Shown here piece by piece: positions 1 through 64,000 of a stretch of 64,000 bases of DNA. Positions within the stretch are counted from its first letter, which is position 1. Every line of letters begins with the position of its first letter. Source of the stretch: Sphingomonas paeninsulae (lineage in GTDB: Bacteria > Pseudomonadota > Alphaproteobacteria > Sphingomonadales > Sphingomonadaceae). The notes below the pieces were generated by a model. That model had not been told where the DNA came from. It did no database searches and saw only the letters and a program-made list of their open reading frames with translations. The stretch is taken from assembly GCF_003660165.1 (NCBI RefSeq), contig NZ_CP032829.1, positions 682,001 to 746,000 on the forward strand, given 5' to 3'. Made by a program: the position numbers and the translations under genes.

Positions 1-2633
1 CGGCCTGTCGGTGCAGCCCCAGTTGCAGTTTGAGCAAAATTGACATGACCACTGGCAATGCCGCCGAGAGCCAGTCGCGGATACAATATATCGAGGACCG
101 TCAGCGGCATTCGCACCACATCGGCATCGACGGCGATCCCACTGTCGCCGAACCGTCCGCCGACCTTTGCCGACCCGCCGGCAAAGCTCAGCGCGGTCGG
201 AGCGAGCGCCCATCCGCTGCCGTCGCGCATGACGATGCCAGGTGCATCCAGCTTGATCGGCTTACCGTCGATCGTTCCCTGCAGCGCGACGGCGAGCCGG
301 TTCGGCGCGACTTGCGTGACCGTCTGAATATCGAATGCACGCCCGCGCGATCCGGCGAGCGAGGCTTTCACCTCACCCACACCATCCAGCAGGTGAACAT
401 TGGCGGCAAGGCGCGCGAGGCCGATGCCGCCATAACGAAGCCCCTGCCCCTGTATCGTCGCATCGACATCCGTACCTTTTGGATCGAGCAGCAGGACAGC
501 ATCTACCTGTCCACGACGGGCGGCGATCAAGGGTGGACCATTCAGCGTTGCATCGCGAGCCGTGAGGTGCGCTTCGATACGCTGAACACCGCCTTGAGGA
601 GCAAACGCGAGCCTTCCCGAAATACCGCTGCCCGATAAGGCAAGTTGTCCATCGAGGCTGCCCGACACAGGCCGAAGCTGACCTTTGGCGACGAGCCCCG
701 ACGCCACGATCTGGCCGAACTGAATAACCGCCTGCCCGCCAGAAGGCAGCAAAATCGCGCCATTACCAGCGAACGGACCGATTAATGAACCACCGGCGGC
801 CTGCCACTGGAACCCCTCAGCCGTTGGGTCTAGGTGCGCACGAACATCGCGCAGACCGAGTGAATCCATCGGTCGGGCAAGCTGCAGGTCGAGCGTCGGC
901 CGGTCGATCCGGCCGTCGAGGATCATTTTCAACGGGCCATATTGCCGCTGCACGCCACTCCCTTCAAAATGGAAAGAGCCGTCCTTGCGACGATAACCAT
1001 TGCCGGTCAGTCGCAACGCGGGTGCAGTCAGTTTCAGGTTGATGAAGTGAACCAGACCATCGACGTCGCGCTCCAGCCCCGTATCAATATAGGGCAGCCC
1101 GCCAGCCAGCCCGGCAAGAAAATTGTTATCGAAACGCCGCACCCACGCCTGCCCGCGACCGATGACTCGCGTCCCGCGACCATTCGCGCCGGGCACGATC
1201 TTCAACTCGCTTTTGACATCCACGATGCCGAGGCCGGGGATCAGGTAGCGACCGAGCTGCCCGGCAAGTCCGATGTCATACTTGCCCGTCGCCAGATCGA
1301 CGAGCAGCGAAACCTTGCCATTGAGCTTGTCAGATTTCAGGATGAGACCATCGCCGCTGATTATCTTCGACGTCACTCGTAACAAACCCTGCACGCTGAT
1401 ATTGCCGAGGATACCACCCGCCACATCGCCGACGCCGGTCACGCGCCGTGCGGTCAATTTCAGAGGAACGATAACCGGTGTTGGCGACAATCGCCCCCGA
1501 CCGGTCGCGCGCACCGTCTCGAACCCCGTCGTGTCGAATGCCGCCCGATCAGCAGTCAGCAAATAGTCAAACGTCGCAGTTGCAAAGGTGCCATCGAGCA
1601 GCATTTTCAGCTTTACGTTCTGGCCGGTCATGTTCGGAAACAGCGCCGCCGGCCGCAGCAGGCGCATGTCGATCCGCATCCCGTCGAACGCGCTGTTGGC
1701 AAGGTCAACGATGCCGTTCGCGCTCAGCGCGAGCGAGGGTGAGCCCAGCGCCAGATGCGTATCGAGCCGACGATTGACGAGCATGGCATTACCCTTCACG
1801 CGCACTGATGGCGCGCTGAGCGACATCAGCTTACCGTGCGCAACCAGCGAGGGCACAATCCGTCCATCGAGGTCATAACGGCCCTTGCCCGCGGTGAGGT
1901 CGAGCGAAGCGATGCGCGCACCCGAGGCGTCTCCCGTCAGGCTACCGTGCCAGTCGGTCCAGCTTCCATCTCCGCCCAGACGAATCTTCACGGGACGCTG
2001 CGTGCCGATAATTGCGCCGAATACGCCGCCCGAAGGCGCGTTCAGTGCTGCACCGATATCGAACTTGTTGCGATCGGGTTCGGCATCGAGGCGAAACGCC
2101 AGCCTGTCTCCCGCTGCACGCGCATCCAAAGCGATCATGGCGCGCCCGTCACGAATATCGGCCCGCCCCGTCACTGACCCGGTCCGCGGCGTGCCCGAAA
2201 CTTTATCGCCAATCGTCAAACGTGTGATTTCGAGTTTGCCGATCCGAATATCGAAACTGGGCAGGATTAGCCCTTTTTTGCCTGTGGGCTTCAAATTCGG
2301 CAAACGGTGCAGCGTTGCCGCTGGCGCAATCAGGCTGGCGATATCCAATCGGTTGGATGCATAAGCAAAGGGCGACCAGTCGAGCGCAACGTCACCGCTT
2401 TCGAAAAAGACGCCTCCGCTGTCCGACACACGCAGATCACGGATATGAACCTGACCATAGATCGACCCGTCGATACGACCGACCTTGAAGCGCAACCCCG
2501 AAGCCGGCGCTATTTCCGCAATACGATCTGCGATAAAACGGTGCCCGATGCTGGTGTCGGCAAGCCAGAACGCTGCGGCAATCAGCAGCAGAAAACCCAG
2601 CAGCGCGCCGCCTATCCATTTCAGCAGCTTCAA
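1..2633 (-). CDS. tamB: Translocation and assembly module protein TamB, N-terminal part (runs off window)
   Basis: TamB is an inner-membrane-anchored periplasmic protein that works with the outer-membrane protein TamA in envelope assembly and lipid transport. About 877 codons are open on the minus strand and continue past the left edge, so the conserved C-terminal DUF490/TamB domain is not visible. Residues about 4-24 form one signal-anchor helix (KLLKWIGGALLGFLLLIAAAF), followed by long repetitive beta-rich sequence typical of the family. The start chosen is TTG, which overlaps the tamA stop as TTGA; no in-frame ATG lies nearby. The translational overlap with tamA supports the identification. 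Truncation is only by the window edge. Confidence 0.88.
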   Translation of the reverse strand, partial: MKLLKWIGGALLGFLLLIAAAFWLADTSIGHRFIADRIAEIAPASGLRFKVGRIDGSIYGQVHIRDLRVSDSGGVFFESGDVALDWSPFAYASNRLDIASLIAPAATLHRLPNLKPTGKKGLILPSFDIRIGKLEITRLTIGDKVSGTPRTGSVTGRADIRDGRAMIALDARAAGDRLAFRLDAEPDRNKFDIGAALNAPSGGVFGAIIGTQRPVKIRLGGDGSWTDWHGSLTGDASGARIASLDLTAGKGRYDLDGRIVPSLVAHGKLMSLSAPSVRVKGNAMLVNRRLDTHLALGSPSLALSANGIVDLANSAFDGMRIDMRLLRPAALFPNMTGQNVKLKMLLDGTFATATFDYLLTADRAAFDTTGFETVRATGRGRLSPTPVIVPLKLTARRVTGVGDVAGGILGNISVQGLLRVTSKIISGDGLILKSDKLNGKVSLLVDLATGKYDIGLAGQLGRYLIPGLGIVDVKSELKIVPGANGRGTRVIGRGQAWVRRFDNNFLAGLAGGLPYIDTGLERDVDGLVHFINLKLTAPALRLTGNGYRRKDGSFHFEGSGVQRQYGPLKMILDGRIDRPTLDLQLARPMDSLGLRDVRAHLDPTAEGFQWQAAGGSLIGPFAGNGAILLPSGGQAVIQFGQIVASGLVAKGQLRPVSGSLDGQLALSGSGISGRLAFAPQGGVQRIEAHLTARDATLNGPPLIAARRGQVDAVLLLDPKGTDVDATIQGQGLRYGGIGLARLAANVHLLDGVGEVKASLAGSRGRAFDIQTVTQVAPNRLAVALQGTIDGKPIKLDAPGIVMRDGSGWALAPTALSFAGGSAKVGGRFGDSGIAVDADVVRMPLTVLDILYPRLALGGIASGHVNFAQTATGAAPTG

Positions 2634-4582
2634 AACGCCTGCCCCAGCGAGACGTAAACGGCGACCGGCGTTTCCCCGGGGCGACGCGCGAGCGGTGTGC
2701 CAACGTCGATGCGGATCGGACCAAAGCTGGAATAATAGCGCAACCCAAGACCCGCACCGAGGCGCAGTCCGGTGAATTTGGGATAGGCTGTCGAATAAAT
2801 ATTACCGCCATCGAGGAACGGCACGATCCCGAAGTTGCCGCCGAATGCCTTTGGTCGGACACGCGCTTCGATCGAAAACTCCGCCAGACTGCGCCCCCCG
2901 ATCGGCTGGTCGAGCACATTGCGGGGGCCGATTTCCTGATAGCCGAAACCGCGTACCGAACCGCCGCCGCCCGAATAGAACAGCCGCGACGGGGCAATGT
3001 CCTCACGCGACGCGCCCGCGATCCCACCGACACGCACCCTGCCCGCGATGACAAGCCGTTTTCCGAACGGCTGATAGTAACTGCTGTCGATCTGCGCTCG
3101 CGCGTAAGCAAAGGTTCCACCCTGAAATGACACTTCCGGCGACAGTCGCGCCGACAGTCGGAAACCCCGCGTCGGGTTCAGCAAATCGTCCGAGCCATCA
3201 TAGGCGAGCGTGCCGGGCAGCGCGCCGATAAAGAACGTACGGCGCTGGGCAATACCAACCGTCGCGACAAAATCGCGTTCACTCGAAGCGATCAGTTCAG
3301 CCCCGAAACTATAAGTCCATTTCTTTTGCCAGATGATGTTCGTCTGACGCTCGAGATTGGCGCCCAGTTCGACAGTGTTCGCATCATATGCGGCGAGGTT
3401 CGTATGGCTAATCAAAAAGCGGCTATTCATAACAACGTCGCGCTCGGTGAAATTACCCATTCGCAACGTCGTGCCGAGGGATTGTTCTTTCGTGCCCGCT
3501 ACACCACGAAACGTCACAGCACCTTCGGGATGGATCAAATCGCGATTTTGCCAACTGGTCTCGACGCGGAACCCTTCGCCGGTGCCATAGCCAACTTCGC
3601 CCGCGATCGTGCGCTTCGGTGCCGGTTCCATCGTTGCCTTAATATCAACGGCGTCGACACCGACCGCAACAGGTTCGAGCGTGACCGAAGAAACCAGCCC
3701 GGTCGCGATCAGTCCGCGGCGAAGATCGTCGACCATCGCCTGGTCATAAGTTTCACCGGGCCGGAACCGCGCGATCGTCTGAACATGTTTTGCCCCGAAC
3801 GGTGACTTTTTACCTGCAACCCTGATGCCGCCGAATTTGCGCAAACTGCCCGGATCAACCACGAGGGCGAGCGTGGCGGCGAGGGTTTCATGATCGACCA
3901 CGACTTCGGAACCGGCGACCTTGGCGAAAGGAAAACCCTCTCGTCCAAGTTTCTCGCGCAGGGCAAGTTCACCGGCGACGACCGTATCGGCATCAACCGG
4001 GGTATCGACCTTTACCCCGAATGCCTTACGCAATTTGTCCGCCTTGCCAGCGGTGGGGGCCAGTCCGGTAACCTCAACATCGGTAAATCGGTAAAGCGGT
4101 CCCGGATCGACAGTCAATTTAACCGTCAGTCGTCCCCCCGCAGGAGCGACCGACGTACTAACGTCGGCGTCGTAATAACCAGCCGCACGCAACAGGCTCG
4201 ATAACAGTTCGGCATCGTCGCGGGCGCGTCGGTCGATCTGGGCGACGTTGGCTGGTTTGGATGCTCCCGATTCCAGAACCGACAGCGCATCGAATCGGCT
4301 TTCGACCTCGCCGCCGATGCCCTTTAACCCCTCGACTTCGACGGCGTAACGCTGATCGTCGCCAACCTCTGTCGTCTGGGCCGCGCTAATTGGAGCGTCA
4401 CCTTCGACCGGGTCGCGGGAATTCAGATCGGGCCAGGGAATGCCAATATCGGGCAGCGGTGCCATCGGCGAATTCGGGTCGAGAGCAGGTGCCTCTTGTG
4501 CAGACGCAGGGCATCCGATCGCGGCAAGGAGGGTCGTAGCCACGAAAAACGCTGAGCGCTGCGGCATCCGAACACCAAACAT
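2630..4582 (-). CDS. tamA: Outer-membrane assembly protein TamA (Omp85/BamA superfamily)
   Basis: Outer-membrane beta-barrel partner of TamB. The 650-residue product starts with a signal peptide ending near PASAQ, has POTRA-type repeats in roughly residues 130-330 and a C-terminal D15/Omp85 barrel. The barrel carries the family's lid-loop motif (GSVRGFGYQEIGPR) near residue 550 and ends in the aromatic outer-membrane signature GQAF. An ATG at 4582 is preferred to the upstream TTG at 4591; neither has a clear Shine-Dalgarno sequence. tamB follows with a 4-bp overlap, so the two are co-transcribed. The tamA-tamB pair order is standard for proteobacteria. Confidence 0.92.
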   Translation of the reverse strand: MFGVRMPQRSAFFVATTLLAAIGCPASAQEAPALDPNSPMAPLPDIGIPWPDLNSRDPVEGDAPISAAQTTEVGDDQRYAVEVEGLKGIGGEVESRFDALSVLESGASKPANVAQIDRRARDDAELLSSLLRAAGYYDADVSTSVAPAGGRLTVKLTVDPGPLYRFTDVEVTGLAPTAGKADKLRKAFGVKVDTPVDADTVVAGELALREKLGREGFPFAKVAGSEVVVDHETLAATLALVVDPGSLRKFGGIRVAGKKSPFGAKHVQTIARFRPGETYDQAMVDDLRRGLIATGLVSSVTLEPVAVGVDAVDIKATMEPAPKRTIAGEVGYGTGEGFRVETSWQNRDLIHPEGAVTFRGVAGTKEQSLGTTLRMGNFTERDVVMNSRFLISHTNLAAYDANTVELGANLERQTNIIWQKKWTYSFGAELIASSERDFVATVGIAQRRTFFIGALPGTLAYDGSDDLLNPTRGFRLSARLSPEVSFQGGTFAYARAQIDSSYYQPFGKRLVIAGRVRVGGIAGASREDIAPSRLFYSGGGGSVRGFGYQEIGPRNVLDQPIGGRSLAEFSIEARVRPKAFGGNFGIVPFLDGGNIYSTAYPKFTGLRLGAGLGLRYYSSFGPIRIDVGTPLARRPGETPVAVYVSLGQAF

Positions 4583-4633
4583 TCGAAGCAAACTAACGGC
4601 TTAAACGAGCCGCCGCCATCGCTTTTGTGTGTG

Positions 4634-4843
4634 TTAGTGAACTGTGCCCACTGCATCGGGTCCGGCAAGCACCGCGATCAACCGTTCGATCTGCCTCCAG
4701 CGACAGAATCCCACGACATTCCCGCGGTCGCGACTGGACTCCGCACGCGATGCCGCCTCGAATCCCGCATCGTCGCCAAACGCCAAAATCAGCGCGTCGG
4801 CATCGACGACGGTTTGGCGATCGGCAACATAAGGTATCGACAT
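4634..4843 (-). CDS. Small conserved hypothetical protein (69 aa)
   Basis: Encodes a 69-residue soluble protein with no signal peptide or membrane segment. The middle (DADALILAFGDDAGFEAASRA) and the end (GNVVGFCRWRQIERLI) look like a compact helical protein; I recall similar small unnamed proteins in sphingomonads but cannot name a family. It lies about 50 bp upstream of tamA on the same strand and may share its transcript. The start is an ATG. The orientation, plausible composition and conserved-looking core make it more likely real than the overlapping frames. Function unknown. Confidence 0.5.
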   Translation of the reverse strand: MSIPYVADRQTVVDADALILAFGDDAGFEAASRAESSRDRGNVVGFCRWRQIERLIAVLAGPDAVGTVH

Positions 4844-4974
4844 CTGGATTCCTGAATTTGTGTGAGCGGCAGCTATAATGGCAGGGTTCTGCCAAATCGC
4901 GCATCAGGGTGGTGAACGAAAGATTGACCAATACCCCTCTGGCGACCGGAGCATTGCCGTGCCAAGGGAGCGAT

Positions 4975-5145
4975 ATGGCCGAACGTCCCCAAAATACCCG
5001 CAGTGGCGGAATCTTCATTGCGATCGGCGCGTTCGCAGGCGTCTTCATCGGGCGTTCCTATGGGCAGCCAACGATCGGGTTCATTAGCGGGCTGACAATC
5101 GGTGGCGTGCTGGCGCTGCTGCTCTGGCTGAAAGACCGGCGTTGA
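4975..5145 (+). CDS. Small membrane protein (56 aa)
   Basis: A 56-residue protein with a polar N-terminus (MAERPQNTRSGG), two short hydrophobic helices (about residues 12-28 and 34-50) and a basic tail (LKDRR), so an inner-membrane hairpin protein with both ends probably cytoplasmic. The ATG at 4975 is preceded by AAGGGAG at a good distance, which is better supported than the longer in-frame GTG start upstream. It converges on the S24 regulator gene, whose stop is adjacent. No function can be assigned. Confidence 0.6.
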   Translation: MAERPQNTRSGGIFIAIGAFAGVFIGRSYGQPTIGFISGLTIGGVLALLLWLKDRR

Positions 5146-5811
5146 TTATCTGAGTTTGCGACCGACCCAGACCACGCGGCCGATGAGTTCGATCTTGCTC
5201 AGGTCGCAGTCCGGCCAGCTTGGATAGGCAGCATTGTCGCTCTTGATCGTCACGCTGCGCGAAACCGGGTTGATCGCGAGCCGCTTCACATTCAGCGCAT
5301 CGTCGATCCGCAGGACATAGATACCATCGCGCAAACGGTCTGGGCCATCGGACCGGTCGACCAGAATGTCATCGCCATCGGCCAGCGTCGGCACCATCGA
5401 ATCGCCCTCGACCTGAATGACCGAAACCGATGCGGGATTGGCGGTGACCGACCGAAGCCACTTCGCATCGAAACCGATCTGGCCCGACACGCTATCCGAA
5501 TCATGGAGCGACCCCGGACCAGCCGAGGCGTGCGCCGCGATTTTCGGGATGGCGATTAACCCGGACACTCCCCGTTTTATTGCGGTTGCCGCCGTAACCT
5601 CTGGTACCGAAGGGCCGCCGAGTGCTGACTCGGGTACGCCGAAATAACGCGAGAGTGTACGGCGGTCGTTTTCGTCGAGCTTTTTCGGAACGCCCCTGCG
5701 GATGTATTGCTGAATATAGGCGGCGTTGCGACCGATCAGCCGCGACAGTGCCACATAATCCTCTCCGCGTTCACGGATCAGCCGTTCAAGTGTTTCGCGC
5801 GCATCAACCAT
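5146..5811 (-). CDS. S24 (LexA/CI-like) transcriptional repressor
   Basis: A 221-residue regulator with an N-terminal helix-turn-helix region (about residues 5-65) and a C-terminal S24 peptidase fold. The Ser-Lys dyad is present: Ser138 in VEGDSMVPTL and Lys176 in ALNVKRL, 38 residues apart as in LexA/CI. An Ala-Gly pair at about 97-98 (ASAGPGS) sits where self-cleaving members are cut, but many family members with this context are not cleaved, so autoproteolysis is uncertain. The ATG at 5811 is preferred over the TTG one codon upstream. The gene is divergent from a small ORF at 5900, and three palindromic sites lie between them, implying autoregulation. Confidence 0.87.
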   Translation of the reverse strand: MVDARETLERLIRERGEDYVALSRLIGRNAAYIQQYIRRGVPKKLDENDRRTLSRYFGVPESALGGPSVPEVTAATAIKRGVSGLIAIPKIAAHASAGPGSLHDSDSVSGQIGFDAKWLRSVTANPASVSVIQVEGDSMVPTLADGDDILVDRSDGPDRLRDGIYVLRIDDALNVKRLAINPVSRSVTIKSDNAAYPSWPDCDLSKIELIGRVVWVGRKLR

Positions 5812-5827
5812 CAAATCGACATAGCGA

Positions 5828-5880
5828 TAGGAAAACTCCTAGACAAGTAGGAAATTGCCGATGAAATAGGAAATTACCTA
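5828..5880. promoter_or_regulatory. Three tandem palindromic operator sites
   Basis: Three related 14-mers begin at 5828 (TAGGAAAACTCCTA), 5848 (TAGGAAATTGCCGA) and 5867 (TAGGAAATTACCTA). The first has perfect TAGGA/TCCTA arms and the third TAGG/CCTA arms; the middle one is degenerate in its right arm. Centre spacing is 20 and 19 bp, about two helical turns, so bound dimers would lie on one face of the DNA. They fill the 88-bp gap between the divergent S24 repressor gene and the small ORF at 5900. Binding by that repressor is inferred from position and symmetry. Confidence 0.7.
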
Positions 5881-5899
5881 TTCACGGAGTCGGGGAACG

Positions 5900-6076
5900 A
5901 TGATGTATTTGCTACGCAGGATTGAGGTTCATTTGCGCCAGACGGGAATGGCCCCCACGCGCTTTGGACGCGAGGCGGTTCGCGACCCTCGACTGATCCA
6001 TGACATGAAGCGTGGCCGCGAGCCGGGCAACGCCATCACCGCACGCATTCTCGCCTTTATCGAGTCGCGCAAATGA
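5900..6076 (+). CDS. Small basic, Cro-like hypothetical protein (58 aa)
   Basis: A 58-residue basic protein. The segment from about residue 18 to 55 (TRFGREAVRDPRLIHDMKRG and onward) resembles the short helix-turn-helix of phage-repressor-like proteins: a helix entering with FGREAV, a turn at DPR, a recognition-like helix LIHDMKRG. It starts with tandem ATG codons at 5900/5903 behind GGGGAA, and its stop overlaps the next start as ATGA. It is divergent from the S24 repressor and faces the operator array. I have no firm family assignment; DNA binding is inferred from the pattern only. Confidence 0.62.
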   Translation: MMYLLRRIEVHLRQTGMAPTRFGREAVRDPRLIHDMKRGREPGNAITARILAFIESRK

Positions 6077-6369
6077 GCCGTGACGTCAGCAATCGCCTCA
6101 TTCGCGCCTTGTCGGTCTATTTCGGGCCGCTTTCTGCTGTCGATCACCGCACGTCGAAATGGTCGAGCGCAACCTTTACAGGCACGCGCCACATGATCTG
6201 GTTCGATATTGGCCCGTGCGACAAGCTAGGCACGCTGATCCAGAATTTGCCCGAAGCCGACCTCCCGATGCCCGGCCATTTTGTCGCGGATATCGAACTG
6301 GCTGAACGCAATGATCTGCCTGAGAGTGTGCGGTTGGGACTACGCGCACTGACGATCGCGGAGGCTTAA
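6073..6369 (+). CDS. Hypothetical protein (98 aa)
   Basis: A 98-residue protein of unknown function, translationally coupled by an ATGA overlap to the Cro-like ORF upstream. It has an N-terminal amphipathic part (SNRLIRALSVYFGPLSAVDH), a central segment rich in aromatic and beta residues (GTRHMIWFDIGPCDKLG) and an acidic C-terminus. No signal peptide or membrane helix is seen. It converges with the membrane-protein gene on the other strand and overlaps its end by 4 bp. The coupling with the small ORF suggests both are controlled by the operators at 5828-5880. Confidence 0.65.
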   Translation: MSRDVSNRLIRALSVYFGPLSAVDHRTSKWSSATFTGTRHMIWFDIGPCDKLGTLIQNLPEADLPMPGHFVADIELAERNDLPESVRLGLRALTIAEA

Positions 6370-7166
6370 AGTGAAGCGAATTTCTTCAACGCACCGAGCG
6401 CCTGGCGGAAGCCGTCATGGTCAGCCCCGGACTGGGGCTGGTCATTGTCGGAAACGATCCAGTCTTTCGAAAGCGCCAGAGGGGACGGCGCGGACGCTGG
6501 AGAATCCGGGCCAGGGTCGTTCGCGGCGCGACGGGCAAGGCCGGCTTCGAGGCGGCGGATCAGCGACTGGATCGAGTCGTCATTGTCCGGCGTATCCGAA
6601 GGGGGCAGGTCGAATTCAACGGCGCTCAACGGTTTTTCGAGTTCCGGTTCGGGAGTCAGTGTGCTGTGATCGACCGCTGAAAGCGGCTCGGGCAAAGGCT
6701 CCGGCTCGGTCCGAAGAATCGGTGCCACTTCCGGTTCGATTGACTGCAGCGCCGGAGCGATTGCTTCGTCCGACATCAACGGCGCACCCAGTTCGGTTGG
6801 CGCAAAAATCGGCCGGCGCCGTCCTTCGACCTTCACGGGCTCATCCTCTTCCGAATAGCCCTCATCGTGCCACGACGGTGCCGGCTTGCTAGAAGAAGGC
6901 TTCAGCGCCTTTTCGATGAGCTCGAGGACAAGCCACAACCCACCGCCGACGACAATGAAACCAAGCGCCATCGCCAGCACACGCGCGGTCAGCCCCAGCG
7001 GCGGCGCAGCGAACGACAGAATGGATGGCAGACCGCTTTCCACAACGGCTTTGTCGAACATCCACGCGGGCATGGCCGCGACGAGGATTGCCGCAACCGC
7101 GCCGAACATGACCCCGACCACTGGGGCCAGAGGGGTGCGGCTTACGCGTCGTGCTAGTGTCACCAT
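6366..7166 (-). CDS. Membrane protein with long acidic cytoplasmic tail
   Basis: About 266 residues with two hydrophobic helices near the N-terminus (VMFGAVAAILVAAMPAWMF, then the stretch around VLAMALGFIVVGGGLWLVL) followed by a long Pro/Glu-rich, probably disordered region and a short C-terminal helix (ALGALKKFASL). I recognise no family. The start could be the ATG at 7166 or a TTG at 7172 that overlaps the stop of the upstream glycosyltransferase gene (TTGA); either way the two genes are coupled, so it may serve the exopolysaccharide system. That functional link is inference from position. Confidence 0.6.
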   Translation of the reverse strand: MVTLARRVSRTPLAPVVGVMFGAVAAILVAAMPAWMFDKAVVESGLPSILSFAAPPLGLTARVLAMALGFIVVGGGLWLVLELIEKALKPSSSKPAPSWHDEGYSEEDEPVKVEGRRRPIFAPTELGAPLMSDEAIAPALQSIEPEVAPILRTEPEPLPEPLSAVDHSTLTPEPELEKPLSAVEFDLPPSDTPDNDDSIQSLIRRLEAGLARRAANDPGPDSPASAPSPLALSKDWIVSDNDQPQSGADHDGFRQALGALKKFASL

Positions 7167-7168
7167 GA

Positions 7169-8380
7169 TCAACGATCCTGTTGCGGCCGGCGAGCAGCCA
7201 GCTTTTGATAAACAGGTTCGTAACGAGAAATGTTTGACGACCAGTTACGTTCGCGTTCAACAAACTTGCGCGCCGTTGCCCGACGTTCCTTCCAATGGCC
7301 CCGATCTTCGAAAATTGCGGCCAGCGCACGCGCTATCGCGGCCGGATCGTCGGGCGCGAACAGGGTTCCGGTAACGCCATCCTCGATCAGTTCGCGGTGG
7401 CCGCCAACATTCGAGGCCGCAACAAGCTTACCCTGCGCCATCGCCTCAAGAGGCTTTAATGGCGTAACAAGGTCTGTCAGCCGCATTTTCTTACGCGGAT
7501 AGGCCAGCACGTCGATCAGGCTGTAATAACGCTCAACCTCCTCGTGCGGCACGCGTCCGACGAAATGGATGCGTTCGGAGACGGGTGAAGCCGCCGCCTG
7601 AGCGTGCAGGGAAGTCTCCATCGGACCGCCACCGACCAACAGTAAATGTGCCTTTGGACGCGCACCAACCAGCGCAGGCATCGCGGCGATCAGGTCGTCC
7701 AGCCCCTCATAATCATAATAGCTGCCAATGAATCCGACCACATCGGCACCGTCCAGCCCGAGTCGCCGGATCAATGCCGGGTCGGGTTTCACCGGTTTTC
7801 CGAACATCCCGAGATCGACGCCATTGGGCGACACCATGATCTTTTCGGGAGTAATACCGCGCGAAACCAGATCATCGCGCAGCCCCTCGCAGATAACCGC
7901 AACCGCGTCGGCACGCCGGACGGCCAGCGTTTCGAGCGCCTTGATCGCGCGATAGCGGAGCGACCCTTCCCGCCCCGTTCCGTTACCGACGGCGGCATCC
8001 TCCCAAAAGGCGCGGATTTCGTAGAGCAGCGGCAAACCACGACGTTTCGCCACACGAAGCGCCGCCAGCGCATCGAGAACGGGGGAATGTGCGTGCAGAA
8101 TGTCGGGGCGAAATGCCTCTACTACGCTGTCGATGCGAGTCGCGAACGCCGATATCTCGGCAATTTCACGAAGCCCCTTTTTTGTATTGGTCAGCGGCGA
8201 CGTGCGGTCGAATGTTAATCCATCGAATACACCGGCGGGCGCATCGTCCTCTTGCCGCAGCCCCGTAACGCCGCGCACGTCCCACCCCTGCGCGATCTGC
8301 GCTTTCATGATCGCACGCGTGCGGAAAGTGTAGCCGCTGTGCAGCGGCAAGCTATGGTCGAGAATGTGAAGGATACGCAT
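7169..8380 (-). CDS. GT4 glycosyltransferase, exosortase-A/EPS-associated type
   Basis: A 403-residue GT-B fold glycosyltransferase. The N-terminus (MRILHILDHSLPLHSGYTFR) matches the exosortase-A/PEP-CTERM-associated glycosyltransferase group (TIGR04063). The C-terminal half holds the usual family-4 nucleotide-sugar-binding features: VSPNGVDLGMF, a GSYYDYEGLDDLI loop, and EAMAQGKLVAASNVGGHRELI. It probably transfers a sugar to a lipid-linked glycan on the cytoplasmic face of the inner membrane. The ATG at 8380 is preferred to an upstream GTG. A divergent polymer ligase gene of the same system is next door, which supports a role in surface polysaccharide synthesis. Confidence 0.85.
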   Translation of the reverse strand: MRILHILDHSLPLHSGYTFRTRAIMKAQIAQGWDVRGVTGLRQEDDAPAGVFDGLTFDRTSPLTNTKKGLREIAEISAFATRIDSVVEAFRPDILHAHSPVLDALAALRVAKRRGLPLLYEIRAFWEDAAVGNGTGREGSLRYRAIKALETLAVRRADAVAVICEGLRDDLVSRGITPEKIMVSPNGVDLGMFGKPVKPDPALIRRLGLDGADVVGFIGSYYDYEGLDDLIAAMPALVGARPKAHLLLVGGGPMETSLHAQAAASPVSERIHFVGRVPHEEVERYYSLIDVLAYPRKKMRLTDLVTPLKPLEAMAQGKLVAASNVGGHRELIEDGVTGTLFAPDDPAAIARALAAIFEDRGHWKERRATARKFVERERNWSSNISRYEPVYQKLAARRPQQDR

Positions 8381-8446
8381 ATTCACCCGTCCTGCCACAT
8401 CGGGCTTAATGCCGCGTCAACTGCATTGTTCTAGGGGCAGTTTGCA

Positions 8447-8602
8447 ATGATCGACAATTTCTCCCTTGGTTTGACCCATCTGCTGCTATTATACGCAGCG
8501 TGGAAGCTGATGGCGCGACCCGATCTGGACCGCGAAGTGCGGGCGGAAATCAAGGATCAGCCCGCACCCGAATCTAAATTGCGCGGCTGGGGCAAACGAT
8601 AG
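8447..8602 (+). CDS. Small hypothetical protein upstream of O-antigen ligase-like gene (51 aa)
   Basis: A 51-residue ORF with one short hydrophobic stretch (LGLTHLLLLYAAWKLMA) and a charged C-terminal half. Its TAG stop is followed directly by the ATG of the ligase gene with no spacer, so translation is almost certainly coupled. Upstream is GGGGCAG at a reasonable ribosome-binding distance. It could be a small membrane partner of the ligase or a leader that ensures its translation. No family is recognised. Confidence 0.55.
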   Translation: MIDNFSLGLTHLLLLYAAWKLMARPDLDREVRAEIKDQPAPESKLRGWGKR

Positions 8603-9961
8603 ATGCGCGATCTCGCTTTTGTGGGGTTTCTGCTGGCGCTGATCGGCATGGGGTTCAGGCGGCCGTTCCTGTTCGTGCTCGCCTATGTCTATGTCGATAT
8701 CGTTTCACCACAACGTCTGACCTATATTCTGTTGAACAGCGTTCCGATTTCGCTGATCCTCGTCTCCCTTGCGGTCGGGTCTTGGGCGCTGTTCGACGAC
8801 AAGCGCGACACACGCGTTACGCCGCGACAAGTGATGTTGCTGATGCTGCTGGTTTATTGTGGGATCACGACGACTCAGGCCGATTTTCCGCTGGAGGCAG
8901 CAGACAAGTGGAGCTGGGTTTGGAAGGCACTGGCCTTTGCGATCTTCCTGCCGCTCACGCTGCGCACAAGGCTGCGCATCGAATCGCTGGTGCTGTTCAT
9001 GGTACTGTCCGCAGCGTCGATCATCATTGTCGGCGGTATCAAAACAGCGGCGGGCGGCGGCGGCTATGGCTCGCTGAACCTGATGATGGACAGCAACAGC
9101 GGCCTTTATGAAGGCAGCATCCTGTCCACCGTCGCGATTGCGATCATCCCGCTGATCGCGTGGCTGGCGCGATACGGCACGATTTATGTGCCCGACTGGC
9201 GCGTCAGACTGTTTGCCGCGGCGTTGATCTTTGCCTGCCTGCTGATCCCTGTCGGAACACAGGCGCGGACGGGGTTGATTTGTATCGGCGTGTTGGGCGT
9301 GACGTTCCTGCGCCAGACCAAACGTCGGGTGCTTTATCTGGGTGGATTGGCTGCGGTGGCGCTGGTCGCGATCCCCATGTTGCCCGCCAGTTTCACGACG
9401 CGGATGAATACGATTCAGGGATATCAGGCCGATTCTTCCGCTTCGACGCGGATCGCGGTTTGGCAGTGGACGCTGGGTTATGTGAAGGACCACCCATATG
9501 GCGGCGGGTTCGAAGCCTATCGCCAGAACAAATTGCGCATCGTCAAACATGCGACGGTGACGACGGGTGAGCAGCAGGACGTGTCGAGCATCGTCGAATA
9601 TGATCAGGCGCGCGCCTATCACTCGGCCTATTTTGAAATGCTGGGCGAACAGGGGTATCCGGGTCTGGTGCTGTGGCTGGTCATTCACCTGAGCGGACTG
9701 TTCCGGATGGAAGTTCTGCGCACACGTTATCGCAAGAGTCAGGAGGATGGCTGGATCGCAAGTCTGGCGATCGCACTGCAACAGGGGCATTTGATCTACC
9801 TGATCGGATCGCTGTTCGTCGGCATTGCGTTTCAGCCGTTCGTTTACATGCTCGTCGGGTTGCAAATCGGACTCGACACTTATGCGGCGCGGCGCGCGAA
9901 GGAGGCCCAATCCCAACCCGGCTTTGGCTCGGTTAGAAAGGCTGTGCCTCAGCCATCGTGA
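8603..9961 (+). CDS. Putative O-glycosylation ligase / Wzy-type polymerase, exosortase-A associated
   Basis: A 452-residue polytopic inner-membrane protein with about ten hydrophobic helices and a large periplasmic loop around residues 270-330 (DHPYGGGFEAYRQN, then AYHSAYFEMLGEQGYPGLV), the hallmark of the Wzy/WaaL O-antigen ligase family. The N-terminal half (FRRPFLFVLAYVYVDIVSPQ) fits the exosortase-A-associated ligase group (TIGR03097, DUF5935 plus Wzy_C). It would polymerise or transfer undecaprenyl-linked glycan in the periplasm. It is divergent from the EPS glycosyltransferase and follows a 51-aa ORF without a gap. Confidence 0.84.
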   Translation: MRDLAFVGFLLALIGMGFRRPFLFVLAYVYVDIVSPQRLTYILLNSVPISLILVSLAVGSWALFDDKRDTRVTPRQVMLLMLLVYCGITTTQADFPLEAADKWSWVWKALAFAIFLPLTLRTRLRIESLVLFMVLSAASIIIVGGIKTAAGGGGYGSLNLMMDSNSGLYEGSILSTVAIAIIPLIAWLARYGTIYVPDWRVRLFAAALIFACLLIPVGTQARTGLICIGVLGVTFLRQTKRRVLYLGGLAAVALVAIPMLPASFTTRMNTIQGYQADSSASTRIAVWQWTLGYVKDHPYGGGFEAYRQNKLRIVKHATVTTGEQQDVSSIVEYDQARAYHSAYFEMLGEQGYPGLVLWLVIHLSGLFRMEVLRTRYRKSQEDGWIASLAIALQQGHLIYLIGSLFVGIAFQPFVYMLVGLQIGLDTYAARRAKEAQSQPGFGSVRKAVPQPS

Positions 9962-10030
9962 TTGCCCCAAAGGGAACGAAGTAAGGCGGGCGCTGGTTTT
10001 GCAATCGTGAACAGCGACCAAGGCCCAGCG

Positions 10031-11023
10031 ATGATTTGTTATGTCGATCCAGAACTGCCCGGCATCACCCGTAAGAAAATGCGGCACGGCTGGGGATATT
10101 GGGATGCGAAGGGCGTGCGGATCACCGACCGCGATGAGATCGACCGGCTGAACAAGGTCGCGCTGCCGCCCGCCTATCGCGACGCATGGTTTTGCCCATC
10201 GCCGGAGGGGCATATTCAAGCGATCGGTTATGACGCGCGGGGTCGCAAACAATATCGCTATCACACCGGGTTTCGCGCGGCGCAGGATGCCGCGAAATAC
10301 GACAAATGTTCGGCATTCGGACGGGCGCTGCCGCTGCTGCGTGCTCGCGTAGAGCGCGATCTGGCGGGCAAGGCGACCGACCGTGACACCGTGATTGCCG
10401 CCGTGGTCCGGTTGCTCGACATCGGCCATCTGCGCGTCGGTAACGAAGCCTATGCGCAATCGAACAAGAGCTTTGGCGCGACGACGCTGCGCAATCGGCA
10501 CGTCAAGGTCGCCGGGCAAAGGCTGAACCTGCAATATCGTGCGAAGTCGGGCGTTATGCGCAAACTGACAATCACCGACCGGGGGCTGAGCCGCGTGGTG
10601 CGCCGCGTGCAGGATCTGCCGGGCCAGCAACTGTTCCAGTATCGCGATGACGCCGGCGAAATTCACAGCGTCGGTTCGGCGGAGGTCAACGCCTATATCC
10701 GCGACGCAATGGGTGACGATTTCACCGCCAAACATTTCCGGACTTGGAGTGCCAGCGTAATCGCACTCGAACACGTAGAGATCGCCGCGTCGTCGGGGAT
10801 AAAGATCAAACTGGCCGAGCTTTTGGAACCGGTTGCGGCGGCGCTGGGGAATACGCCAACCATTGCGCGCAAATCCTATGTGCATCCTTATGTTTTAGAA
10901 CGTGCGTCGACATCATCCGAGGCGCTGGTGCTGCCTCGAAAGACCCGCTGGCTCTCGCCGGCCGAGCGCGCGCTCATCGAGTTGCTTGACGCCGGGGCGA
11001 AGGCGGTATCCAAGGCGGCCTGA
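10031..11023 (+). CDS. DNA topoisomerase IB
   Basis: Poxvirus-type topoisomerase IB, which relaxes supercoils through a 3'-phosphotyrosyl intermediate. The N-terminal domain motifs GHIQAIGYDARGRKQYRYH and KYDKCSAFGRALPLLR, the RVGNEAYAQSNKSFGATTLRNRHV stretch with the conserved Arg/Lys residues, and the FRTWSAS box are clear; the active-site Tyr lies in ARKSYVHPYV near the C-terminus. The start is ambiguous: ATG 10031, GTG 10007 and TTG 9962 are all in frame. ATG 10031 gives the usual family N-terminus (MICYVDPELPGI). The stop overlaps the next gene by one base. Confidence 0.9.
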   Translation: MICYVDPELPGITRKKMRHGWGYWDAKGVRITDRDEIDRLNKVALPPAYRDAWFCPSPEGHIQAIGYDARGRKQYRYHTGFRAAQDAAKYDKCSAFGRALPLLRARVERDLAGKATDRDTVIAAVVRLLDIGHLRVGNEAYAQSNKSFGATTLRNRHVKVAGQRLNLQYRAKSGVMRKLTITDRGLSRVVRRVQDLPGQQLFQYRDDAGEIHSVGSAEVNAYIRDAMGDDFTAKHFRTWSASVIALEHVEIAASSGIKIKLAELLEPVAAALGNTPTIARKSYVHPYVLERASTSSEALVLPRKTRWLSPAERALIELLDAGAKAVSKAA

Positions 11024-12129
11024 TGAATAACAGCATGGAAACGACACCACCGCTCGACGAGCGGGTTACCCATCTTTGGGACGACAGCTTTGCCTGGATT
11101 ACCGGGCACAGCGTTCAGATCGGGCTTGCCGCCATTTTTGGAGCGGTCATCGTTGCGCTGCTTTATGGCGCAAAAATTCTGGGTGAGCGACTGTGTCGCA
11201 GCGACCCCACCCATAGCCGCTGGCAATCGGTTATCGGCAAGGCACTGGCGACGACGCGGGTCTGGTTCATGGTCGCGGTCGCAGCGCAAATCGTTGCGAC
11301 CTATGCCCATGCACCCTCCGATCTGGCGCACACGATCTATTTCCTGTTCGTGATTGCAGCGACCCTGCAAGCCGCAATCTTTGCCCGCGAACTGATCCTT
11401 GGCAGTATTGAACACCGTGCCAGCGGACACGAAACACTGGGCAGCGCGATCACGATTATCCGGGTGCTGGTTACGGCGGCGGTGTTTTCCATTGCGATTG
11501 TCCTCATTCTCTCCAATCTGGGCGTCAACGTTACCGGGCTTGTCGCGGGACTTGGCGTTGGTGGTATCGCCATCGGTCTGGCGGCACAGGGTATATTCAA
11601 GGATTTGTTTGCCGCGCTGGCGATCCTGTTCGACCGTCCGTTCCGCGTCGGTGAAACGATCCGGTTCGGCGATGCGACGGGTTCGGTCGAGGCGATCGGC
11701 CTGAAAACCACGCGCGTGCGATCGGTCGATGGCGAACAGATCATCATGTCGAACAACAAGCTGCTCGATATGCAGATCCGCAATATGCATGGCATTCCCG
11801 AACGCCGTGTCGTGCTGTCGCTGCCCATTCACTATGCCACTCCGGCAGCACAACTGGGGGCGCTTCCCGATATGCTGAAGGCTGCTGTCGAAGCTGTGCT
11901 GAACTGTCGTTTCGACCACGCGTGGCTCAACAGTTTCGCCGATAATGCGATTAAGGTCGAACTTATATTCCATGTGACAAAGGGTGCCGCCGAAGCCCGC
12001 GACGTCGCGCGCCATGCCGTGATGACAGGCGCCGTCGAGGCGCTGCAAAAGGCGAATATTGCGTTCAGTTATCAGGCAACAATTGCCGATCCGAACGCCG
12101 TTGCCGAAGAGCAAAATACCCCAATTTGA
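11023..12129 (+). CDS. Small-conductance mechanosensitive channel, MscS family
   Basis: A 368-residue inner-membrane channel that opens on hypo-osmotic shock. There are four to five hydrophobic helices; the pore-lining TM3 has the Gly/Ala pattern GLVAGLGVGGIAIGLAAQGI, followed by the beta-domain entry FDRPFRVGETIRFGDATGSVEAIGLKTT and the MSNNKLLDMQIRN motif of MscS proteins. It is longer than E. coli MscS (286 aa) by an N-terminal helical extension. It follows topoisomerase IB with a one-base overlap and so is probably co-transcribed with it, though no functional link is apparent. Confidence 0.88.
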   Translation: MNNSMETTPPLDERVTHLWDDSFAWITGHSVQIGLAAIFGAVIVALLYGAKILGERLCRSDPTHSRWQSVIGKALATTRVWFMVAVAAQIVATYAHAPSDLAHTIYFLFVIAATLQAAIFARELILGSIEHRASGHETLGSAITIIRVLVTAAVFSIAIVLILSNLGVNVTGLVAGLGVGGIAIGLAAQGIFKDLFAALAILFDRPFRVGETIRFGDATGSVEAIGLKTTRVRSVDGEQIIMSNNKLLDMQIRNMHGIPERRVVLSLPIHYATPAAQLGALPDMLKAAVEAVLNCRFDHAWLNSFADNAIKVELIFHVTKGAAEARDVARHAVMTGAVEALQKANIAFSYQATIADPNAVAEEQNTPI

Positions 12130-12178
12130 TTCGTTCGAACGGTTTCGGGAAAATGCGACGTTGCGGAAACCGTGGGTT

Positions 12179-12207
12179 TTGACTCGAGCAATCGAGCGGT
12201 CTTAATG
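12179..12207 (+). promoter_or_regulatory. Candidate sigma-70 promoter for maoC-thiolase
   Basis: TTGACT at 12179 and TTAATG at 12202 are separated by 17 bp. They sit 21 bp before the maoC start, in the 98-bp gap after the mscS gene. The spacer contains a CTCGAGCAATCGAG inverted repeat. The assignment rests on pattern and position only. Confidence 0.45.
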
Positions 12208-12227
12208 CCTCCTTTTGAGGACCATGA

Positions 12228-12686
12228 ATGGCAATCGTCACCGCCGAAGAAATGGGGGCCCTGACTGGTCAAATAATCGGCGTGTCCGACTGGCTGACCA
12301 TCGATCAGGCAATGATCGACCGCTTTGCCGATGCGACGGGCGATCACCAGTTTATCCATGTCGATCCGGGGCGCGCCGCACAGACGGAATTTGGCGGCAC
12401 GATCGCTCATGGATTCCTGATGCTGTCGCTCCTCCCGTTACTGTCGACGACGGCCGATCTGCCTGAGCTTGCAGGCGTCAAGCACGGGCTGAATTATGGT
12501 GGCAACAGATGTCGGTTCCTTGCCCCGGTCAGATCGGGAAAGCGCGTGCGGGGACATATCAAACTGATCGAGTTCGTCGAAAAGCACCCCGGCCAATTCC
12601 AGCAGACGATCGAATTTTCGTTAGAGATTGAGGACGGGGATAAACCGGCACTCATCGCGGAATGGATCACCCAAGTCATAGTCTGA
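12228..12686 (+). CDS. MaoC-family dehydratase ((R)-specific enoyl-CoA hydratase-like)
   Basis: A 152-residue single hot-dog-fold protein. The hydratase-2 motif is present as [20 protein letters not shown] with the catalytic Asp and His, and [13 protein letters not shown] follows as in MaoC/PhaJ proteins. It would hydrate enoyl-CoA to (R)-3-hydroxyacyl-CoA. TTGAGGA precedes the ATG. A thiolase gene begins 41 bp after its stop on the same strand, so the two probably act together in fatty-acyl-CoA turnover; whether the direction is beta-oxidation or supply of polymer or lipid precursors cannot be told. Confidence 0.87.
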
Positions 12687-12727
12687 CCCGAGACACAGAT
12701 CGCAATATACTTCGAAGGAGCCTGAAA

Positions 12728-13906
12728 ATGCGCGAAGCCCTCATCATATCCACTGCCAGAACTGCCATCGGCCGCGCCTATCGCGGCGGGTTCAATGCCA
12801 CGCCGTCGCCAACGCTGGGGGCATATTCGATCAAGGCCGCAGTCGAACGCGCCGGAATCGACCCTGCGGAAGTCGATGATGTTGTTTTCGGCTGCGCGCT
12901 TCAGCAGGGCCATCAGGCCGGCAATATCGCGCGCACATCGCTCCTCCGTGCAGGCTTGCCAGTCACCGTATCAGGCATGTCGCTCGATCGCCAATGCTCG
13001 TCGGGCCTGATGGCAATCGCGACGGCCGCCAAGCAGATCATCACCGACAATATGGACATCACGATCGGAGGCGGTGTCGAATCCATCTCGCTGGTCCAGA
13101 CACCGCAGATGCGCGTTGCTCCCGATCCAGAGCTGCTAAAAATGCACAAGGACGTCTATATGCCGATGCTGCAGACGGCGGAGGTTGTCGCCAAACGCTA
13201 TGGCATCAGCCGCGACGCGATGGACGAATATGCGCTCCAGTCGCAGCAGCGCACGGCGGCGGCTCAGGCGGCGGGCTATTTCGACAAGGAAATTGTATCG
13301 GTCACCGCGAACATGGCCATCGTTAACAAGGAGACCAAGGAGGTCACCTATAAGGAGGTGACGATCGCCAGGGACGAGGGCAATCGACCGGAAACAACAC
13401 TTGAGGGGCTGAAGGCGCTGCCGCCGGTCCTCGGCCCCGACATGACGATCACTGCGGGCAATGCCAGCCAGTTGTCCGACGGTTCGTCTTCGTCGGTGTT
13501 GATGGAAGCAAAGCTGGTCGAACAGCGCGGACTGACGCCACTTGGTCGCTATGTCGGCATGGCGGTCGGCGGCACCGAACCCGATGAAATGGGCATCGGT
13601 CCGGTAGTGGCAATTCCGAAACTACTCAAGCGTTTCAACCTGACGATGGACGACATCGGTCTGTGGGAATTGAACGAGGCATTTGCCGTTCAGGTGCTTT
13701 ATTGCCGCGATAAACTCGGCATCCCGAACGACCTGCTGAACGTCAGCGGGGGCGCGATTTCGATCGGACATCCTTACGGTATGACCGGCGCGCGTGCGAC
13801 CGGCCATGCGCTGATCGAGGGCAAGCGGCGCGGCGCGAAATACGTCGTCGTCACCATGTGCGTCGGCGGCGGCATGGGAGCCGCTGGGCTGTTTGAAGTT
13901 CTGTAA
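12728..13906 (+). CDS. Acetyl-CoA C-acyltransferase (thiolase)
   Basis: A 392-residue thiolase-superfamily enzyme. The nucleophilic Cys lies in [13 protein letters not shown] (about residue 90), the NEAFA box is in [10 protein letters not shown], the catalytic His in [16 protein letters not shown], and the second Cys in [15 protein letters not shown]. All active-site elements are intact. The ATG at 12728 has GAAGGAG upstream and is preferred over an earlier in-frame start inside maoC. Substrate length cannot be read from sequence; the pairing with a MaoC hydratase suggests acyl-CoA degradation. Confidence 0.92.
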
Positions 13907-13920
13907 AACGCGCAACAGTT

Positions 13921-13949
13921 TTCCCCGCTCCACAACGTGGGCGGGGGAA
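13921..13949 (+). terminator. Hairpin downstream of thiolase gene
   Basis: Arms TTCCCCGC and GCGGGGGAA enclose a further CCAC/GTGG stem with an AAC loop. It starts 15 bp after the thiolase stop, so it is placed as a transcript end, but no T-run follows. It may be a Rho-assisted or 3'-protecting structure. Confidence 0.4.
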
Positions 13950-13999
13950 CAGCTTTCCGTCCCATCGGTTTTGTTTTCGTAGTCAACGGAGACGATGTG

Positions 14000-14497
14000 A
14001 TGGCAGACGATGCAGCTACCCATGATGCGAAAATCAAAGCCAAGTTCTGGAAAGCTTTGAAGTCGGACCGGACGATGTTCCTGGGGCTGGCAGAAGGTGA
14101 AGACGGCCATGCGCGCCCGATGACGGCGCAAACTGAGCACGACGACGGTGGGCCAATCTGGTTTTTCGCCTCCACCGACGACCACCTTTATACCTCAGTC
14201 GGACAAAGTGCGCGGGCGATGGCGCATTTCGTGTCGAAGGGGCACGATGTGTGGGCAACTGTTCACGGCAAACTGACGACATCGATCGACCGTGCGACCA
14301 TCGACCGGTTGTGGAATCCGTATGTGGCCGCATGGTACGAAGGAAAGGATGATCCGAAGATCGCGCTGATCCGCCTCGATCCCGAACGGGCCGAAATCTG
14401 GATCGACGCATCCAGCATCGTTGCCGGCATCAAGATGATGGTCGGAATCGACCCCAAGAAAGATTACAAGGACAAGATGGCTGAGGTTATCCTGTAA
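14000..14497 (+). CDS. Pyridoxamine 5'-phosphate oxidase-fold protein (general stress protein 26 type)
   Basis: A 165-residue flavin-binding split-barrel protein. The pattern KFWKALKSDRTMFLGLAEG at the N-terminus, HARPMTAQTEHDDGGPIWFFAS in the middle and the WIDASS end fit the GSP26/PPOX-like family of stress-related flavoproteins rather than true PdxH. The ATG at 14000 is preceded by CGGAGACG; the longer in-frame start upstream runs into the hairpin after the thiolase gene and is unlikely. It is a stand-alone gene. Substrate unknown. Confidence 0.83.
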   Translation: MADDAATHDAKIKAKFWKALKSDRTMFLGLAEGEDGHARPMTAQTEHDDGGPIWFFASTDDHLYTSVGQSARAMAHFVSKGHDVWATVHGKLTTSIDRATIDRLWNPYVAAWYEGKDDPKIALIRLDPERAEIWIDASSIVAGIKMMVGIDPKKDYKDKMAEVIL

Positions 14498-14508
14498 AAT
14501 TGGCTAAC

Positions 14509-14539
14509 GTTCTGCCTTGCTCGGTCGGGCGGGCAGAAC
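14509..14539 (+). terminator. Inverted repeat after the PPOX-fold gene
   Basis: Perfect 8-bp arms GTTCTGCC and GGCAGAAC with a 15-nt loop, 12 bp downstream of the stop codon. There is no T-run, so efficiency as an intrinsic terminator is doubtful, but the position between two independent genes fits a transcript end. Confidence 0.4.
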
Positions 14540-14588
14540 GACCTTCTTGCCAGTTGAGACGATCCCTCAACGCTGCTAGGCGCAGCGC

Positions 14589-16427
14589 ATGGCAGAACTC
14601 CCCAAAGCGACGAACAGCCGCAATCTCGGTAACCTCAGCGTCGTTTGGCATTTTGCCCTTCAATACCCATGGCGAATAGCCGGAGCCTGCCTTGCGCTTT
14701 TGGTAGCGGCGGCGGCAACGCTGGCGATCCCCGCGGGCTTTCAGCAAGTCATCGATCAGGGATTTGGCGGCCACACCGGTCCCACGCCTTTACGCTCACC
14801 AATGCTCATCGTGCTGCAAAGTTCGCTCGGCAGATACCTTGATGGCGGGATCAATTTCTGGTTCGAGCTGCTGCTGTTGACCGTCATTGTGCTGGCGCTG
14901 GCAACGGCGACGCGCTTTTATTTCGTATCGTGGCTTGGTGAACGCGTTATCGCCGATCTCCGCGCGGCTGTGCTTCGCAATCTGGTCACTCTGTCGCCCA
15001 GTTTCTTCGAGGAGAACCGTCCGTCCGAAATCGCATCGAGGCTGACTGCGGATACTTCGATCATCGAACAGATCGTGGGAACCACGGTATCGGTGGCGTT
15101 ACGCAATCTCGTGATCGGCATTGGCGGAATCGGCTATCTGTTCACCGTGGCACCACGATTGACGGGAATGCTGCTGATCGGAATTCCGGTCATTATTCTG
15201 CCCATCGTCATTCTCGGTCGCCGTCTTCAGGCAATATCGCGGCAGAGCCAGGATCGCATTGCCGACGTCGGGTCGGTTGCCTCCGAAACACTTGGCGCGA
15301 TGAAAGTCGTTCAGGCATTCGGTCAGGAACAGCGCGAGATCGAGCGGTTCAGCAATGCCGTTGAAAACACATTTTCGACCGCGCAACGACGGATTGCGCT
15401 TCGTTCGGTAATGACGGCGGTCATCATCACGCTGATCTTCGGGTCGATTACCACTGTCATGTGGCAGGGTGCGCTCGATGTGGTGGCGGGTCGGCTGACC
15501 GGTGGCAGCATAGCGGCGTTCGTATTGACTGGCGGACTGGTCGCGGGTGCTTTCGGTGCGCTGACGGAGGTTTATGGCGACCTGTTGCGAGGTTCTGCCG
15601 CCGCCGGGCGTCTGGCCGAACTGTTAAACGAACGACCCACAATTGCTGCACCGGCATTTCCACTCCCTATGCCCGAAAACGCGCAGGGCCGTGTTTCTTT
15701 CGAACATGTGACCTTTCGTTATCCGACCCGCCCGGAAGTCAGCGCGCTCAGCGATTTCTCGCTTGATATTGCACCGGGCGAAACCGTGGCAGTTGTGGGC
15801 CCCTCGGGCGCAGGCAAGACGACATTGTTCCAGCTTATCCAGCGGTTTTACGATCCGGCGTCGGGCAAGGTTTGCGTCGATGGCGTTGCCCTGCAACTGA
15901 CCGACCCTGCGCAAGTGCGCGCGCGCATTGCTATGGTCCCACAAGAGACTGTCATCTTCGCTGCCAGCGCGCGCGACAATTTGCGTTATGGACGCTGGGA
16001 TTCGAGCGACGACGCACTGTGGGATGCCGCCGAAGCTGCCAACGCCGCCGAATTCCTGCGCAAACTGCCCGATGGCCTCGACACGTTCATGGGCGAAGGC
16101 GGAGCCCGCCTTTCCGGCGGCCAGCGCCAGCGTCTGGCGATTGCACGCGCCATCTTGCGGAATGCCCCCATCCTGTTGCTCGACGAAGCTACATCCGCGC
16201 TGGATGCGGAAAGCGAGCGGCTGGTGCAGGACGCGCTCGACCGGCTGATGACCAACCGGACGACCATCGTAATCGCGCACCGTCTGGCGACCGTCCGCGC
16301 GGCGGATCGGATTATCGTGATGAGCGATGGCAAGATCGTCGAAGAGGGCAATCACGAATCGCTGAGCCGTTCGGACGGTCTTTATGCGCGGCTGGCGCGG
16401 CTGCAGTTTGAGGGCATGGCGGCCTAA
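14589..16427 (+). CDS. ABC exporter half-transporter (MsbA/ABCB type)
   Basis: A 612-residue fusion of a six-helix transmembrane domain (residues 1-330) and an ATPase domain. The ATPase has Walker A GPSGAGKTT at about 403, a Q-loop MVPQETVIF, signature LSGGQRQRLAIARA at about 507, Walker B ILLLDEATSALD at about 529 and the H-loop VIAHRLATV. It would act as a homodimer exporting a lipid or hydrophobic compound across the inner membrane. No processing or accessory genes are nearby, so the substrate is unknown. Start ATG 14589. Confidence 0.92.
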   Translation: MAELPKATNSRNLGNLSVVWHFALQYPWRIAGACLALLVAAAATLAIPAGFQQVIDQGFGGHTGPTPLRSPMLIVLQSSLGRYLDGGINFWFELLLLTVIVLALATATRFYFVSWLGERVIADLRAAVLRNLVTLSPSFFEENRPSEIASRLTADTSIIEQIVGTTVSVALRNLVIGIGGIGYLFTVAPRLTGMLLIGIPVIILPIVILGRRLQAISRQSQDRIADVGSVASETLGAMKVVQAFGQEQREIERFSNAVENTFSTAQRRIALRSVMTAVIITLIFGSITTVMWQGALDVVAGRLTGGSIAAFVLTGGLVAGAFGALTEVYGDLLRGSAAAGRLAELLNERPTIAAPAFPLPMPENAQGRVSFEHVTFRYPTRPEVSALSDFSLDIAPGETVAVVGPSGAGKTTLFQLIQRFYDPASGKVCVDGVALQLTDPAQVRARIAMVPQETVIFAASARDNLRYGRWDSSDDALWDAAEAANAAEFLRKLPDGLDTFMGEGGARLSGGQRQRLAIARAILRNAPILLLDEATSALDAESERLVQDALDRLMTNRTTIVIAHRLATVRAADRIIVMSDGKIVEEGNHESLSRSDGLYARLARLQFEGMAA

Positions 16428-16556
16428 TACCTCACGCTGCGAATAGTGGTTTTGTAACTCTACAACATGGAGCGGAGGACTCTCGGAGCATGGTTGCCCG
16501 TGCGAGGTCCGAGGCGCAGCGAAGCCACGTTATTAAGTATCATCCTCTCATCGTCA

Positions 16557-16622
16557 CCCTGAACTTGGTTCAGGGTCCATCGGTCTACCAGCAAGTTCGG
16601 TTCCGCTAGAGATATGGACCCT
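16557..16622. repeat. Nested palindromic intergenic repeat, sphingomonad REP-like
   Basis: CCCTGAAC-TTG-GTTCAGGG (16557-16575) is a perfect 8-bp palindrome; overlapping it, AGGGTCCAT (16572-16580) pairs with ATGGACCCT (16614-16622). The gap from 16428 to 16746 holds this element and the exbD terminator and no credible gene. From memory, elements with a CCCTGAAC core recur between genes in sphingomonads; I could not verify copy number here. Confidence 0.6.
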
Positions 16623-16698
16623 ACCGACGAAATTGACGGGGCGGCTCCGCTCCGCGTACCTGGGTTCTGCATCCCGGAAGCACAAACCCTGAGGGCAC

Positions 16699-16728
16699 AA
16701 AAAAAGGCGCGCCGTTTCCGACGCGCCT
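16699..16728 (-). terminator. Intrinsic terminator of the tonB-exbB-exbD-exbD operon
   Basis: Read on the minus strand, GGCGCGTC-GGAAAC-GGCGCGCC forms a GC-rich stem followed immediately by seven T residues. It begins about 19 bp after the stop of the last exbD gene. This is a textbook intrinsic terminator. Confidence 0.85.
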
Positions 16729-16746
16729 TCAATCTGGATCGGTGAG

Positions 16747-17178
16747 TTACTTGGCGAACTGAGCGTATTGCTCGTTACCAACGAAGCCCATCTTGGTGAT
16801 CTTCGAACGCTTGATCTCCGCGAACACGCGATCGGCGACGTCGTAGCGCGACTGCGGGTCAGGCTGGACGTGAAGCTCTGGTTCGGGAACCATATCCTTC
16901 GTGCGACCGAGATAATCGCGCAGGGTCGCCATATCGATTGCCGTCGCATTCCACAGGATCGTTCCAGCAGGATCGATCGACAGCTTATTGACCACGGGGT
17001 CGATCGGCGGCTTCGGCTGGTTCGGATTATTCGCCGGAAGATCGATCTTCACGGCGTGCGTCTGGATCGGGATCGTGATGATAAGCATGACGAGGAGAAC
17101 GAGCATGACGTCGATCAACGGCGTCGTGTTCATTTCCATCATCGGCTCGTCGTCGTTACCGCCGGTACTCATTGCCAT
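16747..17178 (-). CDS. exbD: ExbD/TolR-family biopolymer transport protein (second copy)
   Basis: A 143-residue protein with a short cytoplasmic N-terminus, one membrane helix (VMLVLLVMLIITIPIQ) and a periplasmic C-terminal domain. The motif NTTPLIDVMLVLLVM contains the essential membrane-embedded Asp that carries proton flow in ExbD/TolR. With ExbB it energises TonB. It is the last gene of the tonB-exbB-exbD-exbD cluster and is followed by a strong terminator. Two tandem exbD paralogs are common in this lineage; the division of labour between them is not known from the sequence. Confidence 0.92.
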   Translation of the reverse strand: MAMSTGGNDDEPMMEMNTTPLIDVMLVLLVMLIITIPIQTHAVKIDLPANNPNQPKPPIDPVVNKLSIDPAGTILWNATAIDMATLRDYLGRTKDMVPEPELHVQPDPQSRYDVADRVFAEIKRSKITKMGFVGNEQYAQFAK

Positions 17179-17215
17179 CGGGCAAACTCCTCAAAATCGA
17201 ATATCGGACCCGCGA

Positions 17216-17689
17216 TCAGGCGCCGTTCGGTGGCGGCTCGGAAATGAAGCCGACCTTGGTGAAACCGGCCATCTGGAAGTTATAGATCGGTCCGGCGATG
17301 CAGCGCCATGGCGTGTTGATATCGCCACGGATGTGCGCCTCTGGCAGTTCGAGGCCGGGAGCGTTTACGCCGCCCTGACGTTCGATCTCGTCCTTCAACT
17401 TCTTGACGGCACGATCCAGCAACTCGCTCGAATCCACTCGGGTTTGACCCCAGTAAACCTCACAAGCTCCTGTAGAGCTTGCCTTGATCGACAGCGAAAC
17501 ATTCTCAGGCTTCGTCGTCGTAGGGTCGAACCTGACCTTTGGCAGTTCCAGTGGAACCTTCTGAACGATTGCCGGAATCGTGATCAAAAAGATGATCAGC
17601 ATGACCAACATGACATCGACCAGCGGTGTCGTGTTGATGTCCGACATCGGTTGGTCTTCGGTGTCGCCCTCACCTACACTCATTGACAT
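17216..17689 (-). CDS. exbD: ExbD/TolR-family biopolymer transport protein (first copy)
   Basis: A 157-residue ExbD with membrane helix DVMLVMLIIFLITIPAIV and the proton-path Asp in NTTPLVDVML. The periplasmic part (VPLELPKVRFDPTTTKPENV) is longer than in the downstream paralog and contains a Cys (GACEVYWGQ). Tandem ATG starts lie at 17689 and 17683. It lies between exbB and the second exbD with short gaps, consistent with one transcript. It forms the motor complex with ExbB for TonB-dependent outer-membrane uptake. Confidence 0.92.
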   Translation of the reverse strand: MSMSVGEGDTEDQPMSDINTTPLVDVMLVMLIIFLITIPAIVQKVPLELPKVRFDPTTTKPENVSLSIKASSTGACEVYWGQTRVDSSELLDRAVKKLKDEIERQGGVNAPGLELPEAHIRGDINTPWRCIAGPIYNFQMAGFTKVGFISEPPPNGA

Positions 17690-17785
17690 AAATCAGTCCT
17701 GTCCCATTTCGGGTATCAGGGGGGCAATCCGGCCCCCGTCACATTAGTACAGCATTCCGACGGCCCTTAATTGGGCCGAGCGGTC

Positions 17786-18574
17786 TTAGGCCTTGATTGG
17801 CGCAGATGCTGGCTTGGCAGGAGCGATTGGCTTGGCTGCAATCCGTGCTGTCGTAGCAGGCTTAACCGCGCCGCCCGAAGCCATCCAGCCATGAACGTCG
17901 TTGGTGAACGTGCCGAGAGCTTCCGAGATCGACTTGTTGCGGCTCTGCAACCAGTTGTACGCAAGCACGGCAGGAACGGCGACGGCAAGACCGATAGCGG
18001 TCATGATCAGTGCTTCACCCACTGGGCCGGCAACGGTGTCGATCGACGCCTGACCGGCAGTACCGATGTTCAGCAGAGCGCCGAGAATACCGATAACCGT
18101 ACCGAACAGACCGATAAACGGAGCAGTCGAACCCGTCGTGGCGAGAAACGCCAGACCGGACTTCAGCTTCGAATCGATGGCAGCACGTGTGCGGGCCAGC
18201 GACATCTGGGTCCAGTCATGGGAATCAACCGGATCGGTCAGCAACGTGTGCTGTTCCTGAGCGCGGATACCGTCGTCGACGATCTGGCGATAAGCACTAT
18301 CCTTATCGAGCTTCGAAGCGGCTTCCTTGAGGCTGGTCGAATTCCAGAATGCGGCGCGAACCTTTTTGCCCTCGTTGATGATCTTCTGCTGCTCCCAAAG
18401 CTTGGCGAACAGGATGTACAGCGACACCATGAACATGAACACGAGAATGAGGAAAACGCCCCATGTCAGCGCGCCACCCTGCCTAAGAGCGGCTACCAGG
18501 CCGAATTTCGATTCGTGGGAGCCGGCGGCTTCGCCTGCAGCGACCTGACCGGCTGCGATGATCTGGATCAACAT
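17786..18574 (-). CDS. exbB: ExbB/TolQ-family proton channel protein
   Basis: A 262-residue MotA/TolQ/ExbB protein. A first helix (LTWGVFLILVFMFMVSLYILF) is followed by a cytoplasmic segment and two C-terminal helices, with the conserved GLFGTVIGILGALLNIG and GPVGEALIMTAIGLAVAVPAVLAYNW motifs. It forms the pentameric inner-membrane motor around ExbD. A Pro/Ala/Lys-rich tail (RIAAKPIAPAKPASAPIKA) extends past the usual end. It is flanked by tonB and two exbD genes. Confidence 0.93.
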   Translation of the reverse strand: MLIQIIAAGQVAAGEAAGSHESKFGLVAALRQGGALTWGVFLILVFMFMVSLYILFAKLWEQQKIINEGKKVRAAFWNSTSLKEAASKLDKDSAYRQIVDDGIRAQEQHTLLTDPVDSHDWTQMSLARTRAAIDSKLKSGLAFLATTGSTAPFIGLFGTVIGILGALLNIGTAGQASIDTVAGPVGEALIMTAIGLAVAVPAVLAYNWLQSRNKSISEALGTFTNDVHGWMASGGAVKPATTARIAAKPIAPAKPASAPIKA

Positions 18575-18640
18575 GTTTCGTTTATTCCCTTGATAGATTG
18601 TTCGTTTGAAATCGGTTGGGCACGATGCCCATGCGCTAAG

Positions 18641-18895
18641 TTATTTCGGAATGACCCACTTGAAGCGGCCAGGATAAACGCCGCCGGTCGCATTGCCGGC
18701 AGAATCCTTTCCGGGATTGAAGCGCGCACGACGCGTCAAAAGCCTGCAGGTGGTGTCGTCCAGTTGTGACGATCCGCTCGATTGCGTGACCGAACAGCCA
18801 GTGACACGACCGTCCGGGCCGATTTCAAGCCGATATCCGGTCGTTCCCTCTGCGCCTTCACGAAGGGCAGACGGTGGATAGTCGTCGGTCGACAT
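18641..18895 (-). CDS. tonB: TonB C-terminal domain (3' piece of a frameshifted tonB)
   Basis: This 84-codon frame is the C-terminal domain of TonB: DYPPSALREGAEGTTGYRLEIGPDGRVTGCSVTQSSGSSQLDD, then RRARFNPGKDSAGNATGG. It contacts the TonB box of outer-membrane receptors. It lacks its own membrane anchor, and the frame stays open upstream to the end of the Pro-rich region, where the N-terminal piece is read in another frame. Adding one base in the C-run at 18939-18942 fuses the two (PPPPPAAVKLTPRGNFQSLM). A single intact tonB of about 215 codons is the likely true gene. Confidence 0.85.
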   Translation of the reverse strand: MSTDDYPPSALREGAEGTTGYRLEIGPDGRVTGCSVTQSSGSSQLDDTTCRLLTRRARFNPGKDSAGNATGGVYPGRFKWVIPK

Positions 18896-18927
18896 CAGAC
18901 TTTGAAAGTTACCGCGCGGCGTAAGCT

Positions 18928-19290
18928 TTACCGCTGCCGGGGTGGCGGCGGGGGCGGTGCCGGACGTGGTGGCTCAGGCGTCGGAATAAAGACCGGTGGT
19001 GGGGTTGCCACGGTCGTAATCAGCGGCGGAGCCGTATTCGTCCGAACAATCGGCGGAGGCGAAACCACTGGCGGAGGCGGCAGCACCGTTTTTGGGGGCG
19101 GTGGCGGCAGCTTTTCCGGTGGCGGAGGCGGCTCCTCGATATCGATAACTTTCAGCTCTTCCGCTGTCTTCTTTATGCGCTCATAATTCACAGCAACGAG
19201 CAGATAGAGGATCAGCGCAGTGACCAAGCCAACGATCACCATTGATCCCAGCTTGCTCGAATCCATTCCATGTTTGTCGGTATATGCCAT
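18928..19290 (-). CDS. tonB: TonB N-terminal and proline-rich part (5' piece of a frameshifted tonB)
   Basis: Starting at ATG 19290, this piece carries the TonB membrane anchor (MVIVGLVTALILYLLVAVNY), the family segment ELKVIDIEEPPPPPEKLPPP and a long Pro-rich spacer that crosses the periplasm. It ends abruptly in RQR-stop just where the C-terminal domain should begin. The domain continues in the -1 frame after CCACCCC, so one C is probably missing at 18939-18942. A longer in-frame upstream start exists but would precede the anchor with unrelated sequence. The exbB and exbD genes follow in the same direction. Confidence 0.85.
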   Translation of the reverse strand: MAYTDKHGMDSSKLGSMVIVGLVTALILYLLVAVNYERIKKTAEELKVIDIEEPPPPPEKLPPPPPKTVLPPPPVVSPPPIVRTNTAPPLITTVATPPPVFIPTPEPPRPAPPPPPPRQR

Positions 19291-19520
19291 CCGGCTCGAA
19301 CACTCCTCAAACAGGCCATAAGAGTTGCTGCCGCCGGTCTGCCGACCGGAAAATCCAACAACCCATCCTGCCTTCACATTGTTTCTTAATCTGGCAGACG
19401 GGGAAACACTATCGCCACGACCTGTGTCGCGCAATCCGCTTTTGCCAGCAATCCGACGTTAAGGAAGGACAGTTGCGGGACAAAAGTGTTACAAAACACA
19501 TAATTTAAAGGAACGAGTGC

Positions 19521-20375
19521 ATGTTTGGTTCCCCGAAAGATGTTTGTAAGGCGGCCGCGCAGGCCATTGCGATTATCGCGATCAACCCCATGGAAATATC
19601 TTTTTCCCAGCCAGTTCAAACGGTTATGACAAACTCGTCGGGAGAGTTGCATTACGCGGATGTGGTCGACCTTTACGGCGCAGCTCCTGTTGCGCTGCGT
19701 GCACGCATTAAAAGCGCAACGCGGATCAAAGATGCGGTCTTACCTGCGGGAATCAACAGATTTTACATCGAAGCTGACGTTATTGCACTTATTCGAGGGC
19801 CGGGTGTTCCGCCGCACTTGACTTACATAGTCGATCTTCCGCTCGATTCGCGTGGCCGCGTCCCGAAATTAAAGGGTGCCGACGTGCTGGTCGCGGCGCT
19901 TCCTGTACGAGATCGGCCCGGCGAGCTTCAGCTTACAGCCCGCGACGCACAGATGATGTGGACCGCTTCACTGGATGCGCAAGTGCGATCGGTCATCACC
20001 GCCGTCCTTGCTCCCGATGCTGCACCGGTCGTTACCGGCGTCGGCAGCGCATTCCATGTGGCCGGCTCGATCCCGGGCGAAGGCGAAACTCAGATATTCC
20101 TCACGACTGCGAACGGTGCGCCGGTTTCGCTCAGCATCCTGCGTCGGCCGGGGCAGGAACCACGCTGGGCGCTTGCATTGGGCGAAATCGTCGATGAGGC
20201 TGCCGGACCGCCCGCGAAAGACACGTTGCCCTGGTATCGGCTGGCCTGTTTCCTGCCACACACGCTGCCCGATGCGGCGGTAACTGAACTGGCTGCCGCC
20301 GATGCCAACGCTGCGCGGGAGGATTATGCCTTTGTCATCGCACGGTTGGGCGTCTGCGAACGAACGCGGCGTTAG
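19521..20375 (+). CDS. Hypothetical protein (284 aa)
   Basis: A 284-residue soluble protein of unknown function, divergent from tonB. It has no clear signal peptide or catalytic motif; composition is typical of the host and the middle alternates short beta-like strands (THL-TYIVDLPLDSRGRVPKLKGADVLVAALPV). A GTGTT-ACAA-AACAC inverted repeat (19486-19499) and AAAGGA precede the ATG. Its stop overlaps the stop of the SDR gene on the other strand by 4 bp. Retention beside tonB may mean a role in envelope function, but that is only a guess. Confidence 0.7.
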   Translation: MFGSPKDVCKAAAQAIAIIAINPMEISFSQPVQTVMTNSSGELHYADVVDLYGAAPVALRARIKSATRIKDAVLPAGINRFYIEADVIALIRGPGVPPHLTYIVDLPLDSRGRVPKLKGADVLVAALPVRDRPGELQLTARDAQMMWTASLDAQVRSVITAVLAPDAAPVVTGVGSAFHVAGSIPGEGETQIFLTTANGAPVSLSILRRPGQEPRWALALGEIVDEAAGPPAKDTLPWYRLACFLPHTLPDAAVTELAAADANAAREDYAFVIARLGVCERTRR

Positions 20376-21088
20376 AGAAAAACGAAATCGCGATCGAAAC
20401 TTTTCAGGCTCGCACCGCCATCGACGAATATCGTCTGTCCGGTGACCGACAATGCACCCGACAGATAGGCCACCGCCGCGGCAATTTCGTCGGGCTGCGA
20501 CAGACGCTTTAACGGCATGGCATCGGTCAGACGGGCCATTTTCGCGTCGTCATAGTCAGCGGTCGGCAACGTTAGGCCCGGAGCAACGGCATTGATCCGC
20601 CAGCGCGGAGCCAGCGCCGCGGCCAGCGTTCGCGTTGCTCCTGCGAGAGCGGTCTTTGACAGCGTATAGGCAAGCTGATCGCCATTTGGGTTTTGAATAC
20701 GCTGATCAAGTATGTTGATTACGCTGCCGGTAGCATGGGTCCGCGACAAAGCCAGCGCCAGAAGCACCGGAGCCGCAGCATTTACAGCATGATGTCCTGC
20801 AAGTGATGCGGGAGTCATACTGGCAACATCGTCCCATTCGAATCGCGACGCATTGTTGACGAGCAGCGTTGGCGGCGTTCCGAAATGCGATGAAACGGCA
20901 TCGATAAGCAGATCGGCGGCATCTGGATCGGCTAAATCAGCAACAAAGCCATGCGCGCCGGGATATACGGCTTCGTCAGCAATCTCGTGATGGCTGTGCA
21001 GGGCCAGAGTCCAGCCGTCGGCAGCAAGGCGCTTGGCGATTGCGGCACCGACACGCCGTTTGCCGCCAGTAACGAGTGCCAGTTTCAT
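20372..21088 (-). CDS. SDR-family oxidoreductase, probable pteridine/dihydrofolate reductase (FolM-like)
   Basis: A 238-residue short-chain dehydrogenase. The NADPH site is TGGKRRVGAAIAKRLA, the NNAS motif is in LLVNNASRFEW, and the YxxxK catalytic pair is in LAYTLSKTALAG. The Arg-rich GGKRRVG loop and the location 13 bp after folB suggest a pteridine reductase or dihydromonapterin reductase of the FolM type. The ATG at 21088 gives the natural N-terminus MKLALVTGG. The C-terminal DGGASLKSFDRDFVFL fits the fold. The substrate is inferred from the neighbour, not shown. Confidence 0.82.
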   Translation of the reverse strand: MKLALVTGGKRRVGAAIAKRLAADGWTLALHSHHEIADEAVYPGAHGFVADLADPDAADLLIDAVSSHFGTPPTLLVNNASRFEWDDVASMTPASLAGHHAVNAAAPVLLALALSRTHATGSVINILDQRIQNPNGDQLAYTLSKTALAGATRTLAAALAPRWRINAVAPGLTLPTADYDDAKMARLTDAMPLKRLSQPDEIAAAVAYLSGALSVTGQTIFVDGGASLKSFDRDFVFL

Positions 21089-21101
21089 CGTGCTGTCCTC
21101 C

Positions 21102-21473
21102 CTACTTGCGGTATCGCACGCGACGTATTCCGATTGATTCACTTTCCTCGGCAATAGCCAGCTTAACGATCCGCACTTCGACTCGCGCGATACGGGGGTC
21201 GGGGATCATCAAAGTGTCGATGATATGATCGGCAACAGCCTCGACCAGAACGAAATGGATGTCCGATGGCAGAGCGGTGGTGGCCGCGCGTTTCAGGTCC
21301 ATATAATTTTTTGATGCCGACAATGGCGTGTCCGGTGCGAAACAATCCATCACATCAAGATCGACGATGACAGATATGCGCAACGGCTGAGGCAGGTGCG
21401 TCTCTTCCGAATAAATCCCGGTCAGAACCGGAACTTCGAGATCGAGGACTTCGAGCTGGAGCAAATCGTTCAT
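21102..21473 (-). CDS. folB: Dihydroneopterin aldolase (FolB family)
   Basis: A 123-residue T-fold protein of the dihydroneopterin aldolase/epimerase family in folate synthesis. Family features are the N-terminal LQLEVLDLEVPVLTGIYSEE (where GI-YxxE binds the pterin), the LPQPLRISVIVDL strand, NYMDLKRAA and the HFVLVEAVADHIIDTLM helix holding the second conserved Glu. The sequence diverges from E. coli FolB, so an aldolase/epimerase variant is possible. It is just upstream of the SDR reductase gene and co-directional. Confidence 0.82.
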   Translation of the reverse strand: MNDLLQLEVLDLEVPVLTGIYSEETHLPQPLRISVIVDLDVMDCFAPDTPLSASKNYMDLKRAATTALPSDIHFVLVEAVADHIIDTLMIPDPRIARVEVRIVKLAIAEESESIGIRRVRYRK

Positions 21474-21554
21474 CAGCGCCGCCTAGACACCGTGCGCCCG
21501 GATGAAAAGGCCGTGCGAGCAAACGACACTTCCAATCGCAGAAAACGCCGCTAA

Positions 21555-22061
21555 GTGCCCGCGACCCATGACGTTAAATATCACCCCCTGTCGCTGGCCG
21601 ACTCTGCCGCTGTTGAATCCCTGCTGGACGACGCGTTCGGTCTCGATCGTCATAGTCGCACCGCGTACCGAATCCGTGAAGGAATGTCGGTGATTCCGGC
21701 GCTGAGTTTCGCCGCATTCGATGGCAAGACACTCATTGGTACGTTGCAAAGCTGGCCGGCGGCTCTCGACACCCTGCCAATGGTGCTGGTCGGCCCCGTC
21801 GCGGTCGTGCCCGGTCTGCAACGCGGCGGCATTGGACGCGCGATGATGACAGCTCTGGTGGAAACAAAAGCGCGCGACCCCTTGGTAATGATCGGCGACC
21901 CCGAATATTATGGGCGATTCTTTGGCTTCAGTGCCGACGCGACTCAGGGCTGGACGGTGCCGGGGCCGGTCGAACAACGACGGCTGCTGTGCCGGTACGA
22001 TGGCGTGCTGCCAGCCACCGGTCTCCTTGGACCCCGCGTCGCTGCACTCGCGCCTTTGTAA
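21555..22061 (+). CDS. GNAT-family N-acetyltransferase
   Basis: A 168-residue GNAT protein. The acetyl-CoA-binding P-loop region is VGPVAVVPGLQRGGIGRAMM (Q/RxxGxG/A pattern), and GDPEYYGRFFGFSA is typical of YhbS-like members. GTG at 21555 is the only good start near the expected N-terminus; the nearby ATG is out of frame. It stands alone, 30 bp before a DUF1285 gene in the same direction. The acetyl acceptor is unknown. Confidence 0.82.
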   Translation: MPATHDVKYHPLSLADSAAVESLLDDAFGLDRHSRTAYRIREGMSVIPALSFAAFDGKTLIGTLQSWPAALDTLPMVLVGPVAVVPGLQRGGIGRAMMTALVETKARDPLVMIGDPEYYGRFFGFSADATQGWTVPGPVEQRRLLCRYDGVLPATGLLGPRVAALAPL

Positions 22062-22090
22062 TAATTGGGGTCAACGCCTAGATCGATGCA

Positions 22091-22660
22091 ATGCCGATGG
22101 ACCCCCTGCCCGACCTCTCCACAATGAGCCTGACCGATATTGCAAAAGCGCTAAGCGAAAAGCGCCTGCCGCCGGTGGATCAGTGGCACCCGACACATTG
22201 TGGCGACAGCGACATGAGGATCGCGCGGGACGGCACCTGGTATCATCAGGGATCACCGATCGGGCGAGAAGCAATGGTGCGGCTGTTCTCGACAATCCTG
22301 CGACGTGAGGCGGATGGCAGTTACGTGCTTGTGACGCCGGGCGAAAAGCTCGACATTCTGGTCGAGGATGCCCCATTCGTCGCGGTCGAGGTCAAGAGCG
22401 AAGGTTCGGGAAAGCATCGCAAGCTGGCGTTTCGGCTCAATACCGGCGACTTTGTCGTTGCAGGTGCCGAAAACGCGCTGCGGTTTGAAACGAAGGCCGA
22501 CGGCCCGCACCCTTATCTGCAAGTACGCGGTGGCATGGAGGCTCTGATAGCACGATCGGTCTATTACGAACTGGCCAATCTGGCGCTGGACGAGACCGAG
22601 GACAAAGAACCGGTTGGCCTGTGGAGTAACGGTTTTTATTTTGCGATGTCCGAAGCGTGA
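22091..22660 (+). CDS. DUF1285 domain protein
   Basis: A 189-residue protein matching DUF1285: WHPTHCGDSDMRIARDGTWYHQGSPIGREAMVRLFSTILRRE, then DGSYVLVTPGEKLDI, then a C-terminal strand-rich half ending in GLWSNGFYFAM. Function is not established; the family forms a small all-beta fold in proteobacteria. Its stop overlaps the GTG start of the Nudix gene (GTGA), and that gene overlaps cca in turn, so the three are translationally coupled. The context suggests housekeeping of nucleotides or RNA. Confidence 0.85.
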   Translation: MPMDPLPDLSTMSLTDIAKALSEKRLPPVDQWHPTHCGDSDMRIARDGTWYHQGSPIGREAMVRLFSTILRREADGSYVLVTPGEKLDILVEDAPFVAVEVKSEGSGKHRKLAFRLNTGDFVVAGAENALRFETKADGPHPYLQVRGGMEALIARSVYYELANLALDETEDKEPVGLWSNGFYFAMSEA

Positions 22661-23238
22661 ATCTGGCGGCGAGACTAAGGCTGAAGCTGGAAGCGACCGC
22701 GGGAATTTCTGCGCCTTTCGCTAATGATATGCGGGGAAAAAGCGCGGGAACCGGCATGGCGGCGGCAGTGTTGATTGCGGTGACCGATCGCCCTGAGCCG
22801 GGACTGATCCTGACGCTACGCCCCGAAACGATGCGACGGCACGCGGGGCAAATCGCGTTTCCGGGGGGACGTGTCGATCCCGAAGATGCTGACGAAATCG
22901 CGGCCGCCCTGCGCGAAGCCCAGGAAGAGGTTGCATTGCCACCCTCTGCGGTCGAGATCGTCGGGACGATGGGACTATATCAAACGGGAACGGGTTTCGA
23001 CATCGTACCGGTGCTGGGTGTGATTGCGCCCGATCTGGTACTGGTTCCGCATGATGCCGAGGTTGCAGCGGTGTTCGAAGTGCCGCTCAATTTCGTTCTG
23101 GACCCGGCAAATCTTGTCGAACAGCACGCAACGATCGACGGGATAGAGCGTCGCTATCTACAGATCACATGGGGCGAACGCCGGATTTGGGGCGCTACTG
23201 CGGCAATGCTCGCAAATCTTGCGGCGCGGCTGCGATGA
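22657..23238 (+). CDS. Nudix hydrolase, probable coenzyme A pyrophosphatase
   Basis: A 193-residue Nudix enzyme. The Nudix box reads GGRVDPEDADEIAAALREAQEEV with the metal-binding REAQEE intact, preceded by the CoA-pyrophosphatase-type motif LRPETMRRHAGQIAFPGG and followed by LYQTGTGFDIVPVLGV. It would hydrolyse CoA or its derivatives to 3',5'-ADP and phosphopantetheine. The GTG start overlaps the previous stop; its own stop overlaps the cca start as ATGA. Confidence 0.88.
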   Translation: MNLAARLRLKLEATAGISAPFANDMRGKSAGTGMAAAVLIAVTDRPEPGLILTLRPETMRRHAGQIAFPGGRVDPEDADEIAAALREAQEEVALPPSAVEIVGTMGLYQTGTGFDIVPVLGVIAPDLVLVPHDAEVAAVFEVPLNFVLDPANLVEQHATIDGIERRYLQITWGERRIWGATAAMLANLAARLR

Positions 23239-24407
23239 GGGGCGCGCTTCCCGACGCCGAATGGCGACACCGTGCCGGACTGGACGACCTCATCGCAACG
23301 CTTGGCGATACGGCACGCTATGTTGGCGGGGCCGTACGCGACGGGCTGCTCGGGGTGCCGGTCAGTGACATCGACATGGCGACAACGTTGCGGCCCGAAC
23401 AAGTCATCGAGCGGCTGAATGCAGCCGGTATAAAGGCCGTTCCAACGGGGATTGCACATGGAACGATTACGGCGGTCACCGCTGGCGGGCCAGTCGAGAT
23501 CACGACGTTGCGGCGTGATGTCTCAACCAATGGGCGCCACGCGACGGTGGCCTATACCGGTGACTGGCAGCAGGACGCGGCGCGACGCGATTTCACGATC
23601 AATGCCCTGTCGGCGGATTTACTGACCGGGCAAGTGTACGACTGGTTCGACGGGTGTGCAGACCTCGAACTCGGAGTGGTCCGTTTCATCGGAGAGCCGC
23701 TCGCCCGCATTGCTGAGGATCATCTTCGGATATTACGCTTCTTTCGTTTTCACGCGCGGTTCGGACAAGGTGAGCCCGATGCTGCGGCATATGATGCGTG
23801 CGCGCTTCGGGCGAACGACCTGATGGCACTGTCGCGTGAACGGATCGCGGATGAGTTGATAAAACTGCTGGCGGTGGCAAATCCGGTTCCGGCGGTCGAG
23901 CTGATGCTGACGCGTCAGATACTAAAGCCCGTGCTGCCCGAGATCGAGGACGCGGCCATGCTCGCGCGGCTGATCCTGCGGGAAGCTGAGTTCAACCTGC
24001 CCCCCAATGCAATACGTCGGCTGGCCGCGTTGATCGGAGCACGTCCACAAGCTGCCACTGAAATCGCCAAGCGATTGCGACTGTCGAACGCGAAATCGCG
24101 GCGGCTGGTCATGGCCTGTACCAGTGATAATGCCCAACCCATTGCGGCGCTGGCCTATCGGATAGGCGTGGAGAGTGCAGTCGATAGATTGCTGATCGGT
24201 CAGGGCGTAGCGGGTGACTTCGCCGCGCTTTCGCACTGGCGCAAACCCAAACTGCCCATTTCGGGCGGCGCGCTGATTTCGCGCGGCGTCGAATCGGGAC
24301 CAGAGGTTTCACGAACGTTGGCACGGATCGAGGAAATGTGGATCATGGCGGGGTTTCCGACTGGAGCGGCGTTCGATGTAATCGTCGACGGCGCGTTACC
24401 TAGCTAA
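23235..24407 (+). CDS. cca: CCA-adding tRNA nucleotidyltransferase
   Basis: A 390-residue class II nucleotidyltransferase that adds or repairs the CCA end of tRNA. The head domain has YVGGAVRDGLLG and the metal-binding DIDMATTLRPEQV, then GTITAV and RRDFTINALSADLLTGQVYDWFDG; the neck motif is AEDHLRILRFFRFHARFG. No HD phosphatase domain is present. The gene overlaps the Nudix gene as ATGA and ends 8 bp inside the converging c-di-GMP gene. Confidence 0.92.
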   Translation: MRGALPDAEWRHRAGLDDLIATLGDTARYVGGAVRDGLLGVPVSDIDMATTLRPEQVIERLNAAGIKAVPTGIAHGTITAVTAGGPVEITTLRRDVSTNGRHATVAYTGDWQQDAARRDFTINALSADLLTGQVYDWFDGCADLELGVVRFIGEPLARIAEDHLRILRFFRFHARFGQGEPDAAAYDACALRANDLMALSRERIADELIKLLAVANPVPAVELMLTRQILKPVLPEIEDAAMLARLILREAEFNLPPNAIRRLAALIGARPQAATEIAKRLRLSNAKSRRLVMACTSDNAQPIAALAYRIGVESAVDRLLIGQGVAGDFAALSHWRKPKLPISGGALISRGVESGPEVSRTLARIEEMWIMAGFPTGAAFDVIVDGALPS

Positions 24408-26157
24408 GCGAGTCCAGCGCGAATTTCAGGGCCGCTCCACTTTCGAGAGCGGGAGCGTAAAAGAACCCCTGCCCCGTCGTACAACCGAGCGCCGCCAGCG
24501 TCTGCGCAAGTTCGCGCGATTCTATACCCTCGGCAGTCGTCGTCATCCCCAGCGCCTGAGCGAGACTGAGGATTGCGCGCACGATCGCAACCTTGTCGGG
24601 ATCACCGAGCATACCGGTGATGAAGCTGCGGTCGATCTTCAACGTGTCGATCGGCAGCTTCTGAAGACTGGCAAGATTTGAAAAGCCGGTGCCGAAATCA
24701 TCCATCGCCAACATGGCATCAACTGATTTCAGCGCATCAAGCGTGCGACCGGCGCGGTCGGGATCGGCTACGATTGCGCTTTCGGTAAGTTCGACTGACA
24801 GCCGATACCCCGACAGGTGGTAATCCCGCAGCGCGCCGCCGACCAGTCCGGCGATATCGTCGCGCGCGACCTGGATCGCAGACAGGTTCACACCGACATA
24901 CAGCGGCAAAACGCGGTGCGCTTCCTCATCCCAGCTTTTTAACGTCGCCAGTGCGCGGTTCAATGCCCAACGACCCAGTGGCACGATCAGGCCCGATTCC
25001 TCGGCAACGGCAATGAATTCGGCCGGCTGTATGATGCCGAGATCGGGGTGATTCCACCGCGCCAATGCCTCGAACCCTGCTATCCGGCCGGTATCGAGCG
25101 ACATCAGCGGCTGAAATGCCATGTCCAGCGATTCGCATTCGATGGCGCGCCGTAATTCGGTTTCCAGCGTGAATCGTCGATTGGACGCGGCAAGCGCGGC
25201 AGGCTGATACATTTCGACCCGTTGCGTGCGCTTGGCTTCATTCAGCGCGATCTGCGCGTGCCGCACCAATTTTTCGGCATCGACGCCGCTTTCGGCAGCG
25301 AGCGCGCAACCGATCGCGCAGTCTACCTTGATTTCAAAGTCGGACAATTTGCAAGGACGCGCCAATACCTCACCGACGCGGCGGGCGACATGGAGCACGT
25401 CGCCCGGTCCATCGATCAGGCGCACGACCATCGCGAATTCATTGGCACCTGTCCGCGCCAGAAGATCATATCCACGCAGTGTCGAAAGCAGGCGGCGTGC
25501 CACTGTAATGATGAGTTCGTCGCCACCCAGGGATCCGACACATTCGTTAACGCGGCTAAATCGCGCCAGATCGACCACCATCACGGCATAGTTTTCGCTA
25601 CCGTCGTCGGCCATGCGCGTTTCGAGGTGTTCGACAAATCCGGCCCGATTCATCAAGCCGGTCAAGCTGTCCGTCAGCATTTCGAGCCGCAGCGACTTTT
25701 CGGTCTGCACTTCGCTCGTGCGATCGAGCAGCGTGACCAATACCCGCGCATCTGCACGATCGCTGGCGCAAAGAGGAGCAACCGAAACTGTGAAATGCCG
25801 TCCGTCGATTATGCCGCCATCGCGCCAGTCGAACTGCTTTGCCGCAGCATCGCCGTTCATGACCTCCACGATCTCATCAGCGCAACCGACACCATCAAGA
25901 ATGTGTTCCCGCCCCGAAACCCGCTGTCGGTCAAGGCGTTTCCATGCGGTGTTCGCGGCGTGGATTTCGAGATCGCCATCATGCAAAGCAAGGACTGCTG
26001 CAGCAATTGGCAATGCTTCGAGATACGTCTGTCGGATCGCGATGTAAGCCGGCGTTTCGTTGACGATATCTGCGATATTCGAGACACGGCCGACCAATAT
26101 TCCCGAAACAGGGGAGCGGGTGCGCATCGCCATGCGCGCCTTGGCAGCAATATCCAT
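24400..26157 (-). CDS. GGDEF-EAL protein: probable c-di-GMP phosphodiesterase with degenerate GGDEF
   Basis: A 585-residue cytoplasmic protein with an N-terminal PAS-like sensor region (about 35-150), a GGDEF domain (155-315) and an EAL domain (330-580). The GGDEF signature is degraded to GANEF (residues 237-241), so cyclase activity is unlikely. The EAL domain keeps its key residues: EAL at 364, VNLSA, ELTE, DDFGTG at 487-492, LKIDRSF and AEGIE. It should hydrolyse c-di-GMP, possibly with the GANEF domain as a GTP sensor. No transmembrane segment is visible. It converges with cca and lies after parC. Confidence 0.9.
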   Translation of the reverse strand: MDIAAKARMAMRTRSPVSGILVGRVSNIADIVNETPAYIAIRQTYLEALPIAAAVLALHDGDLEIHAANTAWKRLDRQRVSGREHILDGVGCADEIVEVMNGDAAAKQFDWRDGGIIDGRHFTVSVAPLCASDRADARVLVTLLDRTSEVQTEKSLRLEMLTDSLTGLMNRAGFVEHLETRMADDGSENYAVMVVDLARFSRVNECVGSLGGDELIITVARRLLSTLRGYDLLARTGANEFAMVVRLIDGPGDVLHVARRVGEVLARPCKLSDFEIKVDCAIGCALAAESGVDAEKLVRHAQIALNEAKRTQRVEMYQPAALAASNRRFTLETELRRAIECESLDMAFQPLMSLDTGRIAGFEALARWNHPDLGIIQPAEFIAVAEESGLIVPLGRWALNRALATLKSWDEEAHRVLPLYVGVNLSAIQVARDDIAGLVGGALRDYHLSGYRLSVELTESAIVADPDRAGRTLDALKSVDAMLAMDDFGTGFSNLASLQKLPIDTLKIDRSFITGMLGDPDKVAIVRAILSLAQALGMTTTAEGIESRELAQTLAALGCTTGQGFFYAPALESGAALKFALDSLS

Positions 26158-26215
26158 ATCACTGGCTTAATCGAGGATAGTTAAGGTGTGCTAAATTTTG
26201 CACAGTCCAATGGGG

Positions 26216-28477
26216 TTATATCCCGAATTTATTGTCCCGGGGAAACCCGGTCGGTGGCATCCGGCCAGCAGCACCGCGAGCCGCCCGCCACGGCGTTAGA
26301 TCAGCCTCCGTCCGTGTGCGGCCGCTGTCGCCACCCATCGGCCAGCTCAGGCCATTGGCGAAAGTCAGCGAGATTGCATCCGCCAGACCGCCATCGCGAT
26401 AACGCTGAAGCGACACACCCTGCCCGCGCGACATTTCGGGAAGTTCGCTCAATGGAAAGATCACCAGCTTGCGATTTTCGCCAATCGTCGCAACGAAATC
26501 ATGGTCTGGTGCAATCGAACGAACGATCGCCAGTTTCGCGCCCGCCTTCACATTAACAACCTGCCGTCCCTTGCGCGTCTCGGCGATCAGTTCGGAAACC
26601 TGTGCAACAAAGCCGCGACCGTCACCGGCGACCAGCAACAATTTTGCATCGCGCCGCGCTGTGAACATACGGATGATGCCGGTTTCGCCAGGCAAGTCGA
26701 TCATCAGGCGTACCGGTTCGCCAAAGCCACGACCGCCCGGCAATTTGTCAGCGCCGAGCGTGTAGAACCGGCCATCTGCGGCGGCGATCATGATCTTGTC
26801 GGTCGTCTGGGCGTGGATGGCGAATGCGGGCCCATCGCCTTCCTTAAACTTTGTCGTCTCTGCGCTGGAAAGGTCGGCATGACCTTTCAACGCCCGAATC
26901 CAGCCCTTTTGCGACAGGATCACGGTCACCGGCTCACGTTCGATCATCGCATCGAGCGGCACTTCCTTGGCAGGCGCGGCTTCGGAGACGGTCGTGCGGC
27001 GCTTGCCCAAAACGGTTTCCGGGCCATAGCGTTCGCGGAGTTTGCCGAGGTCGTTTTTCAGCTTGGTGCGCTGGCGAGCCGGGCTTTCGACGAGCGCAGC
27101 CAGTCCCTGACGTTCCTTGTCGAGCTTGCCGCGTTCGTTCTTGATTTCCATTTCCTCAAGCCGCCGCAACGAGCGTAGCCGCATGTTGAGAATAGCTTCG
27201 GCTTGCCGGTCGTTGAGCGAAAACTCCTCGATCATCACCGGTTTCGGCTCATCTTCGGTCCGGATGATCTCAATCACGCGATCGAGGTTCAGATAAGCGA
27301 TCAGATAACCGTCGAGCAGTTCGATGCGGTCGTCGATCTTGCCGATCCGGTGATTCGCGCGACGGATCATGACTTCGAACTGGTGGAGCAACCACGCGTT
27401 CAGCACCGCCTTCAGGCTCATCACGCGCGGCGTACGATCGGCACCGAGAACGTTGAGATTAAGCGAGATCTTTACTTCGAGTTCGGTCAGCCGGAACAAG
27501 CTCTCCATCAGCACATCGGCATCGACCGAGCGGCTGCGCGGTTCGATGACGACGCGGATTGCCTCATCGCTTTCATCGCGGACGTCGGCGAGGATCGGCA
27601 GCTTCTTGTCGTTGATGATCGTGGCGATGGCCTCGATCAGCTTGCCCTTTTGTACGCCATAAGGAATTTCGGTGACGACGGCGACCCAGGTCCCGCGCCC
27701 AAGATCCTCGATATGCCAGCGCGAACGAACACGGAATGACCCCCGCCCCGTCTCGTAAGCACGCGCAATTGCCGACGGGTGATCGACGATCAGACCACCG
27801 GTTGGGAGATCGGGGCCTTGCACAAAGGCCATCAGCTTGGCGTCGTCCGCGTCGGGCTGATCAATCAGCAACGCCGCGGCATCGAGGATTTCGGCGACAT
27901 TGTGCGGCGGAATGCTGGTCGCCATGCCAACGGCAATACCGCTCGAACCATTTGCAAGCAGGTTCGGGAACAGGCCCGGCATGAGTTCGGGTTCTTCGTC
28001 TTCCCCGTTATAGGTAGCGCGAAAATCTACGGTGCCGTCGTCAAGGCCGGCCATCACATCCATTGCGACCGTGGTCAGCCGAGCCTCGGTGTACCGATAA
28101 GCAGCAGCGCCATCGCCATCGATGTTGCCAAAGTTCCCCTGCCCATCGACCAATGGATAACGCAGCGAAAACGTCTGCGCGAGGCGGACCATTGCATCAT
28201 AAACCGACTGGTCGCCGTGCGGGTGATATTTGCCGATAACATCGCCGACGACGCGCGCACATTTCTTATACCCGCTGGCCGGATCGAGCTTCAGCAACCG
28301 CATCGCCCACAACAGTCGCCGATGAACGGGCTTTAACCCATCACGCAAGTCGGGCAGCGATCGCGCTGTGATCGTGGACATCGCATAGACGAGATACCGA
28401 TCCGACAACGCAGTATCGAACGGCGAATCGACAATCAGGTCAAAGGGGTCGGAGGAGGAGCCGGTGCGCGCGATCAT
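26216..28477 (-). CDS. parC: DNA topoisomerase IV subunit A
   Basis: A 753-residue type IIA topoisomerase subunit that decatenates daughter chromosomes with ParE. The N-terminal winged-helix region has [47 protein letters not shown], and the catalytic Tyr in [12 protein letters not shown] coiled-coil and a C-terminal beta-pinwheel follow. It is closer to ParC than GyrA: shorter tail and no clear GyrA box. The ATG at 28477 has GGGAGCGGA immediately upstream and is preferred to the TTG at 28495. parE is not in the window. Confidence 0.92.
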
Positions 28478-28576
28478 TCCGCTCCCATCTATCAAAGCAA
28501 ACCCGGTATGGCGAGGTTGTTTGAAGCCCGCGGGTTCTTATCTCTCAGCCTCCCCAAATCCCGCGGAGAATTCCGA

Positions 28577-29617
28577 ATGCGCTACAATCAAATGGGCAAT
28601 ACCGGCCTGAAAGTTTCCGAACTTTGTCTCGGCACGATGACTTTTGGCGAAACCGGTGACGGCAATCCGATGTGGGGCACAATCGCGGGGTTGGACCAGC
28701 CGGGCGTCGATGCGATCGTCAAACGCGCCATCAACGCCGGGATCAATTTTTTCGACACGGCCAATGTCTATTCGAACGGCGTTTCAGAGGAGATGCTCGG
28801 GCGCGCCTTCAAGAACCTTGGCACCAAGCGCACCGATGCCGTGATTGCCACCAAGTTTTTTGGCTCGATGGGTGAAGGACCAAACGACCGCAGTGGATCG
28901 CGCGGGCATATCATGGACGCGGTGGATGCAAGCCTGAAGCGCCTCGATACCGATCATATTGATTTATATCAGATGCACGGCACCGACATAGTCACACCAA
29001 TCGACGAAACATTGCGCGCGCTCGACGATCTCGTGAGCAGCGGCAAGGTACGGTATATCGGTGTGTCTAACTGGATGGCCTGGAAAATCGCGAAGGCTCT
29101 CGGCCGTTCGGAAGCCAAAGGCTATGCGCGATTCGAAACGCTACAAGCCTATTACACCATCGCCAGCCGGGATCTGGAACGCGACATCATCCCACTGCTG
29201 GAAAGCGAAAAGGTCGGGCTGATGGTGTGGTCGCCGCTCGCTGGCGGCCTCTTGTCGGGGAAATACAATCGCAATGGTGAAGGAGATCAGGGCCGCCGCG
29301 CCGCGTTCGATTTCCCACCGGTAAACAAGGACCGCGCGTTCAACTGCATCGACGCGATGCGTCCGATCGCGGAAGCACACGGCAGCACGGTGGCTCAGGT
29401 TGCGCTGGCCTATATTCTCGCCAAACCGTTCGTGACGAGTGTGATTATCGGGGCGAAGCGGATCGAACAGCTCGAGGATAATTTGAAAGCAGTGGATGTG
29501 AAACTGACCGCGGAGGATATGAAGACGCTGGATACGGTCAGCGCACTGCCTCCCGAATATCCAGGCTGGATGATCGATTTCCAGAACGGCGCCGCTCGAC
29601 CCCAGTCCCAGGATTAA
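28577..29617 (+). CDS. Aldo/keto reductase
   Basis: A 346-residue TIM-barrel NADPH-dependent reductase. It has the family N-terminus MRYNQMGNTGLKVSELCLGTMTFG, the DTANVYSNGVSEEMLG motif with the catalytic Tyr and Asp, KVRYIGVSNWMAW, and the C-terminal cofactor site with SVIIGAKRIEQLEDN. The catalytic Lys and His positions fall in IATKFF and YQMHGTD. The ATG at 28577 is preferred to an earlier in-frame start. It is divergent from parC and converges on glsA. Substrate unknown. Confidence 0.9.
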   Translation: MRYNQMGNTGLKVSELCLGTMTFGETGDGNPMWGTIAGLDQPGVDAIVKRAINAGINFFDTANVYSNGVSEEMLGRAFKNLGTKRTDAVIATKFFGSMGEGPNDRSGSRGHIMDAVDASLKRLDTDHIDLYQMHGTDIVTPIDETLRALDDLVSSGKVRYIGVSNWMAWKIAKALGRSEAKGYARFETLQAYYTIASRDLERDIIPLLESEKVGLMVWSPLAGGLLSGKYNRNGEGDQGRRAAFDFPPVNKDRAFNCIDAMRPIAEAHGSTVAQVALAYILAKPFVTSVIIGAKRIEQLEDNLKAVDVKLTAEDMKTLDTVSALPPEYPGWMIDFQNGAARPQSQD

Positions 29618-29628
29618 TTGGGGTAAGA

Positions 29629-30558
29629 TTAAGGCGTAAACACCGACCAGTTCGTAGCGGCAGCGAGGCGTTCGAGCGCTTCGCTGCCAAGGTGTGAATT
29701 GCCGCGTTTATTAAGGCCGGGCGACCAGACCGCAATGCTCGCCTTGCCGGGCACGATGGCAAGGATGCCGCCCCCGACGCCCGATTTCCCCGGAATCCCG
29801 ACACGAAAGGCAAACTCACCCGACCCGTCATAATGTCCGCAGGTCAGCATCAGTGCCATGATGCGCCGTGCGCGGACGGCGGACACGACGGCGCGCCCAG
29901 TGTCGGGATGGCGACCGTCGAGCATCAAAAACCGTCCGGCAAGAGCCAGTTGCGTGCAGTTCATCGCAATCGCACATTGGTGGAAATAGACGCGCAGAGC
30001 GCCTCCGACATCATGCTCCATATTGTTGAAAGAGCGCATGTAATTGGCAAGCGCCGCGTTACGGAACCCGGTCTGTTCTTCGGAACTGGCAACTTCTGAA
30101 TCGATAAAGACGCTCTCGTCGCCCGAAAGGAAACGGACGAAACGCAATATATCGCCAATCGCTTCGCGCGGTTCGGAGCCGCCGAGGACGACATCCGACA
30201 CGACGATCGCACCTGCGTTGATGAACGGATTGCGCGGGATGCCCTTTTCAGCCTCAAGCTGGACGACCGAGTTGAACGCGGACCCCGATGGTTCCACGCC
30301 AACCCGCCGCCACAACGTCTCGCCTATCTTGCCGAGAGCAAGGGTCAGCGCAAAGACCTTTGATACCGACTGGATCGAGAACGAAACGTCCGCATCGCCG
30401 CCCTTGTGCACTGTCCCATCGGCGGTCACGATCGCGATACCGAAATGCTTTGGATCGACGCCACCGAGGCTGGGGATATAGTCCGCGACCTTCCCGCGAT
30501 CGACCGCATGCGCGGCATCAGCTGTGATCTCTTCGATCAGGCCGGCCAGGTCGATCAT
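29629..30558 (-). CDS. glsA: Glutaminase A
   Basis: A 309-residue serine-dependent glutaminase that converts glutamine to glutamate and ammonia. The SxxK catalytic pair is Ser64 and Lys67 in SIQSVSKVF, and family motifs include [34 protein letters not shown] and the C-terminal [17 protein letters not shown]. Length and motifs are normal. The gene begins one base after the cytochrome b561 stop, so they share a transcript, with no obvious metabolic link. Confidence 0.93.
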
Positions 30559-30559
30559 G

Positions 30560-31126
30560 CTAGCTCCGTCCCGGCCACATCCGCATCAATTCGCGATCTC
30601 TGTCGATCCACTGATGCTTCAAAGCGCCCGCGATGTGCGCAAACACCAGAATATAAAGCGCTAATGCAAGGTTTTCGTGAAAATTGGCAAAGCTGTCGTG
30701 CACCGTCTTTTTTGCAACCGGGTCCATCGCCAGCACATTGGGCAGCCGCGGCCATTCGAACAGGCCGAACCAGTACATCGGATGGGTCGCGGCATCCTTA
30801 TAAGCCGAATCCATGATCCAGCCGGTCAGGGGCAGCCCAAAGATGACGAGATAAAACAGCAGGTGAACACCGTGCGCGCTGAACTTTTCCCACTTTTTGT
30901 GATGGACCGGCAGCGCGGGCGGGCGATGCGTCAATCGCCACAACAGCCGCATGATCGCGAGGCCAAGGACCGTAATACCAATGGACTTGTGCATATCGAT
31001 GGCCGGACGAACTCCCGCATCTGGATAGAAATCCCACGTCAGCGCAAGGAAGACGTTGATGACAATCAACGCAGCGATCACCCAATGAAGCGCCATTGCC
31101 GTGCGGGTATAACGAGCGACTGCCAT
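30560..31126 (-). CDS. Cytochrome b561
   Basis: A 188-residue four-helix membrane cytochrome b. The heme-ligating histidines sit in [30 protein letters not shown] and [15 protein letters not shown], the usual four-helix ligand pattern of the CybB family. It would pass electrons between quinol and a periplasmic acceptor such as superoxide. ATG 31126 is the natural start; the frame is open further upstream but has no family similarity. It is followed directly by glsA and is divergent from the glycosyltransferase gene. Confidence 0.88.
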
Positions 31127-31244
31127 TCTTCGGCTCCGGTTTTGCTGGGGTTGGGTAATAGGAGGTTCAGGTGATTTCCCGCAACTTAACGCTGGCATGG
31201 CCGAGGTCCAGCACCTATTGCGCGCCGGTTCCAAAGGATAAATC

Positions 31245-32723
31245 TTGCCCCTGAAGACGCTAGAACAGACGCTTGGCACCACATCGCCACGGCTGAACCC
31301 TCCTGCTCGACCGTGGACCGGCGCGGTGATCTGGATGTCAGCGGTGGCGCTGTTCATCGCCCTGTTCGCGCAGGGGTTCGTGCGGATGGGTGTTGCGGCA
31401 TGGGCAGTGGGGCTCGTGTATATTCTCTATGATACGGCGCTGCTGATCTTCGTGGCGCGTCGAACGTATCGGCTGGTCGGTAAGCCCGCCGCTGTTTCGG
31501 CAAGACCGCCTCTCGCCTCGCTCGCGGTCGTCGTGGCCGCCTATAATGAAGCCCCCGTCTTGCAAGTCACGATCGAGGCGCTGCTTGCTCAGGCCAGCCC
31601 GCCAGAATTGATCGTCATTGCCGACGACGGGTCCGATGATGACAGCGCGACCGTGCTGGCGCGCATCTATGGCCTGCGCCCGCCGTTGCTCGGTACTTTG
31701 GGTGAGGCCGGGACTGTCGCGCCAACGTTGCGCTGGTTGCGCCTGCCCCGCAGCGGCAAAGCGCGCGCGCTGAACATGGCAATCCCGTTGATCGATGCCG
31801 ATATCGTACTGACCGTGGACGCCGATACTCTGCTCGAACCCGGTGCATTGGTGGCGATGCGGCGCGCCTTTGACGCCGAACCGAAACTTGTGGCGGCGAC
31901 CGGCGTTCTGCGTCCGATTTGTGGTGACAGTAATTCGGGCCGTATTTTCCAGTGGTTCCAGACCTACGAATATGTCCGCAATTTCATGTCGCGCTATGCA
32001 TGGATGGGGTCGAACAGCCTGTTGCTGATTTCAGGCGCGTTTGCAGGGTTCCGGCGTGAGGCGCTGGTCGCAGTGGGCGGCTTCGATCCCGAATGTCTGG
32101 TCGAGGATTATGAGGTGATGCACCGCCTCCACCGCTATTCGATCGACAATGATTTCGGCTGGACGGTACGCGTGCTGGGCGATGCTCAGGCCAGCACCGA
32201 TAGTCCGGGCACGCTGATGCCATTCCTTCGCCAGCGGCGGCGGTGGTTTGCCGGGTTCCTCCAGACCCAACTCTGGAACCGCGATATGATCGGCAACCGG
32301 CGCTATGGCGCGCTTGGAACTGCGATGATGCCGGTGAAATCGCTGGACACGGTGCAGCCACTTTATGGGCTAGCCGCGTTCGCGCTGCTCATAACATTCA
32401 TCGTAACCGGCAATCTGAAGGTCGCCCTGCCCGTCATCATCGCAATGGTCGCCAAGGTGGTGATCGACCTTTGCTATCTGCTGTGGTCGCTGAAACTTTA
32501 CCGGCACTGGACCGGCCAGCGCCTCAGTCCGTGGGGCGCATTGGCATCGGCTGTGGTAGAGCCGCTCACGTTCCAGTTACTGCGCCATGCGGGTGCCGCA
32601 TGGGGATGGTATGTGTTCCTTACCAAGAAGCAGGTTTGGGGCACCACGGCGCGGGGGGAATATTGTCGCGGATCGATGCCCCGAACGATCGTGCTGTGGA
32701 TGCCGGATCGCCTGCCTGACTGA
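31245..32723 (+). CDS. Membrane glycosyltransferase, family GT2
   Basis: A 492-residue processive-type glycosyltransferase. Two N-terminal helices precede the GT-A domain with VVVAAYNEAPVLQ, ADDGSDDD, VDADTLLEPGA (metal-binding DxD), VEDYEVMHRL (catalytic acid) and RQRRRWFAGFLQ (the QxxRW box). Four C-terminal helices follow. The order matches cellulose/hyaluronan/PNAG synthase relatives, so it probably builds or exports a polysaccharide at the inner membrane. The start is TTG at 31245 with AAAGGA seven bases before; the next in-frame ATG would delete the first helix. No PilZ domain or partner gene is adjacent. Confidence 0.87.
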   Translation: MPLKTLEQTLGTTSPRLNPPARPWTGAVIWMSAVALFIALFAQGFVRMGVAAWAVGLVYILYDTALLIFVARRTYRLVGKPAAVSARPPLASLAVVVAAYNEAPVLQVTIEALLAQASPPELIVIADDGSDDDSATVLARIYGLRPPLLGTLGEAGTVAPTLRWLRLPRSGKARALNMAIPLIDADIVLTVDADTLLEPGALVAMRRAFDAEPKLVAATGVLRPICGDSNSGRIFQWFQTYEYVRNFMSRYAWMGSNSLLLISGAFAGFRREALVAVGGFDPECLVEDYEVMHRLHRYSIDNDFGWTVRVLGDAQASTDSPGTLMPFLRQRRRWFAGFLQTQLWNRDMIGNRRYGALGTAMMPVKSLDTVQPLYGLAAFALLITFIVTGNLKVALPVIIAMVAKVVIDLCYLLWSLKLYRHWTGQRLSPWGALASAVVEPLTFQLLRHAGAAWGWYVFLTKKQVWGTTARGEYCRGSMPRTIVLWMPDRLPD

Positions 32724-32759
32724 CTATACGAACAGAGGCCATCTCGCTAAGGGCGTGCC

Positions 32760-34970
32760 ATGTCGGATATCACGCCCCAGATCGTCGCCGAACACGGCTT
32801 TTCCCCCGAAGAATACGAACGCGTCCTGAACGCGATGGGCCGTGAGCCCAATATGACCGAACTCGGCATATTTTCGGTGATGTGGTCGGAACATTGCAGC
32901 TATAAATCTTCGATTATCCATTTGAAAAAGCTGCCGACTACCGGACCGCAGGTCATTTGCGGGCCGGGCGAAAACGCTGGCGTGGTCGATATCGGCGACG
33001 GTCAGGCAGTCATCTTCAAGATGGAGAGCCATAACCACCCAAGCTATATCGAACCCTATCAGGGCGCGGCGACGGGCGTTGGCGGCATCCTGCGCGATGT
33101 CTTCACGATGGGCGCGCGGCCGGTTGCGAACCTGAACGCGTTGCGATTCGGGCGGCCCGATCATCCGAAGATGAAGCACCTTATTGCCGGAGTCGTGCGC
33201 GGCATCGGTGGCTACGGCAATTGCGTCGGCGTGCCGACAGTTGGTGGTGAGGTGAACTTCCACGCCGCTTATGATGGTAACATCCTCGTCAACGCGATGA
33301 CGGTTGGCGTGGCCGAACAGGACAAGATTTTTTACTCGGCGGCTTCGGGTGTCGGCAACTCTATCGTCTATGTCGGTTCGAAAACCGGTCGCGACGGCAT
33401 CCACGGTGCTACGATGGCAAGCGCGGACTTCTCAGAGGATTCGGAGGAGAAGCGCCCAACGGTTCAGGTCGGCGATCCGTTCACCGAGAAACTGCTGATC
33501 GAGGCGTGCCTCGAACTGATGGCTTCCGACGCAATCGTCGCGATTCAGGATATGGGCGCGGCTGGACTGACGTCTTCGGCGGTCGAGATGGCGAGCAAGG
33601 GCCAGGTCGGCATCGAACTCGACATGGACGCCGTGCCGTGCCGCGAAACCGGCATGACGCCGTATGAAATGATGCTGAGCGAATCGCAGGAGCGGATGCT
33701 CATGGTCCTGAAGCCGGGGCGCGAAGATTTCGCGGAAGCCATCTTCAAGAAGTGGGAACTCGACTTCGCGGTTATCGGCAAAGTGACCGAGACCGGCCAT
33801 ATGGTGCTGACGTGGAAGGGCGATGTCGTTTGCGACATTCCGCTTGGTCCACTCGCCGACGATGCGCCGCGTTATGACCGCCCGTGGGTGCCAACGCCAA
33901 AGCGCGCAGCCCTGACCGACGTGCCGCAGTCAGCCGATATCGGTGCCGATCTGTTGAAGCTGATGGGATCGCCCGACATCGCCAGCCGTCGCTGGATCTG
34001 GGAGCAATATGACTGTCAGGTCGGAGCGGATACCGTCCAGCGGCCCGGCGGCGATGCTGCCGTCGTACGCGTCCACGGCACGCAAAAGGGGCTGGCGATC
34101 ACGACCGATTGCACCCCGCGTTATTGCTATGCCGATCCGGTCGAGGGCGGGAAGCAGGCGATTGCCGAAGCGTATCGGAATTTGAGCGCTGTGGGCGCCA
34201 AGCCGCTGGCGGCCACCGACTGCATGAACTTCGGCAACCCGCAGCGCCCTGAGATCATGGGCCAGTTTGTGGGTTGTATCGAGGGGATGGGCGAAGCCTG
34301 TCGCGCCCTCGACTTCCCGATCGTGAGTGGCAACGTGTCGCTTTATAACGAAACCAAGAACGACGACGGCACCGGCAGCGCGATCTTGCCAACGCCTGCA
34401 ATTGGTGGCGTCGGGTTGCTGGCCGACTGGTCGAAATCGGCCACAATCGCGTTCAAGGCCGTGGGTGAGGCGATTTACCTTCTCGGCAAAAGCAACGGCC
34501 ATATCGGGCAATCGGTTTGGCTAAGGGATGTCGTTGGTCGCGAAGATGGGCCACCGCCTCCGGTCGATCTCCATGCCGAGCGTCTGAACGGCTCCCATGT
34601 TCGCGAATGGATCGCCGCAGGACTTGTTACTGCGGTCCACGATCTGTCGGATGGTGGATTGGCAGTAGCGCTTGCGGAAATGGCACTGGCTGGCAAGCTT
34701 GGCGCAATAACTGCAGCTGCCACACACGATATGACCCCGGAAGCATGGTGGTTCGGAGAGGATCAGAGCCGTTACATCGTGACGGTTGCCGACGTTGCCG
34801 CTTTTGAAAAGCACCTTGGCGCGGGCAATGACAGTTTCGATGCACAGGGCGGTCAGACTCACCGCATCGGTACAACTGGGGGTAACGAGATTCTCGGTGT
34901 CTCTGTCTCTGATCTGAGCGTCGCACACGAGGGCTTTTTCCCGAATCTGATGGGCGACGGCATTTCATAA
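32760..34970 (+). CDS. purL: Phosphoribosylformylglycinamidine synthase subunit PurL
   Basis: A 736-residue small-type PurL that, with PurS and PurQ, converts FGAR to FGAM in purine synthesis. Motifs include [11 protein letters not shown] near the N-terminus, [22 protein letters not shown], and [17 protein letters not shown] in the second half. No glutaminase domain is fused, as expected for the small form. purS and purQ are not in the window. Start ATG 32760 follows AAGGGCGTGCC. Confidence 0.95.
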
Positions 34971-34984
34971 GACACCCCCGCTTT

Positions 34985-35051
34985 CCTGAGCCTGTCGAAG
35001 GATTGTCCGTCTTTCTACCTCAACAAGCACACGGATCTTTCGACAGGCGCA
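34985..35051. repeat. Inverted intergenic repeat CCTGAGCCTGTCGAAG type
   Basis: CCTGTCGAA (34991-34999) pairs with TTCGACAGG (35039-35047), with imperfect extensions on both sides, directly after purL. From memory, a TTCGACAGGCTCAGG core is a common extragenic repeat in sphingomonads. It could double as the purL transcript end, though no T-run is present. Confidence 0.55.
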
Positions 35052-35086
35052 AGGAAGCAGTTTAATCGCAACATACAAACTTCCTA

Positions 35087-35108
35087 TTGCGAGCCATTAT
35101 CATTCGCG
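35087..35108. promoter_or_regulatory. Fur-box-like operator upstream of bfd
   Basis: TTGCGAGCCATTATCATTCG resembles proteobacterial Fur boxes; read on the other strand it contains GAATGATAATGG. It ends 14 bp before the bfd start. The link to Fur is inferred from pattern and from the iron-storage genes that follow. Confidence 0.45.
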
Positions 35109-35121
35109 CTAGCGAGTGGTC

Positions 35122-35292
35122 ATGGTCGTATGTATCTGCAACGCGATTCGCGAAAATCAGGTCCGGGATGCCGCACGTGCGGGGTCGTTCGAGCCCAAAT
35201 GCGCTTATCGGCGGCTTGGCTGTCAGGTGAAATGTGGTCAGTGCATTCCCTTCGCACGTGAAATCATAGCGTCCGAGCACGCGACTGCTTGA
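35122..35292 (+). CDS. bfd: Bacterioferritin-associated ferredoxin
   Basis: A 56-residue [2Fe-2S] protein that donates electrons to bacterioferritin to release stored iron. It starts with MVVCICNAIRENQVRDAARAG and ends with CQVKCGQCIPFAREII, giving the Bfd ligand pattern CxC near the N-terminus and a CxxC near the C-terminus (the CGQC pair). It lies 103 bp upstream of bfr in the same direction, the usual pairing, and downstream of a Fur-box-like site. A small AAATGGC/GCCATTT hairpin (35310-35331) follows its stop. Short but well supported. Confidence 0.88.
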   Translation: MVVCICNAIRENQVRDAARAGSFEPKCAYRRLGCQVKCGQCIPFAREIIASEHATA

Positions 35293-35395
35293 CGGTCGCA
35301 TTAGCAAAGAAATGGCTGAAATCCGCCATTTTCTGCCTATTATTTAACTTCATTGCGTCTATGCTACGACAGAATTTGCAGCGGAGCATTGCGCC

Positions 35396-35878
35396 ATGAA
35401 GGGCGATCCAAAGGTCATCGAATTTCTGAATACGGCGCTCAAGAACGAGCTGACCGCGATCAACCAGTATTTCCTGCATTACCGGATGCTCGATCATTGG
35501 GGCGTGCATAAGCTCGCCAAATTCGAATATGGCGAATCCATCGATGAGATGAAGCACGCAGACACACTGTCGCAGCGAATCCTTTTTCTCGACGGCCTGC
35601 CTAACTTCCAACTGCTTGGACGCCTCCGCATCGGAGAGTCGGTCGAGGAGGTTCTAAAAGCCGATTTGGCGCTCGAGGAAGAAGCCCTTCCCCCGCTTCG
35701 CGATGGCATCGCTTATTGTGAAACGGTGCGCGATTATGTGACCCGCGACATCCTCGCGCACATTCTCGAAAGCGAAGAAGAGCATGTCGATACGCTGGAG
35801 CGTCAGTTCGACATGATCCGCCAGATGGGCATCGCCAACTATATTCAGTTGCAGTCAAAGGCTGAAGGCGAAAGCTGA
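35396..35878 (+). CDS. bfr: Bacterioferritin
   Basis: A 160-residue heme-containing ferritin subunit; 24 subunits form an iron-storage shell. All di-iron ligands are present (Glu18, Glu51, His54, Glu94, Glu127, His130), Tyr25 is kept, and Met52 is the interfacial heme ligand. The ferroxidase site is therefore intact. GGAG lies upstream of the ATG. bfd upstream should supply electrons for iron release. Expression is probably iron-responsive. Confidence 0.95.
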   Translation: MKGDPKVIEFLNTALKNELTAINQYFLHYRMLDHWGVHKLAKFEYGESIDEMKHADTLSQRILFLDGLPNFQLLGRLRIGESVEEVLKADLALEEEALPPLRDGIAYCETVRDYVTRDILAHILESEEEHVDTLERQFDMIRQMGIANYIQLQSKAEGES

Positions 35879-35888
35879 ACGGTCGCGT

Positions 35889-36320
35889 TTAAAGCTGGCC
35901 GAACCGCTGATTGGCGGCTTCGGCTTTACGTCCGAAGGCACGGCGTTCCACCAGCGGATTGGTCTCGCGTTCAAAGGCTAGCAAGGTGTCGTCAAACAGC
36001 CCACGCAGCTTGACGACATCAGGAAGCGCCTCATCGGGGCTCTGTCGCCATTCAACGCTCTGGCGGGCGACGATTTCGATCTTTTCGGCAAGGTCGGCGA
36101 GCGCATCTGCTCCAAACTGCGATGCCTCGCCTTTTAATGTGTGCGCTGGCAGCACCATTGCGGCTGCATCGGCGGAACGCATGGCATCTTCGATCGCCAC
36201 GACCGACTTCGCGCCATCTTCGCGAAAATAGCCGAGAATCCGCACGAAATCGGCCCCAAGCTCGCTACGCGCGCTCGAGAATCCGGCCCAGTCGATAATC
36301 GTTTCGGCTTCTTCGGACAC
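35889..36320 (-). CDS. Hpt-domain phosphotransfer protein
   Basis: A 143-residue helical protein with a histidine phosphotransfer domain: the phosphorylatable His is in LPAHTLKGEASQFGADALA (about residue 59), the standard AHxLKGxAxxxG pattern. The basic C-terminal tail (NPLVERRAFGRKAEAANQRFGQL) is not part of the domain. It would relay phosphate between a hybrid kinase and a response regulator; neither is encoded nearby, so the partners are unknown. The start is GTG with GGAG upstream. It converges on bfr. Confidence 0.85.
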   Translation of the reverse strand: MSEEAETIIDWAGFSSARSELGADFVRILGYFREDGAKSVVAIEDAMRSADAAAMVLPAHTLKGEASQFGADALADLAEKIEIVARQSVEWRQSPDEALPDVVKLRGLFDDTLLAFERETNPLVERRAFGRKAEAANQRFGQL

Positions 36321-36409
36321 TCAAGGCACTCCACGGGTTCGACTTGTGTCCCACCACAAGCCTTCGCCTTAGAGCATCCAAGTAAATACAGTGTTACGCA
36401 GGCCCCGGA

Positions 36410-37762
36410 TTAAGTCGGCGCGAACGGGTTTTTCGGCGCGCGGAAGGTCAAGCGGACAGGCACAGCACCAAAGCCAAGTTCGCGACGGATACCGTTGACC
36501 AGATAGCGGCGATAGCTTTCAGGCAACTGATCCACGCGCGTCCCGAAGATCACAAAGCTTGGCGGGCGCGATTTGATCTGCGTGATGTAGCGCAATTTGA
36601 TGCGACGACCACCGGGCGCAGGCGGCGGATTGGCCTCCAGCGCGCGTTCGAACCAGCGGTTGAGCTCACCGGTAGGCACGCGCTTCGACCAGGCATCACG
36701 CGTCTCGAAGGCGACCTTCAGCAGCACATCCAGCCCTTTGCCGGTCGCTGCCGATACCGTCAGCAGCGGAACGCCCTTGACCTGTGCAAACCCCTCATCA
36801 AGCGCGAAGCGCACGCCGTTGAACAGCGCGGACTGCCCTTCGGCAACGTCCCATTTGTTCAGCGCGATAACCATCGCGCGACCTTCTTCGAAAATCTGGT
36901 CGGCAATGCGCAGATCCTGCGCTTCCAGCCCGCGCGTGGCATCGAGCAACAGCACGACAACCTCGGCGAAATCGATGGCATGGGCGGTATCGGCAGCCGA
37001 AAGCTTTTCCAGCTTGTCCTCGACCTTGGCTTTGCGCCTCAGCCCAGCCGTATCGATCAGGCGAACCGCCCTGCCTTCGAATTCCCATTCGATGGCAATC
37101 GAATCGCGCGTGATGCCAGCCTCTGGGCCGGTAATCATGCGCTCTTCACCGAGAATCTTGTTCACCAGCGTCGATTTGCCCGCATTCGGTCGTCCAACAA
37201 TTGCCATCTTCAATGGCGCACTGGGCGATTCATCATCTTCCTCTACCACCGCTTCGACAGCGATCCGGTCAAGATGCGGCATCAATTCATCGAACAGATC
37301 CGCCAGTCCCTCGCCATGTTCGGCAGAGAACGGAATCGGTTCGCCAAAGCCAAGCGAGAAAGATTCGTACACACCACTATCGCCAGCACGCCCTTCGGCC
37401 TTGTTGGCAATCAGTATGACCGGCGTATTCGTACCACGCAGCCAGCGCGCAATTTCCTGATCGAGCGGAACTAGACCCGCTCGCGAATCGATGACGAACA
37501 GCGCCACATCTGCGCCTGCAACCGCCGCTTGCGTCTGCGCCCGCATCCGGCCCGGCAGAGTGGCGGCATCGTCTTCTTCGAACCCGGCGGTGTCCACCAG
37601 GCGAAAATTCATACCGCTCAGGTTCGCATCACCTTCACGACGGTCGCGGGTGACACCGGGCCGATCATCGACAAGCGCGACTTTCTTGCCGACAAGCCGG
37701 TTAAACAGCGTCGATTTGCCCACATTTGGACGACCGATAATGGCGACGACGGGCAAAGACAT
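36410..37762 (-). CDS. der: Ribosome-assembly GTPase Der (EngA)
   Basis: A 450-residue essential GTPase with two tandem G domains: GRPNVGKSTLFNRL at residue 8 with DTAGFE, and GRPNAGKSTLVNKIL near 190 with DTAGLRRK and NKWD, then a C-terminal KH-like domain (GRRIKLRYITQIKSRPPSFVIFG). It acts in 50S subunit maturation. It lies downstream of bamB and the TPR gene, the same order as yfgM-bamB-der in E. coli. A Pro/Thr end (APKNPFAPT) is normal. Confidence 0.95.
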   Translation of the reverse strand: MSLPVVAIIGRPNVGKSTLFNRLVGKKVALVDDRPGVTRDRREGDANLSGMNFRLVDTAGFEEDDAATLPGRMRAQTQAAVAGADVALFVIDSRAGLVPLDQEIARWLRGTNTPVILIANKAEGRAGDSGVYESFSLGFGEPIPFSAEHGEGLADLFDELMPHLDRIAVEAVVEEDDESPSAPLKMAIVGRPNAGKSTLVNKILGEERMITGPEAGITRDSIAIEWEFEGRAVRLIDTAGLRRKAKVEDKLEKLSAADTAHAIDFAEVVVLLLDATRGLEAQDLRIADQIFEEGRAMVIALNKWDVAEGQSALFNGVRFALDEGFAQVKGVPLLTVSAATGKGLDVLLKVAFETRDAWSKRVPTGELNRWFERALEANPPPAPGGRRIKLRYITQIKSRPPSFVIFGTRVDQLPESYRRYLVNGIRRELGFGAVPVRLTFRAPKNPFAPT

Positions 37763-37775
37763 TGTTTGAATCTTT

Positions 37776-37801
37776 CCCCCCTCCCGGTTTCAGGGAGAGG
37801 G
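37776..37801. repeat. GC-rich hairpin element between bamB and der
   Basis: CCCTCCC and GGGAGAGGG arms around a GGTTTCA loop form a strong stem in the 119-bp gap between bamB and der. Its position inside an operon argues against a terminator; it may be a REP-like element or an RNA processing and stability site. Confidence 0.45.
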
Positions 37802-37881
37802 TAAGGAGGGGTGGTTGGATGAGCGTAACAAATCGCGCCCGCTCCCGCTATCTTTACGGGGAGTGCGCTATCCGTTCGCGT

Positions 37882-39326
37882 TCAACGAAACGCGGTGATG
37901 CGCCCCGAATTGTCGAATATGTAAAGCACCGAATTGGCGACGATCGGTTGAAGGAATACCGGCTGGCCGATCTTGGTCGTATCCTGCGTTTTCCCATCGG
38001 TCGGCGAAACGGTCACCATCTCACCCGTCGAATTGGCGAGGATCAGGCGATCGCCTGCCAGCACTGGACCAGTCCAGGTCACTGTACCGTTCTTGGCCTT
38101 GCCCTTGCGGAAGCGCTCAAGCTGTGAAACCCAGCGGATTTTACCCGTTGCGCGCGCTATGCAAAGCAGCTTTGCCTCGTCGGTCACGACGAACACCCAC
38201 TCACCGGCAACCCAGGGGTCGACAGCCCGGCAACGTTCAGTTCCCACAGGCGCTGGCCGGTGACGAGTTCAAGGCTGACCATGCGGCCACCCAGTCCAAT
38301 TGCGAACACGCGCCCCTGATCGATCACAGGGTTGGCATCGATATCCGTCAACGTACCAACCGATGTGTTGATGCTGGTGCGCGAAAGCGTGTCCTGCCAG
38401 ACGCTGCGGCCATTCTCGTAACGATAGGCCGTCAGATCGCCCGAGGAAAAGCCGCTAACCACCGTTCCCTGGCCAATCGCAGGAGCCGCAACGCCGAACA
38501 CCCCGGCCACTGATACCGCGGCAGCCTCTGTCCATTCAGTATTGCCGTCGGTTGCACGCAGAGCGAACAACTGATTGTCCTGGCTCATGACATAGATATT
38601 GCCGAGCGCAACAGAAGGAGCACCGCGCAATGGGGCGCTCAGATGCTTTTTCCAGATAACCGAACCATCGGCGATCTTCAGCGCGCCGACATCGCCCATG
38701 CCGTTGGTTGCGTACAATATCCCGTCATCGACGCTGACCCCACCACCGAACAACGCGTTGTTGTTATTCTTCTTTTTGCTCTTCTTCTTTTTCTTGCCAT
38801 CATCGCTGGGGGCCGCGGCATCAGGTGCCGCAGCGGGCTCGGCCGCCACAGGGGGCGCAATGCCGTCGTCGCCGAACACAACCGACCATGTCTTTGCACC
38901 GGTGACTGCATCGAACGCCGTGATGCGTGCGTCGGTATCCATGACATAAAGCTTGCCACCAGCGACGACCGGGGTCGCGGCGAGGCGCGTCGCCTTTGAC
39001 GAACTGGCGACGCGCGCCATCCATGCTTGCGACAGGGTAGTACCAAGGGCGAGATGCCCCATCGACTTGCTCGCGCTGCCGCCGGGTTGACCCCAGGCAT
39101 CGTTGGGCGTGGCAGGCGGCAATGTGACCGCAACACCGGCCAGTGCAGGCTCTACTTCGACGCCGTTTTCGCTGGTCAGGATCGGAACGCGATCACCGGC
39201 CAGCATCGACTTCGGCTTACTCGCCTTGAACACACCGCAGCCGCTAAGCGCCAGTGCCAGCCCCAGAACCGGAGCCAGCGCCATTGCTCCGCGATAATAC
39301 CGCGCGCCCGTTTTGGTCTTCATCAT
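37882..39326 (-). CDS. bamB: Outer-membrane assembly lipoprotein BamB (frameshifted in this sequence)
   Basis: An eight-bladed PQQ-type beta-propeller of the BAM complex. The lipobox is LALALSGCG near residue 30, so it is a lipoprotein; repeats such as GGKLYVMDTDARITAFDAVTG, then VWQDTLSRTSIN follow. The frame breaks after GLSTP and the C-terminal blade resumes in another frame (PWVAGEWVFVVTDEAKLL). One missing C in the run at 38215-38218 explains this. An odd feature is a Lys/Asn-rich insert (KKKKKSKKKNNNN) after an Ala/Pro linker. Neighbours TPR-bamB-der match the known operon. Confidence 0.88.
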
Positions 39327-39327
39327 T

Positions 39328-40064
39328 CTAATTCTTGTCCTTACCGGTGGCGTTGCCGGTCGCGGCGGCTTTGCCTGCGCCCGCTGGTATCGCCTCGACA
39401 CCAAATATACCTGCCAACTGAACGATGCGCGAACGGATCGTCGGCGGCACTTGTTCGTCGCCAATCATCGCCTTGAACGTTGCTCCGGCAAGGTCGGGCT
39501 TGTTCATTTTCATATAGGCCACGCCGACCATTTCACCCGCGCTGCCGAACCACGGATTACCGGGAATGGCGAGCGGTTTCAGGCGGGCAACGACCTGTTC
39601 CGGCTTAAGCGTGTCATACTCGCTCGCGGTCTGGCGAACGAGCGCAAGATCACGATATGGCTGGGCCAGTGACGTATCAGCGGCAACCGCACCGAATTGC
39701 GCAGCGGCACTTTTCAAATCGCCTTTTTGAACGGCGAGGTCGGCCAGGGTCAGCGCAGCAGCAGCCTTATACCCAGGGACTTTCGACGTAGCGAGCGCAT
39801 CCAGCCGGGGGCCAACCCCTGTGTTTTATCTACGGCCAGATCGTCCATAGCGCCGGAAAGCTGTTCGCCTTCGACGCCAGCGGCTTCCGCTTGTCGCGAC
39901 TGCCAGTATAAAAACCCGCCAAGTGCGACAAGCGCGGCGACGATCCCGATAACGATCAAGCGACCCCAGCGCTGCCAGATGCTGGCAAACTGGTCGCGCC
40001 GCAGTTCGTCATCGACTTCGCGCAGAAAGGCTTCGTTGGTCGGGGGCGTCGAGGCCAATTTCAA
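39328..40064 (-). CDS. YfgM-like TPR membrane protein (frameshifted in this sequence)
   Basis: An inner-membrane protein with one N-terminal anchor (RLIVIGIVAALVALGGFLYW) after a cytoplasmic segment EAFLREVDDELRRDQ, and a periplasmic tetratricopeptide-like helical domain (SLAQPYRDLALVRQ, then GNPWFGSAGEMVGVAYM). In E. coli YfgM is a SecYEG-associated chaperone partner. The frame breaks near 39807-39811, where one extra C in a five-C run (coding strand) joins the halves through RLDALATSKVPGYKAAAAL. The start is TTG. It directly precedes bamB. Confidence 0.82.
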
Positions 40065-40115
40065 TTCTCTCTCACGATAAACCGCCGCACCCTTAGCGTT
40101 GGTGCACGCGCACGG

Positions 40116-40976
40116 CTAGTCCTTGGGCGCGTAGGTCTGATCCGGCGTGGGAAAGCTGCGATCACGGACTTCGGCGGCGTATTTTTGCGCAGCATCGCCG
40201 ATCAATCCCGACATGTCGGCATAGCGTTTTACAAAGCGCGCCGTGCGATCGAACAGGCCAAGCATATCTTCGGCGACCAGCACCTGTCCGTCGCAATGCA
40301 CCGATGCACCTATGCCGATGGTAGGGCAGGAAACGCTGTTGGTGATCTCTACCGCTATCGGTTCGACAACGCCTTCGATCACGAAAGCAAATGCACCCGC
40401 GCTGTCGATGGCTTTTGCGTCGGCGATTATCTTGGCACGTTCAGCTTCGCTCCGGCCTCGTGCGCCATATCCGCCAAGCTGGTTTACGGCCTGCGGGGTC
40501 AGTCCGATATGCCCCATCACAGGAATTCCACGCGCCGAAAGAAAGGCTATCGTTGGCGCCATCGCCTCGCCGCCCTCCAGCTTGACCCCGGCGGCTCCCG
40601 TTTCCTTCAGGATGCGCGCCGCACTGTGGAATGCCTGCTCAGGCGATGCTTCGTAACTTCCGAACGGCATATCGATCAGGACGACGGCATGATAGCTGCC
40701 GCGCACGACCGCCGCGCCATGAGCACACATCATTTCGAGCGTGACGGGAACCGTGGACGGCAGGCCATATATCACTTGCCCCAGCGAATCACCGACGAGA
40801 AGCATGTCGCAATGCGGATCGAGCAATTGCGCCGTCCGCACAGTGTATGCGGTCAGCATCACCAGCGGCGTCTTTCCCTTCGCCTTGCGAATTGCCGGAA
40901 TGGTCAGGCGCTTCATCGGAGCCGGCGTCGGGGTCGCGCGACTGGTGGAGGTATCGATTGTGTAGGTCGTGGACAT
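40116..40976 (-). CDS. panB: 3-methyl-2-oxobutanoate hydroxymethyltransferase
   Basis: A 286-residue TIM-barrel enzyme for the first step of pantothenate synthesis, adding a hydroxymethyl group from methylene-THF to alpha-ketoisovalerate. Metal and substrate residues are in [57 protein letters not shown], and the catalytic Glu lies in AFVIEGV. The family core begins at [13 protein letters not shown]; the first 22 residues are a low-complexity lead. No panC is adjacent. Confidence 0.94.
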
Positions 40977-41022
40977 GGCCCGCTTCTAACCCGGTGGCGC
41001 CGGCATTGCCACAGCCCCTTGC

Positions 41023-41304
41023 TCAGCTAACGACCACGCCCTTCCAGAAAGCGACGCGCCCGGCAATTTCACTCGCCTCGCGCTTTGGACATTTATAATA
41101 CCACGCAGCGTCGCGGTTTTCTGCGCCACCGGCCCGGACGGAATAATAGTTCGCTGTCCCCTTCCACGGGCACGCCGACGTCGTAGCGCTATCGAAAAGC
41201 ACACCGGGAGTTACCGATTCGGCAGGAAAATAATGATTGCCTTCGACAACTACAATGTCGTCGCTCTCGGCGATCGTTACGCCGTTCCAGACTGCCTTCA
41301 CCAT
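41023..41304 (-). CDS. DUF427 domain protein
   Basis: A 93-residue protein of the DUF427 (NTP-transferase-like beta-barrel) family. The family motifs VEGNHYFP, TSACPWKGTANYYS and AAWYYKCPKREASEIAGRVAFWKG are all present. Its function is not established. It begins five bases after the stop of the RidA-family gene, so the two are co-transcribed. Confidence 0.88.
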   Translation of the reverse strand: MVKAVWNGVTIAESDDIVVVEGNHYFPAESVTPGVLFDSATTSACPWKGTANYYSVRAGGAENRDAAWYYKCPKREASEIAGRVAFWKGVVVS

Positions 41305-41308
41305 CGCA

Positions 41309-41689
41309 TTATCCCTTGAATGCCGTAACCTCTATCTCGATCTTCATTTCGGGAGTGACGAGGCCGGTTACAAGGCAGGTTGCCGCCGGGCGTATGTCGG
41401 CGAACACCGCGCCCAGCACGGGGCCGATTGCCGACCAATAGGCCGCGTCGGCGATATAATAGGTTGCGCGGACCACATCGGCCATTGCGAAGCCCCCCTC
41501 CGCCAGCGCTTTTGCAATCGTAGCGAGCGCGTTGGCCGCCTGATCCTCGACACTGTCGGGCATCGTCATATTGGCATAATCATAGCCAGTGGTTCCGGCG
41601 ACGAAGCACCAGTCCCCCTGCACGACGGCACGGCTATAGCCGACGGTGGTTTCGAATGGCGAACCGGATGAGATGAGTTGGCGTGTCAT
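41309..41689 (-). CDS. RidA-family protein (YjgF/YER057c/UK114)
   Basis: A 126-residue member of the RidA superfamily. Features are GTTGYDYANMTMPDSVEDQA, ALATIAKALAEGGFAMADVVRATYYIAD and the C-terminal MKIEIEVTAF. The RidA active-site Arg (usually in ARxxVxV before the end) is not obvious: PAATCLV takes the place of the usual R-A-T/S-P segment, so it is more likely a Rid subgroup of unknown activity than a classic enamine deaminase. The ATG at 41689 is preferred. It is upstream of DUF427. Confidence 0.83.
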   Translation of the reverse strand: MTRQLISSGSPFETTVGYSRAVVQGDWCFVAGTTGYDYANMTMPDSVEDQAANALATIAKALAEGGFAMADVVRATYYIADAAYWSAIGPVLGAVFADIRPAATCLVTGLVTPEMKIEIEVTAFKG

Positions 41690-41728
41690 GGCGCAGCGCA
41701 TTGGCAATTACACGGTGCGCTGTCCAGC

Positions 41729-42076
41729 TTAGCCTAAAGTCGTTGTCCATAATTCGGGTTTGAAACCGACGAGCAACACCCCCTCGCCCTCGACAATCGG
41801 ACGTTTGATCATCGAAGGGTTGGCGATCATCAGCTTGATGGCCTTGTCGCGCGTCAAGTCGGCTTTATCTTCGGCAGGTAAGGCACGGAAGGTTGTACCG
41901 GCTTTGTTGAGCACGGCTTCCCACCCGAGACCATCGCACCAACGCGCCAGTGAAACCTGATCGATGCCTGCCTTTTTATAGTCGTGAAAAACGAAGGCAA
42001 CGCCATGTGCATCGAGCCACGTCCGCGCTTTTTTCACCGTGTCGCAATTTGGTATACCGTAAACAGTCAACGTCAT
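41729..42076 (-). CDS. ArsC/Spx-family (YffB-like) reductase-like protein
   Basis: A 115-residue thioredoxin-fold protein. GIPNCDTVKKARTWLDAHGV and the central KAGTTFRALPAEDKADLTRDKAI, then NPSMIKRPIV, are the YffB/ArsC pattern, with one catalytic Cys and the Arg in KRP. YffB-type members usually use glutathione and are not proven arsenate reductases; no ars genes are nearby. The ATG at 42076 is chosen over an upstream in-frame extension. Confidence 0.85.
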   Translation of the reverse strand: MTLTVYGIPNCDTVKKARTWLDAHGVAFVFHDYKKAGIDQVSLARWCDGLGWEAVLNKAGTTFRALPAEDKADLTRDKAIKLMIANPSMIKRPIVEGEGVLLVGFKPELWTTTLG

Positions 42077-42265
42077 CGCGGTTCCTCTGTCGAATCTGTG
42101 TCGCCCTATCCGCGATTGCGGCGTCAGCCAACAGAAGTCATCTGTCTGCAAACGCCCAATTCCGGACATTGCGTAGTGAGGGTGGCGCGGCTCGTCAGCG
42201 AGGGGGCCGGGAACCAATCAGTCTTGCGAGGAACCAAGTGAAAACGACGAGAGCGGTGCCTTGTA

Positions 42266-42493
42266 CTAAGCCGTCGCAATCGTTGTGAGGATCAGGTTTT
42301 CCGGCACGATCGCCAAGCCCACGAAGTTTACATAGCTCCAGAGGAGGCCTGCCCAAGCCGCGTAAACGATCGGCGGCGTTGGATGGAAGCGGCGCTGCCA
42401 CCACACGATAGCGCCGATGCAAACTAAAAATACCGCAACGTCGATCAGGAGAAAAAGGAAGAGGGTGGGGGCGAGGTCGCCTGTTTTCTCCAT
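42266..42493 (-). CDS. Small hypothetical membrane protein (75 aa)
   Basis: A 75-residue ORF with two hydrophobic stretches (LFLFLLIDVAVFLVCIGAIV and a second around AAWAGLLWSYVNFVGLAIV) and a short polar link WWQRRFHPTPP. It starts at an ATG. No family is recognised. It lies at the edge of a gene-poor patch with scattered repeats, and I rate it as only moderately likely to be expressed. Confidence 0.42.
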   Translation of the reverse strand: MEKTGDLAPTLFLFLLIDVAVFLVCIGAIVWWQRRFHPTPPIVYAAWAGLLWSYVNFVGLAIVPENLILTTIATA

Positions 42494-42525
42494 GATGCGA
42501 TCATGCCGCAGAGGACGGCTGTGTC

Positions 42526-42616
42526 AACGTCCGCTTCCCACCAGTTTTGCCATTCGCCGTTAACGACAAGCTGGTGATAGGCGTCGGGCAGTTCGCGCCC
42601 ATTTGCAGACGTTAAC
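42526..42616. repeat. GTCCGC-type inverted-repeat element, copy 1
   Basis: The element opens with AACGTCCGCTTCCCACCA and closes with GCAGACGTTAACG, so its ends form an imperfect inverted repeat about 90 bp apart. The 13-mer CCGCTTCCCACCA (42531-42543) recurs exactly at 42892-42904, on the other side of the small ORF at 42649. Confidence 0.45.
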
Positions 42617-42648
42617 GTGCCGGGTATGATCACTCCGAGGAGTCCGCG

Positions 42649-42885
42649 ATGAGCCAACATTCATTACCCGTTGGATTGGCGTTGTTCATGGGGCTGTCAT
42701 GCGGAGGGAGCGCAGCGTTCGTGCTGTGGAGGACATTCGGTGCGATCCGCTCCGGGTCGATGTGGCTTCGCGGGCAGAATGTAGCCAGATCTGACGAGCC
42801 AATTTGGTTCTGGGCGTATGTGGCGACGTACTTGGTGATGTTGGGGGCTTTGCTCTACGGTTTAGGTCAAGCGATCACTCAATAG
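42649..42885 (+). CDS. Small hypothetical membrane protein (78 aa)
   Basis: A 78-residue ORF with two hydrophobic helices (LPVGLALFMGLSCGGSAAFV and FWAYVATYLVMLGALLYGLG) joined by a polar, basic loop. GAGGAG sits seven bases before the ATG, a strong ribosome-binding site that favours a real gene. It is bracketed by two copies of the CCGCTTCCCACCA repeat. No family is recognised. Confidence 0.5.
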   Translation: MSQHSLPVGLALFMGLSCGGSAAFVLWRTFGAIRSGSMWLRGQNVARSDEPIWFWAYVATYLVMLGALLYGLGQAITQ

Positions 42886-42891
42886 CTACGA

Positions 42892-42965
42892 CCGCTTCCC
42901 ACCATTTCGAGACATTTCGGCTCGGCGCCGGTAGAATGGACGCTCCCGTCCAGTTGCGGACCTTA
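42892..42965. repeat. GTCCGC-type repeat element, copy 2
   Basis: Begins with CCGCTTCCCACCA, identical to the copy at 42531, and ends near GTTGCGGACCTTAG; the GACCGC and GCGGAC ends form a loose inverted repeat. It lies between two small membrane-protein ORFs. Confidence 0.42.
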
Positions 42966-42988
42966 GCGATTTACGCGACAAAGATGCG

Positions 42989-43255
42989 ATGCGGTGGAAC
43001 GACCTTACAACGACCCTGATTGCATTACTGTGGTCACTTTTGTTGGTGTCGGGTGTTGAAGGTCTTATTGGTATAAGGTCGCGACACATTCCCGGCTACC
43101 CAGCAACAGCACAAATAATCCTGTATGCCGGGGTGCCAGTTCTGTTTTTGCTGTTTTTAGTTGGAGCGGCTATCCTCTCGCGAAAGGCTCGCTGGTTTTA
43201 CGACCTCTACCCTTTTGCGACCGGGTTGGTCGCGTTGTTCACTTTTCCCGTTTAG
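42989..43255 (+). CDS. Small hypothetical membrane protein (88 aa)
   Basis: An 88-residue ORF with three hydrophobic segments (TLIALLWSLLLVSGVEGL, IILYAGVPVLFLLFLVGAAI and FATGLVALFTFPV). It ends in a stop that is followed by a 300-bp stretch without a gene. No ribosome-binding site is convincing, base composition is lower in GC than nearby genes, and no family is recognised. Confidence 0.42.
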   Translation: MRWNDLTTTLIALLWSLLLVSGVEGLIGIRSRHIPGYPATAQIILYAGVPVLFLLFLVGAAILSRKARWFYDLYPFATGLVALFTFPV

Positions 43256-43563
43256 ATGTTTTGGGGCGGCGGCGTTTAAACAACGGTTGAGCTAGATGGC
43301 AGCTTTCCAGTCTCAGTGACCAGCGGAACGGCAGCTATCCACCATCCAGAGGCATTCCGGCTTTTTGCAAACGGCGGCAACCGCCCCTTTGCGGACGTTG
43401 CCAGCCATATTCGACGTCGCTACAAACGGCCTGTCGAAAAAGGGAAGATCGGTGCGGTTAGCCCAATCCCTGCGAAATCAGGCCCTGTCCCTCGCTGCGG
43501 CGTTGAGTCCCAAGACCTTGAACGTTGTTGTAACGGTGCAGCAGCGAATGAAAGGCTTTGGAT
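43256..43563. other. Gap without a credible gene; repeat relics
   Basis: About 300 bp between a small membrane ORF and the VOC gene. It contains motifs of the GTCCGC repeat family (GCAACCGCCCCTTTGCGGACGTT around 43378-43400) but no ORF with a plausible start, codon use or family. I see no promoter or RNA gene here. Confidence 0.5.
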
Positions 43564-43986
43564 ATGCAACAGCAGATCTCCGTCATCACTCTTGGCATCA
43601 GCGATTTGGCACGCTCCCGTCGGTTCTACTTTGAGGGATTTGGATGGGCGCCTGTGTTCGAGAATGACGAAATCATCTTTTATCAGATGAATGGATTTGT
43701 GCTCGGGACCTTCGAGAAGTCCGCGCTTGAAAAAGACATGGCCCGCTCTGGGCTATCTACGCCCGGCGCATTTTCGTTCGCGCACAATGTGCCAAGCCAA
43801 GCGGACGTTGCAGGCGTGATGGAGCAGTTGGTCACTGCCGGCGGCCGTCTCATCAGACCGGCAGATGCCTCCTCGCATGGTGGGTTCCGAGGCTATGTGG
43901 CCGATCCTGATGATCACGCTTGGGAGATAGCGTGGAATCCAAACTGGCCCATTGATGAGAATGGCCACGTCACCTTCGCGCTTTGA
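43564..43986 (+). CDS. VOC-family (glyoxalase/bleomycin-resistance-like) protein
   Basis: A 140-residue protein of the vicinal oxygen chelate superfamily. Typical pieces are VITLGISDLARSRRFYFEGFGW at the N-terminus and GFRGYVADPDDHAWEIAWNPNW near the end, where the last Glu is a metal-ligand position. The ATG at 43564 has GAAAGG upstream; the TTG two codons earlier is less likely. It could be a lyase, dioxygenase-like or resistance protein; the sequence does not decide. It is isolated in the repeat-rich patch. Confidence 0.82.
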   Translation: MQQQISVITLGISDLARSRRFYFEGFGWAPVFENDEIIFYQMNGFVLGTFEKSALEKDMARSGLSTPGAFSFAHNVPSQADVAGVMEQLVTAGGRLIRPADASSHGGFRGYVADPDDHAWEIAWNPNWPIDENGHVTFAL

Positions 43987-43993
43987 ACTCGCG

Positions 43994-44027
43994 GTCCGCT
44001 TTCCTGTGTTCTCGCAGGGGAGCGGAC
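43994..44027. repeat. GTCCGCT/AGCGGAC hairpin, GTCCGC family
   Basis: Perfect 7-bp arms GTCCGCT and AGCGGAC extend by four more pairs including G-U, giving an 11-bp stem with a 12-nt loop. It starts 8 bp after the VOC stop, so it may also end that transcript, but no T-run follows. Confidence 0.45.
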
Positions 44028-44118
44028 GGTCGGCAATCCACCAAGATCAGCCCTTCAGCCTGCCAGAAAAATAGCCTTTCGCGACCCAATCGGCATGCCG
44101 TATAAAATCACGGCGCGC

Positions 44119-44394
44119 CTAACCCTGATCGGACCGATTTTCGCCGGTAGCCATAGTTTCGGCAAGCCGCATCAATTCGTCCGGATTAAGGATCCAGGTG
44201 CGCGTCTTACGTCCGACGCGAAATACAGGTTTCGTGAGCAAGACGCGTGAATCCGCCTGAGTGGCCGCCTTGAACGCAGCGAAGTGGCGCACACAATCGT
44301 GGAGGGTTCCGATGAAGGGCGCGGTGCCGTCAAGATCGATTAACGTGGCTTGCTCATCCCACGCAATCGCGGCGGAGGTCAGCTCGATCGGCAT
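44119..44394 (-). CDS. Hypothetical protein downstream of guaA (91 aa)
   Basis: A 91-residue soluble protein starting six bases after the guaA stop, so probably co-transcribed. The central part (LTKPVFRVGRKTRTWILNPDELMRLAETM) looks like a beta strand plus helix; no catalytic motif or family is recognised. The ATG is in a reasonable place, and the composition matches host genes. Function unknown. Confidence 0.55.
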   Translation of the reverse strand: MPIELTSAAIAWDEQATLIDLDGTAPFIGTLHDCVRHFAAFKAATQADSRVLLTKPVFRVGRKTRTWILNPDELMRLAETMATGENRSDQG

Positions 44395-44400
44395 TTTTGC

Positions 44401-45950
44401 TCACTCCCACTCGATCGTACCGGGCGGCTTGCTGGTGTAATCGTACACCACGCGGTTGATGCCTTGCACTTCGTTGACGATGCGGGTGGCGACACGGCTC
44501 AGGAAACTGGCATCGAACGGATAAATGTCAGCCGTCATTCCGTCGGTGCTGGTGACTGCCCGCAACGCACACACGTTTTCATACGTCCGTCCGTCGCCCA
44601 TCACGCCGACGGTCTTTACAGGCAACAGCACCGCAAACGCCTGCCAGATCGCATCGTAGAGGCCTGCATTGCGGATCTCCTCAAGATAGATGGCGTCTGC
44701 CTTGCGAAGCACGTCGCAGCGTTCCTTGGTAACCTCGCCGGGGATTCTGATGGCAAGACCCGGACCGGGGAACGGGTGACGGCCGACGAACACTTCGGGT
44801 AACCCGAGTTCACGGCCAAGCACGCGGACTTCGTCCTTGAACAATTCGCGCAACGGCTCGACCAGCCCCATCTTCATCCGTTCGGGCAGGCCGCCGACAT
44901 TGTGATGGCTCTTGATCGTGACGCTGGGGCCGCCGGTGAAGCTGACGCTTTCAATGACGTCGGGATACAGCGTACCCTGCGCAAGAAAGTCCGCACCGCC
45001 GATCTTTTTGGCTTCGTCGTCGAACACTTCGATAAACGTCTTGCCGATGAATTTGCGCTTTTCCTCGGGTCGGTCAGCCCCTTCAGGCCGTTCATGAACA
45101 GGGTTTCCGCGTTCACATGGACCAGCGGGATACCATAATGCTCGCGGAACAAGCCAACGACCTGCTCGCTCTCGCCAAGCCGCATCAGGCCGTGATCGAC
45201 ATAAACGCAGGTCAACTGATCGCCGATCGCTTCATGAATCAGGACCGCCGCAACCGCCGAATCGACGCCGCCCGACAGGCCGCAGATCACCTTCTTGCCG
45301 CCGACCTGCTTACGGATGTCGGCAATCTTTGCCGCGCGATAGCCGGCCATCGTCCAGTCGCCCTTCAATCCGCAAACGTGGCGGACAAAGTTGGCGATCA
45401 GCTTGCCGCCGTCGGGGGTGTGGACGACTTCAGGGTGGAACATCGTGCCGTAGAAGCGGCGTTTGTCATCGGCAACGACCGCATAGGGCGCGCGTTCCGA
45501 CGTTGCGACCACGCGAAAGCCGGGCGGCAAAGCCTCGACCTTATCGCCGTGGCTCATCCACACCTGATGGCTTTCGCCCTGTTTCCAAAGCCCGTCGAAC
45601 AACACGCAAGGCTCATCGACCTTCAGGAAGGCGCGGCCGAACTCCCGCGATTCGACACTGCCGACTTTGCCTCCCAATTGCGATGCCATCGTCTGCTGGC
45701 CGTAACAGATGCCGAGAATCGGCAGGCCCGCTTCGAAGAATCGCTGTGGCGCACGCGGGCTATCAGCGTGAGTGACCGAAGCCGGGCCACCCGACAGGAT
45801 AATACCTGCCGGATCGAGCCGGTCGAACGCGGCCTCTGCGGCGTTGAACGGGGCGATCTCACAATAAACACCGGCCTCGCGGACGCGGCGGGCGATGAGT
45901 TGAGTGACCTGACTTCCAAAGTCGACGATAAGAATTGTTGCGGCTGGCAT
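44401..45950 (-). CDS. guaA: GMP synthase, glutamine-hydrolysing (frameshifted in this sequence)
   Basis: Converts XMP to GMP using glutamine and ATP. The N-terminal class I amidotransferase has the catalytic Cys in LGICYGQQ and the His-Glu in MFHPEV; the ATP-pyrophosphatase domain has the [11 protein letters not shown]-loop; the C-terminal dimerisation domain ends in KPPGTIEWE. The frame breaks at LTDP: adding one base in the three-C run (45067-45069) restores [22 protein letters not shown] and joins both halves into a normal 516-residue enzyme. A hypothetical gene follows; the oligopeptidase gene precedes it by 31 bp. Confidence 0.92.
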
Positions 45951-45981
45951 GGCCCCGCCTAACGGGGACGCGCGCCGCTGT

Positions 45982-48104
45982 CTATTTCGTCGTCACCGTC
46001 ATGCCCGTCCACTTCGCAATAAAAGCCCATTCGTCGGCAGTTTCGGCAATCACCTTGTCGGTCGGCTTGCCCGACCCATGCCCCGCGCGAGTTTCGATTC
46101 GGATGAGGTGCGGTTTCGGCCCAAGATCGGCCGCCTGAAGTGCAGCAGCATATTTGAAGCTGTGACCAGGAACCACGCGGTCGTCGGTGTCGGCGGTCGT
46201 GACGAGGATCGCGGGATAAGCGGTGCCGCTGTGGATGTTATGATACGGCGAATAGGCACGGAGGGTCTTGAAGTCCGCCTCGATCGCCGGATCGCCATAG
46301 TCGTCGGTCCAGTAACGTCCCGCCGTGAACCTGTTAAAGCGCAGCATGTCCATAACACCGACCGCCGGAAGTGCCGCCGCGAACAAATCGGGTCGCTGGT
46401 TGACGACCGCACCGACCAACAGCCCGCCGTTCGCCCCCCCTGAATCGCAAGCTTGTCCTTCGAGGTAATGCCCTGCGCGATCAAATATTCACCGCCCGCG
46501 ATGAAATCATCGAACACATTCTGCTTCTGGTGCAACCGTCCGGCGTCGTGCCACGCGTTCCCATATTCGCCGCCGCCCCGCAGATTGGCGATTGCGAGCA
46601 CCCCGCCCTGTTCCAGCCACGCAAGCCGCGTTGCAGAAAAGCCCGGCGTGACCGACACGTTGAAACCGCCATATCCGTACAGCAACGTCGGCGCTGGGCC
46701 AGCGGGAAGGTTCCGTTTTCGCACGACGAACATCGGAATTTTCGTACCGTCTTTCGAAGGGTAGAAAATCTGGTCGGTGACGTAATCGGTTGGCGCGAAC
46801 GCCAGTTTTGGCTGGAAGAACACACTGCTTTGATTGGTCGCCGAATCGTAACGATAAACGGTCGGAGCAATCGCGAAGCTCGAAAAACTGTAAAATGTTT
46901 CACTGGTGCCGGACTTGCCACCAAATCCCGTGGCAGTGCCGATGTCGGGCAAATGCACGGTCCCCGCCGGTTTGCCATCGAGTTCGAAAACCGCGGCTTC
47001 AGACTTTGCATCGCCAAGATAGGCCACGATCAGGCGTTGCCCGACGAGTGAAGCCCCGACCAGCGTATCGTCGGTTTGCGGCACAACGGGGTCGAGGTGC
47101 ACGCTCTTCGCATCCACATCGACAGAAACAAGCCGCCCTTTCGGAGCCTCGGTGTCCGTGACGAACCAAAACCGGGAACCAAGCGAACCCGCAAGATCCC
47201 AACTGTTCTTCAACCCCGAAAACAGCGAACGAACTTTCATCTTCGGCTGATCGAGGCGCGCGACGTGAACCTCCATTCGCGGATCGGTCCCCTGCGTCGA
47301 TGTGATGACCAAATATCGGCCGTCATCGGTCACCTGTGCGCCATGACCATATTTCGGGTGATCGGGCGTCGCATAAATCTTCGTGTCGTTGAGCTGTTCG
47401 GTACCGACGCGATGAAAATAGATCGTCTGGTCAGTGTTGAGCGACTGAAACGCCGCGCCATCTTTGGGAGCGGCAAACCGCGAATAGAAAAAACCGCTGC
47501 CGTCGGGCTTCCAGGCGATCCCTGAAAATTTCACCCATTTGATCTCGTCGGACAGCAACGCGCCGCTGGTCGCATCGACAATCCGCAACGTTCGCCAGTC
47601 GGTACCGCCGTCCTGCACGGCGTAGGCGAGATAGCGCCCGTCGTCCGATGGCGCCCATTCGGCCAGCGCGGTTGCCCCATCCTTTGCCCAGCCATTTGGA
47701 TCGAGAAGCAGGCGAGGTTTCCCGTCGATCCCATCGCGGACCCACAGTGTCGATTGATTTTGCAGTCCGGTATTACGCGAATAGAAATATCGTTGACCCG
47801 CCCGGCGCGGCACGCCCATCCGTTCGAAATCGAACAGGGTTTTCATCCGTGCTGCAAAGATATCCCGGCCCGGCAATGCCGCAAGATAACGCTCGGAAAC
47901 CGCGTTTTCTGCCGTCACCCAATCGCGAACTTTCGATTCTGTCCGAACGTCGCTCTCCAGCCAGCGGTATGGATCGGCAATCGCTTCACCGAATTGGGTT
48001 TCGACAACGGGTACGGTCGCGGTTTTCGGATATTCCAGAGGAGCCTCGGCAAAAACAGGGATAGGAGCGATCAGGGCTGCAAAAGCCAAAGCAAATTTGT
48101 TCAA
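45982..48104 (-). CDS. Prolyl oligopeptidase, family S9A, secreted (frameshifted in this sequence)
   Basis: A periplasmic or secreted serine peptidase that cuts short peptides after proline. A TTG start at 48104 gives a clean signal peptide ([20 protein letters not shown]); a longer ATG start at 48152 would place a ribosomal-operon terminator inside the coding region. A seven-bladed propeller (residues 50-420) precedes the alpha/beta-hydrolase domain with catalytic Asp in [14 protein letters not shown] and His in RAGHGSGK. The frame breaks exactly at the nucleophile motif, beside a seven-G run (46434-46440): a missing T would restore GGSNGG, a missing G would give GGANGG. Confidence 0.87.
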
Positions 48105-48106
48105 AG

Positions 48107-48138
48107 AAAAAAGGCTCCGGGATATGATCCCGAAGCCT
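48107..48138 (-). terminator. Intrinsic terminator of the ribosomal super-operon
   Basis: On the minus strand a 12-bp stem (AGGCTTCGGGAT / ATCCCGGAGCCT, with one G-U) with a CAT loop is followed at once by six T residues, 65 bp beyond the rplQ stop. It overlaps the extended frame of the oligopeptidase gene, which is why the TTG start after it is preferred. Confidence 0.85.
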
Positions 48139-48202
48139 AAATCTCGTTTCATGGTCGCGCAAGCGAACCGATAATTTCGTCTGCTTAAGCAGCCCGATCT
48201 TC

Positions 48203-48625
48203 TCAGGCAGCAACGTCCAGATCGTCGTCGCCAGCAACCGGACCTGAATCCAGACCCTTGGCATTAACGTCACGATCGATGAACTCGATGATCGCCATTG
48301 GGGCAGCATCCGAAAGACGGATACCGGCCTTTACGACGCGGCAGTAACCACCGGCACGGTCGGCATAACGCGTTGCGATAACGTCAAACAGTTTCACCAA
48401 CTGAGTGTCGTCCAGCAAACGGGCGTGTGCAAGACGACGGTTGGCCAGGCCACCCTTTTTCGCAAGCGTTACCAGTTTCTCGGTATAAGGACGCAGTTCC
48501 TTCGCCTTGGCGAGGGTCGTCGTGATCTGCTCATGCTTGATGAGAGCGGCCGCCATGTTGCGGAACAGTGCCGCGCGATGGGAAGAAGTACGCTGGAGCT
48601 TACGTCCGGCATTACGATGGCGCAT
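48203..48625 (-). CDS. rplQ: 50S ribosomal protein L17
   Basis: A 140-residue L17 with the conserved start [17 protein letters not shown] and the [31 protein letters not shown] core; it lies near the peptide exit tunnel of the large subunit. It is slightly longer than E. coli L17 through an acidic C-terminal tail ([11 protein letters not shown]). It is the last gene of the alpha operon, after rpoA, and is followed by the terminator at 48107-48138. Confidence 0.96.
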
Positions 48626-48721
48626 GGTATCAGTCCTATGTTCGTCCCGGAGCCGTATCAGGCACTCCGGGCCAGGCAGTGAAACGGGGCACCGCCAAAA
48701 CCCCTAATCTTCGAATAAGCC

Positions 48722-49789
48722 TTAGCCCATCAGCTCCGCTTCGAGCTTCTTGGCCATGTCTTCGATGTTCTCTGGCGGCCATCCGGGGATGTCCATGCCG
48801 AGACGCAGACCCATCGACGACAGCACTTCCTTGATTTCGTTCAGGGACTTGCGGCCAAAGTTCGGCGTGCGAAGCATTTCTGCTTCGGTCTTGCCGACCA
48901 GATCACCGATATAGATGATGTTGTCGTTCTTGAGGCAGTTTGCCGAACGCACCGACAGTTCCAACTCATCGACCTTCTTCAGAAGGTAACGGTTGAGCTG
49001 GTTCGCATCGCTTTCGCTGACATGCTGCGGCGTTGCCGCTGCCATGCCGATGATCGGCGACTGGGTCGCAACCATCGAGTCATCGAAGTGGACGAACAGC
49101 GAGAGCTGATCCTGAAGAATACGCGCAGCATAAGCTACGGCATCATCAGGCGTGATCGTACCATCGGTTTCGATGCTGAGCGTCAGCTTGTCGTAATCGA
49201 GTTCCTGCCCAACGCGGGTGTTCTCGACCTTGTATGCCACCTGGCGAACCGGCGAATACAGTGCATCGACGGGCACAAGGCCAATCGGCGCATCGAGCGG
49301 ACGGTTTGCAGCGGCTGGGACATAGCCCTTACCGACATCAGCGGTCAGCTCCATGTTGAGCGTCGCACCTTCATCGAGATGGCAGATCAGGAGATCGGGG
49401 TTCATGACCTCGATATCGCCCGACATCGCGATCATTCCGGCAGTAACGTCAGCAGGACCGGTTGCCGAAAGCTGAAGGCGCTTTGGCCCCTCACCCTGCA
49501 TACGCAGTGCGATCTGCTTCACGTTCAGGACGATGTCCGTCACGTCTTCACGAACGCCGACCAGCGACGAAAACTCATGCAGCACATTCTCGATCTTGAT
49601 CGAGGTGACTGCAGCACCCTGTAGCGACGAAAGCAACACGCGACGCAGCGCGTTACCGAGCGTCAGGCCGAAACCCCGCTCGAGTGGCTCTGCAACAAAA
49701 ACGCCCTTGCGCTTGCTGTCGCTGCCGCTCTTCTTTTCAAGTGAAGTCGGCTTCTTCAGTTCCTGCCAGTTCTTGCTATTGACTGCCAC
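48722..49789 (-). CDS. rpoA: DNA-directed RNA polymerase subunit alpha
   Basis: A 355-residue alpha subunit. The N-terminal assembly domain contains [28 protein letters not shown], and the C-terminal domain that binds UP elements and activators ends with [14 protein letters not shown]-like [13 protein letters not shown] and [17 protein letters not shown]. The start is GTG at 49789 behind AAGGGGAA, giving the usual [14 protein letters not shown]; an earlier in-frame start reaches nearly to rpsK but lacks family similarity. Position between rpsK and rplQ is canonical. Confidence 0.96.
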
Positions 49790-49867
49790 GGTGTTCCCCT
49801 TGGGGTTGGGCGATGCGCTCGTCAGCGCATCAGCCGGAGTATCGAGTTCTGGTGCGTCGCCGAGCAA

Positions 49868-50257
49868 TTAAACGCGACGACGCTTGGAAGGACGCACGCC
49901 GTTATGCGGGATCGAGGTCACATCGCGGATCGACGTGATGTTGAAACCGACTGCCTGCAATGCCCGAAGCGCCGATTCACGGCCCGAACCGGGGCCCTTC
50001 ACTTCGACTTCGATTGTCCGCACACCATGTTCAGCGGCCTTTTTACCGGCGTCTTCGGCTGCGACCTGCGCGGCGTAAGGCGTCGATTTACGGCTGCCCT
50101 TGAAACCCATCATGCCAGCGCTCGACCATGAAATGGCGTTGCCCTGAGCATCGGTGATGGTGATCATGGTGTTATTGAAACTGGCGTTCACATGCGCGAC
50201 GCCGGAAGTGATGTTCTTGCGTTCGCGCCGCTTAATGCGCTGAGGTTCGCGTGCCAT
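49868..50257 (-). CDS. rpsK: 30S ribosomal protein S11
   Basis: A 129-residue S11 of the platform of the small subunit. Family sequence is unbroken: [22 protein letters not shown], then [20 protein letters not shown] and the basic end [14 protein letters not shown]. Its place between rpsM and rpoA is the standard alpha-operon order, and there is a short gap to rpsM. Confidence 0.97.
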
Positions 50258-50302
50258 TGATATGCTGTCCTATAAAAAAGCTGCTGCCGTTAAAGGCGCT
50301 GC

Positions 50303-50671
50303 TTATTTCTTCTTACCGGCGATCGGCTTAGCCTTGCCCTTGCGAGTGCGCGCATTGGTATGCGTGCGCTGGCCACGGACTGGCAGGCCCTTACGATGAC
50401 GAAGACCGCGATAGCAGGCCAGATCCATCAAACGCTTGATGTTCATCGACACTGTGCGACGCAGATCGCCTTCGACGGTGTAACCCGCGTCGATGGCTTC
50501 ACGAATTGACAGGACTTCCTGATCGGTAAGATCCTGAACACGACGCGCAGGCTCGATGCCCAGCTTCTTCGTGATCTCAACGGCTTTGGTACGACCGATA
50601 CCGTGAATATAGGTCAACGCGATTTCAACGCGCTTGTTGGTCGGGATATTAACCCCCGCAATACGTGCCAT
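50303..50671 (-). CDS. rpsM: 30S ribosomal protein S13
   Basis: A 122-residue S13, which forms inter-subunit bridges at the head of the 30S. It begins [21 protein letters not shown], with the helix-two-turn-helix segment and the basic tail [19 protein letters not shown]. The ATG at 50671 is chosen over a longer frame. A 260-bp gap with a candidate promoter separates it from gdhA upstream, where adk or rpmJ would normally be. Confidence 0.96.
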
Positions 50672-50801
50672 GTGTTCGTTTCTCCTCAGCTCCACGAGGT
50701 GGCTGGCAAGACACCCCATCTCTTCGCGTCAAATCCGAAACGCCGAAATGCCGACGCGCGCAAATAGCACTCGCCGGTTGCCGGAGGTTCGGAATGGGTC
50801 T

Positions 50802-50830
50802 CGCGTAGAAGGGCCACGCGACTCTGTCAA
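50802..50830 (-). promoter_or_regulatory. Candidate promoter for rpsM-rpsK-rpoA-rplQ
   Basis: On the minus strand, a perfect TTGACA (50830-50825) is followed 17 bp later by TACGCG (50807-50802), a weak -10. It lies 131 bp before rpsM in the gap after gdhA. The -35 half sits inside a CGACTC/GAGTCG inverted repeat, which could be a regulatory site or the end of the gdhA transcript. Confidence 0.4.
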
Positions 50831-50931
50831 GCGAGTCGGAGAGCCGGGCAGGCTGTTGTTTCAGTTTCTTCAGCTTGCCTCGGCTTGTGATGATCCGACC
50901 GTGCCGCCACCAACCGGCTTTAACCAGTCAA

Positions 50932-52287
50932 TCAGACAACGCCATAAGCCAGCATGGCGTCCGCGACCTTTTTGAAGCCTGCGATGTTTGCACCCTTCAC
51001 ATAGTCGCAATGGCCGGTCGCATCGGTCCCGTATTCAAGGCAGCGACTGTGAATGCCCGCCATGATATCGAGCAACAGCTTCTGAAGTTCGTCCTCTTTC
51101 CACGAGATGCGCGCAGAGTTCTGGCTCATCTCAAGCCCTGACACGGCAACACCACCCGCGTTCGCTGCCTTACCGGGAGCAAACAAAATCCGCGCCTTTT
51201 TGAAAACATGAACGCCGTCCAGATCGGTCGGCATATTCGCGCCTTCCGACACCGCAATACAGCCATTGGCGATGAGCAATTCGGCATCGATCCCCAACAG
51301 TTCGTTTTGCGTAGCGCAGGGCAGCGCAACGTCACACGGCACACCCCAGGGCGTTTTTCCCCCAGTAAAGCTCGACCCCGTAAATTCGTCGCAATATTCG
51401 GAGATGCGACCGCGACGTTTGCTCTTCAGATCCTTGACCCAGTCGATCTTCTCCTGAGTTATGCCGTCGGGATCGTGGATAAAGCCCGCGCTATCACTCA
51501 AAGTCAGCACTTTACCGCCCAACTGGGTCACTTTTTCGGCCGCATGTGTCGCCACATTGCCCGAACCGGAGATAACCGCAGTCTTGCCCTCAAGAGTCAT
51601 GCCCTTGGTCGCCAGCATATTCTGCAGGAAATACACCGCGCCATACCCGGTCGCCTCGGTACGGATCAACGAACCACCGTACTCCAGCCCCTTTCCCGTC
51701 AGCACTCCTGTAAACTCACCAGTGATGCGCTTATACTGACCGAACATATATCCGATCTCGCGCGCCCCCACCCCGATATCGCCCGCCGGCACATCAATGT
51801 CGGCACCGATGTGGCGATAGAGCTCGGTCATCAGCGACTGGCAGAACCGCATGACTTCCCCGTCGGATTTTCCCTTGGGGTTAAAATTCGATCCGCCCTT
51901 GGCCCCGCCCATAGGCAGCCCCGTCAGAGCGTTCTTGAAGGTTTGTTCGAACGCCAAAAACTTCAGGACACTTTCGGTCACACTTGGGTGAAAGCGGATG
52001 CCGCCTTTATACGGCCCGATCGAATTATTATTCTGAATCCGCCAACCCCGCTGAACGCGGATATTGCCTTTGTCGTCCTGCCAACAGACACGAAACGAAA
52101 TCACACGGTCAGGCTCGGCAATACGGCGCAGAATTTGCGCGCTGTGATATTGCTCCTTGTCGGCCATGAAATCGAAAATGTCCTCGGCAACCTCAGTCAC
52201 CGCCTGAACGAACTCGGGTTGGCCGGGATTGCGTTTCTTCACGCCCCCAACAAAAGTTTCAAGATCAACGTGATCGACAACGGCCAT
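50932..52287 (-). CDS. gdhA: NADP-type glutamate dehydrogenase
   Basis: A 451-residue hexameric glutamate dehydrogenase that assimilates ammonium onto 2-oxoglutarate. Motifs: YKGGIRFHPSVTESVLKFLA, the catalytic-Lys region LPMGGAKGGSNFNPKG, and the cofactor loop VISGSGNVATHAAEK (GxGxxA type). ATG 52287. It is unusually placed between adk and rpsM within the ribosomal super-operon and codes on the same strand, with gaps of 113 and 260 bp on its sides, so it may have its own promoter. Confidence 0.94.
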   Translation of the reverse strand: MAVVDHVDLETFVGGVKKRNPGQPEFVQAVTEVAEDIFDFMADKEQYHSAQILRRIAEPDRVISFRVCWQDDKGNIRVQRGWRIQNNNSIGPYKGGIRFHPSVTESVLKFLAFEQTFKNALTGLPMGGAKGGSNFNPKGKSDGEVMRFCQSLMTELYRHIGADIDVPAGDIGVGAREIGYMFGQYKRITGEFTGVLTGKGLEYGGSLIRTEATGYGAVYFLQNMLATKGMTLEGKTAVISGSGNVATHAAEKVTQLGGKVLTLSDSAGFIHDPDGITQEKIDWVKDLKSKRRGRISEYCDEFTGSSFTGGKTPWGVPCDVALPCATQNELLGIDAELLIANGCIAVSEGANMPTDLDGVHVFKKARILFAPGKAANAGGVAVSGLEMSQNSARISWKEDELQKLLLDIMAGIHSRCLEYGTDATGHCDYVKGANIAGFKKVADAMLAYGVV

Positions 52288-52399
52288 TTCATTCCCCCTG
52301 CGCTGGTCCTTATAAATAGACCGGTGATCGCCGCCGTCGTTTGACTCGTGGCAGCGTTGGCGCGGACGTTAGCAGGAAACGAGTGATCGTGAAGAGGCG

Positions 52400-53062
52400 T
52401 CAATTTTTAGCGGGAATTGGTCCCAGGATAGCCTCAATTGCGGCGCTCACGATGCCAATATCGGCCATGCCATCAATCTTACGCAACAGCCCACGCGCTT
52501 CATAGATCGGCAGGATTGGAGCGGTCTTGGCCCGATACTCTGCCATGCGGGTACGCACCGTTTCGGCATTATCATCTGGACGGCGGCTGAATTCTGTTGA
52601 GCCACACACGTCGCAAACATCCGAAACTTTCGGCAGTTTGTAACGGTCGTGATAACCGGCGCCGCACTTGGCACAGGTGTAACGGCCTGTGATCCGATCG
52701 ACGAGTGCATCTTCATCGACCGCAAGTTCAATCACCGCATCAAGTTTGCGAGCGCGCGCCGCGAGCAAGTCATCCAGTGAAACAGCTTGAGCCGCGGTCC
52801 GCGGATACCCGTCGAAAATCGCACCCTGAGCAACCGGCATCGAATCGAGTTTATCTCCGATCAGACCGTCGACGATCTCATCCGAAACCAGTTCGCCGGC
52901 TTTCATGATCGCAGAAACCTTCAACCCCATGGGCGTTCCCGCGTCGCGGGCTGCGCGTAGCATATCGCCTGTCGACAACTGGGCCATGCCGCGTTCGTTG
53001 ACAAGGCGCGCAGCCTGGGTGCCCTTCCCCGCTCCCGGGGGTCCAAGAAGGATGATATTCAC
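52400..53062 (-). CDS. adk: Adenylate kinase
   Basis: A 220-residue long-form adenylate kinase balancing ATP, ADP and AMP. P-loop GPPGAGKGTQA at residue 7, the NMP-binding STGDMLRAA, and a LID with four Cys (CAKCGAGYHDR, then CDVCGSTEF) that likely binds zinc. The catalytic Arg set (RRPDDNAETVRTRM) is present. It follows secY by 27 bp, the classical secY-adk order. Confidence 0.96.
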   Translation of the reverse strand: MNIILLGPPGAGKGTQAARLVNERGMAQLSTGDMLRAARDAGTPMGLKVSAIMKAGELVSDEIVDGLIGDKLDSMPVAQGAIFDGYPRTAAQAVSLDDLLAARARKLDAVIELAVDEDALVDRITGRYTCAKCGAGYHDRYKLPKVSDVCDVCGSTEFSRRPDDNAETVRTRMAEYRAKTAPILPIYEARGLLRKIDGMADIGIVSAAIEAILGPIPAKN

Positions 53063-53089
53063 GGAATAGCGTCTCCCTATGCGGCCCGA

Positions 53090-54454
53090 TTATCGGGTCC
53101 GCGCGCCTTTCAGCTTGGCCTTCTTGATCAAGTCACCATATTGGTGCGCCAGCAAATGGCTCTGAATCTGTGTGACCGTATCCATCGTCACGTTGACGAC
53201 GATAAGCAGGCTGGTTCCACCGAGCGCAAGCGAGATACCCATGCGCAAAGTCAGAAATTCGGGCACCAGGCAGATCAGCGTCAAATAAGCTGCGCCAATC
53301 ACGGTGATGCGCGTCAGCACATAATCCAGGTAAACTTCGGTATTCTTCCCCGGTCGAATACCCGGAATGAACCCGCCATAGCGCTTGAGATTCTCAGCAG
53401 TCTCTTCTGGATTGAAGACGACAGCAGTGTAGAAAAAGCTGAAAAATATAATGCCGGCTGCGTAAAGCGAAATGTACAACGGTGAGCCGTGTTGGAGCGC
53501 ACTTGTCACTGTCAAGACAAAATCACCCCATTTACTTTCACCCGCAACGCGCTGTCCGGCGAACTGCACGACTGTCAACGGCATCAGCAGCAGTGATGAG
53601 GCAAAGATTGGGGGAATAACACCGGCGGTGTTAATCTTAAGCGGCAAATGCGATTTATCAGCCTGCATCATGCCGCGCGCCGTCTGTCGCTTGGGATATT
53701 GTATTAACACCCGCCTCTGCGCGCGCTCCATGAAGCAAATAAAAGCGACCAGTGCGAGGACCAAAACAAGAATTACAAGGATCGCGACCGGCGACATCGA
53801 CCCGCTGCGTGCACCCTCGAAAAGGTTAACGATCGCGCGTGGCAATTGCGACACGATCCCCGCCATAATGATGAGCGAGACACCATTACCGATACCGCGA
53901 CTGGTGATCTGCTCGCCCAGCCACATCAGGAACATCGTTCCTCCGATCAGCGAGATCACGCAAGCCACGCGGAACAGCATCCCCGGCTGCACGACTGCAG
54001 ACATGCCCTGAGCGGCACCCCAACTCTCGAGACCAACAGCGATGAAATAGCCCTGGATCGCAGTCAGGAAAACCGTGCCATACCGCGTGTATTGGTTCAG
54101 TTTTTTACGACCGCTTTCGCCCTCTTTTTTGATCGCCGCCAGCTTAGGAGACAGCGACGTCGAAAGCTGCACGACGATCGAAGCCGTAATGTACGGCATC
54201 ACCCCAAGCGCAATCAGGCTCATCCGCTGCAGCGAACCGCCAGAGAATGTGTTGAAAAAATCAAGAACACCACCCTGCGTCGTTTGATAGAGCTGGGCAA
54301 GCGCGCGCGGATCGATACCCGGCAGCGGCACATGACTCAACAAACGGAAAACGATCAGCGCGCCGATCGTAAACCACAAGCGTTTGCGAAGGTCGGTGGC
54401 CTGCGCGAATTTCGACAAGCCAGAGTTTGATAGCGATGCGGCGGAGGATGCCAT
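53090..54454 (-). CDS. secY: Protein translocase channel subunit SecY
   Basis: A 454-residue channel of the Sec translocon with ten membrane helices. Plug and lateral-gate regions, and cytoplasmic loops such as MERAQRRVLIQYPKRQ and NPEETAENLKRYGGFIPGIRPGKNT, are typical. It follows rplO after an unusual 178-bp gap that contains a terminator-like structure and a candidate promoter. adk follows. Confidence 0.96.
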   Translation of the reverse strand: MASSAASLSNSGLSKFAQATDLRKRLWFTIGALIVFRLLSHVPLPGIDPRALAQLYQTTQGGVLDFFNTFSGGSLQRMSLIALGVMPYITASIVVQLSTSLSPKLAAIKKEGESGRKKLNQYTRYGTVFLTAIQGYFIAVGLESWGAAQGMSAVVQPGMLFRVACVISLIGGTMFLMWLGEQITSRGIGNGVSLIIMAGIVSQLPRAIVNLFEGARSGSMSPVAILVILVLVLALVAFICFMERAQRRVLIQYPKRQTARGMMQADKSHLPLKINTAGVIPPIFASSLLLMPLTVVQFAGQRVAGESKWGDFVLTVTSALQHGSPLYISLYAAGIIFFSFFYTAVVFNPEETAENLKRYGGFIPGIRPGKNTEVYLDYVLTRITVIGAAYLTLICLVPEFLTLRMGISLALGGTSLLIVVNVTMDTVTQIQSHLLAHQYGDLIKKAKLKGARTR

Positions 54455-54506
54455 TGCGATAATTCGTCCCGGTAGAGAGCGTGGGAACGCCCTGCTGTCA
54501 GCGCCT

Positions 54507-54534
54507 CATATAAGGAGTGGTTGAGCGTTGTCAC
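54507..54534 (-). promoter_or_regulatory. Candidate promoter for secY-adk
   Basis: On the minus strand, GTGACA (54534-54529) and TATATG (54512-54507) are 16 bp apart and lie 53 bp before secY, just after the terminator-like structure. This would allow secY-adk expression independent of the upstream ribosomal genes. Based on pattern and position. Confidence 0.5.
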
Positions 54535-54553
54535 GCCCGTACTCCAGAGCATC

Positions 54554-54624
54554 AAAAAGCCGGGTCAATCCGGATACGCCCTGTCCCTCTGTTACGAGGG
54601 GAAAGCGACCCAGCCAACCCGGCT
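54554..54624 (-). terminator. Terminator/attenuator between rplO and secY
   Basis: Read on the minus strand, AGCCGGGT (54624-54617) pairs perfectly with ACCCGGCT (54565-54558), and TTTTT follows. The 51-nt interior contains a second CCCTC/GAGGG stem. It begins nine bases after the rplO stop. A long-looped stem with an internal hairpin is compatible with a regulated attenuator as well as a plain terminator. Confidence 0.62.
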
Positions 54625-54632
54625 AAATGATT

Positions 54633-55151
54633 TTAGTTCTTACGAAGCTTGACGGTGTTCTTCTTCGCCTTGGCCTTATCGGCGGCAGAGACGAGCTCGA
54701 TCACTTCGACCGAACCACCGGCAGCTTCAACAGCCTCGCGGGCACCCTTTGAAACACCGGCAACCTTGAACGATAGCTTGGCCGAGAATTCACCCTTGCC
54801 GAGCAAACGCACGCCATCCTTACCGCCGCGAGCAAGACCAACAGCCTTGAGCGCTTCGTGATCGATAACAGCCGACACATCGAGCTTCTTGGCATCAACC
54901 AGCTTCTGGATCATGCCGAGGTTAACCTCTGCACAGTCGCGAGCGAAGATGTTATTGAAACCGCGCTTTGGCAAACGCATGTGGAGTGGCATCTGACCAC
55001 CCTCGAAGCCATTGATCGACACACCCGAACGGCTGGTCTGACCCTTTTGGCCGCGTCCTGCGGTCTTGCCCTTGCCCGAACCGATACCGCGTCCAACGCG
55101 CATACGGCCCTTGCGAGCACCATCATTATCTCTGATTTCGTTAAGTTTCAT
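54633..55151 (-). CDS. rplO: 50S ribosomal protein L15
   Basis: A 172-residue L15 with the basic Gly-rich start [26 protein letters not shown] and the globular domain [24 protein letters not shown]. It exceeds the E. coli protein (144 aa) by an Ala/Lys-rich tail ([16 protein letters not shown]). It follows rpmD in the standard order and is followed by a terminator-like structure. Confidence 0.96.
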
Positions 55152-55193
55152 TGCACTCGCTTTCGCTTTTGTCGCGCTGATAGAATGAGCGTC

Positions 55194-55370
55194 TTAGCTC
55201 TGCACTTCGACCATGTGCCGCACTGCGCGGATCATGCCCCGAGTTTCGGGAGTATCTTCCAGCTCCGAAACCTTATGCATCTTGTTGAGGCCCAAACCAA
55301 TCAGCGTAGCACGCTGATTGGCAGTCCGGCGGATGGGCGAGCCCGTCTGCTTGATCGTGATCTTGGCCAT
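55194..55370 (-). CDS. rpmD: 50S ribosomal protein L30
   Basis: A 58-residue L30: [20 protein letters not shown], then [13 protein letters not shown] and the end [13 protein letters not shown]. The size and sequence match the family fully. It starts four bases after rpsE and precedes rplO, the normal spc-operon order, and is easily missed because of its length. Confidence 0.95.
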
Positions 55371-55374
55371 GATG

Positions 55375-56115
55375 TTACTCCGTCACCAGCGCTGCATCGG
55401 CTTCCGCCGTCTGCGAACCACCACGACCCAGCAGATCGGCAATCTTCTTGCCGCGACGCTGTGCAACCGACTTTGGCGAAGTCTGCTCGCCAAGCGCCTC
55501 AAAGGTTGCGCGGATCATATTGTATGGGTTCGATGTTCCGACCGACTTGGTTACAACGTCTGCAACGCCGAGCGATTCGAAAATTGCGCGCATTGGACCA
55601 CCGGCGATGATGCCCGTTCCCTGTGGTGCCGAACGAAGCGTCACGCGACCAGCACCGAAGTGGCCGTTACCGTCATGATGCAGCGTACGACCTTCACGAA
55701 GAGGAACGCGAATCATCTTTTTCTTTGCAGCCGCAGTTGCCTTCGAAATAGCTTCCGGCACTTCGCGCGCCTTACCGTGCCCAAAGCCTGCACGACCCTT
55801 GCCATCGCCAACGACAACCAGAGCTGCGAAACCGAAACGCTTGCCGCCCTTAACTGTCTTCGAAACGCGGTTGATGTGTACGAGCTTTTCGATCAGCTCT
55901 TCGCCGCCATCATCGTTTCCGCCGCGATTATCGCGACGTCCACGGTTGTTGCTGTCGCGTCCACCACGGTTGTTACCACCGCCCGGCCCGCTGCGATTAC
56001 CGCCTGGACCACCACGACCGGGGCCGCCTGGGCCCCGTCCGCGAGGAGCTTCTGTCGGAGCCGGAGCACCTGCGTCGGCTGCCGGGGCTGCCTGAATTTC
56101 GTTTTCGTCAGCCAT
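55375..56115 (-). CDS. rpsE: 30S ribosomal protein S5
   Basis: A 246-residue S5. The canonical domain ([40 protein letters not shown], then [16 protein letters not shown]) occupies residues 70-230. The first 70 residues are a low-complexity extension: an Ala/Pro/Glu lead and then an Arg/Gly/Asn-rich tract resembling RGG boxes, ending in DDGG. E. coli S5 (167 aa) lacks it. It follows rplR directly and precedes rpmD. Confidence 0.96.
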
Positions 56116-56469
56116 TTAGAATTCCAATCCGCCTTCGCGTGCACCTTCGGCGAGCGCTTTCACGCGGCCGTGGAACAGGAAACCACCACGATCGAAAACA
56201 ACGTGCGTTACGCCCGCCGCCTTCGCACGCTCAGCAACCGTCTTACCAACGGCAGTCGCTGCGTCGATCGTCGCGCCGGTTGTTGCGCGTGCGTCTTTTT
56301 CGAGGCTCGATGCAGCAGCGACCGTGGTCCCTGCCGTATCGTCGATGATCTGCGCGTAGATATGACGACCCGAACGATGGATAGACAAACGTGGACGCAA
56401 AGTGCCCTTCGCACGCAGTTTGGTGCGAACGCGCTGACGGCGTTTCGCGAAAAGTGACAGCTTGGCCAT
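56116..56469 (-). CDS. rplR: 50S ribosomal protein L18
   Basis: A 117-residue 5S-rRNA-binding protein. Family elements are [35 protein letters not shown] and the C-terminal [28 protein letters not shown]. Its ATG overlaps the rplF stop by one base, and its stop abuts the rpsE start, showing tight coupling. Confidence 0.97.
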
Positions 56470-57002
56470 TACTTCTTCTTACCTTCTTTGCGGAAGATGT
56501 ACTCACCGCGATATTTGATGCCCTTGCCCTTATAGGGCTCCGGCTTACGCCAGCGGCGGATTTCCGCAGCTAGTTGACCGACCTTTTGCTTGTCGATCCC
56601 GGTGATGTGAATTGTCGTCTGATCGGGCGTCTTCACATCCAGATCGTCAGGCACATCGATATCTACATCATGCGAATAGCCGAGCTGAAGTTTAAGCTTC
56701 GGACCCTGCGAATTGGCACGATAACCGACACCGGTGATTTCCAGCGTCTTGGTGAAACCATCGGTCACACCGGTGACGAGGTTTTGAACCAGCGTGCGCT
56801 GCATCCCCCAGAACGAACGTGCGCGCTTCGTGGCATTGGCTGGCTTTACCGAAATGGTGCCATCCTCAACCGCGTACGTGACATCTTCGGCGAGCGACAA
56901 AGTCAGCGTGCCCTTTGGCCCCTTTACCGAAAGCAGACCGCCTTCGATCGTGGCGGTGACGCCAGCAGGAACCGGAACAGCTTTTTTACCGATGCGGCTC
57001 AT
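56469..57002 (-). CDS. rplF: 50S ribosomal protein L6
   Basis: A 177-residue two-domain L6: [20 protein letters not shown], the duplicated alpha/beta fold, and the C-terminal motif [19 protein letters not shown] with FRKEGKKK. Length is normal. It sits between rpsH and rplR with one-base overlaps at both ends. Confidence 0.97.
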
Positions 57003-57397
57003 TAGAATACCTCCGCAAGGATTTCGCCGCCGACGTTATGCTCACGGGCTTCCGCATCGGAAAGCACGCCGCGTGGCGTCGAGACGATGGTGATTCCAAG
57101 GCCGTTGCGAACCCGGGGAAGTTCTTTCGACCCCGAATAGACGCGGCGACCAGGCTTCGACACACGCGCCACGTGGCGGATGGCGGGCTGGCCCTCGAAA
57201 TATTTGAGTTCAATGCGGATGCCACCATGTCCAGCCAGCTCTTCTTCCGAATAGCCGCGGATGTAGCCTTCGCGCTGAAGCACATCGAGCACACGCACCC
57301 GGAGCTTCGACGCCGGGCTCATTACTGAGTCCTTGCGTGCCTGCTGGCCGTTGCGGATGCGGGTGAGCATATCACCCAGTGGATCGGTCAATGACAT
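57002..57397 (-). CDS. rpsH: 30S ribosomal protein S8
   Basis: A 131-residue S8, a primary 16S rRNA binder and, in E. coli, the translational repressor of the spc operon. It begins [19 protein letters not shown] and ends [26 protein letters not shown] with the STxxGxL motif. Order rpsN-rpsH-rplF is standard. Confidence 0.97.
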
Positions 57398-57407
57398 ATC
57401 TTAACCC

Positions 57408-57713
57408 TTACCAGCTCGACTTCGTAACACCGGGGATCAGGCCCTTATTAGCCAGATCGCGCAGCATGATACGGCTGAGGCGGAACTTACGATAATAGGC
57501 ACGTGGCCGACCGGTAAGCAGGCACCGGTTACGAACACGCGTTGGATTCGCGTTACGTGGCAAAGCCGACATCTTCAGGCGAGCCATCAACCGGTCGCTG
57601 TCATCAGCATTCTGGTCGTTGGCAATGGCGCGAAGCGCTGCAAATTTGGGAGCATATTGCTTCACCATCGCCTTGCGCTTCTCGTTCTTGTTGATCGAAC
57701 TCTTTTTCGCCAT
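57408..57713 (-). CDS. rpsN: 30S ribosomal protein S14, zinc-free type
   Basis: A 101-residue S14 lacking the CxxC zinc motifs of the short form; it keeps [31 protein letters not shown] and the end [11 protein letters not shown]. This is the long, zinc-independent (C-minus) type usual in proteobacteria. It starts three bases after the rplE stop. Confidence 0.97.
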
Positions 57714-57716
57714 GGT

Positions 57717-58310
57717 TTAGGCCGCCTTCTTTTCTGCAGCTGCTTCTTCGATCGGGAACGGGAAGCCGAACAGGCGAAGCAATTCGCGTGCTTCGTCATC
57801 GGTGTTCGCGGTCGTTGCAACGATCACATCCATGCCACGGATCGTATCGACCCGGTCATAGGAAATTTCCGGGAAGATCAGCTGCTCTTTGATACCACAG
57901 GCATAATTGCCACGACCATCAAAGCTCTTGTCGCTCAGTCCGCGAAAATCGCGAACACGCGGGAGAGCGATCGTGATGAAGCGATCGAGGAATTCGAACA
58001 TCCGGTCGCGGCGCAGCGTGACCTTGCAGCCGATCGGCATGCCTTCGCGCAGCTTGAACTGAGCAACCGACTTCTTGGCCTTGGTCACAACGGGCTTCTG
58101 CCCTGCGATCAATTCCATTTCACCAGCGGCCTGATCAACCTTCTTCTTATCCTGCGTCGCTTCGCCAACACCCATGTTAAGCACGATCTTTACAAGACGC
58201 GGGACCTGCATCGGGTTGGTGTACCCGAACTTCTCGGTCATCGCCTTGACGATACGCTCGTCATAGATGCCCTGCATACGGGGCTTACTGCGTTCCGCTG
58301 CCTTAACCAT
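57717..58310 (-). CDS. rplE: 50S ribosomal protein L5
   Basis: A 197-residue 5S-rRNA-binding protein. Motifs: [42 protein letters not shown], and [29 protein letters not shown]. It carries an Ala/Lys-rich C-terminal tail ([10 protein letters not shown]) beyond the E. coli length. It overlaps the end of rplX by 8 bp. Confidence 0.97.
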
Positions 58311-58623
58311 TGATCGTCTCCCCGGAGCGCACTGCTACCCGGACTTTCTTGCCGTCCTGAATTTCGAAACGGACGCGTGTGGGCTTGCCCGTCTTGGGGT
58401 CCTCCAAAGCGACCTTCGATACGTGCATCGGCGCTTCGAACCGATCGAGTCCGCCCTGCGGGTTCTCTTGGCTCGCCTTGCGATGACGCGTGGCGATGTT
58501 GACACCCGACACAACGACCTTGCCGTCCTTCGGGAAGGACTTGGTCACTTCGCCATGCTTGCCCTTGTCCTTGCCGGACAGGACGACGACCTTGTCGCCT
58601 TTTTTAATCTTCAGTGCCGACAT
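58303..58623 (-). CDS. rplX: 50S ribosomal protein L24
   Basis: A 106-residue assembly-initiator protein with the KOW motif [22 protein letters not shown] and [30 protein letters not shown]. The ATG at 58623 is chosen over a longer frame that runs into rplN. Its stop lies 8 bp inside rplE and its start overlaps the rplN stop. Confidence 0.97.
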
Positions 58624-58991
58624 TACAGCACCTCCGGAGCGAGCGAGATGATCTTCATGTAATTCTTGGCACGCAGCTCGCGACAAACTGGGCCGAAGAT
58701 ACGGGTGCCAATTGGCTCCTCGTTCTTGTTGACCAGCACCGCGGCATTGCCGTCGAAGCGGATCGTCGAACCATCGGCGCGATGAATGTCCTTGGCAGTG
58801 CGAACGATAACGGCGCGATGCACGTCACCCTTCTTCACTTTACCGCGGGGTGCGGCTTCCTTGATGGAAACGACGATCACATCGCCGACACCGGCGAAGC
58901 GACGCTTCGATCCACCAAGTACCTTGATGCACTGCACGCGCTTGGCACCAGAGTTATCGGCTACGTCCAGGTTGGACTGCATTTGAATCAT
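58623..58991 (-). CDS. rplN: 50S ribosomal protein L14
   Basis: A 122-residue L14 at the inter-subunit face. Unbroken family sequence: [20 protein letters not shown], then [22 protein letters not shown] and the end [11 protein letters not shown]. It is between rpsQ and rplX in standard order. Confidence 0.97.
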
Positions 58992-59005
58992 GGTTCAGTC
59001 CTTCC

Positions 59006-59272
59006 TTACGCGTTATCTTCGACGCCGGTATCGGCAACGCCGCTACCGTCAATCACTTTCCAGGTCTTCAACTTCGACAGCGGCGCACACTCTTCGATGC
59101 GCACGATCTGGCCGAGCTTGAAAACATTGCCCTCGTCATGGGCATGGTACTTCTTGGTGCGACGAATGATCTTGCCGTACAGAGGGTGCTTAACCTTCCG
59201 TTCGACATTGACCACCACCGTCTTGTCTCCCTTGTCGGAAACAATGACACCGGTGAGAACGCGCTTTGGCAT
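59006..59272 (-). CDS. rpsQ: 30S ribosomal protein S17
   Basis: An 88-residue OB-fold S17: [34 protein letters not shown], then [10 protein letters not shown] and [17 protein letters not shown] short C-terminal acidic tail ([12 protein letters not shown]) is extra. It follows rpmC by 12 bp. Confidence 0.97.
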
Positions 59273-59284
59273 CTCTAGTCTTCC

Positions 59285-59488
59285 TTACTTCGCTTCGGCC
59301 GCGACGCGCGCGGTCTGGAGCGTCTTGATCTGTGCGATCGTGCGGCGGACTTCGCGCACTCGCGAAGGCTTCTCGAGCTGGTTGGTCGCAGCCTGAAAGC
59401 GAAGGTTGAAGGCCTCCCGCTTCAGTTCACCCAACTGCGTCGACAGCTCATCGCTTGTCTTCGCATTCAAGTCGGCAATCTTGGCCAT
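59285..59488 (-). CDS. rpmC: 50S ribosomal protein L29
   Basis: A 67-residue two-helix protein at the tunnel exit where SRP and trigger factor dock. Sequence: MAKIADLNAKTSDELSTQLG, LKREAFNLRFQAATNQLEKP, then RRTIAQIKTLQTAR. The ATG at 59488 is the true start, two bases after the rplP stop region; longer frames upstream are inside rplP. Confidence 0.96.
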   Translation of the reverse strand: MAKIADLNAKTSDELSTQLGELKREAFNLRFQAATNQLEKPSRVREVRRTIAQIKTLQTARVAAEAK

Positions 59489-59489
59489 C

Positions 59490-59924
59490 TTATTTGGCTC
59501 CCAGATGCGAGAAGTCACCCAATCGGGCAACGACCTTGGTTTTGATCGGCAGCTTTTCCATCGCGCGGCTGAACGCAATTGCTGCGATCGGGCCGGGAAC
59601 GCCGTCGAGTTCGAACAGTATGCGGCCCGGCTTGACCCGTGCTGCCCAATATTCGGGAGCGCCCTTACCCTTACCCATGCGGACTTCGGCAGGCTTTGCC
59701 GAAACTGGCACGTCGGGGAAAATGCGGATCCACAAACGACCTTGACGCTTGATGTGACGCGTGATCGCGCGGCGAGCCGCTTCGATCTGACGCGCGGTCA
59801 AACGATCCGGTTCCATTGCCTTCAGGCCATAAGAACCGAAGTTGAGGTCCGTACCACCCTTTGCGTCGCCATGAATGCGACCCTTATGAGCTTTGCGGAA
59901 TTTGGTGCGCTTTGGTTGAAGCAT
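59490..59924 (-). CDS. rplP: 50S ribosomal protein L16
   Basis: A 144-residue L16 near the A site. [21 protein letters not shown] at the start, the [24 protein letters not shown] loop and [18 protein letters not shown] are all present. The Arg81-region residue hydroxylated by YcfD in E. coli falls in the MGKG-loop area. Order rpsC-rplP-rpmC is standard. Confidence 0.97.
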
Positions 59925-59934
59925 CTATCTGTCC

Positions 59935-60630
59935 TCAGCGAGCCGGACGGACGCCGGAAGTCTGAGCTTCCATCATCAGCCGTTCTTGCGAAAGTGGATC
60001 GTGACCCAGGATCTCGCCCTTGAAAATCCATACCTTCACGCCGCAAACACCATAGGCAGTGTGTGCTTCATGCTCGGCATAGTCGACGTGGGCGCGCAGC
60101 GTGTGCAATGGAACCCGACCCTCACGATACCATTCGGTACGTGCGATTTCGGCTCCACCCAACCGACCGGCGCAGGTGATCCGGATACCCTCTGCACCAA
60201 GACGCAGGGCCGATTGAACGGCACGCTTCATGGCACGACGGAAAGCGATACGACGCTCGAGCTGATCGGCAACACCCTGTGCAACGAGCTTGGCATCGAT
60301 TTCCGGCTTGCGGATTTCAACGATGTTCAGCGACACGTCCGAAGACGTCATCTTGGCGATCGCAACGCGCAGCTTTTCAATGTCCGCGCCCTTCTTGCCG
60401 ATGATGACGCCCGGGCGTGCAGCATAGACCGAGATGCGGCAAAGTTTTGCAGGGCGCTCGATAACGACCTTCGAGATTGCAGCCTGCGGCAGCGACTTGA
60501 AGATGTGACGACGGATGCGCAGGTCTTCGAGAAGCAAACGACCATAGTCAGCACCGTCGGCGTACCAGCGGCTGTCCCATGTGCGGTTGATCTGAAGCCG
60601 AAGCCCGATCGGATTTGATTTCTGACCCAT
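59935..60630 (-). CDS. rpsC: 30S ribosomal protein S3
   Basis: A 231-residue S3 lining the mRNA entry site. [20 protein letters not shown] start, KH domain with [17 protein letters not shown], and the C-terminal [25 protein letters not shown] with [13 protein letters not shown]. The ATG at 60630 gives the family start; an upstream in-frame extension lies in rplV. It follows rplV by one base. Confidence 0.97.
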
Positions 60631-60631
60631 A

Positions 60632-61015
60632 TTAGGCTTCCTGTTCCTGCACTTCGCGCACAACGACGCGAAGACGGCTGAACGGCTTGACGATCTGCGT
60701 CGAACGACCGCGAGCGCGGGTTGCGAAACGCTTCATCGACAATCCTTTGCCGACGCTGGCTTCGACCACGACAAGCGCATCGACATCGAGATTATGATTA
60801 TTCTCGGCATTGGCGATTGCTGATGCCAGGCATTTGCGAACATCGATCGCCATGCCCTTGGTTGAGAACTTTAGGATGTTCATCGCATCGCCAGCCTTGC
60901 GGCCACGGATGAGCGTTGCAACCAGACCAAGCTTCTGAGCTGAACCGCGAATCGCGGTCGAGGTAGCCAGGGCTTCATTTTCAGCAACGCGGCGTGGGTT
61001 GACGGTTTTAGACAT
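60632..61015 (-). CDS. rplV: 50S ribosomal protein L22
   Basis: A 127-residue L22 whose beta-hairpin lines the exit tunnel: [26 protein letters not shown] at the start and the hairpin [27 protein letters not shown] slightly longer N-terminus ([17 protein letters not shown]) than E. coli. It overlaps the rpsS stop by one base. Confidence 0.96.
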
Positions 61016-61290
61016 CAGCGCTTGCCCTTCTTGTCCGCGGCGTGGCCGGGGAAATAGCGCGTGGGAGCAAACTCGCCGAGCTTCATGCCAACCATGTCTT
61101 CGTTCACGGAAACGGGAACGAACTTACGGCCGTTATAGACGCTGAACGTCAAGCCGACGAACTGTGGCAGAATTGTTGAACGACGCGACCAAGTCTTGAT
61201 CGGAGCGCGGGCGTTCGTATCCTGCGCGGTTTCTGCCTTTTTCAGCAGATGCAGGTCAACGAACGGACCTTTCCAGACGGAACGGGCCAT
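61015..61290 (-). CDS. rpsS: 30S ribosomal protein S19
   Basis: A 91-residue S19 that binds 16S rRNA in the head with S13. [20 protein letters not shown], then [29 protein letters not shown] and the end [21 protein letters not shown]. The ATG at 61290 has AGAGGTA-like GAAGAGG upstream; the frame before it lies in rplB. Confidence 0.97.
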
Positions 61291-61292
61291 GA

Positions 61293-62128
61293 CTACCTCT
61301 TCTTCTTGGCGTGACGCGACCGGATGATCATCTTGTCGGTCGATTTGTTCGAACGGGTACGAGCACCCTTGGTCGGCTTGCCCCATGGCGTCACTGGGTG
61401 ACGACCACCGGAGGTCCGGCCTTCACCACCGCCGTGCGGATGGTCGACCGGGTTCTTTGCGACGCCGCGCGTCAGGGGGCGGATGCCCTTCCAACGATTG
61501 CGACCCGCTTTGGCAAGGTTCGTGTTCGCGTTATCGGGGTTGGATACCGCGCCCACTGTCGCCATGCACGTGCCGTGAATGTAACGCTGCTCGCCCGAGT
61601 TCAGACGAACGATCACCATGCCGCGATCACGACCGACGACCTGCACGTAAGTACCTGCCGAACGTGAAATCTGACCGCCCTTGCCTGGCTTCATCTCCAC
61701 GTTGTGGACAATGGTGCCGACAGGAACCGACGACAATTCCATCGCGTTGCCCGGCTTGACGTCGGTCTTCTTCGCAGCGACGATCTTGTCACCGACCGCA
61801 AGACGCTGCGGTGCGATGATGTAGTTCTGCTCGCCATCGGGATAGTTGATGAGAGCAATGAACGCGGTACGGTTGGGATCGTACTCGAGACGCTCAACGG
61901 TGCCTTCGACGTCCCACTTGCGACGCTTGAAGTCGATGAAGCGATAGCTCTGCTTGTGGCCCCCGCGATACCGCGCGACGTCACATGACCTTTGTTGTTG
62001 CGACCACCGGTCTTGTGCTTACCCTCGGTAAGCATCTTGACGGGCTTGCCCTTCCACAGCGACGACTTGTCGACGAGGATAAGTCCGCGTCGGGCCGGGC
62101 TGGTCGGATTATAATGTTTAAGTGCCAT
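61293..62128 (-). CDS. rplB: 50S ribosomal protein L2 (frameshifted in this sequence)
   Basis: L2 is needed for subunit joining and peptidyl transfer. The N-terminal piece is correct up to VTSRGIAG and then reads out of frame; the rest ([19 protein letters not shown] onward) continues in a second frame through [22 protein letters not shown], the universal [10 protein letters not shown] active-site loop and [19 protein letters not shown]. One missing G in the run whose plus-strand position is 61960-61964 explains it; repair gives a normal 278-residue L2. Because L2 is essential, sequencing error is the likely cause. Confidence 0.95.
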
Positions 62129-62131
62129 GGC

Positions 62132-62470
62132 TTAAATTCCCGTGGTCACGTCGATCGACTGGCCTGCGGCCAGCGTCACGATTGCCTTTTTGAAATCCGA
62201 GCGAGTGTAGGGCGTGCCCTTCCACTTCTTGGTCTTGCCTTTCTGGACGATGGTATTCACCTTCATCACAGAAACGGAGAACAGCGCCTCAACCGCAGCT
62301 TTGATCTGCGGCTTCGTTGCATCGTTCGCGACCTTGAACACAACTGCGTTGTATTCGCTCATCATCGTCGATTTCTCGGTGATGTAAGGGGCTACGACTA
62401 CGTCGTAATGACGTATCTCGACGCCAGCGCCCGCCTTGACGGGCTTTATAGCCCGGCCAAACTTAGCCAT
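62132..62470 (-). CDS. rplW: 50S ribosomal protein L23
   Basis: A 112-residue L23 at the tunnel exit, docking site of trigger factor and [36 protein letters not shown] and the RNA-binding loop [26 protein letters not shown] are typical. The N-terminus is a few residues longer than in E. coli ([19 protein letters not shown]). It overlaps the rplD stop by 8 bp. Confidence 0.96.
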
Positions 62471-63092
62471 TGAACCGCGCCTCCAGCTTTTCGACTGCCG
62501 CGCGGGTCAGGACCAGCGTTTCAGCTTTAAGAATGTCGTAAACGTTCGCGCCCACTGCGGGCAAGACGTTAATCGTGTGGATGTTGCCGCAAGCGAGCGC
62601 GAAGCTCGTGTCGACCACATCCCCGTCAATGACCAAAGTGGTCTTGCCAAAGCCCAGGCTGGCCAGATTGGCGAACAAGTTCTTGGTCTTGCCATTTTCG
62701 ACAGCCAGATTGTCCATGACAATTAGCGTGCCGTCCTTGATCTTCGACGACAGGGCCATTTTGAGGCCCATCGCACGGATTTTCTTGTTTAGCGACGGGT
62801 TGAAGTCACGAACGCGAGCACCGTGAGCTTTACCACCGCCGATGAACGTTGGCGCGCGACGGTTACCGTGACGGGCGGTACCGCCACCCTTCTGGTTACC
62901 GAACTTTTTACCGGTGCGCGCAACATCAGCACGCTCGCGAGTGCCACGGGCCGTGCCGCGACGCTTTTCGAGCTGCCAGACGACAACACGGTGAAGAATG
63001 TCGGCGCGTGGGTCGAGACCGAACACGTCTTCATTCAATTCGACGTCCGAAGTTGACTTCGCGCCGTCGAGAGTCTGAACTTGCAGTTTCAT
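62463..63092 (-). CDS. rplD: 50S ribosomal protein L4
   Basis: A 209-residue L4. The tunnel loop is present as [54 protein letters not shown], split here only for description, and [18 protein letters not shown] ends the globular part. In E. coli L4 represses the S10 operon; no evidence of that mechanism is visible here. It follows rplC by two bases. Confidence 0.96.
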
Positions 63093-63094
63093 GA

Positions 63095-63850
63095 TCAGCC
63101 CTCCTGGCCGTCGGTCGCTGCTGCCGTCGTCTCAACGACTTCGGCAGGCGTGTCCGCTGCGGTGTTGGTGTTGGCAGGAGCCTTGACCGATGCAGGATAT
63201 GGAGCGTCGGCATGGCGCGCGATTTTGGTCGCGTCCTTGACCATCAGCCATGTCCCCTTCGAGCCAGGAACCGAACCCTTAACGAACAACAGGCCGCGCT
63301 CGACGTCGGTCGATACGATCTCGAGGTTCTGCTGGGTACGCTGACGATCGCCCATATGGCCGGCCATCTTCTTGCCCTTGAAAACTTTACCTGGATCCTG
63401 ACGTTGCCCGGTCGAACCCAGCGAACGGTGAGACACCGAAACACCGTGGGTTGCGCGGAGACCGCCAAAGTTCCAGCGCTTCATACCGCCCTGGAAGCCC
63501 TTACCCTGCGTATGACCCGTCACATCGACCATCTGGCCGGGGACGAAATGATCTGCAGAGATTTCTGCGCCGACATCGACGAGAGCATCTTCCGAAACGC
63601 GAAATTCGTAAACGCGCGCCTTCAGCTCGACTTCGGCTTTACCGAAGTGACCGCGCTGTGGTTTTGCAACGTTCTTGGCTTTCGCAGTACCCGCACCAAC
63701 CTGAACAGCGACGTAACCGTCACGATCAGCAGTACGCTGCGAAATAACCTGGTTATTCTCAAGCGCCAAAACAGTGACGGGCACATGACGACCGTCGTCC
63801 TGGAACAAGCGGGTCATCCCCATTTTCTTCGCGATCACGCCAGTGCGCAT
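63095..63850 (-). CDS. rplC: 50S ribosomal protein L3
   Basis: A 251-residue L3. [20 protein letters not shown] start, the central [21 protein letters not shown] extension reaching the peptidyl-transferase centre, and [21 protein letters not shown]. It is longer than E. coli L3 (209 aa) by an Ala/Thr/Glu-rich tail. The ATG at 63850 fits the GAGGAG site seven bases upstream; an ATG at 63856 is too close to that site. Stem-loops fill the leader beyond. Confidence 0.95.
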
Positions 63851-63876
63851 GACCATGCTCCTCAAATGCAACAGAG

Positions 63877-63993
63877 GCCCGCAAGGACTATTCCTTACGG
63901 GCTTGCCTCAGCCCCATATATAAATGCGTGTCCCCGTCAGGGCTGGTTCCTCCGTTAGGAGGAGACGGGGGACGCAGACCCCAGCAAGCTGGG
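63877..63993 (-). promoter_or_regulatory. Stem-loop-rich leader upstream of rplC
   Basis: Three structures lie in tandem: an 11-bp stem with a 4-nt loop (63877-63902) just before the rplC ribosome-binding site; CCCCGTC/GACGGGG (63932-63970) enclosing a perfect TCCTCC-GTTA-GGAGGA hairpin; and CCCAG-CAAG-CTGGG (63980-63993, within the last bases). No gene fits here up to the window end; rpsJ would be expected further upstream. Regulatory function is inferred from the density of structure. Confidence 0.45.
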
Positions 63994-64000
63994 CGGTATC

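Follow-up and report, generated by a model that had tools for sequence, protein, structure and literature searches.

A phage-type S24 repressor locus in the chromosome of Sphingomonadaceae, probably a dedicated circuit that responds to DNA damage

The window, by which we mean the whole 64,000-nucleotide stretch of the Sphingomonas paeninsulae genome analysed here, contains a compact divergent locus of three genes. The gene for a CI/LexA-type repressor (S24) lies on the minus strand at 5146–5811, with its ATG at 5811 and its end at 5146, and encodes 221 residues. Divergent from it on the plus strand is p58 (5900–6076), an open reading frame for a 58-residue protein with the predicted fold of a Cro-like helix-turn-helix, followed by p98 (6073–6369), which overlaps p58 and encodes a 98-residue protein with a W.SATF.G.RH motif. 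A sequence-only reading had reported these three genes in a core-chromosome setting free of phage genes, and both parts of that description hold. The neighbours of the locus match Omp85/TamA-like, glycosyltransferase, Wzy_C, topoisomerase IB and mechanosensitive channel families in Pfam; the sixth neighbour (ORF 6369–7172) has no Pfam match, and none of the six scanned neighbours belongs to a phage family in Pfam. The locus thus lies among chromosomal neighbours and not inside a phage or prophage genome, and transposase genes are absent from it. The p98-side glycosyltransferase falls inside the 4-kb flank of 52 of 80 loci from named genomes, indicating that the chromosomal place is largely kept; these 80 are the best matches by similarity to the window's p58 out of at least 534 relatives confirmed in a scan with the p58 alignment, rather than a random sample. 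We also note a 78-residue, glycine-rich, membrane-like ORF at 4909–5145, convergent with S24, and similar ORFs adjoin S24 in L031 and L071.

The S24 protein was expected to be a CI-type repressor, and its sequence agrees. It matches Peptidase_S24 in Pfam (PF00717, 2.4e-16) and a transcriptional repressor family in PHROG (5e-38, residues 9–222 of the 222-residue form starting at TTG), and alignment identifies an N-terminal DNA-binding region, an A97-G98 cleavage motif and an S138/K176 dyad, a complete cleavage set. Phage records matching S24 number 316 in all, and the 12 solved structures that match by sequence, through the C-terminal half, are all LexA or UmuD.

The helix-turn-helix proposed for the 58-residue product is likewise predicted by AlphaFold2 (mean pLDDT 93.8), as a lambda-repressor-like fold of four helices, and the family shares the conserved motif FGR..DPR.V.DLR.GR. 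Foldseek matches are weak, comprising HipB, P22 c2, SinR and 434 repressor domains (TMq 0.54–0.74, E 0.85 or worse), with no solved structure matching below E 0.85. A toxin-antitoxin reading, raised by the HipB-like matches, was dropped because p98 contains no toxin family. A search of a phage collection with p58 returned seven records. The top one, from Octadecabacter Antarctic DB virus 2 (E 4e-3), is labelled a 'DNA binding protein'; the annotation of the surrounding stretch includes no repressor, and the match adds little. The own genome also carries a remote p58 paralogue (L252, G000:C3:2313100-2313267) near a resolvase-like ORF, and mobile DNA may thus carry members of the p58 family as well.

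Translational coupling of p98 to p58, also part of the original proposal, is supported: in 76 of 77 loci, the p98 start (taken as the candidate start nearest the p58 stop) overlaps the end of p58 at its stop codon. The AlphaFold2 model of p98 has a mean pLDDT of 94.2 and the order helix-strand-strand-helix-strand-strand. At the cut-offs used, p98 has no match in Pfam, NCBIfam, PHROG, PADLOC or PDB sequences; a single match (E 0.7) was returned from phages and none from plasmids. Foldseek likens it to tail-terminator/tail-completion proteins (best PDB match E 4.2e-3, TMq 0.59; best BFVD match with rmsd 5.2 Å, TMq 0.57 and E 2.2e-4), a likeness so weak that we do not accept homology to these phage proteins. 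Gene transfer agent control (RogA; PMC11150451 and PMC11409702) was considered and dropped, no link to the locus having been found. It is possible that p98 is the output of the switch.

The three sites first read at 5828, 5848 and 5867 are all of the TAGG-N6-CCTA type and are spaced by 20 and 19 bp, as described. O1 (5828–5841, TAGGAAAACTCCTA) is a palindromic predicted S24 operator over the spacer of the predicted S24 promoter, and O3 (5867–5880, TAGGAAATTACCTA) is a second such palindrome over the predicted p58 start site. The description of all three as palindromes stands for O1 and O3 and fails for O2 (5848–5861, TAGGAAATTGCCGA), which is mostly a left half-site merged with the overlapping −35 elements of the two divergent promoters. 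Its degenerate right half reads CCGA instead of CCTA in the window, and departs from CCTA at two or more of the four positions in 59 of the 75 named loci where the core can be recognised, while O1 shows no or one mismatch over eight positions in 68 of these 75. The three predicted operators are thus not equivalent. The right half of O1, the shared −35 region and the left half of O2 together form a conserved core, CCTAGACAAGTAGGA (5838–5852), which has no mismatch in 39 of 79 named loci, one in 28, two in eight and three to five in four. Conservation of the operator region among sphingomonad relatives, on which the sequence-only reading depended, is therefore found, with the core at zero to two mismatches in 75 of 79.

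Two promoters can be placed over this core. On the minus strand, the predicted S24 promoter has its −35 element TTGTCT at 5841–5846 and its −10 element TATGTC at 5818–5823, with a predicted +1 at or beside the ATG. Across loci, TTGTC stands 17 bp from a hexamer that starts with TA in 45 of 76, and an in-frame S24 start codon lies 4 to 8 nt past the predicted −10 in 63 of 76 (counted by hand); 12 of the 13 exceptions also show an altered −35. This close placement of the start codon suggests that the S24 message is probably leaderless, as is the lambda cI message. On the plus strand, column conservation points to a p58–p98 promoter with −35 element TAGACA (5840–5845) and −10 element GAAATA (5863–5868), including a near-invariant A at 5864. 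In 73 of 75 loci, TAGACA is followed 17 bp on by a hexamer with A as its second base, irrespective of the class of the third site described below. Since the two predicted −35 elements overlap, probably only one polymerase at a time could occupy them.

The gene set is spread through the family. In a first set of 59 genomes including our own, searched with p58 at a cut-off of E 1e-3, p58 was found in 32: the own genome, 30 of 34 family relatives and one of 24 from other families of the order. S24 lies nearby on the opposite strand in 26 of 30 first-set loci. The exceptions are L007, L017, where a prophage accounts for its absence, L022, a second p58–p98 pair (G033 has an S24-core-p58 locus elsewhere, L295), and L027, which has an insert of about 2 kb between the operator core and p58. 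At L293 (G024:C114:5500-10500), an insert of about 2 kb lies between the operator core and p58. In the best 80 named loci, S24 is divergent from p58 in 79 (exception L100) and p98 is matched in 78 (exceptions L048 and L074). A class-wide draw of 385 genomes yielded 29 with a p58-type match, five of the family (own included) and 24 others. The 25 loci from these 24 genomes include nine with a divergent S24 relative (L227, L229, L233, L239, L240, L241, L243, L250 and L251) and none with a p98 match, which suggests that p98 belongs to the sphingomonad version of the locus. A search of the open-licence literature on sphingomonad LexA, S24 or domesticated CI-type switches, at the level of titles and the starts of abstracts, gave no description of an S24-p58-p98 locus, a result that speaks weakly for its novelty.

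The operators appear to be dedicated to this locus. In the 64-kb window, TAGGAAANTNCCTA with up to two mismatches is found nine times against 1.33 expected, and six of the nine are O1–O3 counted on both strands. With one mismatch, TAGGAWWWWTCCTA occurs in the whole genome at O1, O3 and one further place (C3:527116), and its reversed control nowhere. A 17-bp form of the core with at most one mismatch is present in 82 of 119 family genomes, as a single copy in 81 and as two in G014, and was not found at that threshold in the other 37; the reversed control gives four matches in total over the 119. Of 30 core places examined, 29 adjoin S24, p58 and p98, and the 30th (L277) adjoins S24 only, a prophage interrupting p58. 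Single in 81 of the 82 genomes and beside the locus in the places examined, the core is thus specific for it, which argues against a regulon. A genome-wide search for further sites of this kind, which the sequence-only reading had suggested, shows no enrichment of the palindrome pattern: TAGGAAANTNCCTA with two mismatches gives 41 and 40 matches in the own genome against 100 and 82 for the reversed control, so that no regulon beyond the locus is seen. The second core-like site of G014 (L296, G014:C2:357091) has one mismatch and no adjoining S24, p58 or p98 match, and G014 is the only such genome of the 119.

A third S24 operator does not hold as a general design. Downstream of the core, the 79 named loci carry an exact GAAC-N7-GAAC in 38 cases and O3 in 27, with neither in 14 and both in none. 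Here O3 was scored as any TAGG-N6-CCTA palindrome that lies downstream of the position matching the core best and has no more than one mismatch, and the LexA box as an exact GAAC-N7-GAAC on the p58 strand, so that weaker boxes fall into the 'neither' class; the box reads on the opposite strand in one locus alone (L012), which was left out of the counts. The O3 calls in L065 (offset 50) and L081 (offset 2) are possibly chance, and the third-site calls of L009, L010 and L074, which have a weak core, are poorly anchored. Base shuffling predicts 0.0016 LexA boxes and 0.020 O3 sites per locus. Among the 75 loci whose core is recognisable, O3 starts exactly 14 bp past the core in 22 of the 26 cases that were placed, and for the LexA box this distance is 5 to 7 bp in 27 of 35; these offsets put both on the same promoter region. 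The 26 first-set loci divide into eight with O3, seven with the box and 11 with neither, and all eight virus records scored carry O3; two others, L129 and L130, have a LexA box (read by eye). A quick tree of S24 (111 rows; 41 of 103 inner branches weak) requires at least eight changes between the two states. The rows of the third-site counts, this tree and the cleavage-residue table include duplicate genomes (L002/L031, L005/L045 and L008/L083) and virus pairs (L121/L122 and L125/L131), while counts of 79 refer to named loci only.

Several observations support GAAC-N7-GAAC as the LexA box here. Copies stand just upstream of lexA in the own genome and of a uvrA-like ORF, which we take to be uvrA, and the own genome has 16 matches to GAACA-N6-GAACA against four for the reversed control. 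Read from the opposite strand, it is also the Caulobacter LexA motif GTTCN7GTTC (PMC12700426). The own genome encodes one LexA above the family cut-off besides the S24 protein. The window's own p58–p98 promoter has no LexA box, so damage control at this locus would rest only on S24 self-cleavage.

The original proposal left a choice between a domesticated phage switch and a lineage-specific stress circuit. The spread of the locus through the family speaks against the second, and the first is favoured by S24–p58 pairs that occur without p98 in phages and prophages with the same TAGGA half-sites. S24 and p58 relatives occur together in 27 of the 89 virus loci retrieved by searches with p58 or S24, none of which has p98 within the stretch retrieved, and no phage carrying S24, p58 and p98 together was found. 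Phage genes beside such pairs include an anti-repressor-like gene and a DNA methyltransferase (L117), terminases (L254 and L258), a DnaB-type helicase (L256) and genes of the exonuclease VIII type (L132 and L134); five of 20 scanned neighbour proteins have no PHROG match. In 29 S24–p58 gaps (L117, 19 further virus loci and nine outside the family), TAGGA/TCCTA occurs 52 times, compared with a mean of 7.9 and a maximum of 16 in 200 shuffles. At least two half-sites are present in 17 gaps and fewer than two in 12. This enrichment suggests that the phage pairs use the same half-site as the sphingomonads. Most simply, the sphingomonad locus would be a domesticated copy that gained p98. The S24–p58 pair of L259, outside the family, also lacks p98 and is apparently chromosomal, its neighbours presumably being mnmE and mnmG, so the direction from phage to chromosome is one that we only infer.

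Taken together, these features make it reasonably probable that Sphingomonadaceae have domesticated a phage-type immunity switch, which now works in the chromosome as a dedicated circuit responding to DNA damage. Dimers of S24 bound to O1 and to O2/O3 would cover both divergent promoters with their overlapping −35 region, repressing the leaderless S24 message as well as the p58–p98 operon. Upon DNA damage, RecA filaments would stimulate self-cleavage of S24 at Ala97-Gly98 through Ser138/Lys176 and the operon would open; in many relatives, release of LexA from the box at the O3 position may do or add the same. In this scheme p58 would be a Cro/Ner-like partner acting on the same operators and p98 the output of the circuit. 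We infer the binding, cleavage and induction of S24 and the roles of p58 and p98, like the direction of transfer, from these comparisons.

The position of p58 is open to a second reading, which we consider rather unlikely, where p58 strengthens S24 repression as a co-repressor and the outcome is graded damage control without a switch, as in UmuDAb/DdrR. That system of Acinetobacter (PMC7273328 and PMC11332147) is built alike, with a small gene that runs divergently and −35 elements that overlap each other where the repressor binds. However, p58 is itself a predicted DNA-binding helix-turn-helix conserved in one operon with p98, and its phage relatives are divergent from the repressor, in the position of Cro or Ner.

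A further reading, and an improbable one to our mind, is that S24 senses another signal, such as a ligand or another protease, and keeps its catalytic residues as structural heritage. Five S24 proteins (L025, L065, L068, L077 and L109) have indeed lost the cleavage set while the gene pair is kept. Four of these loci have neither O3 nor a LexA box, and the fifth (L065) has the doubtful O3. With 14 of 79 loci having neither site, and most cleavage-lacking S24 proteins among the loci of this kind, the wiring is not universal. Yet the Ala-Gly and Ser/Lys set is complete in all 45 LexA-class rows, 41 of 43 O3-class rows and 19 of 23 'neither' rows. Across the O3 and LexA classes this amounts to 86 of 88, and one of the two misses (L065 and L131) is a truncated record, L131. 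That a LexA box takes the position of O3 in 38 of 79 named loci also argues for control by DNA damage.

The operon is also a place where Mu-like prophages are found. Twelve virus records match S24 best (L120–L131), and in ten of them phage DNA starts in p58 or p98: inside p58 in L120, L126, L127, L129 and L130, and in the first codons of p98 in L121/L122, L124 and L125/L131; L123 and L128 contain neither core nor p58. A prophage also lies in p98 in L111, found with p58, and at the p58 start codon in genome G032, giving ten hosts with an interrupted operon after pairing two duplicates. All these insertions lie upstream of the conserved part of p98; those of L126 and L127 hardly differ in position and may go back to a single event, and for L120 the exact junction was not located. 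The remainder of p98 follows about 38 kb on in L111, and the same 5 bp occur at both prophage ends, CCGAA in L111 and GCCAA in G032 (by eye). A Mu-type transposase domain was found in nine of 12 records searched, the other three being records of 20 to 31 kb, and the transposases of the locus prophages are 48–69% identical to that of L127's record. The Mu-like prophages of the locus are those of L111 with L200, L120, L121/L122, L124, L125/L131, L126, L127, L129, L130, and L277/L294 with L017. They lie in both orientations, with the minor-head end beside p58 in L111, L125/L131, L126, L127 and L129 and the tail or endolysin end in L120, L121/L122, L124, L130 and G032. These insertions suggest a prophage hotspot or selection for breaking the operon, in a sample biased by the finding of virus records through S24 or p58; in whole genomes, a prophage interrupts one of 30 core loci examined.

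Such lysogens could have broken an SOS-triggered anti-phage or cell-fate module in which p98 is a harmful or protective effector. The ten hosts with Mu-like prophages of both orientations in p58 or the first p98 codons would fit this reading, which we nevertheless hold to be improbable as well: no PADLOC model matches S24, p58 or p98, the insertions spare the body of p98, an avoidance that loss of function by itself would not call for, and the sample is biased because S24 or p58 served to find the virus records, with L126 and L127 maybe one event. A decaying prophage remnant without function, to which the phage-like repressor and Cro-like gene might point, is extremely improbable and already contradicted, since proteins, operators and gene order are all conserved across the family.

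Returning to the domesticated switch, we tentatively raise a broader possibility, which remains doubtful, that a phage CI/Cro-type switch has become fixed in the core genome of the family, its third operator repeatedly exchanged for a LexA box and its output operon a hotspot of Mu-like prophages, either because phages aim there or because lysogens survive best by breaking it. On that view, p58–p98 would be a DNA-damage-triggered cell-fate or anti-phage effector. The domesticated switch itself would amount to a phage decision circuit retained for bacterial housekeeping across a whole family. Its promoters form a natural series of rewired versions, in which one position holds either an S24 operator or a LexA box, and this allows a direct test of how operators are exchanged between two self-cleaving repressors. 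The analysis further gives context to p98, a widely conserved uncharacterised gene, and indicates a possible insertion hotspot of transposable phages.

Among known systems, the c repressors of the transposable phages DMS3 and MP22 resemble S24 over residues 21–218 (4e-17), although at 34% identity, in a comparison that covers S24 alone; phages of this kind have a ner gene, and the sphingomonad host locus differs from theirs in lacking transposase genes. In the lambda CI/Cro region, a self-cleaving S24-type repressor faces a divergent small helix-turn-helix protein, with operators overlapping both promoters. The sphingomonad locus shares a repressor with a helix-turn-helix and an S24 self-cleavage domain, the divergent small protein p58 (a predicted fold, divergent in 79 of the best 80 named loci), operators over both predicted promoters and a predicted leaderless repressor message. 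Unlike lambda, it is chromosomal, has the coupled p98 gene and a shared −35 region, and lacks three equivalent shared operators: its middle operator is mostly a half-site, for which reason the strict three-operator lambda scheme fails, and its third is exchangeable with a LexA box.

In UmuDAb/DdrR (PMC7273328 and PMC11332147), a UmuD/LexA-type repressor under DNA-damage control is divergent from a small regulator gene, with a site overlapping both −35 elements. S24 and p58 share this divergence and the proposed control by DNA damage, and their putative site would overlap both −35 elements if the predicted promoters are right. However, Acinetobacter has no LexA and UmuDAb controls several promoters, whereas the sphingomonad genome has a true LexA, p58 is a predicted helix-turn-helix, and the core is single-copy in 81 of the 82 genomes having it and its palindrome not enriched, with no sign of a regulon of error-prone polymerase genes. 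Finally, the window locus stands apart from the alphaproteobacterial LexA regulon (GTTCN7GTTC; PMC12700426) in that it has no box and its S24 is a separate repressor beside true LexA, and the locus approaches that regulon in the 38 of 79 named relatives that carry the box before p58.
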